A stretch of 48,196 nucleotides of DNA from positions 1 through 48,196 of the forward strand of contig DAIDHX010000053.1 in assembly GCA_027451885.1 (NCBI GenBank). Reading direction: 5' to 3'. The translations under genes and the position numbers were made by a program. Shown piece after piece: positions 1-48,196 of this stretch (position 1 is the stretch's first letter; each line of letters opens with the position of its first letter). A model generated the notes under the pieces. It was not told the origin of the DNA and searched no databases. It saw only the letters and a program-made list of their open reading frames with translations. This stretch comes from Planctomycetales bacterium. GTDB lineage: Bacteria > Planctomycetota > Planctomycetia > Isosphaerales > Isosphaeraceae.

Positions 1-1401
1 GGCCGCGAGCGTGGCGGTCGTGAGCGAGCTCAAGGGCGAGAGCACAACGCCGCCGCTCAATCCCACCGCGAACGGCACTCCCGACCCAAGCAGCACAACG
101 CCGTTTGTCACATTCTGGAACTGCCCCGTGACCCGCGGCGAGGTGATGATCTCGAGCGCGTCTCCTTGCTCGTACTCGTAGCCGATGGTTCCAGCGAGCG
201 TGGCGTTGCCCAGGTTCACGCCGAGCGCGGGATTGGTATCGACGATCTGGGTGTACTGGCTGCCGGGCGTGGTGCCGTTGAGCGTGACCTGGAGCCTGCC
301 CCCTTGCTGGAAAACGACAGCGCCCGAGAAGGTCCACGCGCCAAGCCTGGCGAGCGTGCCCAGGGGGCCGATTTGCAGGTTCTCCGCGCTCACGGGCCCA
401 TCGACCTGAAGGACGCCCCCCTGCGCGACAACCGTGCCCGCCCCCGCGAAGTTGATCGACGCAAGCTGGAGCACGCCGAAGCCGGTCGCGGCGAATTGCC
501 CGTCGCCGATGATCGATCCGGCGAACGAGGCCGTGACCGCGGCGGATGTAAACACCGAAAGCGCAGTGGTATCCGTTGCCGCCGTGGTTCCCAGAAGCTG
601 GATCGTGCCCGAGCCGGCGATCGGCCCAATGGTCACGGCGGCGTTATCCGCAACCTGAAGCGACGCGTACGGGCCGATGTTGAAGCTCACGCCCGTGATG
701 CTGAGCCCCAGGCCAAGCTCCGCCGTTCCCCCTTCGATCACAAACGGCAAGGGAGACACCGACGCAGAGTTCGGGTACTGGATCGTCTGGGTGTCGATCA
801 CCAGCCGGCCCAGCCCCGTCTTGGCCACGGGACCCTCCAGCGTGAGCACAAGCCCCGCGGGGTTCGATGGCTGCGCGAACTGGATGGTCGCGTTCGCCGC
901 CGCCGCAATCGTCGCCCCCGGGCCGAGCGTGATCCCCGCCACGTTGAAGAGCGCAGTCGGGCTGGCGCCCGTGGGCGAAAACGAGCTCGCCGCGTCGAGC
1001 TGATTGGTGATCGCAATCGATTGGCCAGTAAACGTATAAGAATCATAAATCGCGAGCGAAGCAATAGGAAAATTCACATATGCAGTATTAATATTAATGG
1101 CCGTGGGGGCATTGCGGGGCAGGAGCGTGCTCGCGGGGAACACGATGTTCGAGTAAGGCGCGGGCGTTCCCGGAACCCTGGCGTACGTGAGCGGATCGAC
1201 GTGCTGCCAGTTCATGGGGTCGTTCCAGGTGGTCTGGTCCCCAAGCGCGGTCCAGTAATACGTCGTGGCGCCCAGGGCCGGCGTGACGCGCCCCTCGAGC
1301 GGCTCGATCACGGGCGCCCAGGAGCGCGGGGCTCGCCCGCGCGCGCCCGTCCCAGTCCGCCTGGTCCTCAACAAAAACGCCGCGCGAAGTTCGTGAATCA
1401 T
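1..1401 (-). CDS. Exported beta-strand-repeat protein with planctomycete LEPLEGR-type N-terminus (3' end beyond window)
   Basis: An open minus-strand frame runs from ATG at 1401 to the left edge without a stop, about 467 codons. The product starts MIHELRAAFLLRTRR and then has IEPLEGRVTPA at about residues 35-45. This resembles the Leu-Glu-Pro-Leu-Glu-x-Arg motif found at the N-terminus of many very large exported planctomycete proteins, just before the mature chain. The remainder is rich in Gly, Ala, Thr, Asn and Val with repeated phrases such as GAGTVVAQGGVLQVDG and GSGTIQLLG, the pattern of autotransporter-associated beta-strand repeats (parallel beta-helix). Near its current end it has a TQIVDTN and EIITSPRVTGQF segment, often seen after such repeats. 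No enzyme motif is visible. The upstream ribosome binding site is weak, so the start could also be the GTG at 1431. It is probably a surface or secreted structural protein, but the family assignment rests on repeat style. Confidence 0.75.
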   Translation of the reverse strand, partial: MIHELRAAFLLRTRRTGTGARGRAPRSWAPVIEPLEGRVTPALGATTYYWTALGDQTTWNDPMNWQHVDPLTYARVPGTPAPYSNIVFPASTLLPRNAPTAININTAYVNFPIASLAIYDSYTFTGQSIAITNQLDAASSFSPTGASPTALFNVAGITLGPGATIAAAANATIQFAQPSNPAGLVLTLEGPVAKTGLGRLVIDTQTIQYPNSASVSPLPFVIEGGTAELGLGLSITGVSFNIGPYASLQVADNAAVTIGPIAGSGTIQLLGTTAATDTTALSVFTSAAVTASFAGSIIGDGQFAATGFGVLQLASINFAGAGTVVAQGGVLQVDGPVSAENLQIGPLGTLARLGAWTFSGAVVFQQGGRLQVTLNGTTPGSQYTQIVDTNPALGVNLGNATLAGTIGYEYEQGDALEIITSPRVTGQFQNVTNGVVLLGSGVPFAVGLSGGVVLSPLSSLTTATLAA

Positions 1402-1708
1402 GGTGCCGCGCCTGGGGAGTTCGCAGTTCACTTGCAAATGCATGCTAGCACGCGTCCGAGGGGTTCGCCAGAGGCTGCGCGTGGGGTGAGCGCTTTGAGG
1501 GGAAGCAGGTCCTGAGCCCGTGCTGTGGCCGGTTCTGGTATTGGGTGGTGGTTTTGCGGTCGAGCAGGGCCGTGCGTTGGCGTCTCGGCGCTTTTATACT
1601 CGAGAGCCATGATGCGCTTGAGGGTGAATCTCCCCGCTCCTCGGCCTGGCGATTGATCAATTGTTTCTGTGAATTTTCGACGAGCCGGTCTGCTCAAGGA
1701 ACAAGGCG
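1402..1708. other. Intergenic region between divergent genes
   Basis: This 307-base gap separates the minus-strand beta-repeat gene from the plus-strand amidohydrolase gene, so promoters for both should lie here. I see no RNA gene, repeat or clear operator. An AAGGAACAAGGCG stretch just before 1709 can serve as the ribosome binding site of the amidohydrolase gene. Confidence 0.5.
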
Positions 1709-4700
1709 ATGAGACGATTGAGTCGGCGGCGGCCGCTGGCCGCTCGGGGTACGGGAATTCTCCTGGGATTGTTGTTTGTGGCGGGAGCATTTGCCTGGGC
1801 CGCGAAGAGTGGTTCGGACGGGCTGGCGTCGAACGACTACCCTGCTGGTTATGCGATTCGCGGGGCGAGGATTGTGGCGGCTCCTGGTCGGGTGATCGAG
1901 AAGGGGACGATCGTTGTGCGGGGGGGGGTGATCACGGCGATTGGCGCGGAACCGGAGGTGGAGGTTCCGTATGACGTTGAGACGATCGCCGGCAAGGGAT
2001 TGACGGTTTACCCTGGGTTTATCGACCTGGGCACGACGATTGGGCAGCGCGCGGGGGTGGAGCGGTCCGCGACGGGTCGGGGGCGGCCGGTGGACCTGGC
2101 CGATGCGCCCTTGACCACGACGCCGGCTGATAACCGCAAGGGGCTGACGCCGGAATTCGAGGTTGCGAGCGTGCTCGATTTGACCGATCCGGTGGTGGAG
2201 CCGCGGCGGCGGCTGGGGTTCACGTCGTTGCTTTCGTTTCCCGAGGGGGCGATTGCGACCGGGAAAAGCGCGCTGTTCTCGACGAGCGGGCTGCCGAAGC
2301 GGGAATCGATGGTGAAGTCGCCGGTGGCGCTTCATGTGAACCTGGCGCCTCCGAGCGAGCCATCGGCGGCTGGTCCGGCCGCGCCTGGGCCGGGTCCTGG
2401 CCAGGGGCGCAGGCGGGGTTTCGGTGCGCCGGCGGGGCCGAGCGAGAATCCCTATCCCCGCGTTCTGATGGGGTCCGTGGCCCATTTCCGCCAGGCCATG
2501 CTCGACGCCGATCACCAGGCCCAGCTCGAGGCGTATCATGAATCCCGGGGGGGCGTGCATCCGCCGTATGATCCCGCGCTCGACGTGCTGGCCGCGGCCC
2601 GCGCCCGCAAGATCCCGGTCTGGTGGGAGGCGAACACCCGCGACGAGATCCACCGCGCGCTCGACCTGGCGGACGAATTCGGCACATCGGCGGTGATCTT
2701 CGGCGGTCGCGAGGCCGCGAAGGTGGTCGAGCGGCTGAGGAGCACGCGCACGCCGGTCGTCCTGCAATTGAATTACGCGGAGGAGCCCAAGGTTCCCACC
2801 GTTGCCGAGTATCGCAAGCGCGCGGCCGACGAGCGCGACGTGCCGCTGCGGGTGCTACAGGAATCCAGGAAGAAGTGGGAGGAACAGCTTGGCACGGCGG
2901 GTGTGCTGGCGAAGGCGGGCGTGCCGATCGCGTTTGCGACCCAGGGGCTCGAGCGGCACGAGACCGCGCCCGCGGTGGTGCGCCAGCTTATCAAGCATGG
3001 CCTTGCGGCTGACCAGGCGCTTGAGGCGCTTACACAGGGCGCGGCGGCGATCGCCGGGGTTGACGGCCGGCTGGGCACGCTCCAAAAGGGCAAGCTTGGC
3101 AACCTGATCGCGATGACGGCCGACTTCCACGACGAGAAGGCGAAAGTTCAATTCGTGGTGGTCGATGGCAAGAAATATGAGATCAAGCCCGGGGATCGGC
3201 CGCGCGGCAAGGGTGCGCGTCCTGGCGCTGAGGGGCTCGAGACCGCACCCCGGGGCGTGCCGGAAAAGGCCGAATCCGCGGCCAGCACCGCCGCGCCGCC
3301 GGCGACGGAGAAGGCCGAGCGCAAGGGCCGGCCTGAGACGAAGGCCGAGCGTGGGGCGGGTCAAGGGAGCCCAGGCACGCGGCCGGATCGTTCGAATTTG
3401 ACCCAGGCCAGAGGCGCGCGCGGCAAGTCGCAAGCGCCCGCAAGCAAGGCCGCCGAAACCAGCACCAGCACCGCCGGGACCGCGGACAAGGCGCCGGAGG
3501 CGCCGTTCGTCGACGTGGCGACCGAGCTCGATTCCGATCGCAAGCCCAGCTTCCAGACCGGGGGCGACGTGTTCATCAAGGACGCCACGATTCTCACCGT
3601 GACGAAGGGCACGATCCCGAGGGGCTCGATCTGGATCGAGCACGGGAAAATCAAGGCGGTGGGCGCGGACCTGGCGCCGCCGCCTGGGGTGAAGGTGGTC
3701 GATGCCGCGGGGCTGGTGGCGATGCCTGGCATGATCGACACGCATTCGCACATCGCGATCCAGGGGGGCGTCAACGAGGCCACGCTCTCGGTGGTGCCCG
3801 AGGTCCGCGTGAAGGACGTCGTGGTGGGCGACAGGGCCGAGATGTTCCGGGCGATTGCGGGGGGGCTCACGGCGGCGCGGCTGCTGCACGGCTCGGCGAA
3901 CACCATCGGCGGCCAGGACGCGGTGGTGAAGCTCAAATACGGCAAGCCCGGGCGCGACCTGATTCTGCGCGACGCGCCTCAGGGGGTGAAATTCGCGCTG
4001 GGCGAGAACGTGATCGGGTTCCGCGGCCGGTTCCCGAACACGCGGATGGGGGTGGAATCGGTCATTGAGCGGGCGTTCGACGAGGCCAAGGCTTACCGCG
4101 CCCGCTGGAATGATTACAAGCGGCTGCGCGAAACCCGGCCGCCGGCCGAGGTCGGCCCGCCGCCGCGGATCGACCTGCGGCTCGAGGCGCTCGCCCGCAT
4201 TCTGGATGGTTCGATCAAGATCCACAGCCACTGTTACCGCAGCGATGAAATCCTGATGCTGCTCTCCACCGCGGAGCGTTACGGCGTGCGTGTGCAGTCG
4301 CTGCAACACGTGCTGGAGGGTTACAAGGTCGCGGCGGAGATCGCGGCCCATGGCGCAAGCGCGTCGACCTTCTCCGACTGGTGGGCTTACAAGATCGAAG
4401 CCTACGACGCCATCCCCTACAACGCCGCCCTGCTCACCGCCGCCGGCGCCAATGTTTGCATCAAGAGCGACGACGCCGAGCTCATGCGACATCTGAATCT
4501 CGAGGCCGCCAAGATGGTTCGTTACGGCGGCCTGAGCGAAGCGCAGGCGCTCGCGCTTGTGACGATCAACCCCGCCCGCGAGCTGGGGATCGAAGCCCGC
4601 ATGGGCTCGATCGAGGTCGGCAAGGATGGGGACATCGCCCTCTTCAACGGCCACCCGCTCGATGCCTACGCGCGCTGCGAGCTGACGATCATCGACGGCG

Positions 4701-6160
4701 AGCTGTACTTCGAGCGGAAAGCGCCCGGCGGCCACAAGCCGCTGCCAGGCGCCCACGCGGCCATGCCGCTCGCCGCGGCCGAGCTCCGCGGCCGTTCCGT
4801 CGAGGTCGCACCCCAGCCCAAGGACATCTACGCACTCACAGGTGCTCATCTTCACCCCGTCTCCGGGCCCGAGATCAAGGGGGGCGTGATCGTGATCTCC
4901 CGGGGACGAATCACCGCCGTCGGCCCGGCCTCGACCGCCATCCCGCCCGACGCCCAGACCATCAACCTCTCCGGGCTCGATGTCTGGCCGGGCATGATCG
5001 ACTCCGGGTCCACGATCGGGCTCTTCGAAATCGGCAGCCTGGCGAACACGCAGGACTTCGCCGACTCAGCGCAGTATCAGCCGGAGCTCAGGGCCAGCGT
5101 GGCGCTCCATCCCGATAGCGAGCATATCCCGGTCACGCGGGTGAGCGGCGTGCTTTCCACCTACGTGGAGACCTCGGGCGGCGTTATCTCCGGCCAGGGG
5201 AGCGTGATCAACCTGGCGGGCTGGGTGCCGCGCGAGATGGTCGTGGCCGACTCGATCGCGCTCAATCTCACCATTCCCGCGCACGTGCCCCGGGATCAGG
5301 ATCGCAGGCCGCCCGGCCGGTTCCCGGCGCAGCAAGGCCCTGGCGGCGGCGCCAGCGAAGCCATCCGGAAAAGGAAAGAAACGCTTGATCATATCAAGGA
5401 TCTATTCCGCAAGGCCGTGGCTTACGACACGGTGCGGTCGACCGCTCTTGCCCGCGGCGACGCGCCCCCGGCCCCCGATCCCCGGCTCGAAGCGCTTGCG
5501 CCTTACGCGCTTGGCAAGAAGCTTGTGATCTTCCACGCCGAGCATGCGGTGGAGATTCAGGATGCCATCGCGCTTGCGAAGGAGCTGAAGCTCAAGGCGG
5601 CGGTTTCGGGTGCGTCGGGTGCGTGGGCGGTGGCCGATGCGCTCAAGGAGGCGAAGATGCCGGTGCTGCTCGGCGGCACGCTGCGGCTGCCCACGCAGGA
5701 GTACGAACCGTATGATGCGCCTTATTCCGCGCCGGCGAGGCTGCACGCGGCTGGTGTGCCGTTTGCCATTCGCTCCCAGCGCGGGGGACCAAGCGAAGGG
5801 ACCGCCGCGCGCAACCTGCCGTTCGAGGCGGCCACCGCCGTCGCCTTCGGCCTGCCACGCGAGGCCGCGCTCAGGGCGGTCACGCTCGCGCCCGCGGAGA
5901 TCCTGGGCGTGGCGGCTGAGCTGGGCTCGATCGAGACCGGCAAACGCGCAAACCTGGTCATCACCGCCGGCGACCTGCTCGAGCCGACCACCAGCGTGCT
6001 CGGCATCTTCATCGACGGCAAACCGATCGCGATCGAGAGCCGGCATACCCGGCTCTACGACAAATATCGCGGGCGGCTCGACCTGGTTCGCAAGGGCCGC
6101 GCCCGCCTGGGACTCGACCGACCCGCGCAACCGTCGATGGCAGGCGCAGGCGCCCAGTAA
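1709..6160 (+). CDS. Giant exported protein with three tandem amidohydrolase-like domains, only the middle one with metal ligands
   Basis: This 1483-residue protein starts with a basic stretch and a hydrophobic segment (GILLGLLFVAGAFAWAA) that fits a signal peptide or membrane anchor. It then has three copies of the amidohydrolase composite fold. Copy 1 (about 45-490) has the small beta-sandwich lead-in and PGFIDLGTTIG where the HxH motif should be. Copy 2 (about 620-1005) has PGMIDTHSHIA, with H679 and H681, a later HSHCYR, a QHVLEGYK histidine and a KSDDAE aspartate near 920, so it should bind metal. Copy 3 (about 1038-1475) reads PGMIDSGSTIG and again lacks HxH. A Pro/Ala/Lys/Glu-rich linker lies between copies 1 and 2. 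Each copy ends with the G-x-I-x-x-GK-x-A/G-N/D-L/I signature. The middle domain is probably a periplasmic hydrolase of imidazolonepropionase/dipeptidase type with unknown substrate; the outer two are probably structural. Confidence 0.85.
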   Translation: MRRLSRRRPLAARGTGILLGLLFVAGAFAWAAKSGSDGLASNDYPAGYAIRGARIVAAPGRVIEKGTIVVRGGVITAIGAEPEVEVPYDVETIAGKGLTVYPGFIDLGTTIGQRAGVERSATGRGRPVDLADAPLTTTPADNRKGLTPEFEVASVLDLTDPVVEPRRRLGFTSLLSFPEGAIATGKSALFSTSGLPKRESMVKSPVALHVNLAPPSEPSAAGPAAPGPGPGQGRRRGFGAPAGPSENPYPRVLMGSVAHFRQAMLDADHQAQLEAYHESRGGVHPPYDPALDVLAAARARKIPVWWEANTRDEIHRALDLADEFGTSAVIFGGREAAKVVERLRSTRTPVVLQLNYAEEPKVPTVAEYRKRAADERDVPLRVLQESRKKWEEQLGTAGVLAKAGVPIAFATQGLERHETAPAVVRQLIKHGLAADQALEALTQGAAAIAGVDGRLGTLQKGKLGNLIAMTADFHDEKAKVQFVVVDGKKYEIKPGDRPRGKGARPGAEGLETAPRGVPEKAESAASTAAPPATEKAERKGRPETKAERGAGQGSPGTRPDRSNLTQARGARGKSQAPASKAAETSTSTAGTADKAPEAPFVDVATELDSDRKPSFQTGGDVFIKDATILTVTKGTIPRGSIWIEHGKIKAVGADLAPPPGVKVVDAAGLVAMPGMIDTHSHIAIQGGVNEATLSVVPEVRVKDVVVGDRAEMFRAIAGGLTAARLLHGSANTIGGQDAVVKLKYGKPGRDLILRDAPQGVKFALGENVIGFRGRFPNTRMGVESVIERAFDEAKAYRARWNDYKRLRETRPPAEVGPPPRIDLRLEALARILDGSIKIHSHCYRSDEILMLLSTAERYGVRVQSLQHVLEGYKVAAEIAAHGASASTFSDWWAYKIEAYDAIPYNAALLTAAGANVCIKSDDAELMRHLNLEAAKMVRYGGLSEAQALALVTINPARELGIEARMGSIEVGKDGDIALFNGHPLDAYARCELTIIDGELYFERKAPGGHKPLPGAHAAMPLAAAELRGRSVEVAPQPKDIYALTGAHLHPVSGPEIKGGVIVISRGRITAVGPASTAIPPDAQTINLSGLDVWPGMIDSGSTIGLFEIGSLANTQDFADSAQYQPELRASVALHPDSEHIPVTRVSGVLSTYVETSGGVISGQGSVINLAGWVPREMVVADSIALNLTIPAHVPRDQDRRPPGRFPAQQGPGGGASEAIRKRKETLDHIKDLFRKAVAYDTVRSTALARGDAPPAPDPRLEALAPYALGKKLVIFHAEHAVEIQDAIALAKELKLKAAVSGASGAWAVADALKEAKMPVLLGGTLRLPTQEYEPYDAPYSAPARLHAAGVPFAIRSQRGGPSEGTAARNLPFEAATAVAFGLPREAALRAVTLAPAEILGVAAELGSIETGKRANLVITAGDLLEPTTSVLGIFIDGKPIAIESRHTRLYDKYRGRLDLVRKGRARLGLDRPAQPSMAGAGAQ

Positions 6161-6220
6161 CCACGCGACTTGCAGGCAGAAACCCGGCCGCACCCGACCG
6201 CCTTGCTCGCAGGGCGCGGC

Positions 6221-6260
6221 CCGGGCGGGTCAAATGAGCGCCGGGCGCGTCAAATGAGCG
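6221..6260. repeat. 20-bp tandem duplication at the end of the receiver gene
   Basis: Two adjacent 20-base units (6221-6240 and 6241-6260) each end in GTCAAATGAGCG and differ at one base; a partial third unit follows. The second unit contains the minus-strand stop codon at 6250-6252 of the receiver-like gene. This looks like slippage in the short gap between two convergent genes. Confidence 0.7.
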
Positions 6261-6738
6261 CCGGCGCGGTGATACGCTTGGCGGACTCATGCGCTACGGG
6301 AGCACCCATGCTCCCGGGCGCATCAGCCTCCTGGCTGTGCCCGTTCGCGGCCGGCCTGTGCTGGAGAATCGCCGAGAAGATCCGCCCAAGCTGATCCAGA
6401 TGATGCGTTCGGCTAATGTAGTCGTCAACACCCATGCGGAACAGCGTGGTCGCTTGCTCCGTGCGATAGCGCTCGGCAATGACCAGAATCGGCGTCCGCC
6501 TGGCAAGCACCGTGCTGGTCCAGAGCAGGCGATCGATCTGGTCATAGCTCGCCTGGTCCCGCGTCCAGTGCAGCACCACAAGCTGCGTCCGGGCCGTTTC
6601 CAGAAGCGCGCAGGCCTCCTGAATCGTGGGCGCAACGATCATGCGGCTGCCTGGCCCCACATGGCCATGCAGTTGCTCACGCAGGACCGTAAGCAGTTGT
6701 GGATCTTTGCTGATCGTCAGAATTGTGGAATCGTTCAT
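6250..6738 (-). CDS. Degenerate response-regulator receiver protein
   Basis: A 162-residue product beginning MNDSTILTISKDPQLLTVL has the alternating beta/alpha pattern of a CheY-like receiver domain over about residues 1-125, including the late GVDDYISR segment that corresponds to the beta-5/alpha-5 region. The phosphoacceptor strand, normally ending in Asp, reads LVVLHWTRD, and the conserved Lys expected near the end of strand 5 is not at its usual place. It is therefore probably a pseudo-receiver that signals by protein contacts rather than phosphorylation. The last 35 residues are low-complexity. It is not next to a histidine kinase. The gene converges on the amidohydrolase gene and its stop lies in a short tandem repeat. 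The fold call is moderately sure; the role is unknown. Confidence 0.6.
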   Translation of the reverse strand: MNDSTILTISKDPQLLTVLREQLHGHVGPGSRMIVAPTIQEACALLETARTQLVVLHWTRDQASYDQIDRLLWTSTVLARRTPILVIAERYRTEQATTLFRMGVDDYISRTHHLDQLGRIFSAILQHRPAANGHSQEADAPGSMGAPVAHESAKRITAPALI

Positions 6739-7000
6739 GGTTGGTCATTCCCTGATCGTCGTTCGCTGATCCATGCAATCCGACAGGGATCATCGCAGAA
6801 GCCATGCAACCGAACTCGTCCGACGCGCGAGCCGCATCCACTGTGAGTTAGGAACGCGAATCGAGGCGGATTGCGACAACAATTCGAGGATGCCTCGCAC
6901 GCACCGCTCGGCAGGATGTCACAGAAGTCCTTAAGATTGATTTACGAAGCTCGCCGCGACATGGCGACAATTTTTTTTTCGGAGTTTCGTTTTCGCCACA

Positions 7001-8035
7001 TCAATGATGGGACGTGACGAGGCCGGGCTTTCCCGACTCATCCCGAACAACTGGCGCAGGCGGGCTGGATTCGGCCGCGAGCTCGTGCGTGGAAGCTGAA
7101 CTGTGCGGGCGCTCGCGACGCAACCTGTTTTTGGGTTGGTGTTTCCAGCGGCGATGCAGCCACAGATACTGCGTGGGATCCTGCGTGATCAGTTTCTCGA
7201 GTGCGCTCGTGTAGCGCTGGGTGAGTGTACGCACGATCTCGGGATCGCCCTCGAGATCGAGGGGATCGATCACGTCGGTGCAGCGGATCTCGTACCGGAA
7301 TCCCGGGCCGATTCTGCGCGCGACACCCACGACCACCCGCGCCTGGTGTTCCACGGCCAGAAGCGCGATGGCCTTGTGGGTTGAGGCCGGCCGGCCGAAA
7401 AAGTCCACGTAAAGTCCGCGCTCGCCCGCATCCTGGTCGGCCAGGAAAGAGAGCACGCCTCGGCTGGTCAGCACTTCGTTGATCTGGTCGTAGCCGCCGG
7501 ACTTGGGAATGAGCTTCTGGCCGGTCCGTTCGCGGAACTGCCTGAGAAAGCGCTCGAGATAGGGGTTGTCGAGCGTGCGGGCCACTGAGTTTGTGGGGAA
7601 ACCGAAGAGCCCAAAGACATAGCCTGCGAGCTCCCAGTTGCCGTAGTGGCCCGTGAGCAGGATCATGGGCCTGTCGGCGGTCATGAGCTGGTCCATGATG
7701 GGCTCATGGCCGACCAGGACCACCTTGTCGCGCCAGTTGGTGAGATGGAGACTGCGGGGCGTGTGCAGAATCTCCATGAGCATGGTGCAGAAGTGGCGAT
7801 AGACAGCGCGGATGATGGCGTCGCGCTCGGCGTCGGTGTAGCGGTCGCCGAATGCGTGTTTGAGGTTTTCCAGGCCGACGTTGCGGTGCCGCCTGTCGAC
7901 CGTGTACGCGAGCCAGGCGAACCAGCCTGCGAGGGCGTATGCCTGCTTGATGGTGAGCGCCTGCGCGAGGGCGACGACGAGGCGAACGGCCACGTAGACG
8001 AGAAAATCAAACCGCCGCCGCCTGTGCCTGGGCAT
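7001..8035 (-). CDS. Lysophospholipid / Kdo2-lipid A-type acyltransferase (LpxL/HtrB family)
   Basis: The 344-residue product has the layout of the LpxL/HtrB family: a basic N-terminus, a hydrophobic stretch (about 10-45), NVGLENLKHAFGD, and the family's H-x4-E catalytic motif in TGHYGNWELAG near residue 130. It continues with FLADQDAGERGLYVDFFG, which matches the acyl-donor pocket region, and a C-terminal QYLWLHRRWK block typical of the family. Members transfer an acyl chain from acyl-ACP to a lipid A precursor at the inner face of the inner membrane. The last 40 residues are a Ser/Pro-rich tail not found in enterobacterial enzymes. I chose ATG at 8035 because GGAG lies 8 bases upstream; an in-frame GTG at 8044 sits too close to it. 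It is a single gene with its own upstream gap. Confidence 0.88.
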   Translation of the reverse strand: MPRHRRRRFDFLVYVAVRLVVALAQALTIKQAYALAGWFAWLAYTVDRRHRNVGLENLKHAFGDRYTDAERDAIIRAVYRHFCTMLMEILHTPRSLHLTNWRDKVVLVGHEPIMDQLMTADRPMILLTGHYGNWELAGYVFGLFGFPTNSVARTLDNPYLERFLRQFRERTGQKLIPKSGGYDQINEVLTSRGVLSFLADQDAGERGLYVDFFGRPASTHKAIALLAVEHQARVVVGVARRIGPGFRYEIRCTDVIDPLDLEGDPEIVRTLTQRYTSALEKLITQDPTQYLWLHRRWKHQPKNRLRRERPHSSASTHELAAESSPPAPVVRDESGKPGLVTSHH

Positions 8036-8158
8036 GAGCGTCACTCCGTTGACGTCCAGGAGACCGGTCGAGCCGGCCAGAATGCTCCAGGTGTTTTATA
8101 AGGATTCTGGAGCGAGAGTTCAAGTGAGTGGATGTGGTTACGGCCCGTGCCCCCCGTG

Positions 8159-9226
8159 TTACTGGTCGTGCAGGAGCGGGAGTGAGACCATTTGGCCTGA
8201 GGCGGCGGAGCGATAGATTGCGCGAATGATCTCGACAGCGCGGCGCCCTTCGCGGCCGTCGACGAGGGGTGGTCGCCCGGCGTCGATGGCGGCGAGAAAG
8301 TCGGCGATCTGGGCGCGATGGCCGGCGTGGGAGATGCCGCGTGGATCGCTCGAGCCTGAGTTGCCGCTGGACCGCGCGGCCAGGGCGGCCTGGATGTCGG
8401 CGTCCTCCGCGTGGGGATCGCGGAAGGACCAGAGGGTGATGTCGTCTTGCTCAACCCGCGCCGAGCCCTGGTCGCCGTGGATCTCGATGCGTTTTTCGAG
8501 CCCCGGATAGGCGGAGGTCGCGGCCTCAATCACGCCGAGCGCGCCGTTCTTGAAGCGGACGGCGGCGACGGCCGTATCCTCGACCTCGATCCGGTCGTGG
8601 GCCAGGGTGGCCGTGAGCGCCGTCACGGAGACAGCGTCCCCCATGAGCCAGAGCAGGAGATCGACGTTGTGGATCGCCTGGTTCATGAGAGCGCCGCCGC
8701 CATCGAGCGACCAGGTGCCGCGCCAGCCGCCGGAGTCGTAATACTGCTGGGTGCGCCACCATTTGACGTGGGTGTCTCCCAGCGTCAAACGGCCGAATCG
8801 CCCGGCGTCGATGGCGGCCTTGAGCCGCTGGTTCGCCGGCGCGAAGCGCGAGGGGAAGATGGTGCACAGGCCGACCCCCGCCCGGGCGCAGGCCTCAATG
8901 ATCGCGTCGCAGCGCGGCAGGGTGATCTCAAGCGGCTTTTCGACAATCACATGCTTGCCCGCCCGAGCGGCGGCCAGGGCAGGCTCGAGATGGGCGCCGC
9001 TGGGCGTGCAGATGGCGACGACGTCGACTTCCTTTGCCGCGAGCAAGGCATCCAGATTGTCAAAAATGGGGCAAGACCCGCCGGCAAGCGCAGCGATCTT
9101 CTGCCCATTCGCAGGGTTTCGGCTCCAGGCCGCGACGACCCGGGCGCCGGGGATCTCAAGGATGGCGCGGGTGTGATACTCGGCGATCATGCCGCAGCCG
9201 ATAATGCCCACGCCGTGCGGTTTCAT
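8159..9226 (-). CDS. Gfo/Idh/MocA-family NAD(P)-dependent oxidoreductase
   Basis: The 355-residue protein begins with a Rossmann fingerprint, VGIIGCGMIAEYH, followed by the typical VVAAWSRN strand. The AICTPSGAHLEPALAA segment and the VIVEKPLEI motif, with the conserved Lys of the EKP triad, are diagnostic of the Gfo/Idh/MocA family. The C-terminal half holds a GGALMNQAIHNVDLLLWLMG segment with the histidine and aspartate that usually contribute to the sugar-binding active site. Substrates in this family are commonly sugars or inositols, and the sequence does not tell which. I chose ATG at 9226 because GAGG lies 9 bases upstream; an in-frame ATG at 9253 lacks one. The gene lies just downstream of tyrS on the same strand with a gap of about 50 bases, so co-transcription is possible. 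Confidence 0.9.
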   Translation of the reverse strand: MKPHGVGIIGCGMIAEYHTRAILEIPGARVVAAWSRNPANGQKIAALAGGSCPIFDNLDALLAAKEVDVVAICTPSGAHLEPALAAARAGKHVIVEKPLEITLPRCDAIIEACARAGVGLCTIFPSRFAPANQRLKAAIDAGRFGRLTLGDTHVKWWRTQQYYDSGGWRGTWSLDGGGALMNQAIHNVDLLLWLMGDAVSVTALTATLAHDRIEVEDTAVAAVRFKNGALGVIEAATSAYPGLEKRIEIHGDQGSARVEQDDITLWSFRDPHAEDADIQAALAARSSGNSGSSDPRGISHAGHRAQIADFLAAIDAGRPPLVDGREGRRAVEIIRAIYRSAASGQMVSLPLLHDQ

Positions 9227-9277
9227 GGCAACCTCAAGTGTAGATGACAACATGTGTAGAAGAGGTTTCGCGGCGGC

Positions 9278-10498
9278 TCAGGGGGTGAGCCGCACGCGTG
9301 CAATTCTCCGCTTGCCCGCGCGGACGATGAGGCCGTCGTGGATTGTAATGGGCGCTTTGGGGTCGGTGACGACCTCGCGGTCGGGTCCGATGTTGAACCC
9401 CCCCTGCTCGATCAGGCGCCGCGCGCTTGAGGCGCTGGGTTCGAGCCCAAGCTCCTTGAGCAGGAGAAACGCCGGCAGGCTCTGGGCGGCGTCGAGCCTG
9501 GCGGCGGAGACCGCGACCTCGGGCACGACGTCAGGGTCCTCGCCGGCTGCGCGCTTGCGGAACGCGCGCGCCGCGGTCTCGGCCGCCTCCGCGCCGTGAT
9601 ACTGTGCGACGATCGCGCGGCCGAGCGCTTCCTTGGCGTCGCGCGGGTTGAGCGCGGGGTCGAGCAGGCGATCGACCTCGGGGATCGGAATCTCGGTCAG
9701 CAGGGTGAAATACTGCCGCATCGGCTCGTCGGGAATGCTCATGATCTTGCCGAACATGGCATCCGCCGCGTCGGCGACCCCGATGTAATTACCCAGGCTC
9801 TTGCCCATTCTGCGCGTGCCGTCGGTGCCCACCAGAATGGGCATCGTCATCGCCACCTGCGGCGGCTGGCCCTGCGACTCCTGCAGGTCGCGCGCCACCA
9901 GCAGGCTGAAGAGCTGCTCGGTGCCGCCAAGCTCCACGTCCGCCTTGATCTCAACCGAGTCCCAGCCCTGCATGAGCGGGTAGAGGCACTCGTGGAGATA
10001 GACCGGCTTCTCGGCCGCGATCCGCTGCGCAAAATCCTCCCGGGCTGAGATTTGCCCCAGCGTCATCTTGCGCGTGAGCTCGAGCACATCGAGAAACGAA
10101 AAGCGTGCGAACCAATCGCCGTTGCGATGGACCTCGGCTCGGTCCAGATCGATCAGGCGGCCGACCTGTTCGAGATAGTCGCGGGCATTGGCCTCGACCT
10201 GGTCCTTCGTGAGCCGGGCGCGGGTTTCGTCGCGGCCCGAGGGGTCGCCCACGAGCGCGGTGTAGTTGCCGATGATGATGATGGCCTTGTGCCCCAGATC
10301 CTGGAATTGCCGCAGCTTGCGCAGCGGCACGGTGTGGCCCAGGTGGACGTCGATGCCGGTCGGGTCGATGCCGTACTTCACCCGCAGCGGCGTGCCGGAC
10401 TTGACCGAGCGCTCGAGCTTCTGGCGGAACTCCGCTTCGGGAGTGATCCTGTCGACGCCGCGTGAAAGGTATGCCAGTTGTGATTCGACGTCGCGCAT
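9278..10498 (-). CDS. tyrS: Tyrosyl-tRNA synthetase
   Basis: This class I aminoacyl-tRNA synthetase attaches tyrosine to tRNA-Tyr. The product has KYGIDPTGIDVHLGH, which includes the HIGH-type HLGH motif, then FQDLGHKAIIIIGNYTALVGDPSGR, the tyrosine-binding region around LYPLMQGWDSVEIKADVELGG, and a KMSKS-type loop as RRMGKSLGN. The C-terminal 70 residues, with ARRLIEQGGFNI, form an S4 RNA-binding domain. I prefer ATG at 10498, giving 406 residues, because GGGAG lies about 12 bases upstream and the family's usual N-terminus begins there. An in-frame ATG at 10528 would add ten residues but has no visible ribosome binding site. It is intact and of normal length. Confidence 0.95.
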   Translation of the reverse strand: MRDVESQLAYLSRGVDRITPEAEFRQKLERSVKSGTPLRVKYGIDPTGIDVHLGHTVPLRKLRQFQDLGHKAIIIIGNYTALVGDPSGRDETRARLTKDQVEANARDYLEQVGRLIDLDRAEVHRNGDWFARFSFLDVLELTRKMTLGQISAREDFAQRIAAEKPVYLHECLYPLMQGWDSVEIKADVELGGTEQLFSLLVARDLQESQGQPPQVAMTMPILVGTDGTRRMGKSLGNYIGVADAADAMFGKIMSIPDEPMRQYFTLLTEIPIPEVDRLLDPALNPRDAKEALGRAIVAQYHGAEAAETAARAFRKRAAGEDPDVVPEVAVSAARLDAAQSLPAFLLLKELGLEPSASSARRLIEQGGFNIGPDREVVTDPKAPITIHDGLIVRAGKRRIARVRLTP

Positions 10499-10684
10499 CG
10501 ACCGGTCGTGCTCCCAGGGATTCCGCATTTTTTCGGTAGCTGGCCAGGCTTGCCAATCTTAAGGATCGGGCGCGGGCGCGGGCAAGGTGACTGAAAGCCC
10601 ACCGAGCGAGTACGATGCAGGTGGATTGGGAAGGTTCGGCCAGGGGTACGCGCCCCATCACGCGATGAGATCTCGACGAACTTG

Positions 10685-11776
10685 ATGGAACACCTGCTTC
10701 GCACCCTGAGGCTCACCCTGCTCCTGGGATTGTTCTCGCTGGTGATTTCCGCATGGCTGAGAATCGCCACCCGGCTCCTGCGCGGCGATCGTGTTTTGCC
10801 AGACCGCCTGATCGCCACCCCGAGCCGACCTCCCTGGGGATCGGGGACTGTGCTGCTTTCGCTGCTGCTGTTTCTTGGGCTCAGCGTCGTGGTCATGGGG
10901 GTGTATCGCTCGGTCAAGCGTGAGTTTGTTCCGGCGCAGGCCGGCGCACCCGCGCTCGCTCCCGCCGCACAGCCGGCCGAGTCGCCCGCGCCCGCGAACC
11001 CGCTCACCGCGCTCGAGCAGGTCGGCCTGACCGCCGTCGTGAATGTGCTGCTCATCCCCCTGCTGCCGCTACTTGCCTGGTTCACGGCGGGGGCGAGACT
11101 GCGCGATTTTGGGCTCTCACGCGAGCGCCTGGGCGGCCAGCTTGGGCTTGGCTTTGGCGCAGGGTTTTTCGTGGTGCCGATCATCTATCTCGTGCAGGCC
11201 CTTGCCGGCCTCATCTGGAGCCCCAACCAGCACGAGCTTTCGGTCATGCTCGAGCGGCAATTCTCGCCAGCCGCCGCCGTGCTGGGCGCGGTCACGGCCG
11301 TGATTCTCGCCCCCATCCTTGAGGAAATGCTCTTCCGCTCGATCCTTCAGCGCTGGCTGATCGCCCTGTTTGATGATCTCATCCAGGCGATCCAGGGCGC
11401 GCCAACCACGGCCTCCGAGACCGATCCCACGCCCACCCGGGCCGCCGGATACCTTGCCCCGACTCAAATTGAACCCGCGGAAGACGCCACGCGCGAGGCC
11501 GGGAACGGCCTTGCTCCACCCGCGACTGCACCAGCCGCCGCCATGCTCGGCATCGCGCTGACCTCGTTCCTCTTCGGGATCGTCCACGCCCCGCAATGGC
11601 CCGCGCCGGTGCCGCTCTTCCTGTTCGCCGCCGCAATCGGCCTCGTCTACCAAAGAACCGGTTCCCTCATCGCGGCTATTTGCATGCATGCAACACTGAA
11701 TGGCATATCCACAGGCGCCATGCTGCTCATGGTGCTTTTTGGAACGCCCGCCGGCGGTGGCGGTCCCAGGGGGTGA
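10685..11776 (+). CDS. CPBP-family intramembrane metalloprotease
   Basis: The 363-residue protein is strongly hydrophobic, with membrane segments near residues 5-25, 55-80, 115-140, 160-185, 195-225, 285-315 and 325-355. The CPBP (CAAX protease and bacteriocin-processing) motifs are all present: EEMLFRSILQRW (EExxxR), FLFGIVHAPQW (FxxxH) and MHATLNGIS (HxxxN). These residues form the intramembrane metal-binding active site of the family typified by Rce1. Unusually, about 60 residues of Pro/Ala/Thr-rich sequence separate motif 1 from motif 2, a likely cytoplasmic loop. The ATG at 10685 follows a TTG codon. The gene diverges from tyrS, with a roughly 185-base shared promoter region. Its substrate is unknown. 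Confidence 0.88.
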   Translation: MEHLLRTLRLTLLLGLFSLVISAWLRIATRLLRGDRVLPDRLIATPSRPPWGSGTVLLSLLLFLGLSVVVMGVYRSVKREFVPAQAGAPALAPAAQPAESPAPANPLTALEQVGLTAVVNVLLIPLLPLLAWFTAGARLRDFGLSRERLGGQLGLGFGAGFFVVPIIYLVQALAGLIWSPNQHELSVMLERQFSPAAAVLGAVTAVILAPILEEMLFRSILQRWLIALFDDLIQAIQGAPTTASETDPTPTRAAGYLAPTQIEPAEDATREAGNGLAPPATAPAAAMLGIALTSFLFGIVHAPQWPAPVPLFLFAAAIGLVYQRTGSLIAAICMHATLNGISTGAMLLMVLFGTPAGGGGPRG

Positions 11777-12721
11777 AAAACGACTAAACTTGAGTGGCCG
11801 ACCAGAATCGTCCCACTCATTTCGCCTGGCCTCACAGCGCGGGCGTCCTGGCTAGAAAAGCGGCAAAGAGTGGGATTTTTCCTGGACGGCTCCGGGTTCG
11901 ACTGTTAGATTCTGGGGAGTCTGCTCGGTCATTGTCGGCGTAGTGCGATTCGCCGATCCACAGCCTTTGGGGCCAGGGCAGCCGGTCAAGGTGGAATACC
12001 CTGCCGGTTCGCAAGTTGCGTCGTGCAGGTTCCGATATAAAGGGGACCTGGTCGCCCAGGGGCTGGTCGAAGTCAGGAGTCATGCGTTGCCAGGAGCACA
12101 GAATCGAGTTCGGGTGGGACCCCGGCAGAATCCCCCGCCTGAGCGCGAGCCGTCCCTGGCGCCATCGCTTCTGCCCCAATTCAGGGGTGAAGCTCTGCTG
12201 TGACCGACGCCAGGATGGTGCTGCCGTCGAGAGCTTGTGTTCTCTTCGGCACAAAGGGAGTGGTGGAGCCACGGTCCCGCTGTTTGGGTCCTGGTTCTCC
12301 TCGTGGGGGTTACTGTCCGATGAGCGAGCTGAAGTCCAAGAAAAACGCACCGATGCATGATGGTTTTGAGTGGGCGGGCGCGGTGGCGCGGGTTCGGCGC
12401 GGGGTGCGTTCGAACCGGGCGGGCCGCCGGGCGGCACTGCTTGGCATGCTGACCGCTGCATACGTCAATTCCAGCCGTGGCAATCGCACGAGCGATCGAT
12501 CCACGAGCGAGCGTTGATCTTCCGTCTGAGCGAAGTCCCTGGCCGGCCCTGTCCGGACCTGGTGAAATTCGAACAAGCGACCGAGCCGCACCCTGCTGCG
12601 CAACCGCGCGGGGACGCGGCTCGGTTTTTTTGTTTGAAGCTTTGACTTGACTCAATCGCTCTTAGGGCACAGCCTGAAGCAGGACCAATCGCATTCCTCG
12701 ATTTTGCGAGAACCTCGAGAA
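11777..12721. other. Long gene-poor stretch ending in a strong plus-strand terminator
   Basis: About 945 bases lie between the CPBP protease gene and the best start of glgX. Several short open frames exist, but none shows convincing codon bias, a good ribosome binding site and a recognisable family. One plus-strand frame from ATG 12080 has scattered Cys/His (MRCQEH, RFCPNSGVKLCC) that could be a decayed zinc ribbon; another begins at ATG 12320 (MSELKSKKNAPMHDG). A Rho-independent terminator at 12580-12631 implies that something on the plus strand is transcribed here. No tmRNA, SRP RNA or riboswitch signature was recognised. Confidence 0.4.
12580..12631 (+). terminator. Rho-independent terminator upstream of glgX
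   Basis: A 10-base perfect stem (ACCGAGCCGC at 12580-12589 with GCGGCTCGGT at 12616-12625) is followed at once by a T-run through 12631. The loop is 26 bases and can form a smaller inner helix. It ends transcription coming from the left, yet no clear gene lies directly upstream. Confidence 0.75.
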
Positions 12722-14833
12722 ATGTCCGAGCCGACAAGCTTGCTCGCCCCCTCGATCCAGGAGGAATACCATTATCGCGACCGCATGTTGCTCGTGACCC
12801 GGGGCACGCCGGTGCCGGCGGGTGCGACCGCAACGCCGACCGGCACGAATTTCGTGCTCATTTGCCGCCACGGCACCGCGGTCTGGCTCGTGCTCTCGGA
12901 GCCCTGCGACGGCGAGATCCGCGCCGAGATCCCCCTCGACCCGATGCGCAACCGCACCGGCGACCACTGGCATATTCGCGTCGACGGCTTGCCGGAAGAA
13001 TTCTGCTACGGCTACAAGGTCGACGGACCGCAAGGCAACGGCCACCGCTACGACCGCTCCATCATTCTGCACGATCCCTATACGCGCGCACTGTCCTGCG
13101 GCAGGCCGTGGGGCCTCTCCGGCGACCTCCCGCGCAGGAGTCTCATCACCGAGGTTCTCCTCGACCGCCCACGCGAGCTCAATCCCCGCACGCCCCTCGA
13201 GGACACGATCCTCTACGAGCTGCACGTGCGCAGCTTCACGATCCATCCCACCTCGGGCGCGCGGCATCCGGGTACCTACGCCGGACTCGTTGACAAGCTC
13301 GATGACATCAACCGCCTGGGCGTGACCGCGATCGAATTGCTCCCGGTGGACGAATTCGACGAAAATGATTGCACATTTGTTAATCCTCTCACGGGCGAGC
13401 GGCACCGCAATCTCTGGGGCTACAATCCGATCGCGTTCTGCGCGCCCAAGGCGGCGTATTCATCCAATCCCGAGCGGTCCGGCCCCTGGAACGAATTCTG
13501 CACGATGGTCGACCGCTTCCATCAGGCGGGGCTCGAGGTGATTCTCGACGTCGTTTTCAACCACACGGCGGAAGGGGGCGAGGGAGGGCCGACGTATAAC
13601 TTCCGCGGGGTGGATAACACGCTTTTCTACATGCTCGACGATCATGGCCGCTACCTCAATTTCAGCGGCTGCGGCAACACGTTTTCGAGCGACCATCCCG
13701 TGGTGCGCAACTATCTGCTCGACTGTTTACGGAACTGGGTGGCCGAAGGGGGCGTGGACGGGTTCCGGTTCGACCTGGCGTCGGTGCTGGGGCGCGACCG
13801 CCATGGCGATGTGCTGCTCGAGCCCCCCGTCATCAATCGGATCAGCGAGGATTCGCTGCTGCGTGACGCCAAGCTGATCGCCGAGCCCTGGGACGCCGCG
13901 GGGCTCTACCAGGTGGGTACGTTCCCAGGCCAGACTCGCTGGTCCGACTGGAATGGCCGCTACCGCGATGATGTCAGGCGCTTCTGGCGCGGGGAACGCG
14001 GATTTGTCTCAGCGCTCGCGACCCGGCTCTGCGGTTCGGACGACCTCTATCTCGAACGCGGGCCGCTGCACTCGATCAACTTCATCACCTGCCACGACGG
14101 CTTCACGCTGGCCGACCTTGTCTCCTACAACCACAAGCACAACGAGGCCAATGGCGAAGGCAATCGCGACGGCGCGGATGCCAACTGGAGCTGGAACTGT
14201 GGCGCGGAGGGGCCGACCGACGACCCCGTTGTTCTCGCCCTCCGCAGGCGCCAGGTGCGCAATCTCATGGCCACCTTGCTGGTCTCACAGGGCGTGCCCA
14301 TGATCCTCGCCGGCGATGAATTCCTCCGCACCCAGAAAGGCAACAACAACGCCTGGTGCCAGGATAACCCCGTGGGCTGGGTCGACTGGTCGCTGCGCGA
14401 GAAAAACGCTGACTTTTACCGCTTCACGCGCATGATGATCGCGTTTCGCAAGGCCCATCCTGCGCTCAGAAGGCGCACGTTTTTCGGCCACAACGGCGCA
14501 CTCAGCCCGGAGATCCTCTGGCACGGCGTCGAGCCGTCGCACCCCGATTTTTCGCACGAAAGCCACTCGATCGCGTTCGCGCTCGACGGCCGCAGGATCG
14601 ATCGCCCCGGCGTCATCGACCGCGATATCTACGTCGCCATGAACGCCTACTGGCGGCCGCTGGGCTTTCGCATTCCCTCGTCTCCCACGGGCCGGCCGTG
14701 GCGACGCGTCGTCGATACCTCGCTTCCCTCACCCGATGACATCCTCGAGGAAGACCACGGCCCGCGCATCCCGATCGGCCAGATCTACCGCGTCGAGGCC
14801 CAGTCCCTGATCATCCTGGTGAGCGAGCCCTGA
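12722..14833 (+). CDS. glgX: Glycogen debranching enzyme, isoamylase type (GH13)
   Basis: The 703-residue product has an N-terminal CBM48-like domain (about 25-160), then the GH13 barrel with [24 protein letters not shown] (nucleophile D351), [12 protein letters not shown] (acid/base E388) and [17 protein letters not shown] (D459). The combination of [16 protein letters not shown] and [11 protein letters not shown] is specific for GlgX/TreX-type debranching enzymes, which hydrolyse alpha-1,6 branches of glycogen or phosphorylase limit dextrin in the cytoplasm. Length is normal for the family. I chose ATG at 12722 (MSEPTSLL), since an upstream in-frame TTG at 12647 lies close behind the terminator and would add an unmatched 25 residues. 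No other glycogen gene is adjacent. Confidence 0.93.
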
Positions 14834-14924
14834 GCTCCAGCCGGGAACGCATGCCGAGCGCTCGCTCTACTCCCGTCCGCCGCGCGATCGCGAGAGATTT
14901 CGGTCCTGGGGCTTCAGTGGCCCA

Positions 14925-15391
14925 TCTGTGGCCCATCCCGAGCTCCTGGGCTTCGGCAGTGAGCTGGTCGAGGACCCTGGCCCGCGTCTCGTCGTCTTTC
15001 CGCTTGAAAGCGATCAGGTCCTCGTAGCGGACTCGCCGGTATTTCCCCACCGTGCGGCAGGGAATCTTGCCCTCATCAAGGAGCTTGACGACGTAGGGCC
15101 GAGATACGTTCAGAAGATCCGCGGCCTGTTGCGTGGCGAACTCCGCGTGAGTCGGAACCAGCGTGACGGCATTTCCCTGGGAGAACTCGACGAGAAGTAG
15201 CATGAACAAGCGCAGGGCGGATGCCGGTACCACAACTGGCTCCGATTCGTCACCGTCGTCCAGGCGGATACGCACCTTTTGCGCTCACCAAGCTTGTGCG
15301 TCGCAATGACGCGGCTTGATTTCACGCCCAGACGGGCATCCGCCTCGTTCGGGGCGACGGTCTCGAAACTGTCCGGAATCAGAGTGCCCAT
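14925..15391 (-). pseudogene. Excisionase-fold (MerR-like HTH) antitoxin, frameshifted and truncated
   Basis: Two overlapping minus-strand frames together give a protein of about 155 residues. It starts MGTLIPDSFETVAPNEADARL and continues, after a shift, with MRIRLDDGDESEPVVVPASA and EFATQQAADLLNVSRPYVVK, then KYRRVRYEDLIAFKRKDD. The helix-turn-helix with its wing is the excisionase-family DNA-binding fold used by antitoxins that are commonly paired with PIN-domain toxins. The shift lies at the T4 run 15277-15280 (A4 on the coding strand); one more A restores ERKKVRIRL. The usual end, AQELGMG plus one residue and a stop, is reached near 14930, but the stop is replaced by unrelated sequence that runs toward the end of glgX. 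No PIN toxin gene follows, so the toxin appears to have been lost at the island boundary. Confidence 0.65.
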
Positions 15392-15508
15392 GGATTGCGC
15401 TTCGATATTTCACATGGCGGATCTAGCCTCGGCCCCGAAGCAAGGTTTTCCGAACCAGGAGTCGAGATACCATGTCGGCGGCGGATCCCGGTGGGTGTCT
15501 TCCCGATT

Positions 15509-16662
15509 TTAGATTTTCGCACGAAACAGTTTGGCCGCGTCGATGACGATTTGGACAAGGTGGCCATGCCACTTCCGAATCTGTTCCCAGGGAACTGGTG
15601 CGTCTGGGTGGTTCAGCACGAGCTGGGCGATGTCGTCGCCGCATTCCTCCGACAGGCAACGGTAGGAGAACCCTTCGGTGGAGTTCAGGGTCCTTAGGGT
15701 GGACGGCGCCAGGTTTGACTCGCCGAGCACCGTGAAGTAGTTGCCGAGGGTGAGGCGGAATCCGAAGGACCTCATCGCGTAGAAGTTCATTAGCTTGTTC
15801 TTCGGTACATCCTTGCCAGGCCCGGCGTCTTCCTTCTCCTTCGTCGCCCCTCCCTTCGCAACCTGAGCATGGTGACCCACGGTGAGTTCCATGAGGCAGA
15901 CCGCGTCCTTCTTCAGATATTCCTCCCAGGGTCCACTCGGCGGCTCTTGCAGTGGCTTTAGGTCCGACCCCCGGCTCATAGAGCAGCAAGTCAATCTCAT
16001 TGAACGCGATCGGCACCTGGGGCTGACAATGGGGGAACCCAATGACGACTCCGGATTCAGCCATCGCGTACCAGAGGAGTGTCTCCTCTAACAGCTTGCC
16101 GAGGTCGAGATTCTTTGGCTCGATACCTGTCAGGTACTTTTCCACAAAAGAGAACGGCAGGCGGATCGGGTAGCAGCGTCCGCCGACCTTGAAGTTGGCT
16201 TTCAACCACTTGGCGAATTCCTCAACCAAGTCCTCACTGAAGTCGGACCTGTGCCCCGGCCCGGTCTTCTCGAACGGGTGATCCAGGTACTTTTTGGGGA
16301 ATGTCCGAGATGTCGGTGGCGTTGCGGCCAAAGTAGAAGAAGTGGTGGGAGATTAGGGCAAGCCGGTCGCCCCCATCGTCCTCCGGGTCGGCGTCGATGC
16401 GGTCGCCGCAGTGCGCCTGGCAATAGTCGTTGAGTGGGATGACCTCATCGACTCGCAGGGCGTAGATCAGCTTGCCGTGACCGGCGCTCTTCTTGAGATC
16501 GGCCCCGCCAGTTCCGGCGATCCAGTCGCCTACCTCGGCCAACTCGACAATGTTCCGCTTGTTCGTGCCGTACTTGCACTTCGCCAACGTGCAAAAGCCG
16601 CCGAACGGGTTTGGGGCGAACCCGTAGTCATGGTCCACAACGTATGAGAAGAGTTTGGGCAT
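15509..16662 (-). pseudogene. Nmad2-type nucleotide-modification-associated protein with extra C-terminal domain, two frameshifts
   Basis: The N-terminal part, MPKLFSYVVDHDYGFAPNPF then FCTLAKCKYG, VGDWIAGTGG, GKLIYALRVDE and HHFFYFGRNATDI, matches my knowledge of the Nmad2 family, found in base-modification and phage-conflict operons. The reading frame shifts at the C4/G4 run 16296-16299, where removing one base gives DIPKKYLDHPFEK, and again at the run 15968-15972, where removing one base gives YEPGSDLKPLQEPP. Restored, the protein has about 384 residues, of which the last 180 are outside Nmad2. That part has FNEIDLLLYE followed about 35 residues later by CLMELTVGHH, a spacing reminiscent of PD-(D/E)xK nucleases, although the Lys is Thr. 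It starts 24 bases after the glycosylase gene and is the last open part of the operon. Both shifts are homopolymer changes, so assembly error is an alternative to decay. Confidence 0.6.
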
Positions 16663-16686
16663 TCGTAACACTCTCGAAGCTGACTG

Positions 16687-17439
16687 TCACCAGACCACAT
16701 TTTCCTCAGTCCAGCCGCCGCCGTCGAAGCTGGAGAAGATCGCTGCATCAAGGGCGCAAGGGGCGATCCCACAAGCCTCAGCCAATCGCTGAAATCCATC
16801 GGACACGAACTCGAAGTAATTCCGGTCGCCCAGGGCATTCGCCGTCAGTCTGATCGGAAAGCCGAACTCGTTCAGCCATTTTGTAATCCTGCTGTCGATG
16901 GGAACTTCGTACCGGCTCAACCCCAATCCTTGCAGCAGATTCCTCGACTGTTTGGGGCCAAAGCCATTGAAGTTCTCGTCAATGAACCGAGCGGCGTCCC
17001 TTTCCGTGTCCGGGCTGAGCTTGAGTCGCACTCGTTCGAGAACTTCGAGGGTCGCTTCCCAGCCGCCGCTTTCGAGGTACTTCCAGTTTTCTTTCGACTC
17101 CCGGCCTATCGTCGTGGACCGCCGCAGGCCACCGAAGTCGGCGAGTACCTTTGTCACAAACACGTCCAATTCCGCCTGTGCCCGGCAAAGCTCGTGTCGG
17201 AGAAGACACGGGCTGGTCGAGATGAATCTCGTAACGGCGCTGCCGGGGCCGGATCGCTGCTGTGTGGTAAGCAGGCAGGCGATCATTACTTCCCAAAACA
17301 GTTCTCTGGTCACGGGCGGCTTGTCATCTTTGAGGTTCGTAGCGATTCGCATCTTCACGAACGCATTGTCCCGGTGCAGGTCGAAGAACTCCTTGACCTT
17401 TGCAACGTCGTCGGCGTCAACCTGCCAGATGATCTTCAT
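16687..17439 (-). CDS. Helix-hairpin-helix DNA glycosylase/AP lyase, 8-oxoguanine glycosylase (Ogg2/AGOG)-like
   Basis: The 250-residue protein is intact. Its core, ARFIDENFNGFGPKQSRNLL, followed by GLGLSRYEVPIDSRITKWL, is a helix-hairpin-helix of the GxGPKQAR type, with the Lys in GPKQ as the likely Schiff-base residue and the Asp in PIDSR as the likely catalytic acid. That pairing is characteristic of the Ogg2/AGOG branch of HhH DNA glycosylases, which cut out 8-oxoguanine and nick the abasic site. The N-terminal region has a run of charged residues and an ELFWEVMIACLLTTQQRSG segment that matches the first helices of the fold. It lies between a small gene and the Nmad2 gene, on the same strand with gaps of 45 and 24 bases. 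In that setting it may act on modified bases in foreign DNA rather than in housekeeping repair; this role is inferred. Confidence 0.7.
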   Translation of the reverse strand: MKIIWQVDADDVAKVKEFFDLHRDNAFVKMRIATNLKDDKPPVTRELFWEVMIACLLTTQQRSGPGSAVTRFISTSPCLLRHELCRAQAELDVFVTKVLADFGGLRRSTTIGRESKENWKYLESGGWEATLEVLERVRLKLSPDTERDAARFIDENFNGFGPKQSRNLLQGLGLSRYEVPIDSRITKWLNEFGFPIRLTANALGDRNYFEFVSDGFQRLAEACGIAPCALDAAIFSSFDGGGWTEENVVW

Positions 17440-17484
17440 GCGCCGCCTGCTTTCGATTCACCGCTGCCTCTTGATTTCAGCGAC

Positions 17485-17790
17485 CTAGCCTACCAAATAC
17501 CCGATCTCGTCGCCGTCAAGTTCGGCGACCGGGGCTACTCCGTGGATGTTCCGCAGGAGGTCTTCGGATGCGCCCAGGAATGCCTTGAAGGACGGCTCAC
17601 CTTCGGGGCGACCGAGCATCTGACCATCCGGCGCGATGACCATCTCGACCAACCGAGGCGTGGTCCAGTCTTCACCCAGCAGGCATCCCAGGATCGCCTG
17701 GAAGTGGGTGCTGATCTGGACGGCCCTGAGTTTACGGGCGCAGTCCTGGCGAATCTGGTCCGGTTCACGGATCGGGATGTCGTCGGTCAT
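17485..17790 (-). CDS. Small protein of unknown function in the island operon
   Basis: This is a 101-residue acidic protein beginning MTDDIPIREPDQIRQD and ending DGDEIGYLVG. I do not recognise the family. It has no signal peptide, membrane segment or Cys/His cluster; the middle (LVEMVIAPDGQMLGRPEGEPSF) looks like a beta-hairpin region and the C-terminus like a helix plus a short strand. The ATG at 17790 has GGAAG five bases upstream; a GTG at 17805 is an alternative start. It is 20 bases downstream of the HEPN gene and 45 bases upstream of the glycosylase gene, so it is surely co-transcribed with them. Its length and position would suit a regulatory or antitoxin-like partner of either neighbour, but this is only inference from context. 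Confidence 0.65.
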   Translation of the reverse strand: MTDDIPIREPDQIRQDCARKLRAVQISTHFQAILGCLLGEDWTTPRLVEMVIAPDGQMLGRPEGEPSFKAFLGASEDLLRNIHGVAPVAELDGDEIGYLVG

Positions 17791-17810
17791 AAAAATCTTC
17801 CGCACAAAGA

Positions 17811-19049
17811 CTAACCGAGCTTGGCGTCCTCGATCATTTCCAGCAAAGCCTTCTGAGAAGTCACCTTGCCCCGCAAGGTGATGACCTTGTGAATGAGGCG
17901 TTTGGCAATGTCCCGAAGTTCGACCAAATCGGATTCAAGTACGGCCTTCTCGCCTCCATGCGAAACGCCGCTACGTTTTCCGTAGAGGTCTTTCACACGC
18001 TTCTTCATCTTCTTGCGGTCGTCAAGCCTGCTGACGAGGAGAATTGCGACTCCCTCGGCTATCGCAGTGCCGATTGGATTGCCATCCTTGGGGGTAAGGA
18101 AAGTCTCAAGGCATGTGGTCAGACTCAAGAGTTCGTTCTCAGCCTCGCCGTGGCAGAGAGCGTTTCCGAACCAGTGCAGACCTCGAAGGACAACTCGCTC
18201 GATGTCGGTCAATGTCCCTGGAGGCTTTTCAAGAAGTTCCGCAACTTCGAGTGCGCCGCATTCCTTGAGCTTGGATAGGTTTTCCTCGTTAATGTGAAGT
18301 GGAATTGCTGGTCGGTTGCTTTCCGAGGTAAACGTCATCGAATTATCGTCAGCCGAAGGCATGATGAAGGTCATGCAATCGGTTTCCGGGAAGTCGCCAG
18401 CGATGCTTACATTGAGTCCGAGGTCTTTGTACCCATCTTGGAACACGAACGGTATCGCATAACGCAACACCTCCAAAGCTCGCCTTGTTTCCTCGACAGC
18501 CATTTCTTTTGCACGAATGGGTTCCGCCACAGCCTCGAATTCTGCCAAGACGTTGCCAGTGAGTGTTTTCAGAATATGCCGACCAGGATTCGTGACGGCA
18601 TTCTTGCCAAGCCGCCGTGCAAGTTCGGCTTCGCTCGGATTGATGATTGTCACTCTGCCGAGCTTCAGTGACGGCACATGGAGGGCGATTCCCATCAGCG
18701 GCACAAGGACCGAATGGAGCTTCAGGTATTTTTGATGATCGGCGAAGTGTTTCGCTACTGCAGTTTCCGCCGTGGCCGAAGTGTTCGAGTTATAAAGTTC
18801 TGCCAGGACTTTCCGAAGAAGTTCACTTACATAGCCTTCTGAGTATTTGTCTCCCCAGCCACTCTCCTCATAGAAGCTGCCGCTCAACTCTTGAAACGCC
18901 GCAGCGTCCGGGCCGGACAAGCCGACGTGCTTTTCGCCGACCAAAAAGCTCATCGAGCGGGTCGCCGCTGGCATTGCATCTCCGTCTTGAAGATGAGTGC
19001 CCAATTCGACAAGCTGTTTGGCGAATGCCCGAATTTTATTCTCATTCAT
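17811..19049 (-). CDS. Apea-like HEPN domain protein, predicted RNase effector
   Basis: The 412-residue protein has no frameshift. The C-terminal 130 residues contain HWFGNALCHGEAENELLSLT, TCLETFLTPKDG and the block LYGKRSGVSHGGEKAV, which holds the R-x4-H motif of HEPN domains, here RSGVSH. This arrangement fits the Apea-type HEPN family, which is frequent in defence operons and is thought to cut RNA when activated. The first 270 residues are a mixed alpha/beta region with no motif I recognise, possibly a sensor. Start ATG 19049 follows GAGAAGG. It begins 18 bases after the brxL stop, which suggests translation from the same transcript as brxL. It is notably more AT-rich than the flanking core genes, consistent with transfer. 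Confidence 0.7.
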   Translation of the reverse strand: MNENKIRAFAKQLVELGTHLQDGDAMPAATRSMSFLVGEKHVGLSGPDAAAFQELSGSFYEESGWGDKYSEGYVSELLRKVLAELYNSNTSATAETAVAKHFADHQKYLKLHSVLVPLMGIALHVPSLKLGRVTIINPSEAELARRLGKNAVTNPGRHILKTLTGNVLAEFEAVAEPIRAKEMAVEETRRALEVLRYAIPFVFQDGYKDLGLNVSIAGDFPETDCMTFIMPSADDNSMTFTSESNRPAIPLHINEENLSKLKECGALEVAELLEKPPGTLTDIERVVLRGLHWFGNALCHGEAENELLSLTTCLETFLTPKDGNPIGTAIAEGVAILLVSRLDDRKKMKKRVKDLYGKRSGVSHGGEKAVLESDLVELRDIAKRLIHKVITLRGKVTSQKALLEMIEDAKLG

Positions 19050-19067
19050 CTGTGTACGGACCTTCTC

Positions 19068-20278
19068 TCACTGCACGCCCAGCGCCTTGAACACGGCGTC
19101 CACCGGATCGGCATAGAACCCGGTCTGGAACTTGGCGAACAACTCGCCGGGGATCGTCGGGATGTCCTTCACGCTCGCCATCGGCAGGAGCAGCCGCTTC
19201 GCCCCGGCGTCGAAGGCGACCTGCAACGACTCGGCCACGTTCTCGACCGGGATGATGCTCCCGCCCAGGCTCATGCTGCCCAGGACGACCATCTGCTGTT
19301 GGACCGGCTACCGAAGACCGCCGAACAGAGCGCCACGAACGCCGAGAGCGTCATGGCGGTCGTCGGCCCGGTGTTATGCAGTTCGACAACGTGCAGGCGG
19401 TAGTCGTGGTCACTCGGCTTGATCGAGGCGCTGACCCGGTGGGCGTTGGCCTTGAAGTAGTCGAAACCGACCTTGATCGCTTCCTTGGCAGCGGCGTTGG
19501 AGCCGAGGCCCGATGTCTTCAGCGTGCCATTGCCCGCCGTCACCTGGGTTTCGAGGCGGTACAGGCCCAGGTGCGCCCCAGACCCACCCATTGCGACCGT
19601 GTGCATGACGCCCGGATTCAGTGGCCCATCTGGGATCAGCGACCCCCCACCCTGTTCCGGCACGCTGATGAACTTCTCCTCCATCGTCTCGGTGTCGATG
19701 TAAGAGAAGTGAACGTCGAAGAACTCCATCCCGCCAATCTTCTTCAACTGTTCCTTCACTCACCGACGGGCTTCGAGCGCGTACTCCAGGCAGCGCCGGA
19801 CCGCATCCTTGTCGTACTCCTCGTTGGGATATAGCAACTTCAGCAGGCCGGAGACGGTGTGCGTGACGGCAATCGTGTCCCGCTGGTTGAGGTCACGGCC
19901 CAGTTTGAAATACTTGTTGATCGCATCGCCGAAGTTCCGCTTCCGCATCTCCCGCAGCCACTCGGCCAGATAGTCCACGATCAGCCCGTACTGGTTCGTG
20001 AAGAACTCTGGCCGCATCTTGGGGATTTCCCAGCCGGGGATATAGGCATGGAATCGGTCGAAGAACGCCGAGTCGATCATCGTGTCCGGGAAAGGGGCAA
20101 AAAGATGGCTGGTTTTGACGAGCGTATCGACCGGCTGGTTGATGTTGCCGACGAACACCATTGCTGCGTAGGCGTTGATCGAATCACGGCCACGGGCGAA
20201 CGACCCGCTGGCCATGTAATCCTTCATGATCTGCACACCGTCCTTATCCTTGAACGAGATGCCCGGAAAGACATCGGC
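19068..20278 (-). pseudogene. brxL: BREX Lon-like protease BrxL, 5'-truncated with nonsense codon and frameshift
   Basis: Three adjacent fragments together give the C-terminal roughly 400 residues of BrxL (normally about 680). They include SFKDKDGVQIMKDYMASGSF, FVGNINQPVDTLVKTSHLF, AFFDRFHAYIPGWEIPKMRP, VPEQGGGSLIPDGPLNPGV, SGLGSNAAAKEAIKVGFDYF and ending DPVDAVFKALGVQ. The Lon-like protease half is present, but the Walker A and B part of the AAA+ domain is missing: similarity stops at about 20278, where a recombinase fragment starts on the other strand. A TGA at 19760-19762 replaces the Arg codon in ARR-R-VKEQL, probably a CGA-to-TGA change. Near 19309 one base is missing; restoring it rejoins AVFGKPVQ to QQMVVLGSMSLGG. 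BrxL is normally the last core BREX gene. The truncated gene cannot make an active AAA+ protease. Confidence 0.9.
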
Positions 20279-20562
20279 GAGTTGCTGTCGTCGGCCACGC
20301 CAGAAGAGCGGATGCAAATCCTCCAGCATTACATCGAGGTGGTCGAACTCGGCCCCATCGACGCGGAAACCCGGACCGGCTCTTACGCCATGCGGCTCTT
20401 CCCTGAAGTCCGACCCGACCGGGGCTTCGATTTTGGTGGCGATAATGGCCCAGACGACTCAACTCCAGGCCCAGAAATGACAAACGGAGCCGTCCCCGCA
20501 AGCGAGAGCGGATCCGCTGTTGTTAACTCCGGACGGTTTGGTTCGCGTAACTGTCCAGAAAG
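20279..20562 (+). pseudogene. C-terminal fragment of a planctomycete-type large serine recombinase
   Basis: The plus-strand frame reads ELLSSATPEERMQILQHYIE, then VVELGPIDAETRTGSYAMRL and FPEVRPDRGFDFG. I recognise this as the C-terminal end of the large serine site-specific recombinases abundant in planctomycetes, followed by the usual low-complexity tail that reads into the tRNA in antisense. Catalytic, zinc-ribbon and coiled-coil parts are all absent; upstream of 20279 the frame reads antisense brxL. The exact stop of the original gene is uncertain because the frame stays open through the tRNA. Its place directly before the 3' end of tRNA-Asn fits an integrase next to its own attachment site. 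It is only a remnant and cannot be active. Confidence 0.6.
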
Positions 20563-20635
20563 CTCCCCGACAAGGACTCGAACCTTGAACCTAGCGGTTA
20601 ACAGCCGCTCGCTCTACCGATTGAGCTATCGGGGA
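20563..20635 (-). tRNA. tRNA-Asn (GTT)
   Basis: The 73-base minus-strand sequence folds as a full cloverleaf: acceptor stem TCCCCGA with TCGGGGA, D-arm GCTC-AATCGGTA-GAGC, anticodon arm AGCGG-CTGTTAA-CCGCT with anticodon GTT, variable loop AGGTT, and T-arm CAAGG-TTCGAGT-CCTTG. The discriminator base is G and CCA is not encoded. Its 3' end faces the island, as expected for an integration target, and the gene is intact. Confidence 0.95.
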
Positions 20636-20805
20636 TCAACAGAGACGAGAATAACCCCGACCCGCCCTGGACTTCAAGGTCGATCGTCCGAGGAGGGAAG
20701 TGGGATCACGCGATCTGTGTGTATACAAAAGCGGGGAGACTCGACCTTGATGCGGACGCTGCCGGCGATCGAGTCAAATCGGGACCGGCGCCCGTTGGAA
20801 AAAAC

Positions 20806-20964
20806 TCATTCCTTGGCAGCTTTTTCGTGCTGTTCAATGGCCTTTTCCAGGATCCCGACGATCAGTGCATTGAGCGAAGCCTTGTCTTCCTTCGCCCAAC
20901 TTGCCAATTGTTCATGCAATACGGGTGGCATCCGGATCTGGAAATGGACGACGGTTTCAGGCAT
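20806..20964 (-). CDS. Small ribbon-helix-helix (Arc/HicB-like) DNA-binding protein
   Basis: The 52-residue product starts MPETVVHFQIRMPPVLHEQL and ends EKAIEQHEKAAKE. A short beta-strand (VVHFQIRMP) followed by two helices with LASWAKEDKASLNALIVGIL is the ribbon-helix-helix pattern shared by Arc repressors and HicB/ParD-like antitoxins. ATG at 20964 has a good GAGGAG site about 8 bases upstream; the longer frame from 21123 has none. No toxin gene is adjacent on either side, so it may be a free-standing repressor or an orphan antitoxin left beside the tRNA insertion site. Residues before the start codon in the longer frame look non-coding. The fold is likely; the target is unknown. Confidence 0.7.
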   Translation of the reverse strand: MPETVVHFQIRMPPVLHEQLASWAKEDKASLNALIVGILEKAIEQHEKAAKE

Positions 20965-21238
20965 GAGAGAACTCCTCGACTCGTGAAAGGACCTCGCGCC
21001 AGATCCCTGTGAGGCGGGACTGTGCGGTCGCACGATTGCCGCAGAGGCAACATGCGTTTCGATATTGTACCCGAACTTTGGGTGCAGTTTTCGACTTTTT
21101 CTCTGAAAGTTGGCTCGGCGCAAACATTTTCGCCCTTACGAACCGACCCTGGAGCCTGCGAACGGCTTGACGCAGCGAAGCGAGCTTGCGAGAGTTCAAT
21201 CGTCTCTGAATTTGCGGCTGGAGTGCGTGCCTGCTTCC

Positions 21239-21769
21239 ATGAACGAACCAGCCAACACCTCCGATCGACTTGTCAACCAGTTCGTCGAGCACTGGGGACA
21301 GATGGCCCGCGCCTGGGGCATTAACACAAGCATGGGTGAGCTATTTGCACTCATGTATGTGACAGGGACGGCGTGGACGGCCGATGCGCTCAAGGATCGT
21401 CTTGGCGTATCGCGTGGTAATGTGAGCATGAATTTGCGTGAGTTGATGTCCTGGGGAGTGGTGCACAAGGCGCATCGTCCTGGGGAGAGGCGCGAGCTTT
21501 TCCGGGCGGAGACGGATGTGTGGACGTTGTTCCGGGCGATTTTGCGGGAGCGTAAGCGGCGTGAGCTTGATCCCACGCTCAAGCTGCTGGATGAGGCGGC
21601 GACGGCGATTACGGCTGATCCTTCGCTTGCTCCGTTGGGGGAGCGCGTCGACGCCCTGAAGCGGTTCTTTCGCACGACGGATTCGCTGGCGAGTGCGCTT
21701 TTGCTGCTGGGGCCGGGAGAGCTCGATGAGATTGTGGAGCTTTTCAAGCGTGTCGACGCGCCTGCCTGA
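21239..21769 (+). CDS. GbsR/MarR-family winged-helix transcriptional regulator
   Basis: The 176-residue protein begins MNEPANTSDRLVNQFVEHWG. It has a winged helix-turn-helix spanning about residues 35-100: TADALKDRLGVSRGNVSMNL followed by RELMSWGVVHKAHRPGERRE. This is the layout of GbsR-like members of the MarR superfamily, which bind DNA as dimers and respond to small molecules such as choline in Bacillus. The C-terminal half is a helical dimerisation region ending GPGELDEIVELFKRVDAPA. I chose ATG at 21239; a longer frame begins upstream but lacks a clear site. It precedes citrate synthase on the same strand by about 220 bases, so it could regulate that gene, although no operator was recognised. 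Confidence 0.8.
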   Translation: MNEPANTSDRLVNQFVEHWGQMARAWGINTSMGELFALMYVTGTAWTADALKDRLGVSRGNVSMNLRELMSWGVVHKAHRPGERRELFRAETDVWTLFRAILRERKRRELDPTLKLLDEAATAITADPSLAPLGERVDALKRFFRTTDSLASALLLLGPGELDEIVELFKRVDAPA

Positions 21770-21988
21770 ATCCGTGTCGAGGTGTGCGGCGTTTGAGGTT
21801 TCGCGAGGTCGTTTGACTGCGCGCTGGAAGCCGGTTTCAGGATCGTCTAAACTCTGAAGGAATGAGAATTGTCACCGGGACTTGCCGCAGGCGCACGCAT
21901 GCGGCGGTTGTCGGTCTTGAGCCTTGCCGGCCGCCCTGCCTTTGATGGACTGCCGGCGGGGGTATACAACCCTGGTCGGAGTCACTCC

Positions 21989-23137
21989 ATGAGTGGTAGT
22001 GCGGTTGACGAGTATTATCCCGGCCTTGAAGGCGTGATCGCGAACGAGACGGCCATTGCCAATATTGAGGGTAAGGACGGCTCGGGAGGGCTCGAATACA
22101 GGGGTTATCGAATCGAGGATCTGGCGGATTCGGTTTCCTATGAGGAAACGGCGTTCCTGCTGCTCCACGGCGATTTGCCCACGGCTTCTCAGCTCAAGGA
22201 CTTTGACCAGCGGCTGAAGGCGTCGCGTGCGATTCCGGAGGCGCTGGTTGGGCTGTACAAGCAGATTCCGGCATCGATCCATCCGATGGATGTGCTGCGT
22301 ACGTCGGTGAGTGTGCTTGCGCATTATGATCCTGATGTTTCCGCGCCCCCTTCGGATCACGCGGCGAACGTTCGCAAGGCGGAGCGTCTGATCGCTCAGA
22401 TGGCGACGGCCGTGGCGTATCGTGAGCGGGTGGTGAAGGGTCTGCCGCTGATCGCGCCTGATGCCAAGCTGGACCATGCGGCGAACTTCCTGCACATGGT
22501 GAGCGGCAAGGTTCCTTCGGCGGTGGTGCGTCAGGCTTTTGACGTCTCGCTGGTGCTTTACACCGAGCACGAGCTCAATGCGTCGACGTTCTCCGCCCGG
22601 GTGACGGCGTCCACGCTTTCGGATCTGCATTCCGCGATTGTGGCGGCCGTGGGGACGCTCAAGGGCCCCTTGCACGGCGGGGCGAACGAGGAAGCCTGGA
22701 AGGTGCTCGAGCGTGTGGGAGCGCCTGAGAACGCCGAGCGCTGGATCGAAGACGCCCTGGCTCGCAAGGAGCGGATCATGGGCTTCGGCCATCGCGTTTA
22801 CAAAAAGGGTGATCCGCGGGCGGCGATTCTCAAGCGTTACTGCGCGAGCATCGCCAGGGAAATCGGCGACGATCGCTGGGAGCGAATCGCCGAGCCGATC
22901 GAGCGTGCGGTTACGACCCAGAAGTTGCTGCCGCCGAATGTCGACTGGCCGAGCGCCCGGCTCTACCATTACATGGGGCTGGGGATCGAGCTCTACACGC
23001 CGATCTTCGCCATGGCACGCGTTGCGGGCTGGGCTGCGCACGTGATTGAGCAGCTTGACCACAATCGGCTCATGCGTCCTCGGGCGCGTTACATCGGGCC
23101 TCCTGCGCGTGAGATCAAGCCTCTCCAGGAGCGGTAA
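21989..23137 (+). CDS. gltA: Citrate synthase
   Basis: This enzyme condenses acetyl-CoA and oxaloacetate to citrate at the entry to the TCA cycle. The 382-residue product has the GGLEYRGYRIEDLA start typical of the short bacterial and archaeal citrate or 2-methylcitrate synthases, and the active-site residues: H229 in GPLHGGANEEA, H268 in IMGFGHRVYKKGDPR and D319 in PPNVDWPSARLYHYMGL. The C-terminus contains FAMARVAGWAAHVIEQL and RPRARYIGP. Length favours the dimeric type I form; a methylcitrate synthase cannot be excluded from sequence alone, but no prp genes are nearby. ATG at 21989 matches the family N-terminus; a longer frame from 21869 has no homology. Transcription ends in a convergent arrangement with the next gene. 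Confidence 0.95.
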   Translation: MSGSAVDEYYPGLEGVIANETAIANIEGKDGSGGLEYRGYRIEDLADSVSYEETAFLLLHGDLPTASQLKDFDQRLKASRAIPEALVGLYKQIPASIHPMDVLRTSVSVLAHYDPDVSAPPSDHAANVRKAERLIAQMATAVAYRERVVKGLPLIAPDAKLDHAANFLHMVSGKVPSAVVRQAFDVSLVLYTEHELNASTFSARVTASTLSDLHSAIVAAVGTLKGPLHGGANEEAWKVLERVGAPENAERWIEDALARKERIMGFGHRVYKKGDPRAAILKRYCASIAREIGDDRWERIAEPIERAVTTQKLLPPNVDWPSARLYHYMGLGIELYTPIFAMARVAGWAAHVIEQLDHNRLMRPRARYIGPPAREIKPLQER

Positions 23138-23156
23138 GGCTCAACTCGCGTGCAAC

Positions 23157-23192
23157 AAAAAAGGCGGGGGCGATCACCTGGACCGCCCCCGC
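23157..23192 (-). terminator. Rho-independent terminator of the coiled-coil protein gene
   Basis: A perfect 9-base stem, GCGGGGGCG at 23164-23172 and CGCCCCCGC at 23184-23192, with an 11-base loop, is followed on the minus strand by six T (A-run 23157-23162). It lies between gltA and the convergent minus-strand gene and is oriented to end the latter; it may partly serve gltA too. Confidence 0.85.
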
Positions 23193-23220
23193 TTCACTTT
23201 GCTGGGGATCTTTGCCTGGC

Positions 23221-24846
23221 TTACTTGGGCTCTTCGGCCTTGGGTTCCTCGGCCTTGGGTTCCTCGGCCTTGGGTGCATCTGGCTTCGGCGGTGTGTCGG
23301 TCGCGGCCGGCGCGTTTGCGTCCGCGGGCTTGGCGGCCTCAACGCCGGGCTGCCGTTTGGCGGTCAGGCGCCGCATCGCCTCCTTGCCGTAGGATTCGGC
23401 ACGGCCCACGATGGGCGTTCGCATGTCGTAGCCCAGGTACGCGAGCAGACGCTCGATCGGCAACGGCCTAATCCCATCGGCTCGCGCTTCTTGAATGACC
23501 TTGCCCATCCGCTCCGTGAGCTTGGTCTGGTTGAGCAGCGACACATCGTTTTCCCGCGTAAACGCCTCGCGAAGGGGCATCCGCTCGTCGATCACGTACC
23601 AGTCGATTCGAGGCGAGAGCGTGCCTTTCTCCGGACCGATCTCGGGCGGAGGCAGGTCGAAGTCGACCACGCCGCCGGCGTCTTCGATCATGCGTTTGAG
23701 CTCTTCGCGGTCGTCCCGGCTGTCGCGATTCACGTCGATCTTGCCCACGAGCGCGAACCGCATTGGCTGGTTCGGCGACCAGGCGGGCGAGTAGACGATG
23801 TCTCCCTTGCGAATCGGTTCGATCGGGTTGTTTGTTTTGACGATGCGTGCATAGGAGAACTGGTCGCCCACGCGGGTGAGCATGATGTTCCCCTTGGGCT
23901 TCTCGGTGGGGATGCCTGGCGAGTCGGCGTCGAAGATGGTCATGGTCATCTGGGGCCGAGCGCCCTGGCGGCGGTTGATGTCCACGAGCACCTCGCCCTG
24001 CTGGTAATCAACATAGACCACATGGCCATCGGGCCGGTCCAGGATGGTTTCCTTGCGCTCGAGCCGGTCGCGCTGCTCGCGGATGATCGAGGTGAGCGTT
24101 TCCTGCTTGCGGGCGGTGTCGTCCTCCACACGTTTGAGGTCGCCCTGGAGCTTGGCGATCTCGGTGGCCTTCTTGTCGTTGTCGGTCTGGAGCTCGTCGG
24201 TCTTGGTGAGCAGGATGGCGCGGGCTTCCTCGTGCTTTTTGTGCTCGGCATCGAGATCCGCCCGGGCGTCGGTGGCGGCCTTGGCCTGCACGTCAATTTG
24301 CTGCTTGGCGACGTTCGTCGCCGACTCGAGCGACTGGCGTAGCCCCACATAATTGACGGAAAGCTCGGTCGTCAGGGCCGACAGGTTCTCGAACAGCTCC
24401 ATGGCGCGTTCCAGCGACGACGCGTAGGTCTTGTTCGGCTCGCCACGGTAGGAGGCGATTGCCTGGCGGATCTTGTCCTTGGCGTCCTGGAGCTCAGCGC
24501 TGGCCGCGCCTGCCGCCTGGGCTTTCTGGATCGCCGCGTCCACGCCGGACTGGAGCGCGGTGAGACGTTCGTCAATCTTCTTGAACTGAGCGGTGATCTC
24601 GTCGCGGGCGGGATCGAATTCCTCGGCCTTGGTGCCGATCTTCTTCCGCATTTCGTCAAACTGGTCGTAGGCAGCCCGGCTCTTGGCATTGGCCTTATCG
24701 AGCTCGTCCTTGGTGGACGTTAAACGGGCATCGGCCCCGGAATAGGCCTGATAGAGGAAATAACACGATACGGTCGTGACCACCCAGAGGGTGATAAACG
24801 CCGCGACCGCGATTTTGAGGCCCTGGGATTCGTTGGCAGCGGCCAT
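23221..24846 (-). CDS. Membrane-anchored coiled-coil protein with possible BRCT-like C-terminal domain
   Basis: The 541-residue protein has a single N-terminal membrane span (about residues 11-33, LKIAVAAFITLWVVTTVSCYF), then a coiled coil from about 45 to 285 with several heptad-rich stretches rich in Asp, Lys, Glu, Ala and Gln. A globular region from about 290 to 490 contains HVVYVDYQQGEVLVDIN, followed by KIDVNRDSRDDREELKRMIE and DAGGVVDFDLP. The pattern of a strand, DDREELKRMIEDAGG and another strand resembles BRCT-like domains. The last 35 residues are a low-complexity tail ending in AEEPK repeats. I do not recognise a named family; it looks like a planctomycete-specific protein acting at the inner membrane, with the bulk in the periplasm or cytoplasm depending on topology. 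A terminator follows it. Confidence 0.7.
   Translation of the reverse strand: MAAANESQGLKIAVAAFITLWVVTTVSCYFLYQAYSGADARLTSTKDELDKANAKSRAAYDQFDEMRKKIGTKAEEFDPARDEITAQFKKIDERLTALQSGVDAAIQKAQAAGAASAELQDAKDKIRQAIASYRGEPNKTYASSLERAMELFENLSALTTELSVNYVGLRQSLESATNVAKQQIDVQAKAATDARADLDAEHKKHEEARAILLTKTDELQTDNDKKATEIAKLQGDLKRVEDDTARKQETLTSIIREQRDRLERKETILDRPDGHVVYVDYQQGEVLVDINRRQGARPQMTMTIFDADSPGIPTEKPKGNIMLTRVGDQFSYARIVKTNNPIEPIRKGDIVYSPAWSPNQPMRFALVGKIDVNRDSRDDREELKRMIEDAGGVVDFDLPPPEIGPEKGTLSPRIDWYVIDERMPLREAFTRENDVSLLNQTKLTERMGKVIQEARADGIRPLPIERLLAYLGYDMRTPIVGRAESYGKEAMRRLTAKRQPGVEAAKPADANAPAATDTPPKPDAPKAEEPKAEEPKAEEPK
23225..23272. repeat. Short tandem repeat encoding AEEPK units
   Basis: Three 15-base units of the type CTTGGGTTCCTCGGC lie head to tail and encode the AEEPK repeat at the C-terminus of the coiled-coil protein. 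They are in frame and probably vary in number between strains. Confidence 0.75.
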
Positions 24847-25120
24847 TGGTGTTGGCTCCCCCCGAGCGGCGCGCTCGCACCCTGCTCCTGCAATCCGCCG
24901 GTTTGCTGATACTATGTCACATGCGAGAGGGAACGTCGGGCGCTCCGAGCAAAAAGAACGCGTCGAAACCGGCGAGCTCTTTGCGATCGGGACAATCCCT
25001 ACATTTCATAGGATTGTAAGGCCCGCTCGGAACCGGGTCAAACTGGGTGATTTGAGGATTATGGTCGGGTGAGTGCCCGGAATCCGAAACGGGTTGCCCA
25101 ACTGGGAGGCGGGAAGGCGC

Positions 25121-27838
25121 ATGGCAGATCGGCCGACACTTTACATTCTTGACGCCTACTCGCTGATTTTTCAGGTGTTTCATGCGATACCGGAGATGAC
25201 GGGCCCCGCGGGGCAGCCGACGTCGGCGGTTTTTGGAATCTTCCGCGATATCCTGAATCTCAGGCGCGATCGCAAGCCGGATCTGATCGCCGCGGCGTTC
25301 GACGGCGCGGGGCCGGTCTTCCGCGGCGAGATCGACCCGAGCTACAAGGCCAATCGGACGGCGATGCCCGATGATCTCGTGCCGCAGATTCCCGTGATCA
25401 AGCGGGTGTTTGAGGGCTTTCGGATTCCCGCGCTCACCGTGCCGGGGATGGAGGCGGACGACATCATCGCCACGCTGGCCCGCCGCGCGGAGCGGGAAGG
25501 TTACGACGTTGTCATCCTCACGAACGACAAGGACGCCCGCCAGCTCATCAGCGACCATGTGCGCCTGCTCAACCTGCGCAAGAACGCGCTCATGGGTGCG
25601 GAGGAGCTGGAAAAGGAATGGGGAATTCGGCCTGATCAGGTTGTCGACTTCCTGTCGCTGACGGGGGATTCGGTCGACAACGTGAAGGGTGTGCCGGGGA
25701 TCGGGCCGGGCTATGCCTCGACCTTTCTCAAGGAGTTCGGCACGCTTGACGCCCTGCTCGCCGGGGTGGATCGCGTGAAGGGCAAGAAGAAGCAGGAGAG
25801 TCTGCGCGAGTTCGGCGCGCAGGCCCGGCTGGCGCGCAGGCTGGTGGAGCTGCGCGACGATCTCGACCTCAGCGTGAGCTGGGAAGAGTTCACGACCAAG
25901 GAGCCCGATCGCGAGGCGCTCCTGGCGATCTGCTCGGAGAACGGGTTTCACGGCTTTCGCAAGGAGCTGGCTGGGGCCGAGGCGGGTGCGTCGGCGGCGG
26001 CCCTGGCTCCCCGCGCCGATTGGAAGGCGGACTATCACCTCGTCGACACCAGGGAGCGGTTCGCCGCGTTTCTCGCCGCGCTCAAACAGCAGCCGAGCTT
26101 TGGCTTCGATACCGAGACGACCGGGCTGGACCCGCTCCGCGACCAGTTGGTCGGCCTTTCCTTCGCGTGGATCGAAGGGGAAGCCTATTATCTGCCGGTG
26201 CGGGGGCCCGCCGGCTCGAGCGTGCTCGAAGAACGCGCCACGCTCGACGCCCTGGCGCCCATCCTGGCCGATCCAGAATCCGAAAAAATCGGCCAGAACT
26301 GCAAGTTTGACATCCTCGTCTTACGCCGGCAGGGGCTCACGATCGGCGGGCCGATCACCGACACGATGCTGCTTTCCTACCTGCTCGAAAGCGGAGAGCG
26401 CAACCACAATCTCGACCAGCTTTCCGAGCGGTTCCTCAATCACCAGATGATCCCGATCACCGACCTGATCGGCAAAGGCAAAGCGCAGATCACCTTCGAC
26501 CAGGCGCCGCTCGACAAGGCCGCGGAATACGCCGCGGAGGACGCGGACGCCGCCTGGCGGCTAGGCCGGATTCTGGGCGATCGCGTGCGTTCCGAAGGGC
26601 TCTGGGATCTCTACGCGCAGGTCGAGCGCCCGCTCATCGGCGTGCTGGCGCGAATGGAAGAAGCGGGGATCAAGGTCGATGTGCCCTTGCTCGAGACGCT
26701 CTCGCGCGACTTCGCGGGGAAGCTCGAGCAGCTCGAGGCCGAGACCTACCGCATCGCCGGCCGCGCGTTCAACATGGGCTCGCCGCAGCAGCTCAGGCAA
26801 ATCCTCTTTGAGGAGCTCAAGCTGCCTGCGCGGGAAAAAACGCCCGGCGGCGAATGGAGCACCTCCCAGGAAGTGCTCGAGGAGCTCGCGGCCACGCATC
26901 CCTTGCCCGAGCTGATTCTCAAGCATCGCCAGTTTTCCAAGCTCAAGAACACCTATCTCGACTCCTTGCCGAAGCTGGTGCACGCGGACGGGCGGATCCA
27001 CGCCTCGTTCAATCAGAGCGTGGCCGCAACCGGCCGCCTGAGCTCGAGCGACCCCAACCTGCAGAATATCCCGGTGCGCACCGACGAGGGGAAGCAGATT
27101 CGCCAGGCGTTCATTGCCGGCGCGCCGGGCTGGAGCTTGCTCACGGCCGATTATTCGCAGGTTGAGCTGCGGATTCTGGCCCATTTTTCCGAAGATCCCG
27201 CGCTTTTGCAGGCGTTCGAGCAGGATCGCGACATTCATCGAACCGTTGCCGCGCGGGTCTTTCACGTGCCGGAGGACGCGGTTGACGAGGGGATGCGCAG
27301 AGCCGCCAAGACCGTCAACTTCGGCGTGATTTACGGTTTAAGCGCGTTTGGATTGGCGAGCCGGCTGGGGATTCCGCAGATCGAGGCCGCGGCGTTCATC
27401 GAGGCGTATTTCAAGGAATACGCCGGGGTGGATCGCTTCATCACCCAGACGCTCGAGGAGGCGAAGGCGGCGGGGCGTGTGGAGACGATCCTGGGCCGGC
27501 GCCGCCCCATCCTGGGCATCAAGGCGACCACGGGGCGGGTGCGAAATCTGGCCGAGCGGACCGCGATCAACACCGTGATTCAAGGCTCGGCCGCGGATCT
27601 CATCAAGCGCGCGATGATCAACCTGGATGAGCTGCTCGCCGCGCGCGGGTTCCAGGCGCGGATGTTGCTTCAGATTCACGACGAGCTTGTTCTCGAAGCC
27701 CCCGCGGCCGAAATCCCCGCCCTTGCCGCCCTTGTCCGCCAGGCGATGACGACCGCGCTCGAGCTCAAAACGCCGCTCAAGGTCGATCTCGCGTTTGGAC
27801 CCAACTGGCTTGACGTGGAGGCCATCGATCCTACGTAA
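25121..27838 (+). CDS. polA: DNA polymerase I
   Basis: The 905-residue enzyme fills gaps and removes primers in replication and repair. It has three domains. The 5'-3' exonuclease (about 1-290) shows AAFDGAGPVFRGEIDPSYKA, GMEADDIIATLARRAE and SLTGDSVDNVKGVPGIGPG. The 3'-5' exonuclease (about 310-490) keeps all motifs: FDTETTGLDPL (D330, E332), GQNCKFDILVL and AEYAAEDADAAW, so proofreading should be active. The polymerase (about 500-905) has TGRLSSSDPNLQNIPVRTDE, LLTADYSQVELRILAHFS, RRAAKTVNFGVIYGLSAFGL and LLQIHDELVLEAP. The ATG at 25121 follows GGGAGGCGGGAAGG. An upstream in-frame start at 25073 is not needed. No frameshift or insertion is present. Confidence 0.97.
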   Translation: MADRPTLYILDAYSLIFQVFHAIPEMTGPAGQPTSAVFGIFRDILNLRRDRKPDLIAAAFDGAGPVFRGEIDPSYKANRTAMPDDLVPQIPVIKRVFEGFRIPALTVPGMEADDIIATLARRAEREGYDVVILTNDKDARQLISDHVRLLNLRKNALMGAEELEKEWGIRPDQVVDFLSLTGDSVDNVKGVPGIGPGYASTFLKEFGTLDALLAGVDRVKGKKKQESLREFGAQARLARRLVELRDDLDLSVSWEEFTTKEPDREALLAICSENGFHGFRKELAGAEAGASAAALAPRADWKADYHLVDTRERFAAFLAALKQQPSFGFDTETTGLDPLRDQLVGLSFAWIEGEAYYLPVRGPAGSSVLEERATLDALAPILADPESEKIGQNCKFDILVLRRQGLTIGGPITDTMLLSYLLESGERNHNLDQLSERFLNHQMIPITDLIGKGKAQITFDQAPLDKAAEYAAEDADAAWRLGRILGDRVRSEGLWDLYAQVERPLIGVLARMEEAGIKVDVPLLETLSRDFAGKLEQLEAETYRIAGRAFNMGSPQQLRQILFEELKLPAREKTPGGEWSTSQEVLEELAATHPLPELILKHRQFSKLKNTYLDSLPKLVHADGRIHASFNQSVAATGRLSSSDPNLQNIPVRTDEGKQIRQAFIAGAPGWSLLTADYSQVELRILAHFSEDPALLQAFEQDRDIHRTVAARVFHVPEDAVDEGMRRAAKTVNFGVIYGLSAFGLASRLGIPQIEAAAFIEAYFKEYAGVDRFITQTLEEAKAAGRVETILGRRRPILGIKATTGRVRNLAERTAINTVIQGSAADLIKRAMINLDELLAARGFQARMLLQIHDELVLEAPAAEIPALAALVRQAMTTALELKTPLKVDLAFGPNWLDVEAIDPT

Positions 27839-28320
27839 TTAAAAGAGTCGCCCGGAGGCGGCAGGTCCGTGAAGGACGCGGGCACGGTGGAATCAGAAGA
27901 TTTAACGGAGATTCAACAGGAGTGCCCATTGCGAAATCACGTTCGGTCTCGTATAACTTTGAGAGCGAACAACGAGATTCGCGTCTCTTGACGAATAACC
28001 CTTCAATCGCCGAACCCCTCTCTTGCGGCCCTCCTCTGCCTTGAAGTGCCCTGGAAGAGCAAGCTCGGCGGCCCGACTACCAGGACCCACCCGCTCTATT
28101 CAATCCGACACGCCTGCGAGCCGTGTCTTGAATCCACGAAGCTCGCTGTTGCCGGTTCCTGTCGACGCGCGTTCGGCGGGAATCGTACGAGAGTGACCGT
28201 GACCGAGTCCCCGGCTGTGCGTTGTGTGCGAGACGCGCACGATCGGCGGAATCACGCCACGAGCACCTGAGGGTCGCCCTGGTCGTGGGCGGCCAGTCCT
28301 ATTCAGGAATCCTTTGGTCG
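27839..28320. other. 482-base intergenic region upstream of coaE
   Basis: Between polA and coaE there is no supported gene. A promoter-like element lies at 27929-27957. Short open frames on both strands lack homology and ribosome binding sites. I see no terminator with a T-run after polA. The stretch may hold a long leader of the coaE-rho-ribH transcript. Confidence 0.4.
27929..27957 (+). promoter_or_regulatory. Sigma-70-like promoter candidate upstream of coaE-rho-ribH
   Basis: TTGCGA (27929-27934) and TATAAC (27952-27957) are separated by 17 bases, the optimal spacing, in an otherwise GC-rich setting. Transcription from here would have an untranslated leader of about 355 bases before coaE. 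This is a pattern match only. Confidence 0.35.
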
Positions 28321-29019
28321 ATGACCTTGTGTAACGTTTCGACAAATACTCTTCCCCGCGCCAGCTTCAAGCATGGCGATATTGCCGTGGTCGGCCTGAT
28401 TGGCGCGATCGGATCGGGCAAGAGCGAGGCTGCGCGGATTCTGGCGGAGCGTGGCGCGTGTGTGATCGACGCCGACGCCGTGGGGCATGAGGTGCTGGCG
28501 GATCGGGCCGTTCGGGCGCGCCTGCTCGAGCGGTTTGGCAGCGGCATTTTGGCCGAGAGGGATGCGCGCCCTGCCGCGGGTGGGGCGGCTGAGCCGGTGA
28601 TTGATCGCCGCCGCCTGGGCAAGTTGGTTTTCGCGGATTCAGAAGCGCTTCGAGACCTCGAGGCGGTGGTTCATCCGCGGATGCGCGCACGCTTCGAGGC
28701 GGCGATTTTGGATTACGCGCACGCGGCCGCGAGCGGGCTGGTGGTGCTCGACGCGGCGGTGTTGCTTGAGGCCGGCTGGGACGATCTGTGCGACGTGATC
28801 GTGTATCTCGACGCGTCTCCTTCGGTTCGGCTCAAGCGTGTGCAGACGTCACGAGGCTGGACGGCTGAGATGCTGGAGGCGCGCGAGCGTGCCCAGCTTC
28901 CACTTGAATCCAAGAAGGGCCGCGCGGATCTGGTGGTCCGCAACGACGGCGATCGGCATGCGCTTGCGCAGGCGCTTGAGGAGCTCGATCGCTTGCTGGG
29001 CCGCGCCGGGGTGGCGTGA
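28321..29019 (+). CDS. coaE: Dephospho-CoA kinase
   Basis: This enzyme phosphorylates dephospho-CoA, the last step of coenzyme A synthesis. The 232-residue product has a P-loop, GLIGAIGSGKSEAAR, an early CVIDADAVGHEVL motif that contains the conserved catalytic Asp, the DRRRLGKLVFAD segment, a VVHPRMR block, and VLDAAVLLEAGWDDLCDVIV, which corresponds to the lid and CoA-binding region of the family. The insert DARPAAGGAAEP in the middle is slightly longer than usual. ATG at 28321 leaves about 20 residues before the first strand, somewhat longer than in relatives, and no strong ribosome binding site is seen, so the start is tentative. It precedes rho by about 85 bases on the same strand. Confidence 0.92.
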   Translation: MTLCNVSTNTLPRASFKHGDIAVVGLIGAIGSGKSEAARILAERGACVIDADAVGHEVLADRAVRARLLERFGSGILAERDARPAAGGAAEPVIDRRRLGKLVFADSEALRDLEAVVHPRMRARFEAAILDYAHAAASGLVVLDAAVLLEAGWDDLCDVIVYLDASPSVRLKRVQTSRGWTAEMLEARERAQLPLESKKGRADLVVRNDGDRHALAQALEELDRLLGRAGVA

Positions 29020-29103
29020 GCCGGCGGCCGTTTTACGTGCTGGCAACTGGTTGAATCAACGAATCAAACCGACCCTGTTCTATCCGAGGAGATGAGGACC
29101 CCC

Positions 29104-31050
29104 ATGGCCAACGAGACGCGTCCCCGCAGGGAGACTTCGGGTACGTCGCGGATACGCAAGACGAGCGCGGCCTCGACGCCCGCGGCGGCTGATACCCCCC
29201 TGCCTGGTTTCGGCCCCGCCGAGTCTGCCCCCGCTCCTGTCGAAGCGGTTCGTGAGCAGTACCGCGAAGGCCCGGCCGATCGCGAGCCGATCCGGTTCAT
29301 CCGTGAGCGGCCGGAGCGAGAGGCAGCGCGGGAGCGCGAAACGCCCGCGCGAGAAACGCCTGCGCGGGAGCCGAGCGCGCGCGAAGTCGCGGCGCGCGAG
29401 CCCCGTGGCGAGGCTGCGCGTGAGAAGGACGCAGCGCCCAGCCGCGAGCGTGAGCCGGGCCTGAGCGTGCGTGAGCGGATCAGCCGGGAGCGAGGCGAGC
29501 GTGATTCCGCCGCGGCCGACGGCGCGGGTTACGGCCGCGCGGAACGCGAGCCCGCCGCGCGTGAGCCCCTGCCCCGCGGACGCGACTACGACGCCCAGCC
29601 GGGATACCGCGAGCGCGACGGCGGCGGATACCCCGCACGCGATCGCGGCGATTATCCCCCGCTCGCGCGCCCGGAACGCCCCGCGCCCGCCAACCAGGGC
29701 GAAACGCCCGGCGAATTCCCCGACGAGGATGAAGATCTCTTCGGCGACGCAGCGCTCCACGACCGCTACGAAGACATCAAACGCGGCGAGATCCATCTCA
29801 CCGAGCTGCAAAAGATGAGCATGCCCCAGCTCATCCGCACCGCCAAGACCGAAGGCATCGCCGACTACATGGGGCTCAAGAAGCAGGATCTGATCTTCAA
29901 GATCCTCAAGGAGCGGGTCAAGCAAAACGGCCTCATGTACGGCGAGGGGACGCTCGAGGTCCTGCCCGACGGCTTCGGCTTTCTGCGCAGCCCCGATTAC
30001 AACTACCTCCCCTGCCCGGACGACATCTACGTCTCGCCCAGCCAGATCCGCCGCTTCGGTCTCAAGACCGGCGCGATCGTCTCGGGCCAGATTCGCCCGC
30101 CCAAGGAAAACGAGCGCTATTTCGCGCTCTTGCGGGTGGAGGCAATCAATTTCGAAGATCCCGACAAGCTCTCCGAGAAGGTCGGCTTCGACGATCTCAC
30201 CCCCTTGCATCCTCAGGGCCGCATCCGGCTCGAGACCACGGCCGATGAGATCAACATGCGCGTCGTTGACCTGGTCACGCCCATCGGCTTCGGCCAGCGT
30301 GGGCTGATCGTCGCGCCGCCACGCACCGGCAAGACGATCCTGCTCCAGAAGATCGCCAACAGCGTGCTGACCAACCATCCCGAGGCGTACGTCATCGTTC
30401 TCCTGATCGACGAGCGGCCGGAGGAAGTGACCGACATGGAGCGCTCGGTCAAGGGAGCGAATACCGAGGTCATTAGCTCGACCTTCGATGAGCCCGCCTC
30501 GCGGCATATCCAGGTCGCGGAGATGGTCATCGAGAAGGCCAAGCGAATGGTGGAGTACGGCCGCGACGTGGTGATCTTGCTGGACTCGATCACCCGGCTG
30601 GCGCGGGCGTATAACACCGAGGCGCCCCACTCCGGCAAGATCCTCACCGGCGGCATCGACGCCTCGGCGCTGCAAAAGCCCAAGCGTTTCTTCGGTGCGG
30701 CCCGGAAGATCGAAGAAGCCGGCTCGCTCACGATCCTCGCCACCGCGCTTGTCGACACCGGCAGCCGCATGGACGACGTGATCTTCGAGGAGTTCAAGGG
30801 CACCGGCAACATGGAGCTCCATCTCGACCGCAAGCTGGTCGACAAGCGGGTCTGGCCGGCGATCGACGTCAATCGCTCGGGCACCCGCCGCGAGGAGCTG
30901 CTCATGGATCCCGACGAGCTGCGCAGGGTCTGGATCCTCCGCCGGGTTCTGAACGACATGAACCCGATCGAGGCCATGGAGCTGCTCACCGGCCGCATGC
31001 GCAAGGCCAAGACGAACGGCGAGTTCCTCATGAGCATGAATCTCTCCTGA
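29104..31050 (+). CDS. rho: Transcription termination factor Rho with long Arg/Glu-rich N-terminal extension
   Basis: The 648-residue protein ends with a normal Rho of about 415 residues: the Rho-N helical part ([18 protein letters not shown]), the cold-shock-like RNA-binding domain with [18 protein letters not shown], then the ATPase with [12 protein letters not shown] (Walker A, about 404-411), [14 protein letters not shown] and [16 protein letters not shown] (Walker B), [20 protein letters not shown] (Q-loop) and [14 protein letters not shown] (R-loop). The first 220 residues are disordered and built of short RE-rich phrases such as [20 protein letters not shown]. Such inserts occur in Rho of actinobacteria, Bacteroidetes and planctomycetes and can widen RNA contacts or promote condensates. 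I chose ATG at 29104, six bases after GAGG, over ATG at 29092, which abuts GAGGAG. ribH follows after 10 bases. Confidence 0.95.
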
Positions 31051-31060
31051 GGATCCGGCC

Positions 31061-31525
31061 ATGGCAGTCTTTCGTGGTGCTCATTCGACCCCGGCGGGCC
31101 GGTTCGCGATCGTGGTGGGGCATTTCAACGCCCTCATCTGCGAGTCGCTCCTGGCCGGCTGCCGGGAAACGCTTGCCAGCCACGGCGTTCCGGGCGATCG
31201 TGTCGACGTCGCCTGGGCGCCGGGATCGTTCGAGATCCCGCTCGTGGCGCGCAAATTCGCCCATTCCGGGCACTATGCGGCGGTCATCTGTCTGGGCTGC
31301 GTGATCCGGGGCGAAACGCCTCACTTCGATCACGTGGCCGGCCAGGCCGCGTCAGGCATCATGCAAACCAGCCTGGCGACGGGGGTGCCGGTCATCTTCG
31401 GCATCCTCACAACCGACACGGTCGAGCAAGCCTTGAACCGCGCTGGGCTCAAGGGCGGCAACAAGGGAAGCGACGCCGCGCTCGCCGCCATCGAGATGGT
31501 CAACCTGCTGGGAAGCATTGCCTAG
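31061..31525 (+). CDS. ribH: 6,7-dimethyl-8-ribityllumazine synthase
   Basis: This enzyme makes the lumazine precursor of riboflavin. The 154-residue product has the family blocks [20 protein letters not shown], the substrate-binding [36 protein letters not shown] (with the catalytic His in the HFDH region), [19 protein letters not shown] and [20 protein letters not shown]. All catalytic and phosphate-binding segments look intact and the length is standard for subunits forming a 60-mer or pentamer. It starts 10 bases after the rho stop with GAGG upstream, so it is almost certainly co-transcribed with rho; a functional link between the two is not known to me. Confidence 0.96.
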
Positions 31526-31549
31526 CCGCGCTCCAGGGATCGCAATCGC

Positions 31550-32257
31550 ATGGCCGCCGAGACCCTCCTGCCTCCCAGCTTCTGGTTCAAGCTCGCGCTT
31601 GAGTCGCCGCGGGTCGATTCCATGCCCGGGGCCAAAGGCGGGCCCTTGCTTAACCTCCCAGAACGATCCCGCTTGCCTGATTTTGCCCTGCTTGCGGGGT
31701 CGCCGTCCTGGGTGACCGTCGCGACGGGATGGAATGCCGGCGGCCTGGGGATTTGCTTCGAGGCCAGAAACCCAGTCCCGGCCGAGGGCAAGCCGGCTCG
31801 ATCGGGCGCTGGCCGTGGCTCAGCGCCTGCCCTTGGTGAGTCGCAGCGCCTGTCGATCGCCACGGTCGATCTGTGGGTCGACACGCGCGATACGCGGACG
31901 ATCAGCCGGGCGTCGCGATTTTGCCATTACTTTCGCGCGGAGATCAGATCGAACACCTCGGGAAGCGTGGGGGTGCAACTGGATCAGCAGCCAATCCCTC
32001 GCGCCACGGCGGAAGCGCCCATGGGTCGAGAAGCGGACCGGCTCGTCCGTGCCGATCGTTCCGCAACCGGATGGCGGCTCGAGCTGTTCTTCAAGTCCGC
32101 CGCGCTCAACGGTTTCGATCCCGATACGAATCGGCGGCTCGGGCTTTCCTACCGGGTTCACGAGGTCGCACGCGGCGACGCCTGGATGGGCGTTGGCGAC
32201 GATTTTCAGCTCCCCGTGAACCCAGGCCTCTGGTCCACGCTCGTGCTCGTCGATTAA
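31550..32257 (+). CDS. Hypothetical protein with possible DOMON/CBM9-like beta-sandwich
   Basis: The 235-residue protein starts MAAETLLPPSFWFKLALES. The central part (ATVDLWVDTRDTRTISRASR followed by FCHYFRAEI) and the C-terminal GWRLELFFKSAALNGFDPDT plus RRLGLSYRVHEV resemble the CBM9/DOMON-like beta-sandwich found as a stand-alone protein in planctomycetes. No signal peptide is visible and no catalytic motif is present. It begins 24 bases after ribH on the same strand, so it may be the last gene of the coaE-rho-ribH transcript. It converges on the metallopeptidase gene with a gap of only 18 bases. The family call is tentative; ligand and role are unknown. Confidence 0.65.
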   Translation: MAAETLLPPSFWFKLALESPRVDSMPGAKGGPLLNLPERSRLPDFALLAGSPSWVTVATGWNAGGLGICFEARNPVPAEGKPARSGAGRGSAPALGESQRLSIATVDLWVDTRDTRTISRASRFCHYFRAEIRSNTSGSVGVQLDQQPIPRATAEAPMGREADRLVRADRSATGWRLELFFKSAALNGFDPDTNRRLGLSYRVHEVARGDAWMGVGDDFQLPVNPGLWSTLVLVD

Positions 32258-32275
32258 GTCACACGAGGTACGCGA

Positions 32276-33127
32276 CTAGCGCTGAAAGGTGGCGCCTGGC
32301 TCCGCACGCTCGATCCGTGCGCTCGGCGTCGCGCGGGGCTGCCTGGTCTGAGCCAGCGCGACAGCGCGGTGATCGGCGGCGTCGCCCACCTTGCGCCAGG
32401 AAAGCCACGCACGCTCCAGCTCGCGCACATTGGCCAGGCTGTAATGCCGCAGCGTGGCTGTGTCCCAGTTCTCGCTCTGGGCGTCGCGGATGAATTCCAG
32501 GAACCTGGGTCTGCCGCCAATCTCGATCAGGAAGCGAGAAATTGAGTATCCCTGGCCGTAAAACCCAATCAAATCCCTGGGATATTCTTCCATTGCGAAG
32601 AGTTGAGCCAGGGCGAAGGCCCCGCGCCTTTCGAAGAGCTCATCGACAATGCGGTCGTGGCGGGCGAGCTCGCGCTCATCCTCGCTCAAAAGCGATGCGC
32701 CTTCGTCGGCCCAGCGCGGCATGGGGCCGCCCAGGTAATGAGCGAAGATGGTGTGAGTCACCTCGTGCGGGATCGCTGAGGCCAGAATGCGTTCCAGCCG
32801 GCCCTCCACCTGCATGGTCTGATCGGTCACCTTGCCGCGATGGAATCCGAACGAGGTCAATCCGCCTGCCTCGCCGCCCGTCAGCTTGACGCGGATGGGG
32901 CACGGTCGAGGCCAGTCCGGCAGCGTGTGGCCAAGCCATGCCAGGGCGATTTGCTTGCGGCATTCCTCGGCCCGTCTGGCAACCTGTTCGGCAACCTGGG
33001 TCGAGGAGGCGTCGACAGTGAAGTTGGTCGTTCTGGCGGAAGCCCCCATCAGCAGAGGCAAGCAGGCAAGGACGGCCAGAGAAAGGTTGAGCGGCAGGCG
33101 CGCGGATCGGCCTTGGATTGCATCCAT
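32276..33127 (-). CDS. Exported HExxH peptidase-like protein (peptidase MA-like)
   Basis: The 283-residue product begins with a signal peptide (basic start, then LPLNLSLAVLACLPLLMGASA). The centre has IPHEVTHTIFAHYLGGPMPR followed by WADEGASLLSEDERE: HEVTH near residue 122 gives two zinc ligands and the downstream WADEG Glu the third, the gluzincin arrangement of peptidase-MA-like proteins. The C-terminal part, FYGQGYSISRFLIEIGGRPRF, is the family's usual helical bundle. ATG at 33127 has GGGAG about ten bases upstream; an in-frame ATG at 33142 is an alternative. It is a periplasmic or secreted zinc protease candidate whose substrate is unknown. It is alone on its strand between two convergent and divergent neighbours. 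Confidence 0.78.
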   Translation of the reverse strand: MDAIQGRSARLPLNLSLAVLACLPLLMGASARTTNFTVDASSTQVAEQVARRAEECRKQIALAWLGHTLPDWPRPCPIRVKLTGGEAGGLTSFGFHRGKVTDQTMQVEGRLERILASAIPHEVTHTIFAHYLGGPMPRWADEGASLLSEDERELARHDRIVDELFERRGAFALAQLFAMEEYPRDLIGFYGQGYSISRFLIEIGGRPRFLEFIRDAQSENWDTATLRHYSLANVRELERAWLSWRKVGDAADHRAVALAQTRQPRATPSARIERAEPGATFQR

Positions 33128-33490
33128 GCTTGTTTCTCCCATGTCCCTGGGTACGTCCGTGTCAGGCGGGGAAACTTTAGCAAATCTTCCGGCCTGTGTC
33201 TGCCTGATTCGGCGCGGGTGGGTGAGGGCGCGAACTTGAATGGTTTTGCGGGTTGGAGCGTGGGAATCGACTGGATGTTGAGCTTCTTGCACGTGCTCGC
33301 TTGATCTTTGGAATAGGTTGATGGGCTCGATGGGTTCTGGCCGATTCAGTAGGTTGGCTGGACCAGGGGCTGGGCTTATTGGGCGTACCTCCGTGGTGAT
33401 TGCAACTTCTCCCGGATCTCGGGTCGGTGATCCAGTGGATCGCGGCGCCCGCCGCGGATCGACGGTGGACCGCGTGGAGGAGGAGTTCCC
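33128..33490. other. Intergenic region between divergent genes
   Basis: About 360 bases separate the minus-strand peptidase gene from the small plus-strand gene. Open frames that cross it are extensions of neighbouring genes without homology. I see no RNA gene or repeat; promoters for both neighbours are expected here. Confidence 0.4.
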
Positions 33491-33715
33491 ATGGCGACCG
33501 CACGACTTCGCGTCTTCCCTCATCCTGAGGAAGATCAGGAAGATTGTCTGACCCCCTCCATGACCATTCGCCTGAGCGAGCTTTATCCTCTTCTCGCCCA
33601 GGCGTACCGAGACAATTACGTCTGGCTCCGCGACTTCGAGAACGACGAGCTGCTCGTCTCGAACGACCTGTACGAGGTGGTGCGGGCCTTTTCCAACTGC
33701 CGTCCGTCGGCCTGA
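33491..33715 (+). CDS. Small conserved-looking protein of unknown function
   Basis: The 74-residue product starts MATARLRVFPHPEEDQEDCL and ends VVRAFSNCRPSA. Translation is supported by a strong GGAGGAG site seven bases before ATG 33491. The middle (RLSELYPLLAQAYRDNYVWL followed by RDFENDELLVSNDLYEVV) is predicted to be helical with a short strand pair. No signal peptide, membrane span or metal cluster is present. I do not recognise the family. An in-frame ATG at 33560 (MTIRLSEL) could give a shorter form of 51 residues. It precedes the STAS gene by 100 bases on the same strand, so the two may be linked. Confidence 0.6.
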   Translation: MATARLRVFPHPEEDQEDCLTPSMTIRLSELYPLLAQAYRDNYVWLRDFENDELLVSNDLYEVVRAFSNCRPSA

Positions 33716-33814
33716 AACATCCGCGCTTCTCTTGTTTAACAAACACGAAGCCTCTAGGATGACCCCAGAGCCATTTCACGATTCACCGAGTTTGAGCTCG
33801 AGTGCGATCACCAG

Positions 33815-34207
33815 GTGGAAGCGATGGGTTTGTCGGATTCCCAGTCGGGTGACGAGGCGTTTTTGATCGAGCGCAGGGGCGACCTTACGGTCGTGACGGC
33901 AACCCCTGCGCTTGAGCAGATCGACTTCGGGCTCGAGGAGGCTGTTGCCGAGCTCATCCTGAAGCCGATCACCTTGCAAGAAAACCCGCTCGTCATCATC
34001 GATCTGAGCGAGGTGAACAATTTTGGCTCGATGTTCCTCGCCCTGCTGATCCGTTGCTGGAAAATGGCGGTTTCGCGCGGGGGCACGATGGCCATCTCGG
34101 GTGTGAACGAGCAAACGCGCGAGCTTCTGCGCGTGACAGCGCTTGACATGGTCTGGCCGCTTTACGCCTCGAAGCGAGAGGCGATGGACGCTCTCGAGCT
34201 CGATTGA
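33815..34207 (+). CDS. STAS-domain protein, anti-sigma factor antagonist type
   Basis: The 130-residue product, after a short N-terminal tail, is a single STAS domain: GDLTVVTATPALEQIDFGLE, then NPLVIIDLSEVNNFGSMFLA, LLIRCWKMAVSRGGTMAISG and VNEQTRELLRVTALDMVWPL. This is the SpoIIAA/RsbV-like order of strands and helices. The phosphorylatable Ser/Thr position after the DLS strand reads NNFGSM, so Ser is present in the correct loop although the usual DSSG context is altered. Such proteins act in partner-switching control of sigma factors. No anti-sigma kinase or sigma factor lies in the window, so the partner is unknown. ATG at 33815 is followed by a second possible start, ATG 33824. Confidence 0.85.
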   Translation: MEAMGLSDSQSGDEAFLIERRGDLTVVTATPALEQIDFGLEEAVAELILKPITLQENPLVIIDLSEVNNFGSMFLALLIRCWKMAVSRGGTMAISGVNEQTRELLRVTALDMVWPLYASKREAMDALELD

Positions 34208-34395
34208 CCCGGGTGCAACGGTGCGCTCGCGCGCTGTGCGGGCGGGCGAACAGGCGCGATCCCGGAGCATCCTTGCTCACAGCCGTTGACAGCCCGCCGA
34301 CCCCGTCCCATGATGATCAAAAGAAGCGGGCGCGGCAGGCTGATACGGCACGGAGTTCCGCCGCGCACACGCGGCTTGGTGGTTTGGGAGCCGCA

Positions 34396-35319
34396 ATGGG
34401 CATCCAGGACCGCGACTATTACAGACGCGCGACGAGCGGGTCGCTGTGGTGGCAGGCTGTACCTCCTGTCACCCGCGGCATTATTGTCGTCAACGTCGTC
34501 GTTTTTCTGCTCCAGCAGGTCTCACGCGATCAGGCGTTCACACTCCTTGACTGGTTCGCCGCCTCGGTGGATGGCACGTTCCACCACATGCGGCTCTGGC
34601 AGCTTCTGACCGCGACGTTTCTCCACGGCGGCCTCTATCACATCCTGGGGAACATGTACTTCCTCTGGATTGTGGGCCGCGAGATGGAGTCGATTCACGG
34701 CTCGCGCGACTTCCTCGCCTTTTATCTTTCCGCCGCCGTCCTAAGCACCCTCGCCTGGTTGCTCATTCAAGACTACAACGGCAACCCCGCGCCGATGATC
34801 GGCGCATCGGGGGCTGTCTTCGCGGTCGTCACGCTCTACACGCTCTATTACCCGACCCGCGAAATGCTCTTCATGTTCTGGATCCCCATGCCCATGTGGA
34901 TGGTGCTGGCGATCTGCCTGATCTTCCCCTACGTGCCTGGATTTAGCTCAGGGCGGATCGCGGTCGAGGCGCACCTCGCGGGCGCTGTCTACGGCTGGCT
35001 TTACAAGCAATTTGATCTGCGGCTCTCGCGATTGCTTGCGGCGGGGCGGTTCCGGCCCCGGCTGCGCGTCGTCTCGCCCGATCGGGAATCACCCCGGCCG
35101 CGTCCTTCCGCGACCGCGTGGACCACTTCGAGCCCCGCGGCCGAGACCGCCGCCAAGCCGAGTGTCGCCGTGGCGACCGAGGAACAATTAAACGCCCGGG
35201 TGGATGATATCCTGGCCAAGATCGCGCGCGAGGGGCGGGGTTCACTCACCGAGGAAGAACAGCGCATCCTTCAGGAAGCGAGCCGAAGGGCCCAGCTCAG
35301 GCGGAGCGATCGGCTGTGA
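34396..35319 (+). CDS. Rhomboid-family intramembrane serine protease
   Basis: The 307-residue protein has six predicted membrane segments over residues 30-215, then a soluble Pro/Ser/Ala-rich tail with a C-terminal helix (EEQLNARVDDILAKIAREGR). The catalytic dyad is present: S138 in IGASGAVFAVVTLY and H193 in VEAHLAGAVYGWLY. N86 in HILGNMYFLWIVG is the oxyanion residue. The tail's VDDILAKIAREGRGSLTEEE ending with a helix is commonly attached to planctomycete and other bacterial rhomboids. ATG at 34396 is chosen since the frame upstream to 34204 has no homology. The stop overlaps the GTG start of the next gene by four bases, implying coupled translation. The substrate is unknown. Confidence 0.93.
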   Translation: MGIQDRDYYRRATSGSLWWQAVPPVTRGIIVVNVVVFLLQQVSRDQAFTLLDWFAASVDGTFHHMRLWQLLTATFLHGGLYHILGNMYFLWIVGREMESIHGSRDFLAFYLSAAVLSTLAWLLIQDYNGNPAPMIGASGAVFAVVTLYTLYYPTREMLFMFWIPMPMWMVLAICLIFPYVPGFSSGRIAVEAHLAGAVYGWLYKQFDLRLSRLLAAGRFRPRLRVVSPDRESPRPRPSATAWTTSSPAAETAAKPSVAVATEEQLNARVDDILAKIAREGRGSLTEEEQRILQEASRRAQLRRSDRL

Positions 35320-35804
35320 TCTTTGAAGCGGGATCGACCATTCTCGTCCGCCACGCGGAGCCTCGCGACCAGGCGGCCGTCGTGGAGTTCAACCGTCTCC
35401 TGGCATTCGAGACTGAGTCCAAGACGCTCGACCCGCGCGTGCTTGTGCTCGGCGTGATCCAGGCGCTCTCTGACCCGGACCGTTGCCGCTACTGGGTCGC
35501 CGAGCTCGAGCCCCAGGGGGTGATCGTGGGCCAGGCCGCGGTCACCCGCGAATGGAGCGACTGGCGCAACGGCTGGATCTGGTGGCTCCAGAGCGTCTTC
35601 GTGGCCAAGCCCGCACGCGGCCGCGGCGTCTTCAAACGACTCTTCCAGCAGATCCGCACCGAGGCCGAAAACGACCCCTCCGCCATCGGGCTGCGACTCT
35701 ACGTCGAACAGCAAAACCACAGGGCCCAGCAGGTTTATCAGAATCTCGGCATGCAGCCCGGCGGTTACCACGTCTACGAGGATCTGTTTCGGATCAAGCA
35801 CTAG
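35316..35804 (+). CDS. GNAT-family N-acetyltransferase
   Basis: The 162-residue product starts GTG at 35316, overlapping the rhomboid stop (GTGA). It has the GNAT fold: a first strand ILVRHAEPRDQAAVVEFNRL, the central IWWLQSVFVAKPARGRGVFK with the acetyl-CoA pyrophosphate-binding RGRGV loop (motif A), and LRLYVEQQNHRAQQVYQNLG followed by MQPGGYHVYEDLF (motif B). The acceptor substrate cannot be read from the sequence; relatives include amino-acid and protein N-acetyltransferases. The overlap with the rhomboid gene suggests coordinated expression, not necessarily a shared function. Confidence 0.88.
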   Translation: MIFEAGSTILVRHAEPRDQAAVVEFNRLLAFETESKTLDPRVLVLGVIQALSDPDRCRYWVAELEPQGVIVGQAAVTREWSDWRNGWIWWLQSVFVAKPARGRGVFKRLFQQIRTEAENDPSAIGLRLYVEQQNHRAQQVYQNLGMQPGGYHVYEDLFRIKH

Positions 35805-35834
35805 CGGATGCTCTTGGCCGCGAGCGCGGTTGCC

Positions 35835-35856
35835 CCGGATCTCCTGCCTGATCCGG
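35835..35856. terminator. Possible hairpin between convergent genes
   Basis: A perfect 7-base inverted repeat (CCGGATC at 35835-35841, GATCCGG at 35850-35856) with an 8-base loop lies between the convergent GNAT and regulatory-repeat genes. There is no T-run on either strand, so it could be only an RNA 3' end stabiliser. Confidence 0.3.
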
Positions 35857-35864
35857 CCTGTGCG

Positions 35865-37577
35865 TCATTGTGCCCCGCTCGCCTCCGTCAGTTTGACGTT
35901 CCACTCCGCCCTGCGCTCGTCTGGCAGATGCACGCGCGAGACAACCGGCCGGTAGCCAGCCGCACGGACGCGGAGGACGATTTCGCGGCGGCCCCGCCAG
36001 TCAACCGTGCCATGGTAAAAACCCGGCAGCCTGCCCCGCGCATACGCCAGCTCCCACCGGGACTGGCCGGTGGCGGGATCGACCGAGAGGATCTCCGCAA
36101 CGGGTTTCTCGATCAAGGTGTTCGTCCTGGCATCGCGCACCGAACCCCAGAAGGTGAAGGTCTCCCTCAGAGAGATCGGAAGTGTTTTATCCTCCCCGGG
36201 CGTGAGCAAACGCCCCTGGTCGTAACTGTCTGAAGCAACGTAGACCCATGCCTTGATGGGATCTCCCGGCGCCTGGGTCCATTTGAAGTGACCTTCGTCG
36301 TCGGTTGCAACCGCGGCGCCGAGGGCGACGTAGCCGCGAAATGAGCCAAACGCCACGCGCGCGCCCGGCACCGGCCTGCCCTGGTCGTCGACCACGCGCC
36401 CATGCAGAACGCTCGCCCGTCTGAGCTGGAAGCGCACCGCTCGATCATCGGTCGACGCCGCGATGACCTCAAGCCCGGGCGCGAAGTCGCGCGCAACCAC
36501 CTGGACCACCGCCGCGGCCCTGCGCACGTTCGCAAAGGCAAAACGCCCGTGGTCATCCGAGCGCGTGCGCGCAACGACCTGATTCTTGATGTTCGGCAGG
36601 CTCGCGTCGAAGAGCGTGATCTCCGCCCCAGCGATCGGGCGCCCGGCCTCGTCGTGAACCGCGCCCGAGACCTTGACTCCACGGCTCAGGGCCACCGTCT
36701 CGTGGAACGTCCGCAACAGCTCGATCGGGCGATCCCCCGGCGAAAAGCCGCTGGCCTTCGCCCGATAGGAATAGGTTCCAGGGGGGGTATCGTCGACGAG
36801 CGTGGGATGCGTGACCATGAGTCTCGCGTATTCGGTCCCGCGAAAGCCGCGGCAGCGCCACTGGCCACGCGAGTCGGTCACGGTATCGAGCCAGCTTGCC
36901 GCCTCATTGTCTGCCTTGAGCTCGCCCAAGACCGCGTAGATCCACACGCGGGCGCCCGCCACGGCCAGGCCACGATCGTCGACCACGATTCCGCCGAACG
37001 TCTCCTCACTGGGGTTGAGCGAGACCTTCAAGGTACGCGGAACCTTCCGCCCGACGGGGCAGTTGTCAGGCGCGAATGCGAACGTCTGCTGGATGTAACC
37101 GTCGGTCCAGATCTGGAGCCAGAGGTCGCGCGTGCTCGGATCCCGGGCGGGCACGAGCCGCGCGTGTCCATTCTGGTCGGTCAGGATCACGTCCTCGAGT
37201 CGGTAAGGCGAGCGCCTGATGCGGGCGTTTGCCAGGGGAAGTCCGGTGTCGCCGGCCACGACCTCGATCGCGAGCGAGTCAGGCGCGGGTTCCACCGCCG
37301 CGACTTTCGCCACGCCAGCCGTGGGCCGGGGCGGGACGCCGGGTCCGGCGGCCTGCGAGCCCGCGACCTGGATCATCCCCAGCGTGGCCGCGACGGCGAG
37401 GATCGCGCCCGAGCACAGGACGCGCACCACGCGCGGGGAGCGGCAACGGGGAAGGCCGGCGGCAGACCCGATCCGTTCGAGCCGTTGCTCAAGCTGGGCC
37501 GAGTTGTCCCGGAAAAACGCAATCGCAAGCGCTGGCCGCGACCGCCGATCCTGAGCAAAATGTAAGCGCATGATCAT
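35865..37577 (-). CDS. Partial duplicate of the M56 sensor: membrane-anchored carboxypeptidase-regulatory-like repeat protein
   Basis: The 570-residue product begins MIMRLHFAQDRRSRPALAIA and keeps only the last part of the M56 peptidase module (QLEQRLERIGSAAGLPRCRS), a membrane span (GAILAVAATLGMIQVA) and then about five carboxypeptidase-regulatory-like (CarboxypepD_reg / Ig-like) repeats. The repeats carry tags such as GGIVVDDRGLAVAGARVWIY, SGAVHDEAGRPIAGAEITL and HGRVVDDQGRPVPGARVAF. The HExxH motif is absent. Its start overlaps the upstream M56 gene stop by four bases (ATGA), which implies translational coupling. Ninety-four bases around the membrane span are identical to the upstream gene, so it arose by partial tandem duplication or was homogenised by gene conversion. 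It probably acts as an accessory periplasmic binding partner. Confidence 0.82.
   Translation of the reverse strand: MIMRLHFAQDRRSRPALAIAFFRDNSAQLEQRLERIGSAAGLPRCRSPRVVRVLCSGAILAVAATLGMIQVAGSQAAGPGVPPRPTAGVAKVAAVEPAPDSLAIEVVAGDTGLPLANARIRRSPYRLEDVILTDQNGHARLVPARDPSTRDLWLQIWTDGYIQQTFAFAPDNCPVGRKVPRTLKVSLNPSEETFGGIVVDDRGLAVAGARVWIYAVLGELKADNEAASWLDTVTDSRGQWRCRGFRGTEYARLMVTHPTLVDDTPPGTYSYRAKASGFSPGDRPIELLRTFHETVALSRGVKVSGAVHDEAGRPIAGAEITLFDASLPNIKNQVVARTRSDDHGRFAFANVRRAAAVVQVVARDFAPGLEVIAASTDDRAVRFQLRRASVLHGRVVDDQGRPVPGARVAFGSFRGYVALGAAVATDDEGHFKWTQAPGDPIKAWVYVASDSYDQGRLLTPGEDKTLPISLRETFTFWGSVRDARTNTLIEKPVAEILSVDPATGQSRWELAYARGRLPGFYHGTVDWRGRREIVLRVRAAGYRPVVSRVHLPDERRAEWNVKLTEASGAQ
37369..37462 (-). 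repeat. 94-bp direct repeat, copy 1
   Basis: This stretch is identical base for base to 40125-40218, in the same orientation and reading frame. It encodes the Arg/Cys-rich PRCRSPRVVRVLCSG segment and the membrane span in the partial duplicate. Flanking sequence diverges quickly on both sides. Confidence 0.9.
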
Positions 37578-40500
37578 AATCCTGCGCGTGTTGGAGAAGG
37601 TTGCTTTCTTCTGGGCTCAGGCCTGAGCAACCCCAGGTCGACAGGATCGCGCTCGTGGCCGGAATCCCCCTCAGGAACCGTGAATTTCAGGGAAAGATGC
37701 GCAACACGGTCCGGCGTGGGCGGCCCACCCACGAAGCGATCCGCGCTATAGATCAGGCGAAGCTCGTAGTCTCCAGGGGGCACATCGGCCACACGCAGCA
37801 CGCCGTCGCGATCGAGCCCGTACTGCCGGAAAGTGTAAGACTTCTGGCGGTAGGCGTGACCCTCCGGAGAAGCCCACCATTTGTGCGCCCATTGACTCGC
37901 GGCCTCATCCCATCGTTGGGCCATGGACTCGGGATAGGGGATGAGGGGTTGAACGCTTTCAATCTGGAAGTTCGAATTCTTGATGTAGTCGCCCCGCGGA
38001 TCGAACCCGTCCGGCAGGGCGATGTGTGCCACGATCGGTCTGCCGTTGCCTCCCACGACCACCTTGCTGGTCTCGCCAGGCACGACTGTGACAAGGGTGC
38101 CACTTGTGCGCCAGTGGGGCCTGTCGAGCCTCGTGCCGAACGCACGCGCCACGCGCACATCGCCTGGCATCACGTGCTCGAACGCGAATCGGCCCTCGTT
38201 GTCGGTGGTCGTCTCTCTCGAGTCGTCGAGGTACGGAGTGTCGAGGAATCGGAGCGCGTCGGTCTGGTATTGAATTGTCGCGTGTCCGACCACTCCAGCG
38301 CCCGCGCGTGCCACACCCTCGATCCGCCCCCAGGGTGCGGTGGCGACGACGGGTTTCGCTTCGAACGCCTTGCGCGATGCTCTCCCGAAAAAGTCGGGGT
38401 GAGCAACCACGACGGAGAAATAACGCCCTCGCGGGTCAGGATCACGCGTGAGCTTGAAGCGCCCCTCGGCGTCGGTCGTCGCCACGGCCTGCTCCGGCGT
38501 GGCGTTGATCCTGCCGTTTGCGATCACCAGCATCGGGTGGTCCGCGGCTGTTCCCATGGGAATCGGATAGGCGATCGCGACCTGGGCGTTCGCGAGCGGC
38601 TTGCCGTCCGGGCGCAGGGCCGTGCCTTCCAACACGGCTTCGGTTGGCGTGTCGTGTCTGATCATCGAAACGTTGTAGGCGAGCTGGTCATGATTCGCGT
38701 CCAGGATTGGCGACTCGTACACGTCATATCCCATGGCTCGGATCTGGATGCGAAACCTGGGGTGCTGGTCCGGGTCGATGCGGGCCTCGAGCCGTGCGTT
38801 CGCCACTGTGACGCGCTCTGCGAATCGCCACCGCCAGCCTCCCTGGCCGTCGGGCTCGCCGAGGCTCGCCTCGGCCTGCTCGATCGGCGCCTTCGTCCTG
38901 GCGTCGATCACCTTGCCTGCGAGCGTGATCTTACGTGCGAGCTTGAAGTTCGCTGGAATTCCCGCGCGAACGGTTTCGCCGAACTTGGTCTCATATCCAG
39001 CCGCTCCCACGGCGAGAACGACCGGCTCGCTGGGGGCATCGTCCCAGCGAAATCGGCCGTCGCGGCCCGTCCAGAATCGCAAGCTCGGCCACGGGTTGCC
39101 TTTCCAGGTGCGAACGACGACCACTGCCCCTTCGATCGGTCTGCCCCGAGGATCCACGACCTGGCCGGAGAGAACCGAAGGCGGAGCCAGCGTGATCTGT
39201 AGGTCCGACGTACTCCTTTCCGCGGTCATGAGCAATTGCGAGGGCGCATGCCCCTTCGCGGTTGCCAGAATCACCACACGCGTGGGCCGCACGTGCGGAA
39301 GCTCGTATCGCCCCTCGGCATCGGTGGTTGTGCGGTCGAGATCCTCATCGGAAACCGGGCCGAGCTGGGCAGCCTCGAACCAGCACACCAACGCCCCCGC
39401 GATCGGCTTGCCCTGGGGATCGACCACGCGACCCGAAAGCCTGACTCCCCGCGCCATCACCTGCACGTCAGTGAAGTCGCGGAGCGGTTTCATGGCCGCG
39501 GCATGCACCCCATCCCCATGGGGGCGATCATGCCATCCATACTCGCTCAGGTAATCAGGATGAAAGAGGCTCAGATTCGCGTAGACCATGTTACGGAAAC
39601 AACGCAGCCGCCATTCACCCTTTGCGTCTGTGCGCGTTCCGACCTCATAGGCGAGTTCCTCCCTGGCCTGTCGCCCGTTCGGTCCCAGCTTTCCAGAGAC
39701 TTCCACGCGTGCGCCCACAATGGGATCGCCCTGCTCGTCGACAACCTTGCCACCCAGCGTCTCGGTCGCGGGGAAAAGCGTGATGGTCTTCTCGCGAACA
39801 GCCTCGTCCTTGCCGTTCCTGGTGACGAAGAGGACGTGCTGCTGCTGAACGAAACCATCCGCCCAGACGTCGATCGAGACCCTGTTCGGAAAGCGCCTGC
39901 TGCGGAGATCGACCCGAATCTTGCCGTCGCGGTCACCCGCGACGAGCGGTCGGTGATCATCGATGGACAGCCGTGCCTGGGGATTTGCGATCGGCTTGCC
40001 AGTGTCGCCGGCCACAACCTCGACCACGATTTCGGCAGGCGTATCGGCCCTGGATGTCTCGTTTTCGGTTCCCGACGATGCTCGAGCCGGCTCCTGAGTT
40101 TCACCGGCCGATGAGCGTGCGACGTGGATCATCCCCAGCGTGGCCGCGACGGCGAGGATCGCGCCCGAGCACAGGACGCGCACCACGCGCGGGGAGCGGC
40201 AACGGGGAAGGCCGGCGGTGGAGCGAATCCTTTCAAGCCTCTGTTTGAGCTGGGTTGCCCGTGCCATGGCCATGCCGATCGCGGGCTCGCGTTTGCGAAC
40301 GAGGCCGCCAGCGACCTCGAGCAGGCAGTCGCGGTAGACGGCCGAACCGAGCGTGTGAACGCAAAGGGCGTCGCAGGCCAGCTCACGCGCGGCGGATGTG
40401 ACGGGGCCGAGCATCCAGACCAGGGGCTGCGGCCAGTAGAGCGCCTGGACCAGCTTGCGCACCAGGTTCCAGGCGTAGTCGGCCCGGCTGATGTGCGCGA

Positions 40501-41212
40501 GCTCGTGCAAGAGCACGGCGTCGATGGCGGAGTCCGAGGCCTGAATGAGGAGCGGCTCGGGGAGAACGATCGCGGGCCGGAACCAGCCCATGACGATCGG
40601 CACGGAAACATCTGTTGAAGCGAGCAGCGAGACGGGTTGTTCGATCGCAAGCTGGCCGCGGAAGCGTGAGAGCGCCTGGGCCCAGCGCGGGTTGTTAACG
40701 GTCGTGGCCGAGCGCCTGAGGCGTTCGACGGTCGCGATGGCGACGGCCAGTCGCAGGAGCAAAAGCGCGAGCCCCGCCAGGTAGCAGGCGACAAAAACGG
40801 CGGCGAGCGAGATTGGCCTGGAGGCCGTGGAGTCTGCGCGTGCGGTCACGGCCGGCGGTGCGGCAGGTACCGCGGCGGGAACGTCTGGGATCACGCGTGG
40901 TCGAGGCAAGAGACCCGCGCTCCGCGGACTGATCGGCGCCTGAGGTGCGATGGCTGGAGCGCTCGCGGCCGGCGCAGCGCTCGGGGCGGGAATCCAGACG
41001 GTGAGCCTGGGTGCGCTCCAGAGCGAAAGCGGCAAGAGCAAAAGCCCGATGAGGCAGGCATTCCAGACCACGGATTGAACGACTGCCCGTTTGCGGCCGA
41101 GCGCGAAATGCGCCCCAAGCGCGACCGCCAGAAACGCGCCGCCACGGCAGAACAGCTCAGCCGCCAACGTCGCCCAGGGGCCGGACCAGACAGGAGCGGA
41201 GAGCGCAAACAT
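37574..41212 (-). CDS. BlaR1-like M56 metallopeptidase with carboxypeptidase-regulatory-like repeats instead of a penicillin sensor
   Basis: The 1212-residue protein starts two bases after the blaI stop. Its first 365 residues are an M56 peptidase: membrane spans near 10-35, 40-65 and 165-195, the zinc site LLHELAHISRADYAWNLV (HExxH near 233-237) with SAARELACDALCVHTLGS (third ligand), and a last span GAILAVAATLGMIHVA. In BlaR1 and MecR1 the outer part is a penicillin-binding domain; here it is about 840 residues of carboxypeptidase-regulatory/Ig-like repeats (tags such as GGKVVDEQGDPIVGARVEV, SGRVVDPQGKPIAGALVCW, SGQVVDPRGRPIEGAVVVV). It likely senses an extracellular or envelope signal and cleaves or inactivates the BlaI-type repressor. 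The ligand is unknown. The ending overlaps the start of the partial duplicate. Confidence 0.88.
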   Translation of the reverse strand: MFALSAPVWSGPWATLAAELFCRGGAFLAVALGAHFALGRKRAVVQSVVWNACLIGLLLLPLSLWSAPRLTVWIPAPSAAPAASAPAIAPQAPISPRSAGLLPRPRVIPDVPAAVPAAPPAVTARADSTASRPISLAAVFVACYLAGLALLLLRLAVAIATVERLRRSATTVNNPRWAQALSRFRGQLAIEQPVSLLASTDVSVPIVMGWFRPAIVLPEPLLIQASDSAIDAVLLHELAHISRADYAWNLVRKLVQALYWPQPLVWMLGPVTSAARELACDALCVHTLGSAVYRDCLLEVAGGLVRKREPAIGMAMARATQLKQRLERIRSTAGLPRCRSPRVVRVLCSGAILAVAATLGMIHVARSSAGETQEPARASSGTENETSRADTPAEIVVEVVAGDTGKPIANPQARLSIDDHRPLVAGDRDGKIRVDLRSRRFPNRVSIDVWADGFVQQQHVLFVTRNGKDEAVREKTITLFPATETLGGKVVDEQGDPIVGARVEVSGKLGPNGRQAREELAYEVGTRTDAKGEWRLRCFRNMVYANLSLFHPDYLSEYGWHDRPHGDGVHAAAMKPLRDFTDVQVMARGVRLSGRVVDPQGKPIAGALVCWFEAAQLGPVSDEDLDRTTTDAEGRYELPHVRPTRVVILATAKGHAPSQLLMTAERSTSDLQITLAPPSVLSGQVVDPRGRPIEGAVVVVRTWKGNPWPSLRFWTGRDGRFRWDDAPSEPVVLAVGAAGYETKFGETVRAGIPANFKLARKITLAGKVIDARTKAPIEQAEASLGEPDGQGGWRWRFAERVTVANARLEARIDPDQHPRFRIQIRAMGYDVYESPILDANHDQLAYNVSMIRHDTPTEAVLEGTALRPDGKPLANAQVAIAYPIPMGTAADHPMLVIANGRINATPEQAVATTDAEGRFKLTRDPDPRGRYFSVVVAHPDFFGRASRKAFEAKPVVATAPWGRIEGVARAGAGVVGHATIQYQTDALRFLDTPYLDDSRETTTDNEGRFAFEHVMPGDVRVARAFGTRLDRPHWRTSGTLVTVVPGETSKVVVGGNGRPIVAHIALPDGFDPRGDYIKNSNFQIESVQPLIPYPESMAQRWDEAASQWAHKWWASPEGHAYRQKSYTFRQYGLDRDGVLRVADVPPGDYELRLIYSADRFVGGPPTPDRVAHLSLKFTVPEGDSGHERDPVDLGLLRPEPRRKQPSPTRAGL
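40125..40218 (-). repeat. 94-bp direct repeat, copy 2
   Basis: This is the copy inside the full-length M56 protease gene, identical to 37369-37462 and 2756 bases away. It covers the end of the peptidase module and the last membrane span. Confidence 0.9.
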
Positions 41213-41214
41213 GT

Positions 41215-41634
41215 TCAATCTCCAGCCCGTTTGGGCGATCGCCGAGTTCGTTTGGGAGGATTCGTCGCCGCGTCGAGCGCGCGCTGGCGGAGCAGCTCGA
41301 GCTCGGCGGGAGTGATCTTTTCGTCCTCGATCAGGCGGACGACCAGGTCGTGCGCGGAGCCGCCGAAGAACCGCGAAACCAGGTTCCAAAGCACGCTTCG
41401 CTGCACCTTCTCACGCGGCACCGCCGCCGTGTAGACAAACGCCTTGCCGCGACTCTCATGGCGGAGAAAACCCTTCGATTCAAGCGTGCGCAAGAGCGTG
41501 CGAATCGTGGAATCGTGCAGCTCCGCCGAGACCGCGCCCCGCACCTGCTCCGCCGTGGCCGCGCCGAGCGCCCAGACCGCGTCCATAACCTCGGCCTCGC
41601 GCCTCGTCAATACGTCCGCCGGCTTCCGCCCCAT
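41215..41634 (-). CDS. BlaI/MecI-family transcriptional repressor
   Basis: The 139-residue protein has a winged helix in its first 80 residues, LTRREAEVMDAVWALGAATA then EQVRGAVSAELHDSTIRTLL and RTLESKGFLRHESRGKAFVY, typical of BlaI/MecI/CopY repressors. The C-terminal dimerisation part includes SRFFGGSAHDLVVRLIED. In this family the cognate M56 peptidase cleaves the repressor and induces the operon. It is followed by the M56 gene after two bases. Two palindromic CTGTTA-type sites lie directly upstream of its start and are the likely operators, so the operon should be autoregulated. ATG at 41634 has AGGAG about six bases upstream, lying against the proximal operator. Confidence 0.93.
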   Translation of the reverse strand: MGRKPADVLTRREAEVMDAVWALGAATAEQVRGAVSAELHDSTIRTLLRTLESKGFLRHESRGKAFVYTAAVPREKVQRSVLWNLVSRFFGGSAHDLVVRLIEDEKITPAELELLRQRALDAATNPPKRTRRSPKRAGD

Positions 41635-41644
41635 CGGGAATCTC

Positions 41645-41662
41645 CTGTTATTTCTCTAACAG
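41645..41662. promoter_or_regulatory. Proximal BlaI-type operator
   Basis: A perfect inverted repeat, CTGTTA-N6-TAACAG, lies 11 bases upstream of the blaI start and overlaps its ribosome binding site. Repressor bound here would block transcription or initiation of the blaI-M56 operon. The half-site recurs at 41705-41722. Confidence 0.65.
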
Positions 41663-41704
41663 ATAGCGACGTTACTCCCCCGCCCCGCGCCCGTCAAGCA
41701 CCAA

Positions 41705-41722
41705 CTGTGGTTTTTCTAACAG
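41705..41722. promoter_or_regulatory. Distal BlaI-type operator
   Basis: This CTGTGG-N6-TAACAG site keeps four of six symmetric positions and shares the TTTCTC/TTTTTC-TAACAGAT half with the proximal site. The two sites are exactly 60 bases apart, between blaI and trpD. Confidence 0.5.
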
Positions 41723-41776
41723 ATCATGGCGGCGTCTGGGCGCCTGGAGCGATCATCTGATCACGCGGGCTGGTCG

Positions 41777-42802
41777 TTACGCGGGCTGGATGGTGCGCCA
41801 GCGTTCGAGGAGCTGGCGTACCGCGCCTGAGTCGAGCGTGCGGCTGGCAAGTTCGGCGGCGGATTTCAAGTCAGGGGCAAGGCCGGCGGTCCAGAGTGCG
41901 GCGGCGGCGTTGGCGACCAGGTAATCGCGGGCTGGGTCACGCGCGCCCTGGAAGACTGCCAGCAAACGCGCTGCGCTTTCCTGAGCGTTGTTTACGATGA
42001 GTGGTTCGATCGGGGCGGGAGCGAGCCCGAAGTCGGCGGGGGTGAAGCTCAACGTGCGGATCGCGCCCTGTTCCACGAGCCAGGCGCGGGTGCTTGTGGC
42101 GAGCGTGACCTCGTCGAGTCCATCCTCGCCGTGGACGACGAGGGCGCGTTCGAGATGTTCGAGGCGGGCGAGGACGCGGGCCATGAGCTCGGCCTGGCTT
42201 TCGAGCGAGCATCCGATGAGCTGGAATCGTGGCGAGGCGGGGTTGCAGAGCGGGCCGACGAGGTTAAAGAGGGTGCGAAACGGCAGTGCGCGGCGAACCG
42301 GGGCGATGGCGCCTAAGCCGGGGTGGAATCGCGGGGCGTGGAGGTATGCGATGCCGACGTGTTCGAGCGTGCCGAGCGGGTCGGCCGCGGCCGGGTCGGG
42401 TGCGACTCCGAGTGCTTCGAGTACATCGGAGCTGCCGGTGCGGCTCGAGGCAGCGCGGTTTCCGTGCTTGACGATCCGCGCGCCCGCCGCGGCGGCGAGG
42501 AGGGCTGCGCCCGTGGAGATGTTCAGTGTCCCGGACCGATCGCCCCCCACCCCGCAGGTGTCGATGAGGGGTGAAAACCGCGAGGCATCGAGCCGGCTCA
42601 TCCGCGACCGCACGGCATGCACGGCCCCCTCGAGCTCGTCGGCCGTGATGCCCTTCACGGCCAGCGCGGTGAGGAAGCTCGAGGTCTCGATCGCGCTTGC
42701 CTGCTGGTCGAGCAAGGCGAGCACAGCGGCCTCGGCCGTGCGCGGATCGAGCGCCTGACGGGCGGCCAGTTGTTCAAGCGCCCCAGCAATCACGCGCGTC
42801 AT
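41777..42802 (-). CDS. trpD: Anthranilate phosphoribosyltransferase
   Basis: This enzyme joins anthranilate and PRPP in tryptophan synthesis. The 341-residue product has an N-terminal helical domain (ARQALDPRTAEAAVLALLDQ), the PRPP/diphosphate loop DTCGVGGDRSGTLNISTGAA, the KHGNRAASSRTGSSDVLEAL segment that binds anthranilate and Mg, and APRFHPGLGAIAPVRRALPF with the conserved RALPFRT block followed by LVGPLCNP. It is of normal length with all motifs intact. Its start codon overlaps the stop of the upstream HtrA-like gene by four bases (ATGA), an unusual partnership; no other trp gene is nearby. It is the last gene of that pair. Confidence 0.95.
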   Translation of the reverse strand: MTRVIAGALEQLAARQALDPRTAEAAVLALLDQQASAIETSSFLTALAVKGITADELEGAVHAVRSRMSRLDASRFSPLIDTCGVGGDRSGTLNISTGAALLAAAAGARIVKHGNRAASSRTGSSDVLEALGVAPDPAAADPLGTLEHVGIAYLHAPRFHPGLGAIAPVRRALPFRTLFNLVGPLCNPASPRFQLIGCSLESQAELMARVLARLEHLERALVVHGEDGLDEVTLATSTRAWLVEQGAIRTLSFTPADFGLAPAPIEPLIVNNAQESAARLLAVFQGARDPARDYLVANAAAALWTAGLAPDLKSAAELASRTLDSGAVRQLLERWRTIQPA

Positions 42803-44352
42803 GGAACGCGCACCGTGTGCTGTTCGATCTCGCCCCCGACGAGCCGGTCAAGCCGGATGACGGCCTGCGCGTGCTCGTCGTGCTGGTTGAGCAGCTTGAC
42901 GGCCTGCTCGGCGGACTGGATGGCGGTGTCGTCGATGGCGGCGATGACGTCGTTCGGGCGAGCGACGTTCGCCAGGGGGCTTGATTCGTCCACGCGGACC
43001 ACGAGCGCCCCTTTCATGCCTTCAGGAAGCTGGATCTGGCGTGCGCGCTCGGCGTCGAGGGTGGCGAGCTCGAGCCCAAGCGCGAACGAGGCCGTGGCCT
43101 TTGGCCGGTCGGGCCTGCGCACGAGGCCCTCCTGCCCTGGCTGAGCGGCGGGCTCGCGTGGATGATCCGATTCCGGGAACATCTGCTCGCGCTCGCCGAC
43201 CTTGACGCGCAGTTTCTGCTCGTGCCGATCACGCCAGATCACGATCTCAGCCGCCGAGCCCACCGGAGACATCGACACGCGATTGATCAGTTCGTTCAGA
43301 TCCTCGATCTCCGCGCCGGCGTAACGGAGCACGACATCGCCGTCTCGGATTCCAGCAAGCGCGGCGGGAGATCCCGCGTGGACCTTGTCGATGAGGGCGC
43401 CCCGGGGCCGCTCGAGACCGAGCGCAACGGCCTCTTCCTCGCGAAATTCCGAATGCAGGTCGACGCCGAGCGCGCCTCGGATCACGCGCCCGTGGGCCAG
43501 AAGCTCGTCCATGATCCAGCGCGCGAGTTTGATCGGGATGCTAAACCCAACCCCTTCGTTGCCTCCGCCGTTCGAGGCGATCGAGTTGTTGATGCCGATC
43601 ACCTCGCCCTTGAGGTTCACAAGCGGCCCGCCTGAGTTCCCCGGGTTGATCGCGGCGTCGGTCTGGAGAAAATCCTGATTCTTGACTTCCTTGAGCTCCT
43701 CCATGTGCCGGCCCAGGGCGCTGATGATCCCCTGGCTCACCGAGTGCGTTAGCCCAAACGGGCTGCCGAGGGCCAGCACCCACTCACCGACCGCAAGCGC
43801 GTCGCTATCCCCCATCCGGGCCGCGGGCAGGTCATCGCGATCGAGCGCCAGCACGGCGATATCGCCCTCCGAATCCTGCAGGATCCGAGTCGGTCGCAGC
43901 GTGCGCCCATCCTGGAGATAGATGCGGATCTTCGCGGGCTTCGCACCATCCACCACATGATGGTTCGTCAGAACATAAAGCCCCTGAGCCCTGGCGCTTC
44001 GGACAATCACCCCAGAGCCGGTCTCCTCGAACTGGCGGGTGCGCCTGGTTTCGTCGTTGCGTGCGGTCTTGTGGGCGATGATGTGAACCACGGTCGGCGA
44101 GACGGCCCTGGCCACGAGCTCGAACGTCCGGTTCACCTGTTGAAATTGCGTAAACTGCCTGGCAAGCGTTTCGTAAATCTCATCGTCGGCTTGCTTTCGG
44201 CTTTCAGCTCGATTTGCGCCGACGGCGGTGCGGGTGATGTTGGCGGCCTGGCCCAGGAGGGTGGGACCGGTACGGCAAAGCACGCCGCCGGCGATCAGGC
44301 CCGCCCCGAATGTCAACGCGGTCAGGAGGACCGAGGACGTTCGACGACGCAT
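42799..44352 (-). CDS. HtrA/DegP-like periplasmic serine protease with two PDZ domains
   Basis: The 517-residue protein begins with a signal peptide or anchor (MRRRTSSVLLTALTFGAGLI followed by AGGVLCRTG). The trypsin-like domain has LTNHHVVDGAKP (His near 131), GDIAVLALDRDDLP (Asp near 165) and TDAAINPGNSGGPLVNLKGE (Ser near 240), so the catalytic triad is complete. Two PDZ domains follow: one with AGSPAALAGIRDGDVVLRYA, one with DESSPLANVARPNDVIAAID and LLNQHDEHAQAVIRLDRL. The family degrades misfolded envelope proteins. I chose ATG at 44352, with GGAG about 12 bases upstream; an in-frame longer reading up to 44472 has no signal-peptide logic. The stop overlaps trpD by four bases. Confidence 0.93.
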   Translation of the reverse strand: MRRRTSSVLLTALTFGAGLIAGGVLCRTGPTLLGQAANITRTAVGANRAESRKQADDEIYETLARQFTQFQQVNRTFELVARAVSPTVVHIIAHKTARNDETRRTRQFEETGSGVIVRSARAQGLYVLTNHHVVDGAKPAKIRIYLQDGRTLRPTRILQDSEGDIAVLALDRDDLPAARMGDSDALAVGEWVLALGSPFGLTHSVSQGIISALGRHMEELKEVKNQDFLQTDAAINPGNSGGPLVNLKGEVIGINNSIASNGGGNEGVGFSIPIKLARWIMDELLAHGRVIRGALGVDLHSEFREEEAVALGLERPRGALIDKVHAGSPAALAGIRDGDVVLRYAGAEIEDLNELINRVSMSPVGSAAEIVIWRDRHEQKLRVKVGEREQMFPESDHPREPAAQPGQEGLVRRPDRPKATASFALGLELATLDAERARQIQLPEGMKGALVVRVDESSPLANVARPNDVIAAIDDTAIQSAEQAVKLLNQHDEHAQAVIRLDRLVGGEIEQHTVRVP

Positions 44353-44520
44353 GGAGCAATCTCCAACCCCTGGCAGCGGGGCGCGTGGGTAGGTCGTTCC
44401 CTGGCTCGTGTTCCATCCCGACCGGGCGGAAGCATCCGATGAAATATATCGCTCGGAGAAGGGCGGCGTCAAAGAACCGCTCGAAACCGCGAGGATTGGT
44501 GGGTCGGTCGCGGCGGGCGC

Positions 44521-44548
44521 AAAAAAACCGCCGGCTTCGTGCCGGCGG
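44521..44548 (-). terminator. Rho-independent terminator of the DksA/TraR-type gene
   Basis: On the minus strand an 8-base stem CCGCCGGC / GCCGGCGG (44541-44548 and 44528-44535) with a 5-base loop is followed by seven T (A-run 44521-44527). It lies about 30 bases after the stop of the zinc finger gene and is oriented to end it. Confidence 0.9.
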
Positions 44549-44580
44549 CTGTGGGTCAGGCTGGGTCGAACGAGGCGGCC

Positions 44581-45066
44581 TTAACGGCCGGACTCGCTGT
44601 AGTCCATCTCGAAGTCGCTCAGGTTGATGCGGGACTCGCCCTCACCTTCCTCCATCGGCTTCTCGAAGACCTTGGCCCAGCGCCGCGAGTCTGCATCAAG
44701 GAACCGCCCTTGCCCCGTGCGCTCGTTCTCGCGCTGGCAGTCGATGCAGCTATTTGTGTAGGGCAAGGCGTTCAGGCGCTGCTCGTTGATCTTGCCGCCG
44801 CAGTATTCGCACCGGCCGTACATTCCCGCGGCGATCCGTTCCAGGGCGTGTTCGATCTGGCCCAGCTCGCGGCTTTCAATCTCGACGAGCTGCGAGCAGA
44901 TCTCTTCGTTGGCCGAGTCGATGGCGGCGTCAACGTTGTCGCCCACAGGGTTCGAGTCCGCGAATTTGCGGAAGCTATCGAGGTCGCCATCGAGGGCCCG
45001 CCTGAGTGCATCGCGGCGCGCGATCAGGCGAGAAGTCAGTCGAACCAATGCATCTTTGCGGGCCAT
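44581..45066 (-). CDS. DksA/TraR-family C4 zinc finger protein
   Basis: The 161-residue product has a helical hairpin from about residues 5 to 85 (RKDALVRLTSRLIARRDALR, then SANEEICSQLVEIESRELGQ) and then a four-cysteine zinc finger, CEYCGGKINEQRLNALPYTN followed by SCIDCQRENER. This is the DksA/TraR arrangement. The acidic DxxDxA tip of true DksA is not obvious (SNPVGDNVDAAIDSANEE), so an action on RNA polymerase with ppGpp is possible but not assured. The acidic C-terminal tail (EKPMEEGEGESRINLSDFEM) is longer than usual. It is followed by a strong terminator. There is about 450 bases of upstream sequence without another gene. Confidence 0.88.
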   Translation of the reverse strand: MARKDALVRLTSRLIARRDALRRALDGDLDSFRKFADSNPVGDNVDAAIDSANEEICSQLVEIESRELGQIEHALERIAAGMYGRCEYCGGKINEQRLNALPYTNSCIDCQRENERTGQGRFLDADSRRWAKVFEKPMEEGEGESRINLSDFEMDYSESGR

Positions 45067-45518
45067 AGCACACCTCCAGATGTACGTCTTCGAGGATCGC
45101 AGGGGGCTGGGATTGTTCCTTCAAACCCGCCTTGCCAGCATGACCCAGACGAGAGAGTGACACCAAAAGTTCGAAAAAAGACCGAGTGCTCAAATCGGCT
45201 TAATCGAGCAACTCGCAACCCATCCTCGCAGGACAAAGCCGAATGAGAGGCGATCACCCAATCGCACCCACTCGACCTACAGGCACATTATGCGCCACAG
45301 ACAAGGGAGCTGAGCCACGCGGCCCACTGCTCATGGAATACTACGTCGTGAGCGGCCAAGGGGTTGCCAAAAATCGAGGAAAATCGGATCGGCTTCCTGG
45401 GAAACGGTTGAGCGTATGACACAAGTCCTTTCGTCGCTCCGGGGTCCATCGTCCGTTTTCTTGGGGCGGGCAGTACGGCGAGGTCGAACAGCAAGCCGCA
45501 AGGGGGGATGCGCCGATC
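45067..45518. other. 452-base intergenic region
   Basis: This lies between the DksA/TraR-type gene start and the stop of the next minus-strand gene upstream. Short frames in it lack homology and ribosome binding sites. The promoter for the zinc finger gene must lie here or further upstream; I could not place it. No RNA gene was recognised. Confidence 0.4.
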
Positions 45519-47126
45519 TTAGCGGACGTTGCCCGGGGTCCGAATGCTCGATCGCGGGAGGGTATAATCCGACACGACCCTGGGCCTGAGCTCACCCGAA
45601 GAATGCAGCAGATTTACAAAACGGATGTGCTTTGTGTCAAGATACTGCCATTGTTCGATCATGCGCCCCTTGGTTCCGATGAAATGGATTTGATCGGGAT
45701 TACCGCCTAGTCTGCGCTTGACCTCGTCGGCGGTAAGACCACGCAAGCCTTGTGAACCTCCCTCATCGCCGCTCGCGCGTGCCTGTGTCTCGGAGCCCGC
45801 CTGGGGAGCCATGAGTTGCCATTCGTTCTTGACCTTGTGATAACCGCGGGTGCGAAACGCCTGTTCCAGCTCCGGCAGCTTGGGATCGGCGGCCCAGGCC
45901 TGGCGCAGGAGCTCGAGGGCGTTCGCCCGGTCGTCCGCCAGCTCTTCATGCAACAATGCAAGGTTGAGCGCACCTTCGGCGTCGGTTTTGCTCAACCGTT
46001 CACGGCGGATTCGGAGCCAGGTGGCCAGAATCTCCCGGGCTTCGTCCCCTTTATTGAGCGACTCGCGGAGCAAGCTGGCGAGCTTGCGCAGGTCAGTGAG
46101 CCGGAGCTCGGCGAGGTTTTCGCGGGCGTGGGCGACGACGCGATCGACGATTCGCTCGGCGAGCTGGGGTCGTTCGGGGAGTGTGGATTGGAGCTCGGCC
46201 CGGGTGTCGAGTGCATGGGCGAGATCGGGGAGGGGCTCGAGTTCGCGGGCGCGTTCGGTGGCATCGGCCCAGAGCCGGCGGTCGAAGGCGCGCTGGGCCG
46301 CGGTGGGGGCGGTGCGATAGGAATCCTCGGGGTTGTTCTCGTAGGCGTCGAGCCAGCGTTTGAGGTCGTAGCGGGCGGAGTCGCGGTCGGTGGCGGCGGC
46401 GGGCAGGAATTCGTCGATGAGTCGGAGCACGGCCTTGAGCTCTTCCAGGCTGCGTGCGGAGGCGAGCCGCGCTCGAATGGCCTTGTGTGCGAGGGCGTTG
46501 GTTTCGACCCTGGGCGCGCCCCTGCGCTGGCCGTCCCGCGCCAGCGCGAGCCAGCGCGCGGGGGCGTCGACCGAGCGGTGTGCCAGGTCGGCCTCGATCC
46601 GAAGCGCCTCGCCCTCGATCGCGCGGCCGCGCCTGAGCAGGGCTTCATCTTTGAAGTCACGCCCGCGTGCGATCGCCCAGTCAGCCCAGCGCCTGCGGGT
46701 TTCGTAGTCGCGCGGGCCCAGTTCCGAGATGCCGCGTTCGAGCCGATCCAGGTCGGGCGGCATCACCGAGATCGCCTTGACCTCGACAAAGACGCCCGAG
46801 CCCTCTCCGCGGAGTACGCCTCTGGCCACAACGGCGAAGGGCCGTCCTGTTTCACGAGGGCGCAGGTCGCGAGGCACGCGGAGCTCGACCCGGGTTCGCT
46901 TGAGGCGGATCTCATCCGGCGTCCGGCCCTGGCGTTCGACATAAAAAGCAACCCGGTCATCGATCTGGATTTCGCGCCCGATGAGGTCGCGCCGGCGCTC
47001 GAGGTCGGCGGGCTCGACGGCGATCGGATCGGCGTTTCCCTGGGCCCGGGCCGGCCTGGACGCGCCTGCCCAGAAGACTGATGCCAGCAGGAGTGTCAGG
47101 CACAAGAACCTGGCGCGTCGGCTCAT
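45519..47126 (-). CDS. Exported helical-repeat protein of unknown function
   Basis: The 535-residue product starts with a signal peptide (MSRRARFLCLTLLLASVFWA followed by GASRPARAQG). A beta region at about 35-115 (RRRDLIGREIQIDDRVAFYV and VELRVPRDLRPRE) is followed by a long helical part with TPR-like repeats (LERGISELGPRDYETRRRWA, ALNLALLHEELADDRANALE, LLRQAWAADPKLPELEQAFR) and a C-terminal region ending with LTADEVKRRLGGNPDQIHFI and RMIEQWQYLDTKHIRFVNL. No enzyme motif is visible. It overlaps the upstream gene by four bases (ATGA at 47123-47126), so the two are translated together. I chose this start for that overlap and for the signal peptide. It is probably a periplasmic scaffold protein; the family is not recognised. 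Confidence 0.72.
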   Translation of the reverse strand: MSRRARFLCLTLLLASVFWAGASRPARAQGNADPIAVEPADLERRRDLIGREIQIDDRVAFYVERQGRTPDEIRLKRTRVELRVPRDLRPRETGRPFAVVARGVLRGEGSGVFVEVKAISVMPPDLDRLERGISELGPRDYETRRRWADWAIARGRDFKDEALLRRGRAIEGEALRIEADLAHRSVDAPARWLALARDGQRRGAPRVETNALAHKAIRARLASARSLEELKAVLRLIDEFLPAAATDRDSARYDLKRWLDAYENNPEDSYRTAPTAAQRAFDRRLWADATERARELEPLPDLAHALDTRAELQSTLPERPQLAERIVDRVVAHARENLAELRLTDLRKLASLLRESLNKGDEAREILATWLRIRRERLSKTDAEGALNLALLHEELADDRANALELLRQAWAADPKLPELEQAFRTRGYHKVKNEWQLMAPQAGSETQARASGDEGGSQGLRGLTADEVKRRLGGNPDQIHFIGTKGRMIEQWQYLDTKHIRFVNLLHSSGELRPRVVSDYTLPRSSIRTPGNVR

Positions 47127-48196
47127 TGCGCTTTCTCCTGGTCGGGGGCGAAGTCGTTCGCGCTCGGCCAACCGAGGGCCTCGAGCGCCTTCTTGCGGGT
47201 GATGTAGACGCCGCTGTCCGGCTCAAATCGGACGATCCAGGCGTCCCGGGCGGCGTCGTAGCCGAATTCCGCAAGATGGGCGCCGAAAATGACCCGGGCG
47301 CCGACCTTGGGCTGGGAGAGCTCGAACAGTTTGAAGCCTTCGAGATCGATCCGCGCGTAGCGTTCGGGTGCGCCTGAGGAGGCATCGCGCAGGCTGCCGG
47401 CCTCGCCCTCGGGAAAGATCAGGTAACCGAGCTCGTAGGTTGAGCTGCCCCCCTCGCCCGGCCGGCCTGAGATCGTCGTATCGATGATGACCGAACGCCC
47501 CTTGTAAAGATCCTTGAACCGGCCTGGCCACTGGTCGGGGCTGGTGCGACCGGCCTCCGAGAGGATTTCCTCGAGAGAATGGGGCGCGAGCGAGACAAAG
47601 ATCTCGGCCTGGGTGGCGGAATCGCGAATGAGATCGGCGTCCTCGACCGCGCCACCGAGCGCGTCGACGGCGATCCTGGCGGCGGAGAGGAGCTGGTATG
47701 CCCTGTCGAAATTGCCTTCATCGAGCGCGGGGATGCCCTCGCGTTTGCCGCGCTCGGCGGTGAGGGGGTATTCGCTGCGTTCGGCGAGCCGGTAGCGCCA
47801 GCCCGCCGCCGCGATCACGGACACGGCGACCGCGGCGAACACGAGCTTGAGCCTGCGCGACCGCCGCTGGGCTTCCAGCCGGCGGGGATCGATCTCGATC
47901 ACCCGCTCCGCGACCGGCTCCGGCTGGGGGGGCCGGGGCGCAGGCTGTTGCCGCCTCGCCCCGGTCGGCGTGGCATCCCGCGGAGCGGTTTTGGGCCTGG
48001 CCGGGCGCCTGGGCCTGGGTTCAGCCATCTCAGCCGCGGCGGCGGCGGCGGGGTCCAGGCTCGGGCGCGGCCGTTCCGCGGGCCGAGCCGGCGCTGACGG
48101 GGACGACTCCCCCCGCTCCGCCGCCAGTTCGTCCTCCCACAGAATCTCAGCGTCGCTCGCCCCGGCCGCCAGTTCGTCGTGCTCGACCGCAACATT
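47123..48196 (-). CDS. Single-span membrane protein with tandem pair partner (5' end beyond window)
   Basis: The minus-strand frame stays open from the stop at 47123 to the right edge, so the gene probably begins outside the window; ATG at 48028 is an internal Met or a possible shorter start. What is visible is a Pro/Arg/Ala-rich N-terminal cytoplasmic tail, a membrane span (LKLVFAAVAVSVIAAAGWRY), then an extracytoplasmic region with NFDRAYQLLSAARIAVDALG and YKGRSVIIDTTISGRPGEGG. The latter resembles the beta region of the partner encoded downstream (VAFYVERQGRTPDEIRLKR), suggesting the two proteins share a related domain. The gene overlaps that partner by four bases. I do not recognise a family. 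The upstream residues are rich in Ala, Glu and Asp. Confidence 0.7.
   Translation of the reverse strand, partial: NVAVEHDELAAGASDAEILWEDELAAERGESSPSAPARPAERPRPSLDPAAAAAAEMAEPRPRRPARPKTAPRDATPTGARRQQPAPRPPQPEPVAERVIEIDPRRLEAQRRSRRLKLVFAAVAVSVIAAAGWRYRLAERSEYPLTAERGKREGIPALDEGNFDRAYQLLSAARIAVDALGGAVEDADLIRDSATQAEIFVSLAPHSLEEILSEAGRTSPDQWPGRFKDLYKGRSVIIDTTISGRPGEGGSSTYELGYLIFPEGEAGSLRDASSGAPERYARIDLEGFKLFELSQPKVGARVIFGAHLAEFGYDAARDAWIVRFEPDSGVYITRKKALEALGWPSANDFAPDQEKAQ

Follow-up and report, generated by a model that had tools for sequence, protein, structure and literature searches.

How do two diverged neighboring genes come to share a long perfect repeat, and what might the second of them, which lacks the protease of the first, be doing beside it? 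These questions are raised by a minus-strand operon in the window (the whole stretch of 48,196 nucleotides analyzed here), whose genes are ordered blaI, gene A, gene B (Table 1).

Organization of the operon

Gene A, scored on the frame 37574-41389, matched PF05569 with 105.9 bits (cut-off 31) and PF13620 with 147.2 bits in three stretches. Its hydrophobicity profile has four peaks, and two residues of its E-x-x-x-D motif, E277 and D281, are invariant across seven aligned rows. The CarboxypepD_reg-type repeats behind the M56 domain form a putative outer sensor; they stand in place of a penicillin-binding or transpeptidase Pfam family, none of which matched A at E 0.01. Against the curated equivalog NF000326, A scored 93.1 bits, below the 400 bits required, and a search of A alone against PDB sequences gave no match at E 0.001. 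The BlaI-type repressor gene adjoins A on one side; on the other, the stop codon of A and the start codon of B share four bases, an overlap that the earlier note had correctly described.

Two operator-like dyads lie upstream of blaI. They were spotted by eye, and the automated repeat search of this region returned no inverted repeat. A dyad pair precedes blaI in 12/12 loci scored (the window and 11 relatives), a score that is after the fact because the pattern was derived from the same loci. In the window's own genome, YYGTTANNNNNNTAACRR matches the proximal dyad only, and the dyad patterns tried matched only upstream of blaI. Scanning for promoters and terminators gave no promoter-like site; the terminator-like sites numbered 4, compared with 4.2 in shuffles.

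Table 1. Features of the blaI-A-B operon, numbered along the window
Feature	Position	Strand	Details
Distal operator-like dyad CTGTTAGAAAAACCACAG	41705..41722	-	Upstream of blaI; second dyad 60 bases away
Proximal operator-like dyad CTGTTAGAGAAATAACAG	41645..41662	-	Perfect half-sites CTGTTA/TAACAG
BlaI/MecI-type repressor gene (blaI), 139 aa	41215..41634	-	PF03965 Penicillinase_R, 102.8 bits, E 1.9e-29
Gene A, M56 (BlaR1-like) membrane protease, 1212 aa	37574..41212	-	Likely ATG at 41212
HELAH zinc motif of A, residues 236-240	40493..40507	-	Sequence
94-base tract, copy in A	40125..40218	-	Linker after RLERI helix and last membrane span
4-base overlap ATGA, stop of A and start of B	37574..37577	-	Second in-frame ATG begins at 37571
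Gene B, protease-less paralog, 570 aa	35865..37577	-	M56-family homology from residue 11; CarboxypepD_reg-type repeats
94-base tract, copy in B	37369..37462	-	About residues 39-70: linker and B's only membrane span

A probable short conversion tract between A and B

The two copies of the tract, offset by 2756 bases, match at every position, and the next base on either side already differs. They are the only direct repeat of at least 30 bases in the window and the source of all 65 repeated 30-mers; no 30-mer recurs there in inverted form. A wider match (37349-37498 and 40105-40254) retains 88% identity across 150 bases, and the own-genome search with this 150-base query (6.18 Mb, 316 contigs) found both copies and one 34-base place at 88%. 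Over all aligned residues A and B are just 34% identical, and their sensors 31%, so the perfect identity does sit within otherwise diverged paralogs, as first described. The in-frame deletion of 2756 bases proposed for recombination between the copies is also right in principle: the computed recombinant is an open frame of 863 aa with HELAH present. The frame is kept even though 2756 cannot be divided by 3, since A and B occupy different frames.

The earlier note had called for a comparison of synonymous divergence inside and outside the repeat. Silent codons of A and B agree at 29/29 positions inside the tract versus 66/158 (42%) outside, and the edges are abrupt, with diverged homologous sequence flanking both sides. 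The longest exact run is 94, whereas 2000 codon shuffles never gave more than 24, or 23 when a second, pairwise alignment was used. A silent run of 30 (the 29 tract codons and one beyond) was reached in 0/5000 shuffles. Such codon shuffles ignore the clustering of conserved residues, so that significance is overstated. Of the two causes that had been offered, recent gene conversion is supported by the silent matches and the edges, and strong constraint on the juxtamembrane segment is not supported: across the 16 further members of the family in which the segment is covered, 6-14 of its 31 residues are identical to those of A. Because the segment varies within the family, conversion is favored over constraint. 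Purifying selection on this segment or on an overlapping nucleic acid signal, acting without exchange, would draw some support from the corresponding elements of BlaR1, which are functional (PMC9834060). However, selection at the protein level cannot account for complete silent agreement, and the Rfam scan of 35600-41900 found no family at its gathering score; we regard this explanation as extremely improbable.

Across 171 family pairs, the longest exact runs come from two pairs of close species (210 and 59 bases, at 95% and 78% aa identity) and from the two tandem pairs (94 and 73 bases, at 34% and 52%); no other pair exceeded 43. Silent runs of at least 20 occurred in 15/171 pairs. Eleven of the 14 listed belong neither to the window nor to G001 (a genome of the same genus) nor to the 95% species pair, and they fall in alignment columns 27-153; because these columns precede the start of A (column 159) and the stop-to-stop frames there reach into blaI, they have no bearing on the coding part.

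Tandem M56 pairs in related genomes

The survey of tandem genes covered 18/45 family genomes, mostly chosen because they are rich in M56 genes, together with the window's genus. Same-strand neighbors no more than about 4 kb apart were selected as pairs by eye, and further pairs may be hidden at contig ends; the divergent pair G063:C7, with no exact repeat of 30, was excluded. An exact run beyond all 2000 shuffles was found in 4/9 tandem pairs (the window, G001:C21, G063:C12, and G034:C24), the window pair being comparable in its M56 module only over the end kept in B. All four runs lie inside the M56-plus-membrane module; three are located at the last membrane helix or next to it. The runs of the three other genomes are 68-107 bases long. 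The silent-run test gave 37 of 5000 shuffles for G063:C12, 17 for G025:C1 (whose longest exact run, 42, falls in the sensor), and 996 for G063:C8, and it revealed no clear tract in G063:C1, G006:C57, or G029:C1. In G034, the M56 part of gene 1 resembles that of its tandem partner (74% aa, 83% silent) slightly more than that of its counterpart in G025 (71% and 77%), whereas its sensor is 70% identical to the G025 counterpart versus 45% to the partner. In G006:C482, a further partial copy, the M56 frame stops near the same helix and resumes in one that overlaps it, perhaps by a frameshift.

These runs also bear on a technical explanation, in which the copies differ at a few sites and one consensus was written twice. 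Common assembly word lengths are close to 94 bases. Because the window's own genome is a draft, the repeat may carry a consensus error, and the other three genomes in which such runs occur are likewise fragmented (490, 110, and 310 contigs). Nevertheless, each copy is flanked by sequence that fits the gene it lies in, and comparable runs recur in the same module of those three genomes, making an assembly artifact very unlikely. Taken together, the 94-base identity is very probably a short, recent gene conversion tract between two old tandem M56 paralogs.

Origin of gene B

The M56 homology of B begins ten codons after its start. B has one hydrophobicity peak (residues 53-71) and a PF13620 match of 106.7 bits in two stretches; it has no PF05569 match at E 0.01 and no HExxH, and thus does not qualify as an M56 peptidase. 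Sequence and domain search both agree with the earlier description of a gene that starts inside the M56 module and lacks the zinc motif. The same description called B a partial duplicate; the absence of the peptidase part stands, but recent duplication does not, given the low sensor identity and the full-length tandem pair in G001. A recent partial tandem duplicate of A would lie, as B does, adjacent to it on the same strand with a like domain order; it would not show this protein divergence, the low silent identity outside the tract, or an end coinciding with that of a complete short-form G018 gene, and we consider such an origin highly improbable. B instead looks like an old paralog minus about 300 N-terminal codons, a reading that we base on the two full-length tandem copies of G001 and on the shared end with the short-form relative. 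It is probably a former full M56 gene whose N-terminal peptidase part was lost by deletion.

Phylogeny leaves B apart: the family tree does not place it (a long row outside every starred group), and in the sensor tree of 18 rows it is the longest end branch (2.2). The sensor tree joins A to G001_1 at only 80/82, and the M56 tree joins both copies of G001 to each other at 96/99. A pattern scan of genome contigs with B gave 27 matches with no relative among them, and G002, another genome of the genus, has no match of this M56 subfamily at E 1e-20. A partial copy in G061 is a 606-codon neighbor with its own hydrophobic span, comprising the C-terminal module only, without the alpha9 part. The structure model of B, built from two sequences, is of low quality (mean pLDDT 59.5; residues 1-98 below 50). 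Bacterial pilin and adhesin domains, about 10% identical to B, predominate among the best Foldseek matches of the model. TM-scores by query length do not exceed 0.23 among the 50 matches listed, which would say no more than "strings of beta domains."

Possible role of B

The antibiotic sensor BlaR1 is described as a dimer in which helices alpha9 and alpha10 are domain-swapped between chains, and its C-terminal autocleavage fragment comprises residues 284-585 (PMC9834060). NCBIfam blaR1_generic aligns residues of about 135-353 of A with model positions 101-323, beyond the 283/284 cleavage position. The mapping of alpha9 and alpha10 depends on the coordinates of this one HMM because profile searches against PDB chains gave no such alignment: the segment profile did not find BlaR1, and the whole-module profile reached only the E-x-x-x-D motif.

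On this mapping, blaI, A, and B would make up a self-contained, BlaI-repressed operon in which A cleaves BlaI once its outer domain is engaged. B would retain the equivalent of the BlaR1 autocleavage product, namely, helix alpha9, the last membrane helix alpha10, and the outer domain, and it is plausibly a sensor-only partner of A. It may dock on A by the alpha9/alpha10 swap, either bringing a second, different sensor to the protease of A or blocking it, and conversion would keep the linker and membrane helix of B matched to those of A. We propose docking of a protease-less second sensor only tentatively.

The main rival to docking is that B is a decaying, functionless remnant of the protease deletion and that the tract records neutral exchange between neighboring copies. 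The loss of the catalytic module speaks for this rival, as does the long end branch, which a decaying gene would have, and no second B-type protein was noticed among the loci inspected. Set against this are the overlap of its start with the stop of A and 570 open codons whose third-position GC is 0.74-0.85 throughout, like that of coding neighbors; by codon position, GC in B is 0.69/0.52/0.81, near the values of blaI, A, and two frames upstream. The open frame alone is weak evidence because the window is 64% GC. A functionless remnant is a substantial possibility, somewhat short of even. Weighing all of this, we moderately favor conversion, N-terminal loss, and docking as the best joint account.

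A bolder proposal, which we consider rather unlikely, is that B is an encoded, permanently "precleaved" C-terminal BlaR1-like half, that the swap is a plug letting one protease read two sensors, and that conversion in the protease and swap element leads to combinatorial sensing. If this is true, tandem M56 paralogs could swap halves while their sensors diverge, in presumably planctomycete bacteria rich in M56 genes.

Tandem M56 genes in which the protease/membrane module is homogenized and the sensors are free would suggest that such a swap can act as an exchangeable plug, and the operon here is a simple two-gene system for testing that idea. For genome reading, such genes are also a warning that M56-module trees and sensor trees can conflict.

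Comparison with known systems

The bla operon of Staphylococcus aureus likewise encodes a BlaI-type repressor and an M56 zinc membrane protease that carries an outer C-terminal domain, and its repressor binds the operator of the operon, for which the dyads are the candidate counterpart here. In contrast, the outer domain here consists of CarboxypepD_reg-type repeats, with no sign of a penicillin-binding domain; neither a beta-lactamase nor a PBP is encoded among the three genes, and there is a second, protease-less paralog. B seems to keep the pieces that correspond to the BlaR1 autocleavage fragment of PMC9834060 (part of the cleavage loop, an alpha9-like RLERI helix, the last membrane span, and an outer domain); the fragment is made by proteolysis, whereas B has its own gene and a different outer domain.

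Truncated mecR1 genes are carried by some SCCmec types. They resemble B as shortened M56 sensor-protease genes in a repressor operon, but they lose the sensor end and keep the protease part, while B does the reverse. Gene conversion, or partial concerted evolution, is known between tandem paralogs and leaves diverged copies with a short stretch in which silent sites agree; what sets the four pairs here apart from the general case is that the tracts lie in the shared protease/membrane module while the multidomain sensors diverge.

Probable sequence exchange between genes A and B

The operon comprises blaI, gene A, which encodes a BlaR1-like M56 membrane protease of 1212 residues, and gene B, a downstream protease-less paralog of 570 residues; the stop codon of A and the start codon of B overlap in a common ATGA. 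The product of A has four hydrophobic peaks and carries HELAH at residue 236. That of B has a single peak (residues 53 to 71), and HExxH was not found in it.

Features of the blaI operon and its upstream region (positions on the forward strand of the window)
Feature	Position	Strand	Description
blaI	41634-41215	minus	PF03965, 102.8 bits
Gene A	41212 (likely ATG) to 37574	minus	PF05569, 105.9 bits; three CarboxypepD_reg stretches
Gene B	37577-35865	minus	two CarboxypepD_reg stretches; no PF05569
Tract copy in A	40125-40218		94 identical bases
Tract copy in B	37369-37462		94 identical bases
Operator-like dyad	41662-41645		18 bases, upstream of blaI
Operator-like dyad	41722-41705		18 bases, upstream of blaI, 60 bases from the other dyad

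The identity of the two tract copies was confirmed, with a mismatch directly beyond each end. Within the window (48,196 bases), no other stretch of 30 bases or more is exactly repeated in direct orientation, and none is in inverted orientation. The copies of the surrounding 150-base stretch are 88% identical, and this stretch has one further match (34 bases at 88%) in its own genome (6.18 Mb, 316 contigs). The tract product corresponds approximately to residues 39 to 70 of B, that is, the linker after the helix QLEQRLERI together with the membrane span.

The earlier note had offered gene conversion or strong constraint as the cause of the repeat. In the codon alignment of the family (relatives of A and B), the two genes have 34% of residues in common, and codons agree at 51% of these same-residue positions; agreement is 29/29 inside the tract versus 66/158 outside, which supports gene conversion. 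With one codon beyond the tract, this gives 30 consecutive silent matches, a run reached by none of 5,000 shuffles, and in a separate pairwise alignment the silent run was likewise matched by 0/5,000. Since none of the 29 codons differs, the rule of three gives an upper limit of about 10% of codons for silent divergence accumulated after the latest exchange. Strong protein constraint does not account for the tract: the 31-residue segment is variable, and the 16 further family members spanning it match A at 6 to 14 positions. Judged from the sequences, exchange is what explains the tract, and protein constraint is not.

When every pair of family rows is compared (171 in all), A and B have the second-longest exact run, 94, after 210 in a species pair that is 95% identical; next come 73 in the G001 pair (from the window's genus) and 59 in a pair that is 78% identical, and no other pair exceeds 43. 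Silent runs of at least 20 occur in 15 of the 171 pairs and, taken alone, separate more poorly than exact runs. Among the 14 such pairs listed, three are the window pair, the G001 pair, and the species pair at 95% identity; in the remaining 11, the runs fall in columns 27 to 153, ahead of the start of A (column 159), where the relatives' rows, being stop-to-stop frames, extend into blaI.

Origin of gene B

B resembles the M56 family from its residue 11 (aligned to A residue 306) through to its end. G001 carries two full-length copies in tandem, with open frames 1218 and 1266 codons long; blaI was not found beside them in the stretch covered, which stops at the contig end. A complete short-form relative in genome G018 (open frame 857) has an end coinciding with that of B. 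On this basis, B appears to be a tandem M56 gene shortened by about 300 N-terminal codons. The opening ATG ATC resembles the probable G001 gene starts (MID), two codons that are weak evidence that B might retain its old start. Overall, the analysis supports gene conversion within an operon whose second M56 gene is N-truncated.

Other tandem M56 pairs

PF05569 was surveyed in 18 genomes out of 45 from the window's taxonomic family, mostly picked for high M56 numbers, and in the window's genus; eight same-strand adjacent pairs picked by eye were tested with the window pair. The longest run exceeded all 2,000 codon shuffles in the window (94), G001:C21 (L042; 73), G063:C12 (L084; 68), and G034:C24 (L085; 107), all four runs lying within the M56-plus-membrane module. 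The longest run of G025:C1 (42; 1/2,000) is in the sensor, and that of G063:C8 is 35 (23/2,000); by this test there was no clear tract in G029:C1 (92/2,000), G063:C1 (816/2,000), or G006:C57 (1,410/2,000). In the silent-run test, the counts per 5,000 shuffles were 0 (window), 2 (G001), 37 (G063:C12), 4 (G034), and 17 (G025), and 996 (G063:C8), 2,797 (G063:C1), 3,112 (G006), and 3,349 (G029). Codon shuffles are blind to the clustering of conserved residues, and the counts therefore overstate the case. Homolog controls cover the window family and G034; no homolog of the G063:C12 gene was found at E 1e-60 in five other searched genomes of its genus.

The longest run occupies the last membrane helix and preceding linker in the window and G063:C12, cytosolic sequence reaching as far as the beginning of that helix in G034, and a part between HExxH and the second zinc motif, running into that motif, in G001. 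In G034 gene 1, the sensor shares 70% identity with the G025 counterpart versus 45% with the tandem neighbor; the M56 part shares 71% versus 74% (silent identity, 77% versus 83%). By these identities, the two modules in G034 differ in history. Tracts similar to that of the window are present in three other tandem M56 pairs.

M56 genes are abundant in the 45 genomes of that taxonomic family: a single genome has as many as 22 matches at E 1e-12, against one of 14 control genomes with any match. In G061 (L087), a 606-codon frame (7600-9417, minus) directly follows an M56 gene (9572-13936, minus), repeats its C-terminal 469 residues at 57% identity, and has its own N-terminal hydrophobic span. In L110 (G006:C482:5076-7691), a 356-codon M56 frame ends soon after the RRRV helix and an overlapping frame carries on with a membrane span and repeats, perhaps through a frameshift or a sequencing error. 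The M56 proteins of two relatives, L043 and L046, have a thioredoxin-like C-terminal part (LDFWATWCGPC, by eye), so the outer part may do more than sense.

Operator-like dyads upstream of blaI

The pattern YYGTTA-N6-TAACRR, derived from the very loci scored, was scored in the 150 bases before blaI at those loci where blaI was matched and upstream DNA was present, leaving out L083 (no blaI match) and L016 (which ends there). The two best places are 59 to 63 bases apart in 12/12 loci (the window and 11 relatives). Shuffled sequence equalled the weaker dyad in 13/500 cases for L043, 5/500 for L047, 3/500 for L045, and 0/500 for the other nine. Across the genome of the window, the only match to the strict pattern is the proximal site (41662-41645), and a window-like form allowing two mismatches at most finds just the two dyads; in a backwards control, the strict form gave two forward and two reverse matches and the window-like form none. 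The simplest reading is that this BlaI would control its own operon and little else, although differently formed sites would escape.

Comparison with BlaR1

A full-text literature search covering few subscription papers returned a MecR1 model paper (PMC6925264); in titles and abstract starts, no description was found of conversion between tandem M56 genes, a BlaR1-like partner lacking the protease, or blaI operator-like dyads. BlaR1 is described as a domain-swapped dimer whose two chains exchange alpha9, which follows the autocleavage loop, and alpha10, the last helix in the membrane; Arg294', on alpha9', extends to the active site of the opposite chain, and a C-terminal product, 284-585, remains when BlaR1 cleaves itself between residues 283 and 284 (PMC9834060). 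Positions 101-323 of the NCBIfam BlaR1 model align to A residues about 135-353. If model positions follow Staphylococcus aureus numbering, B would start a few residues ahead of the cleavage position and would still include alpha9, alpha10, and the outer domain, with the invariant arginine of QRLERI lying near Arg294. BlaR1 was not recovered from the PDB chains when the segment alone served as the profile, and alignment of the module profile to BlaR1 stopped at the second zinc motif; the alpha9/alpha10 correspondence is therefore inferred.

The main rival reading takes B for a remnant, which its long branch fits; its regular codon-position composition argues mildly against this. Docking of B on A is a specific idea: the mapping to BlaR1 suggests that B would dock by an alpha9/alpha10 swap, and that conversion of the linker and alpha10 may keep A and B compatible.
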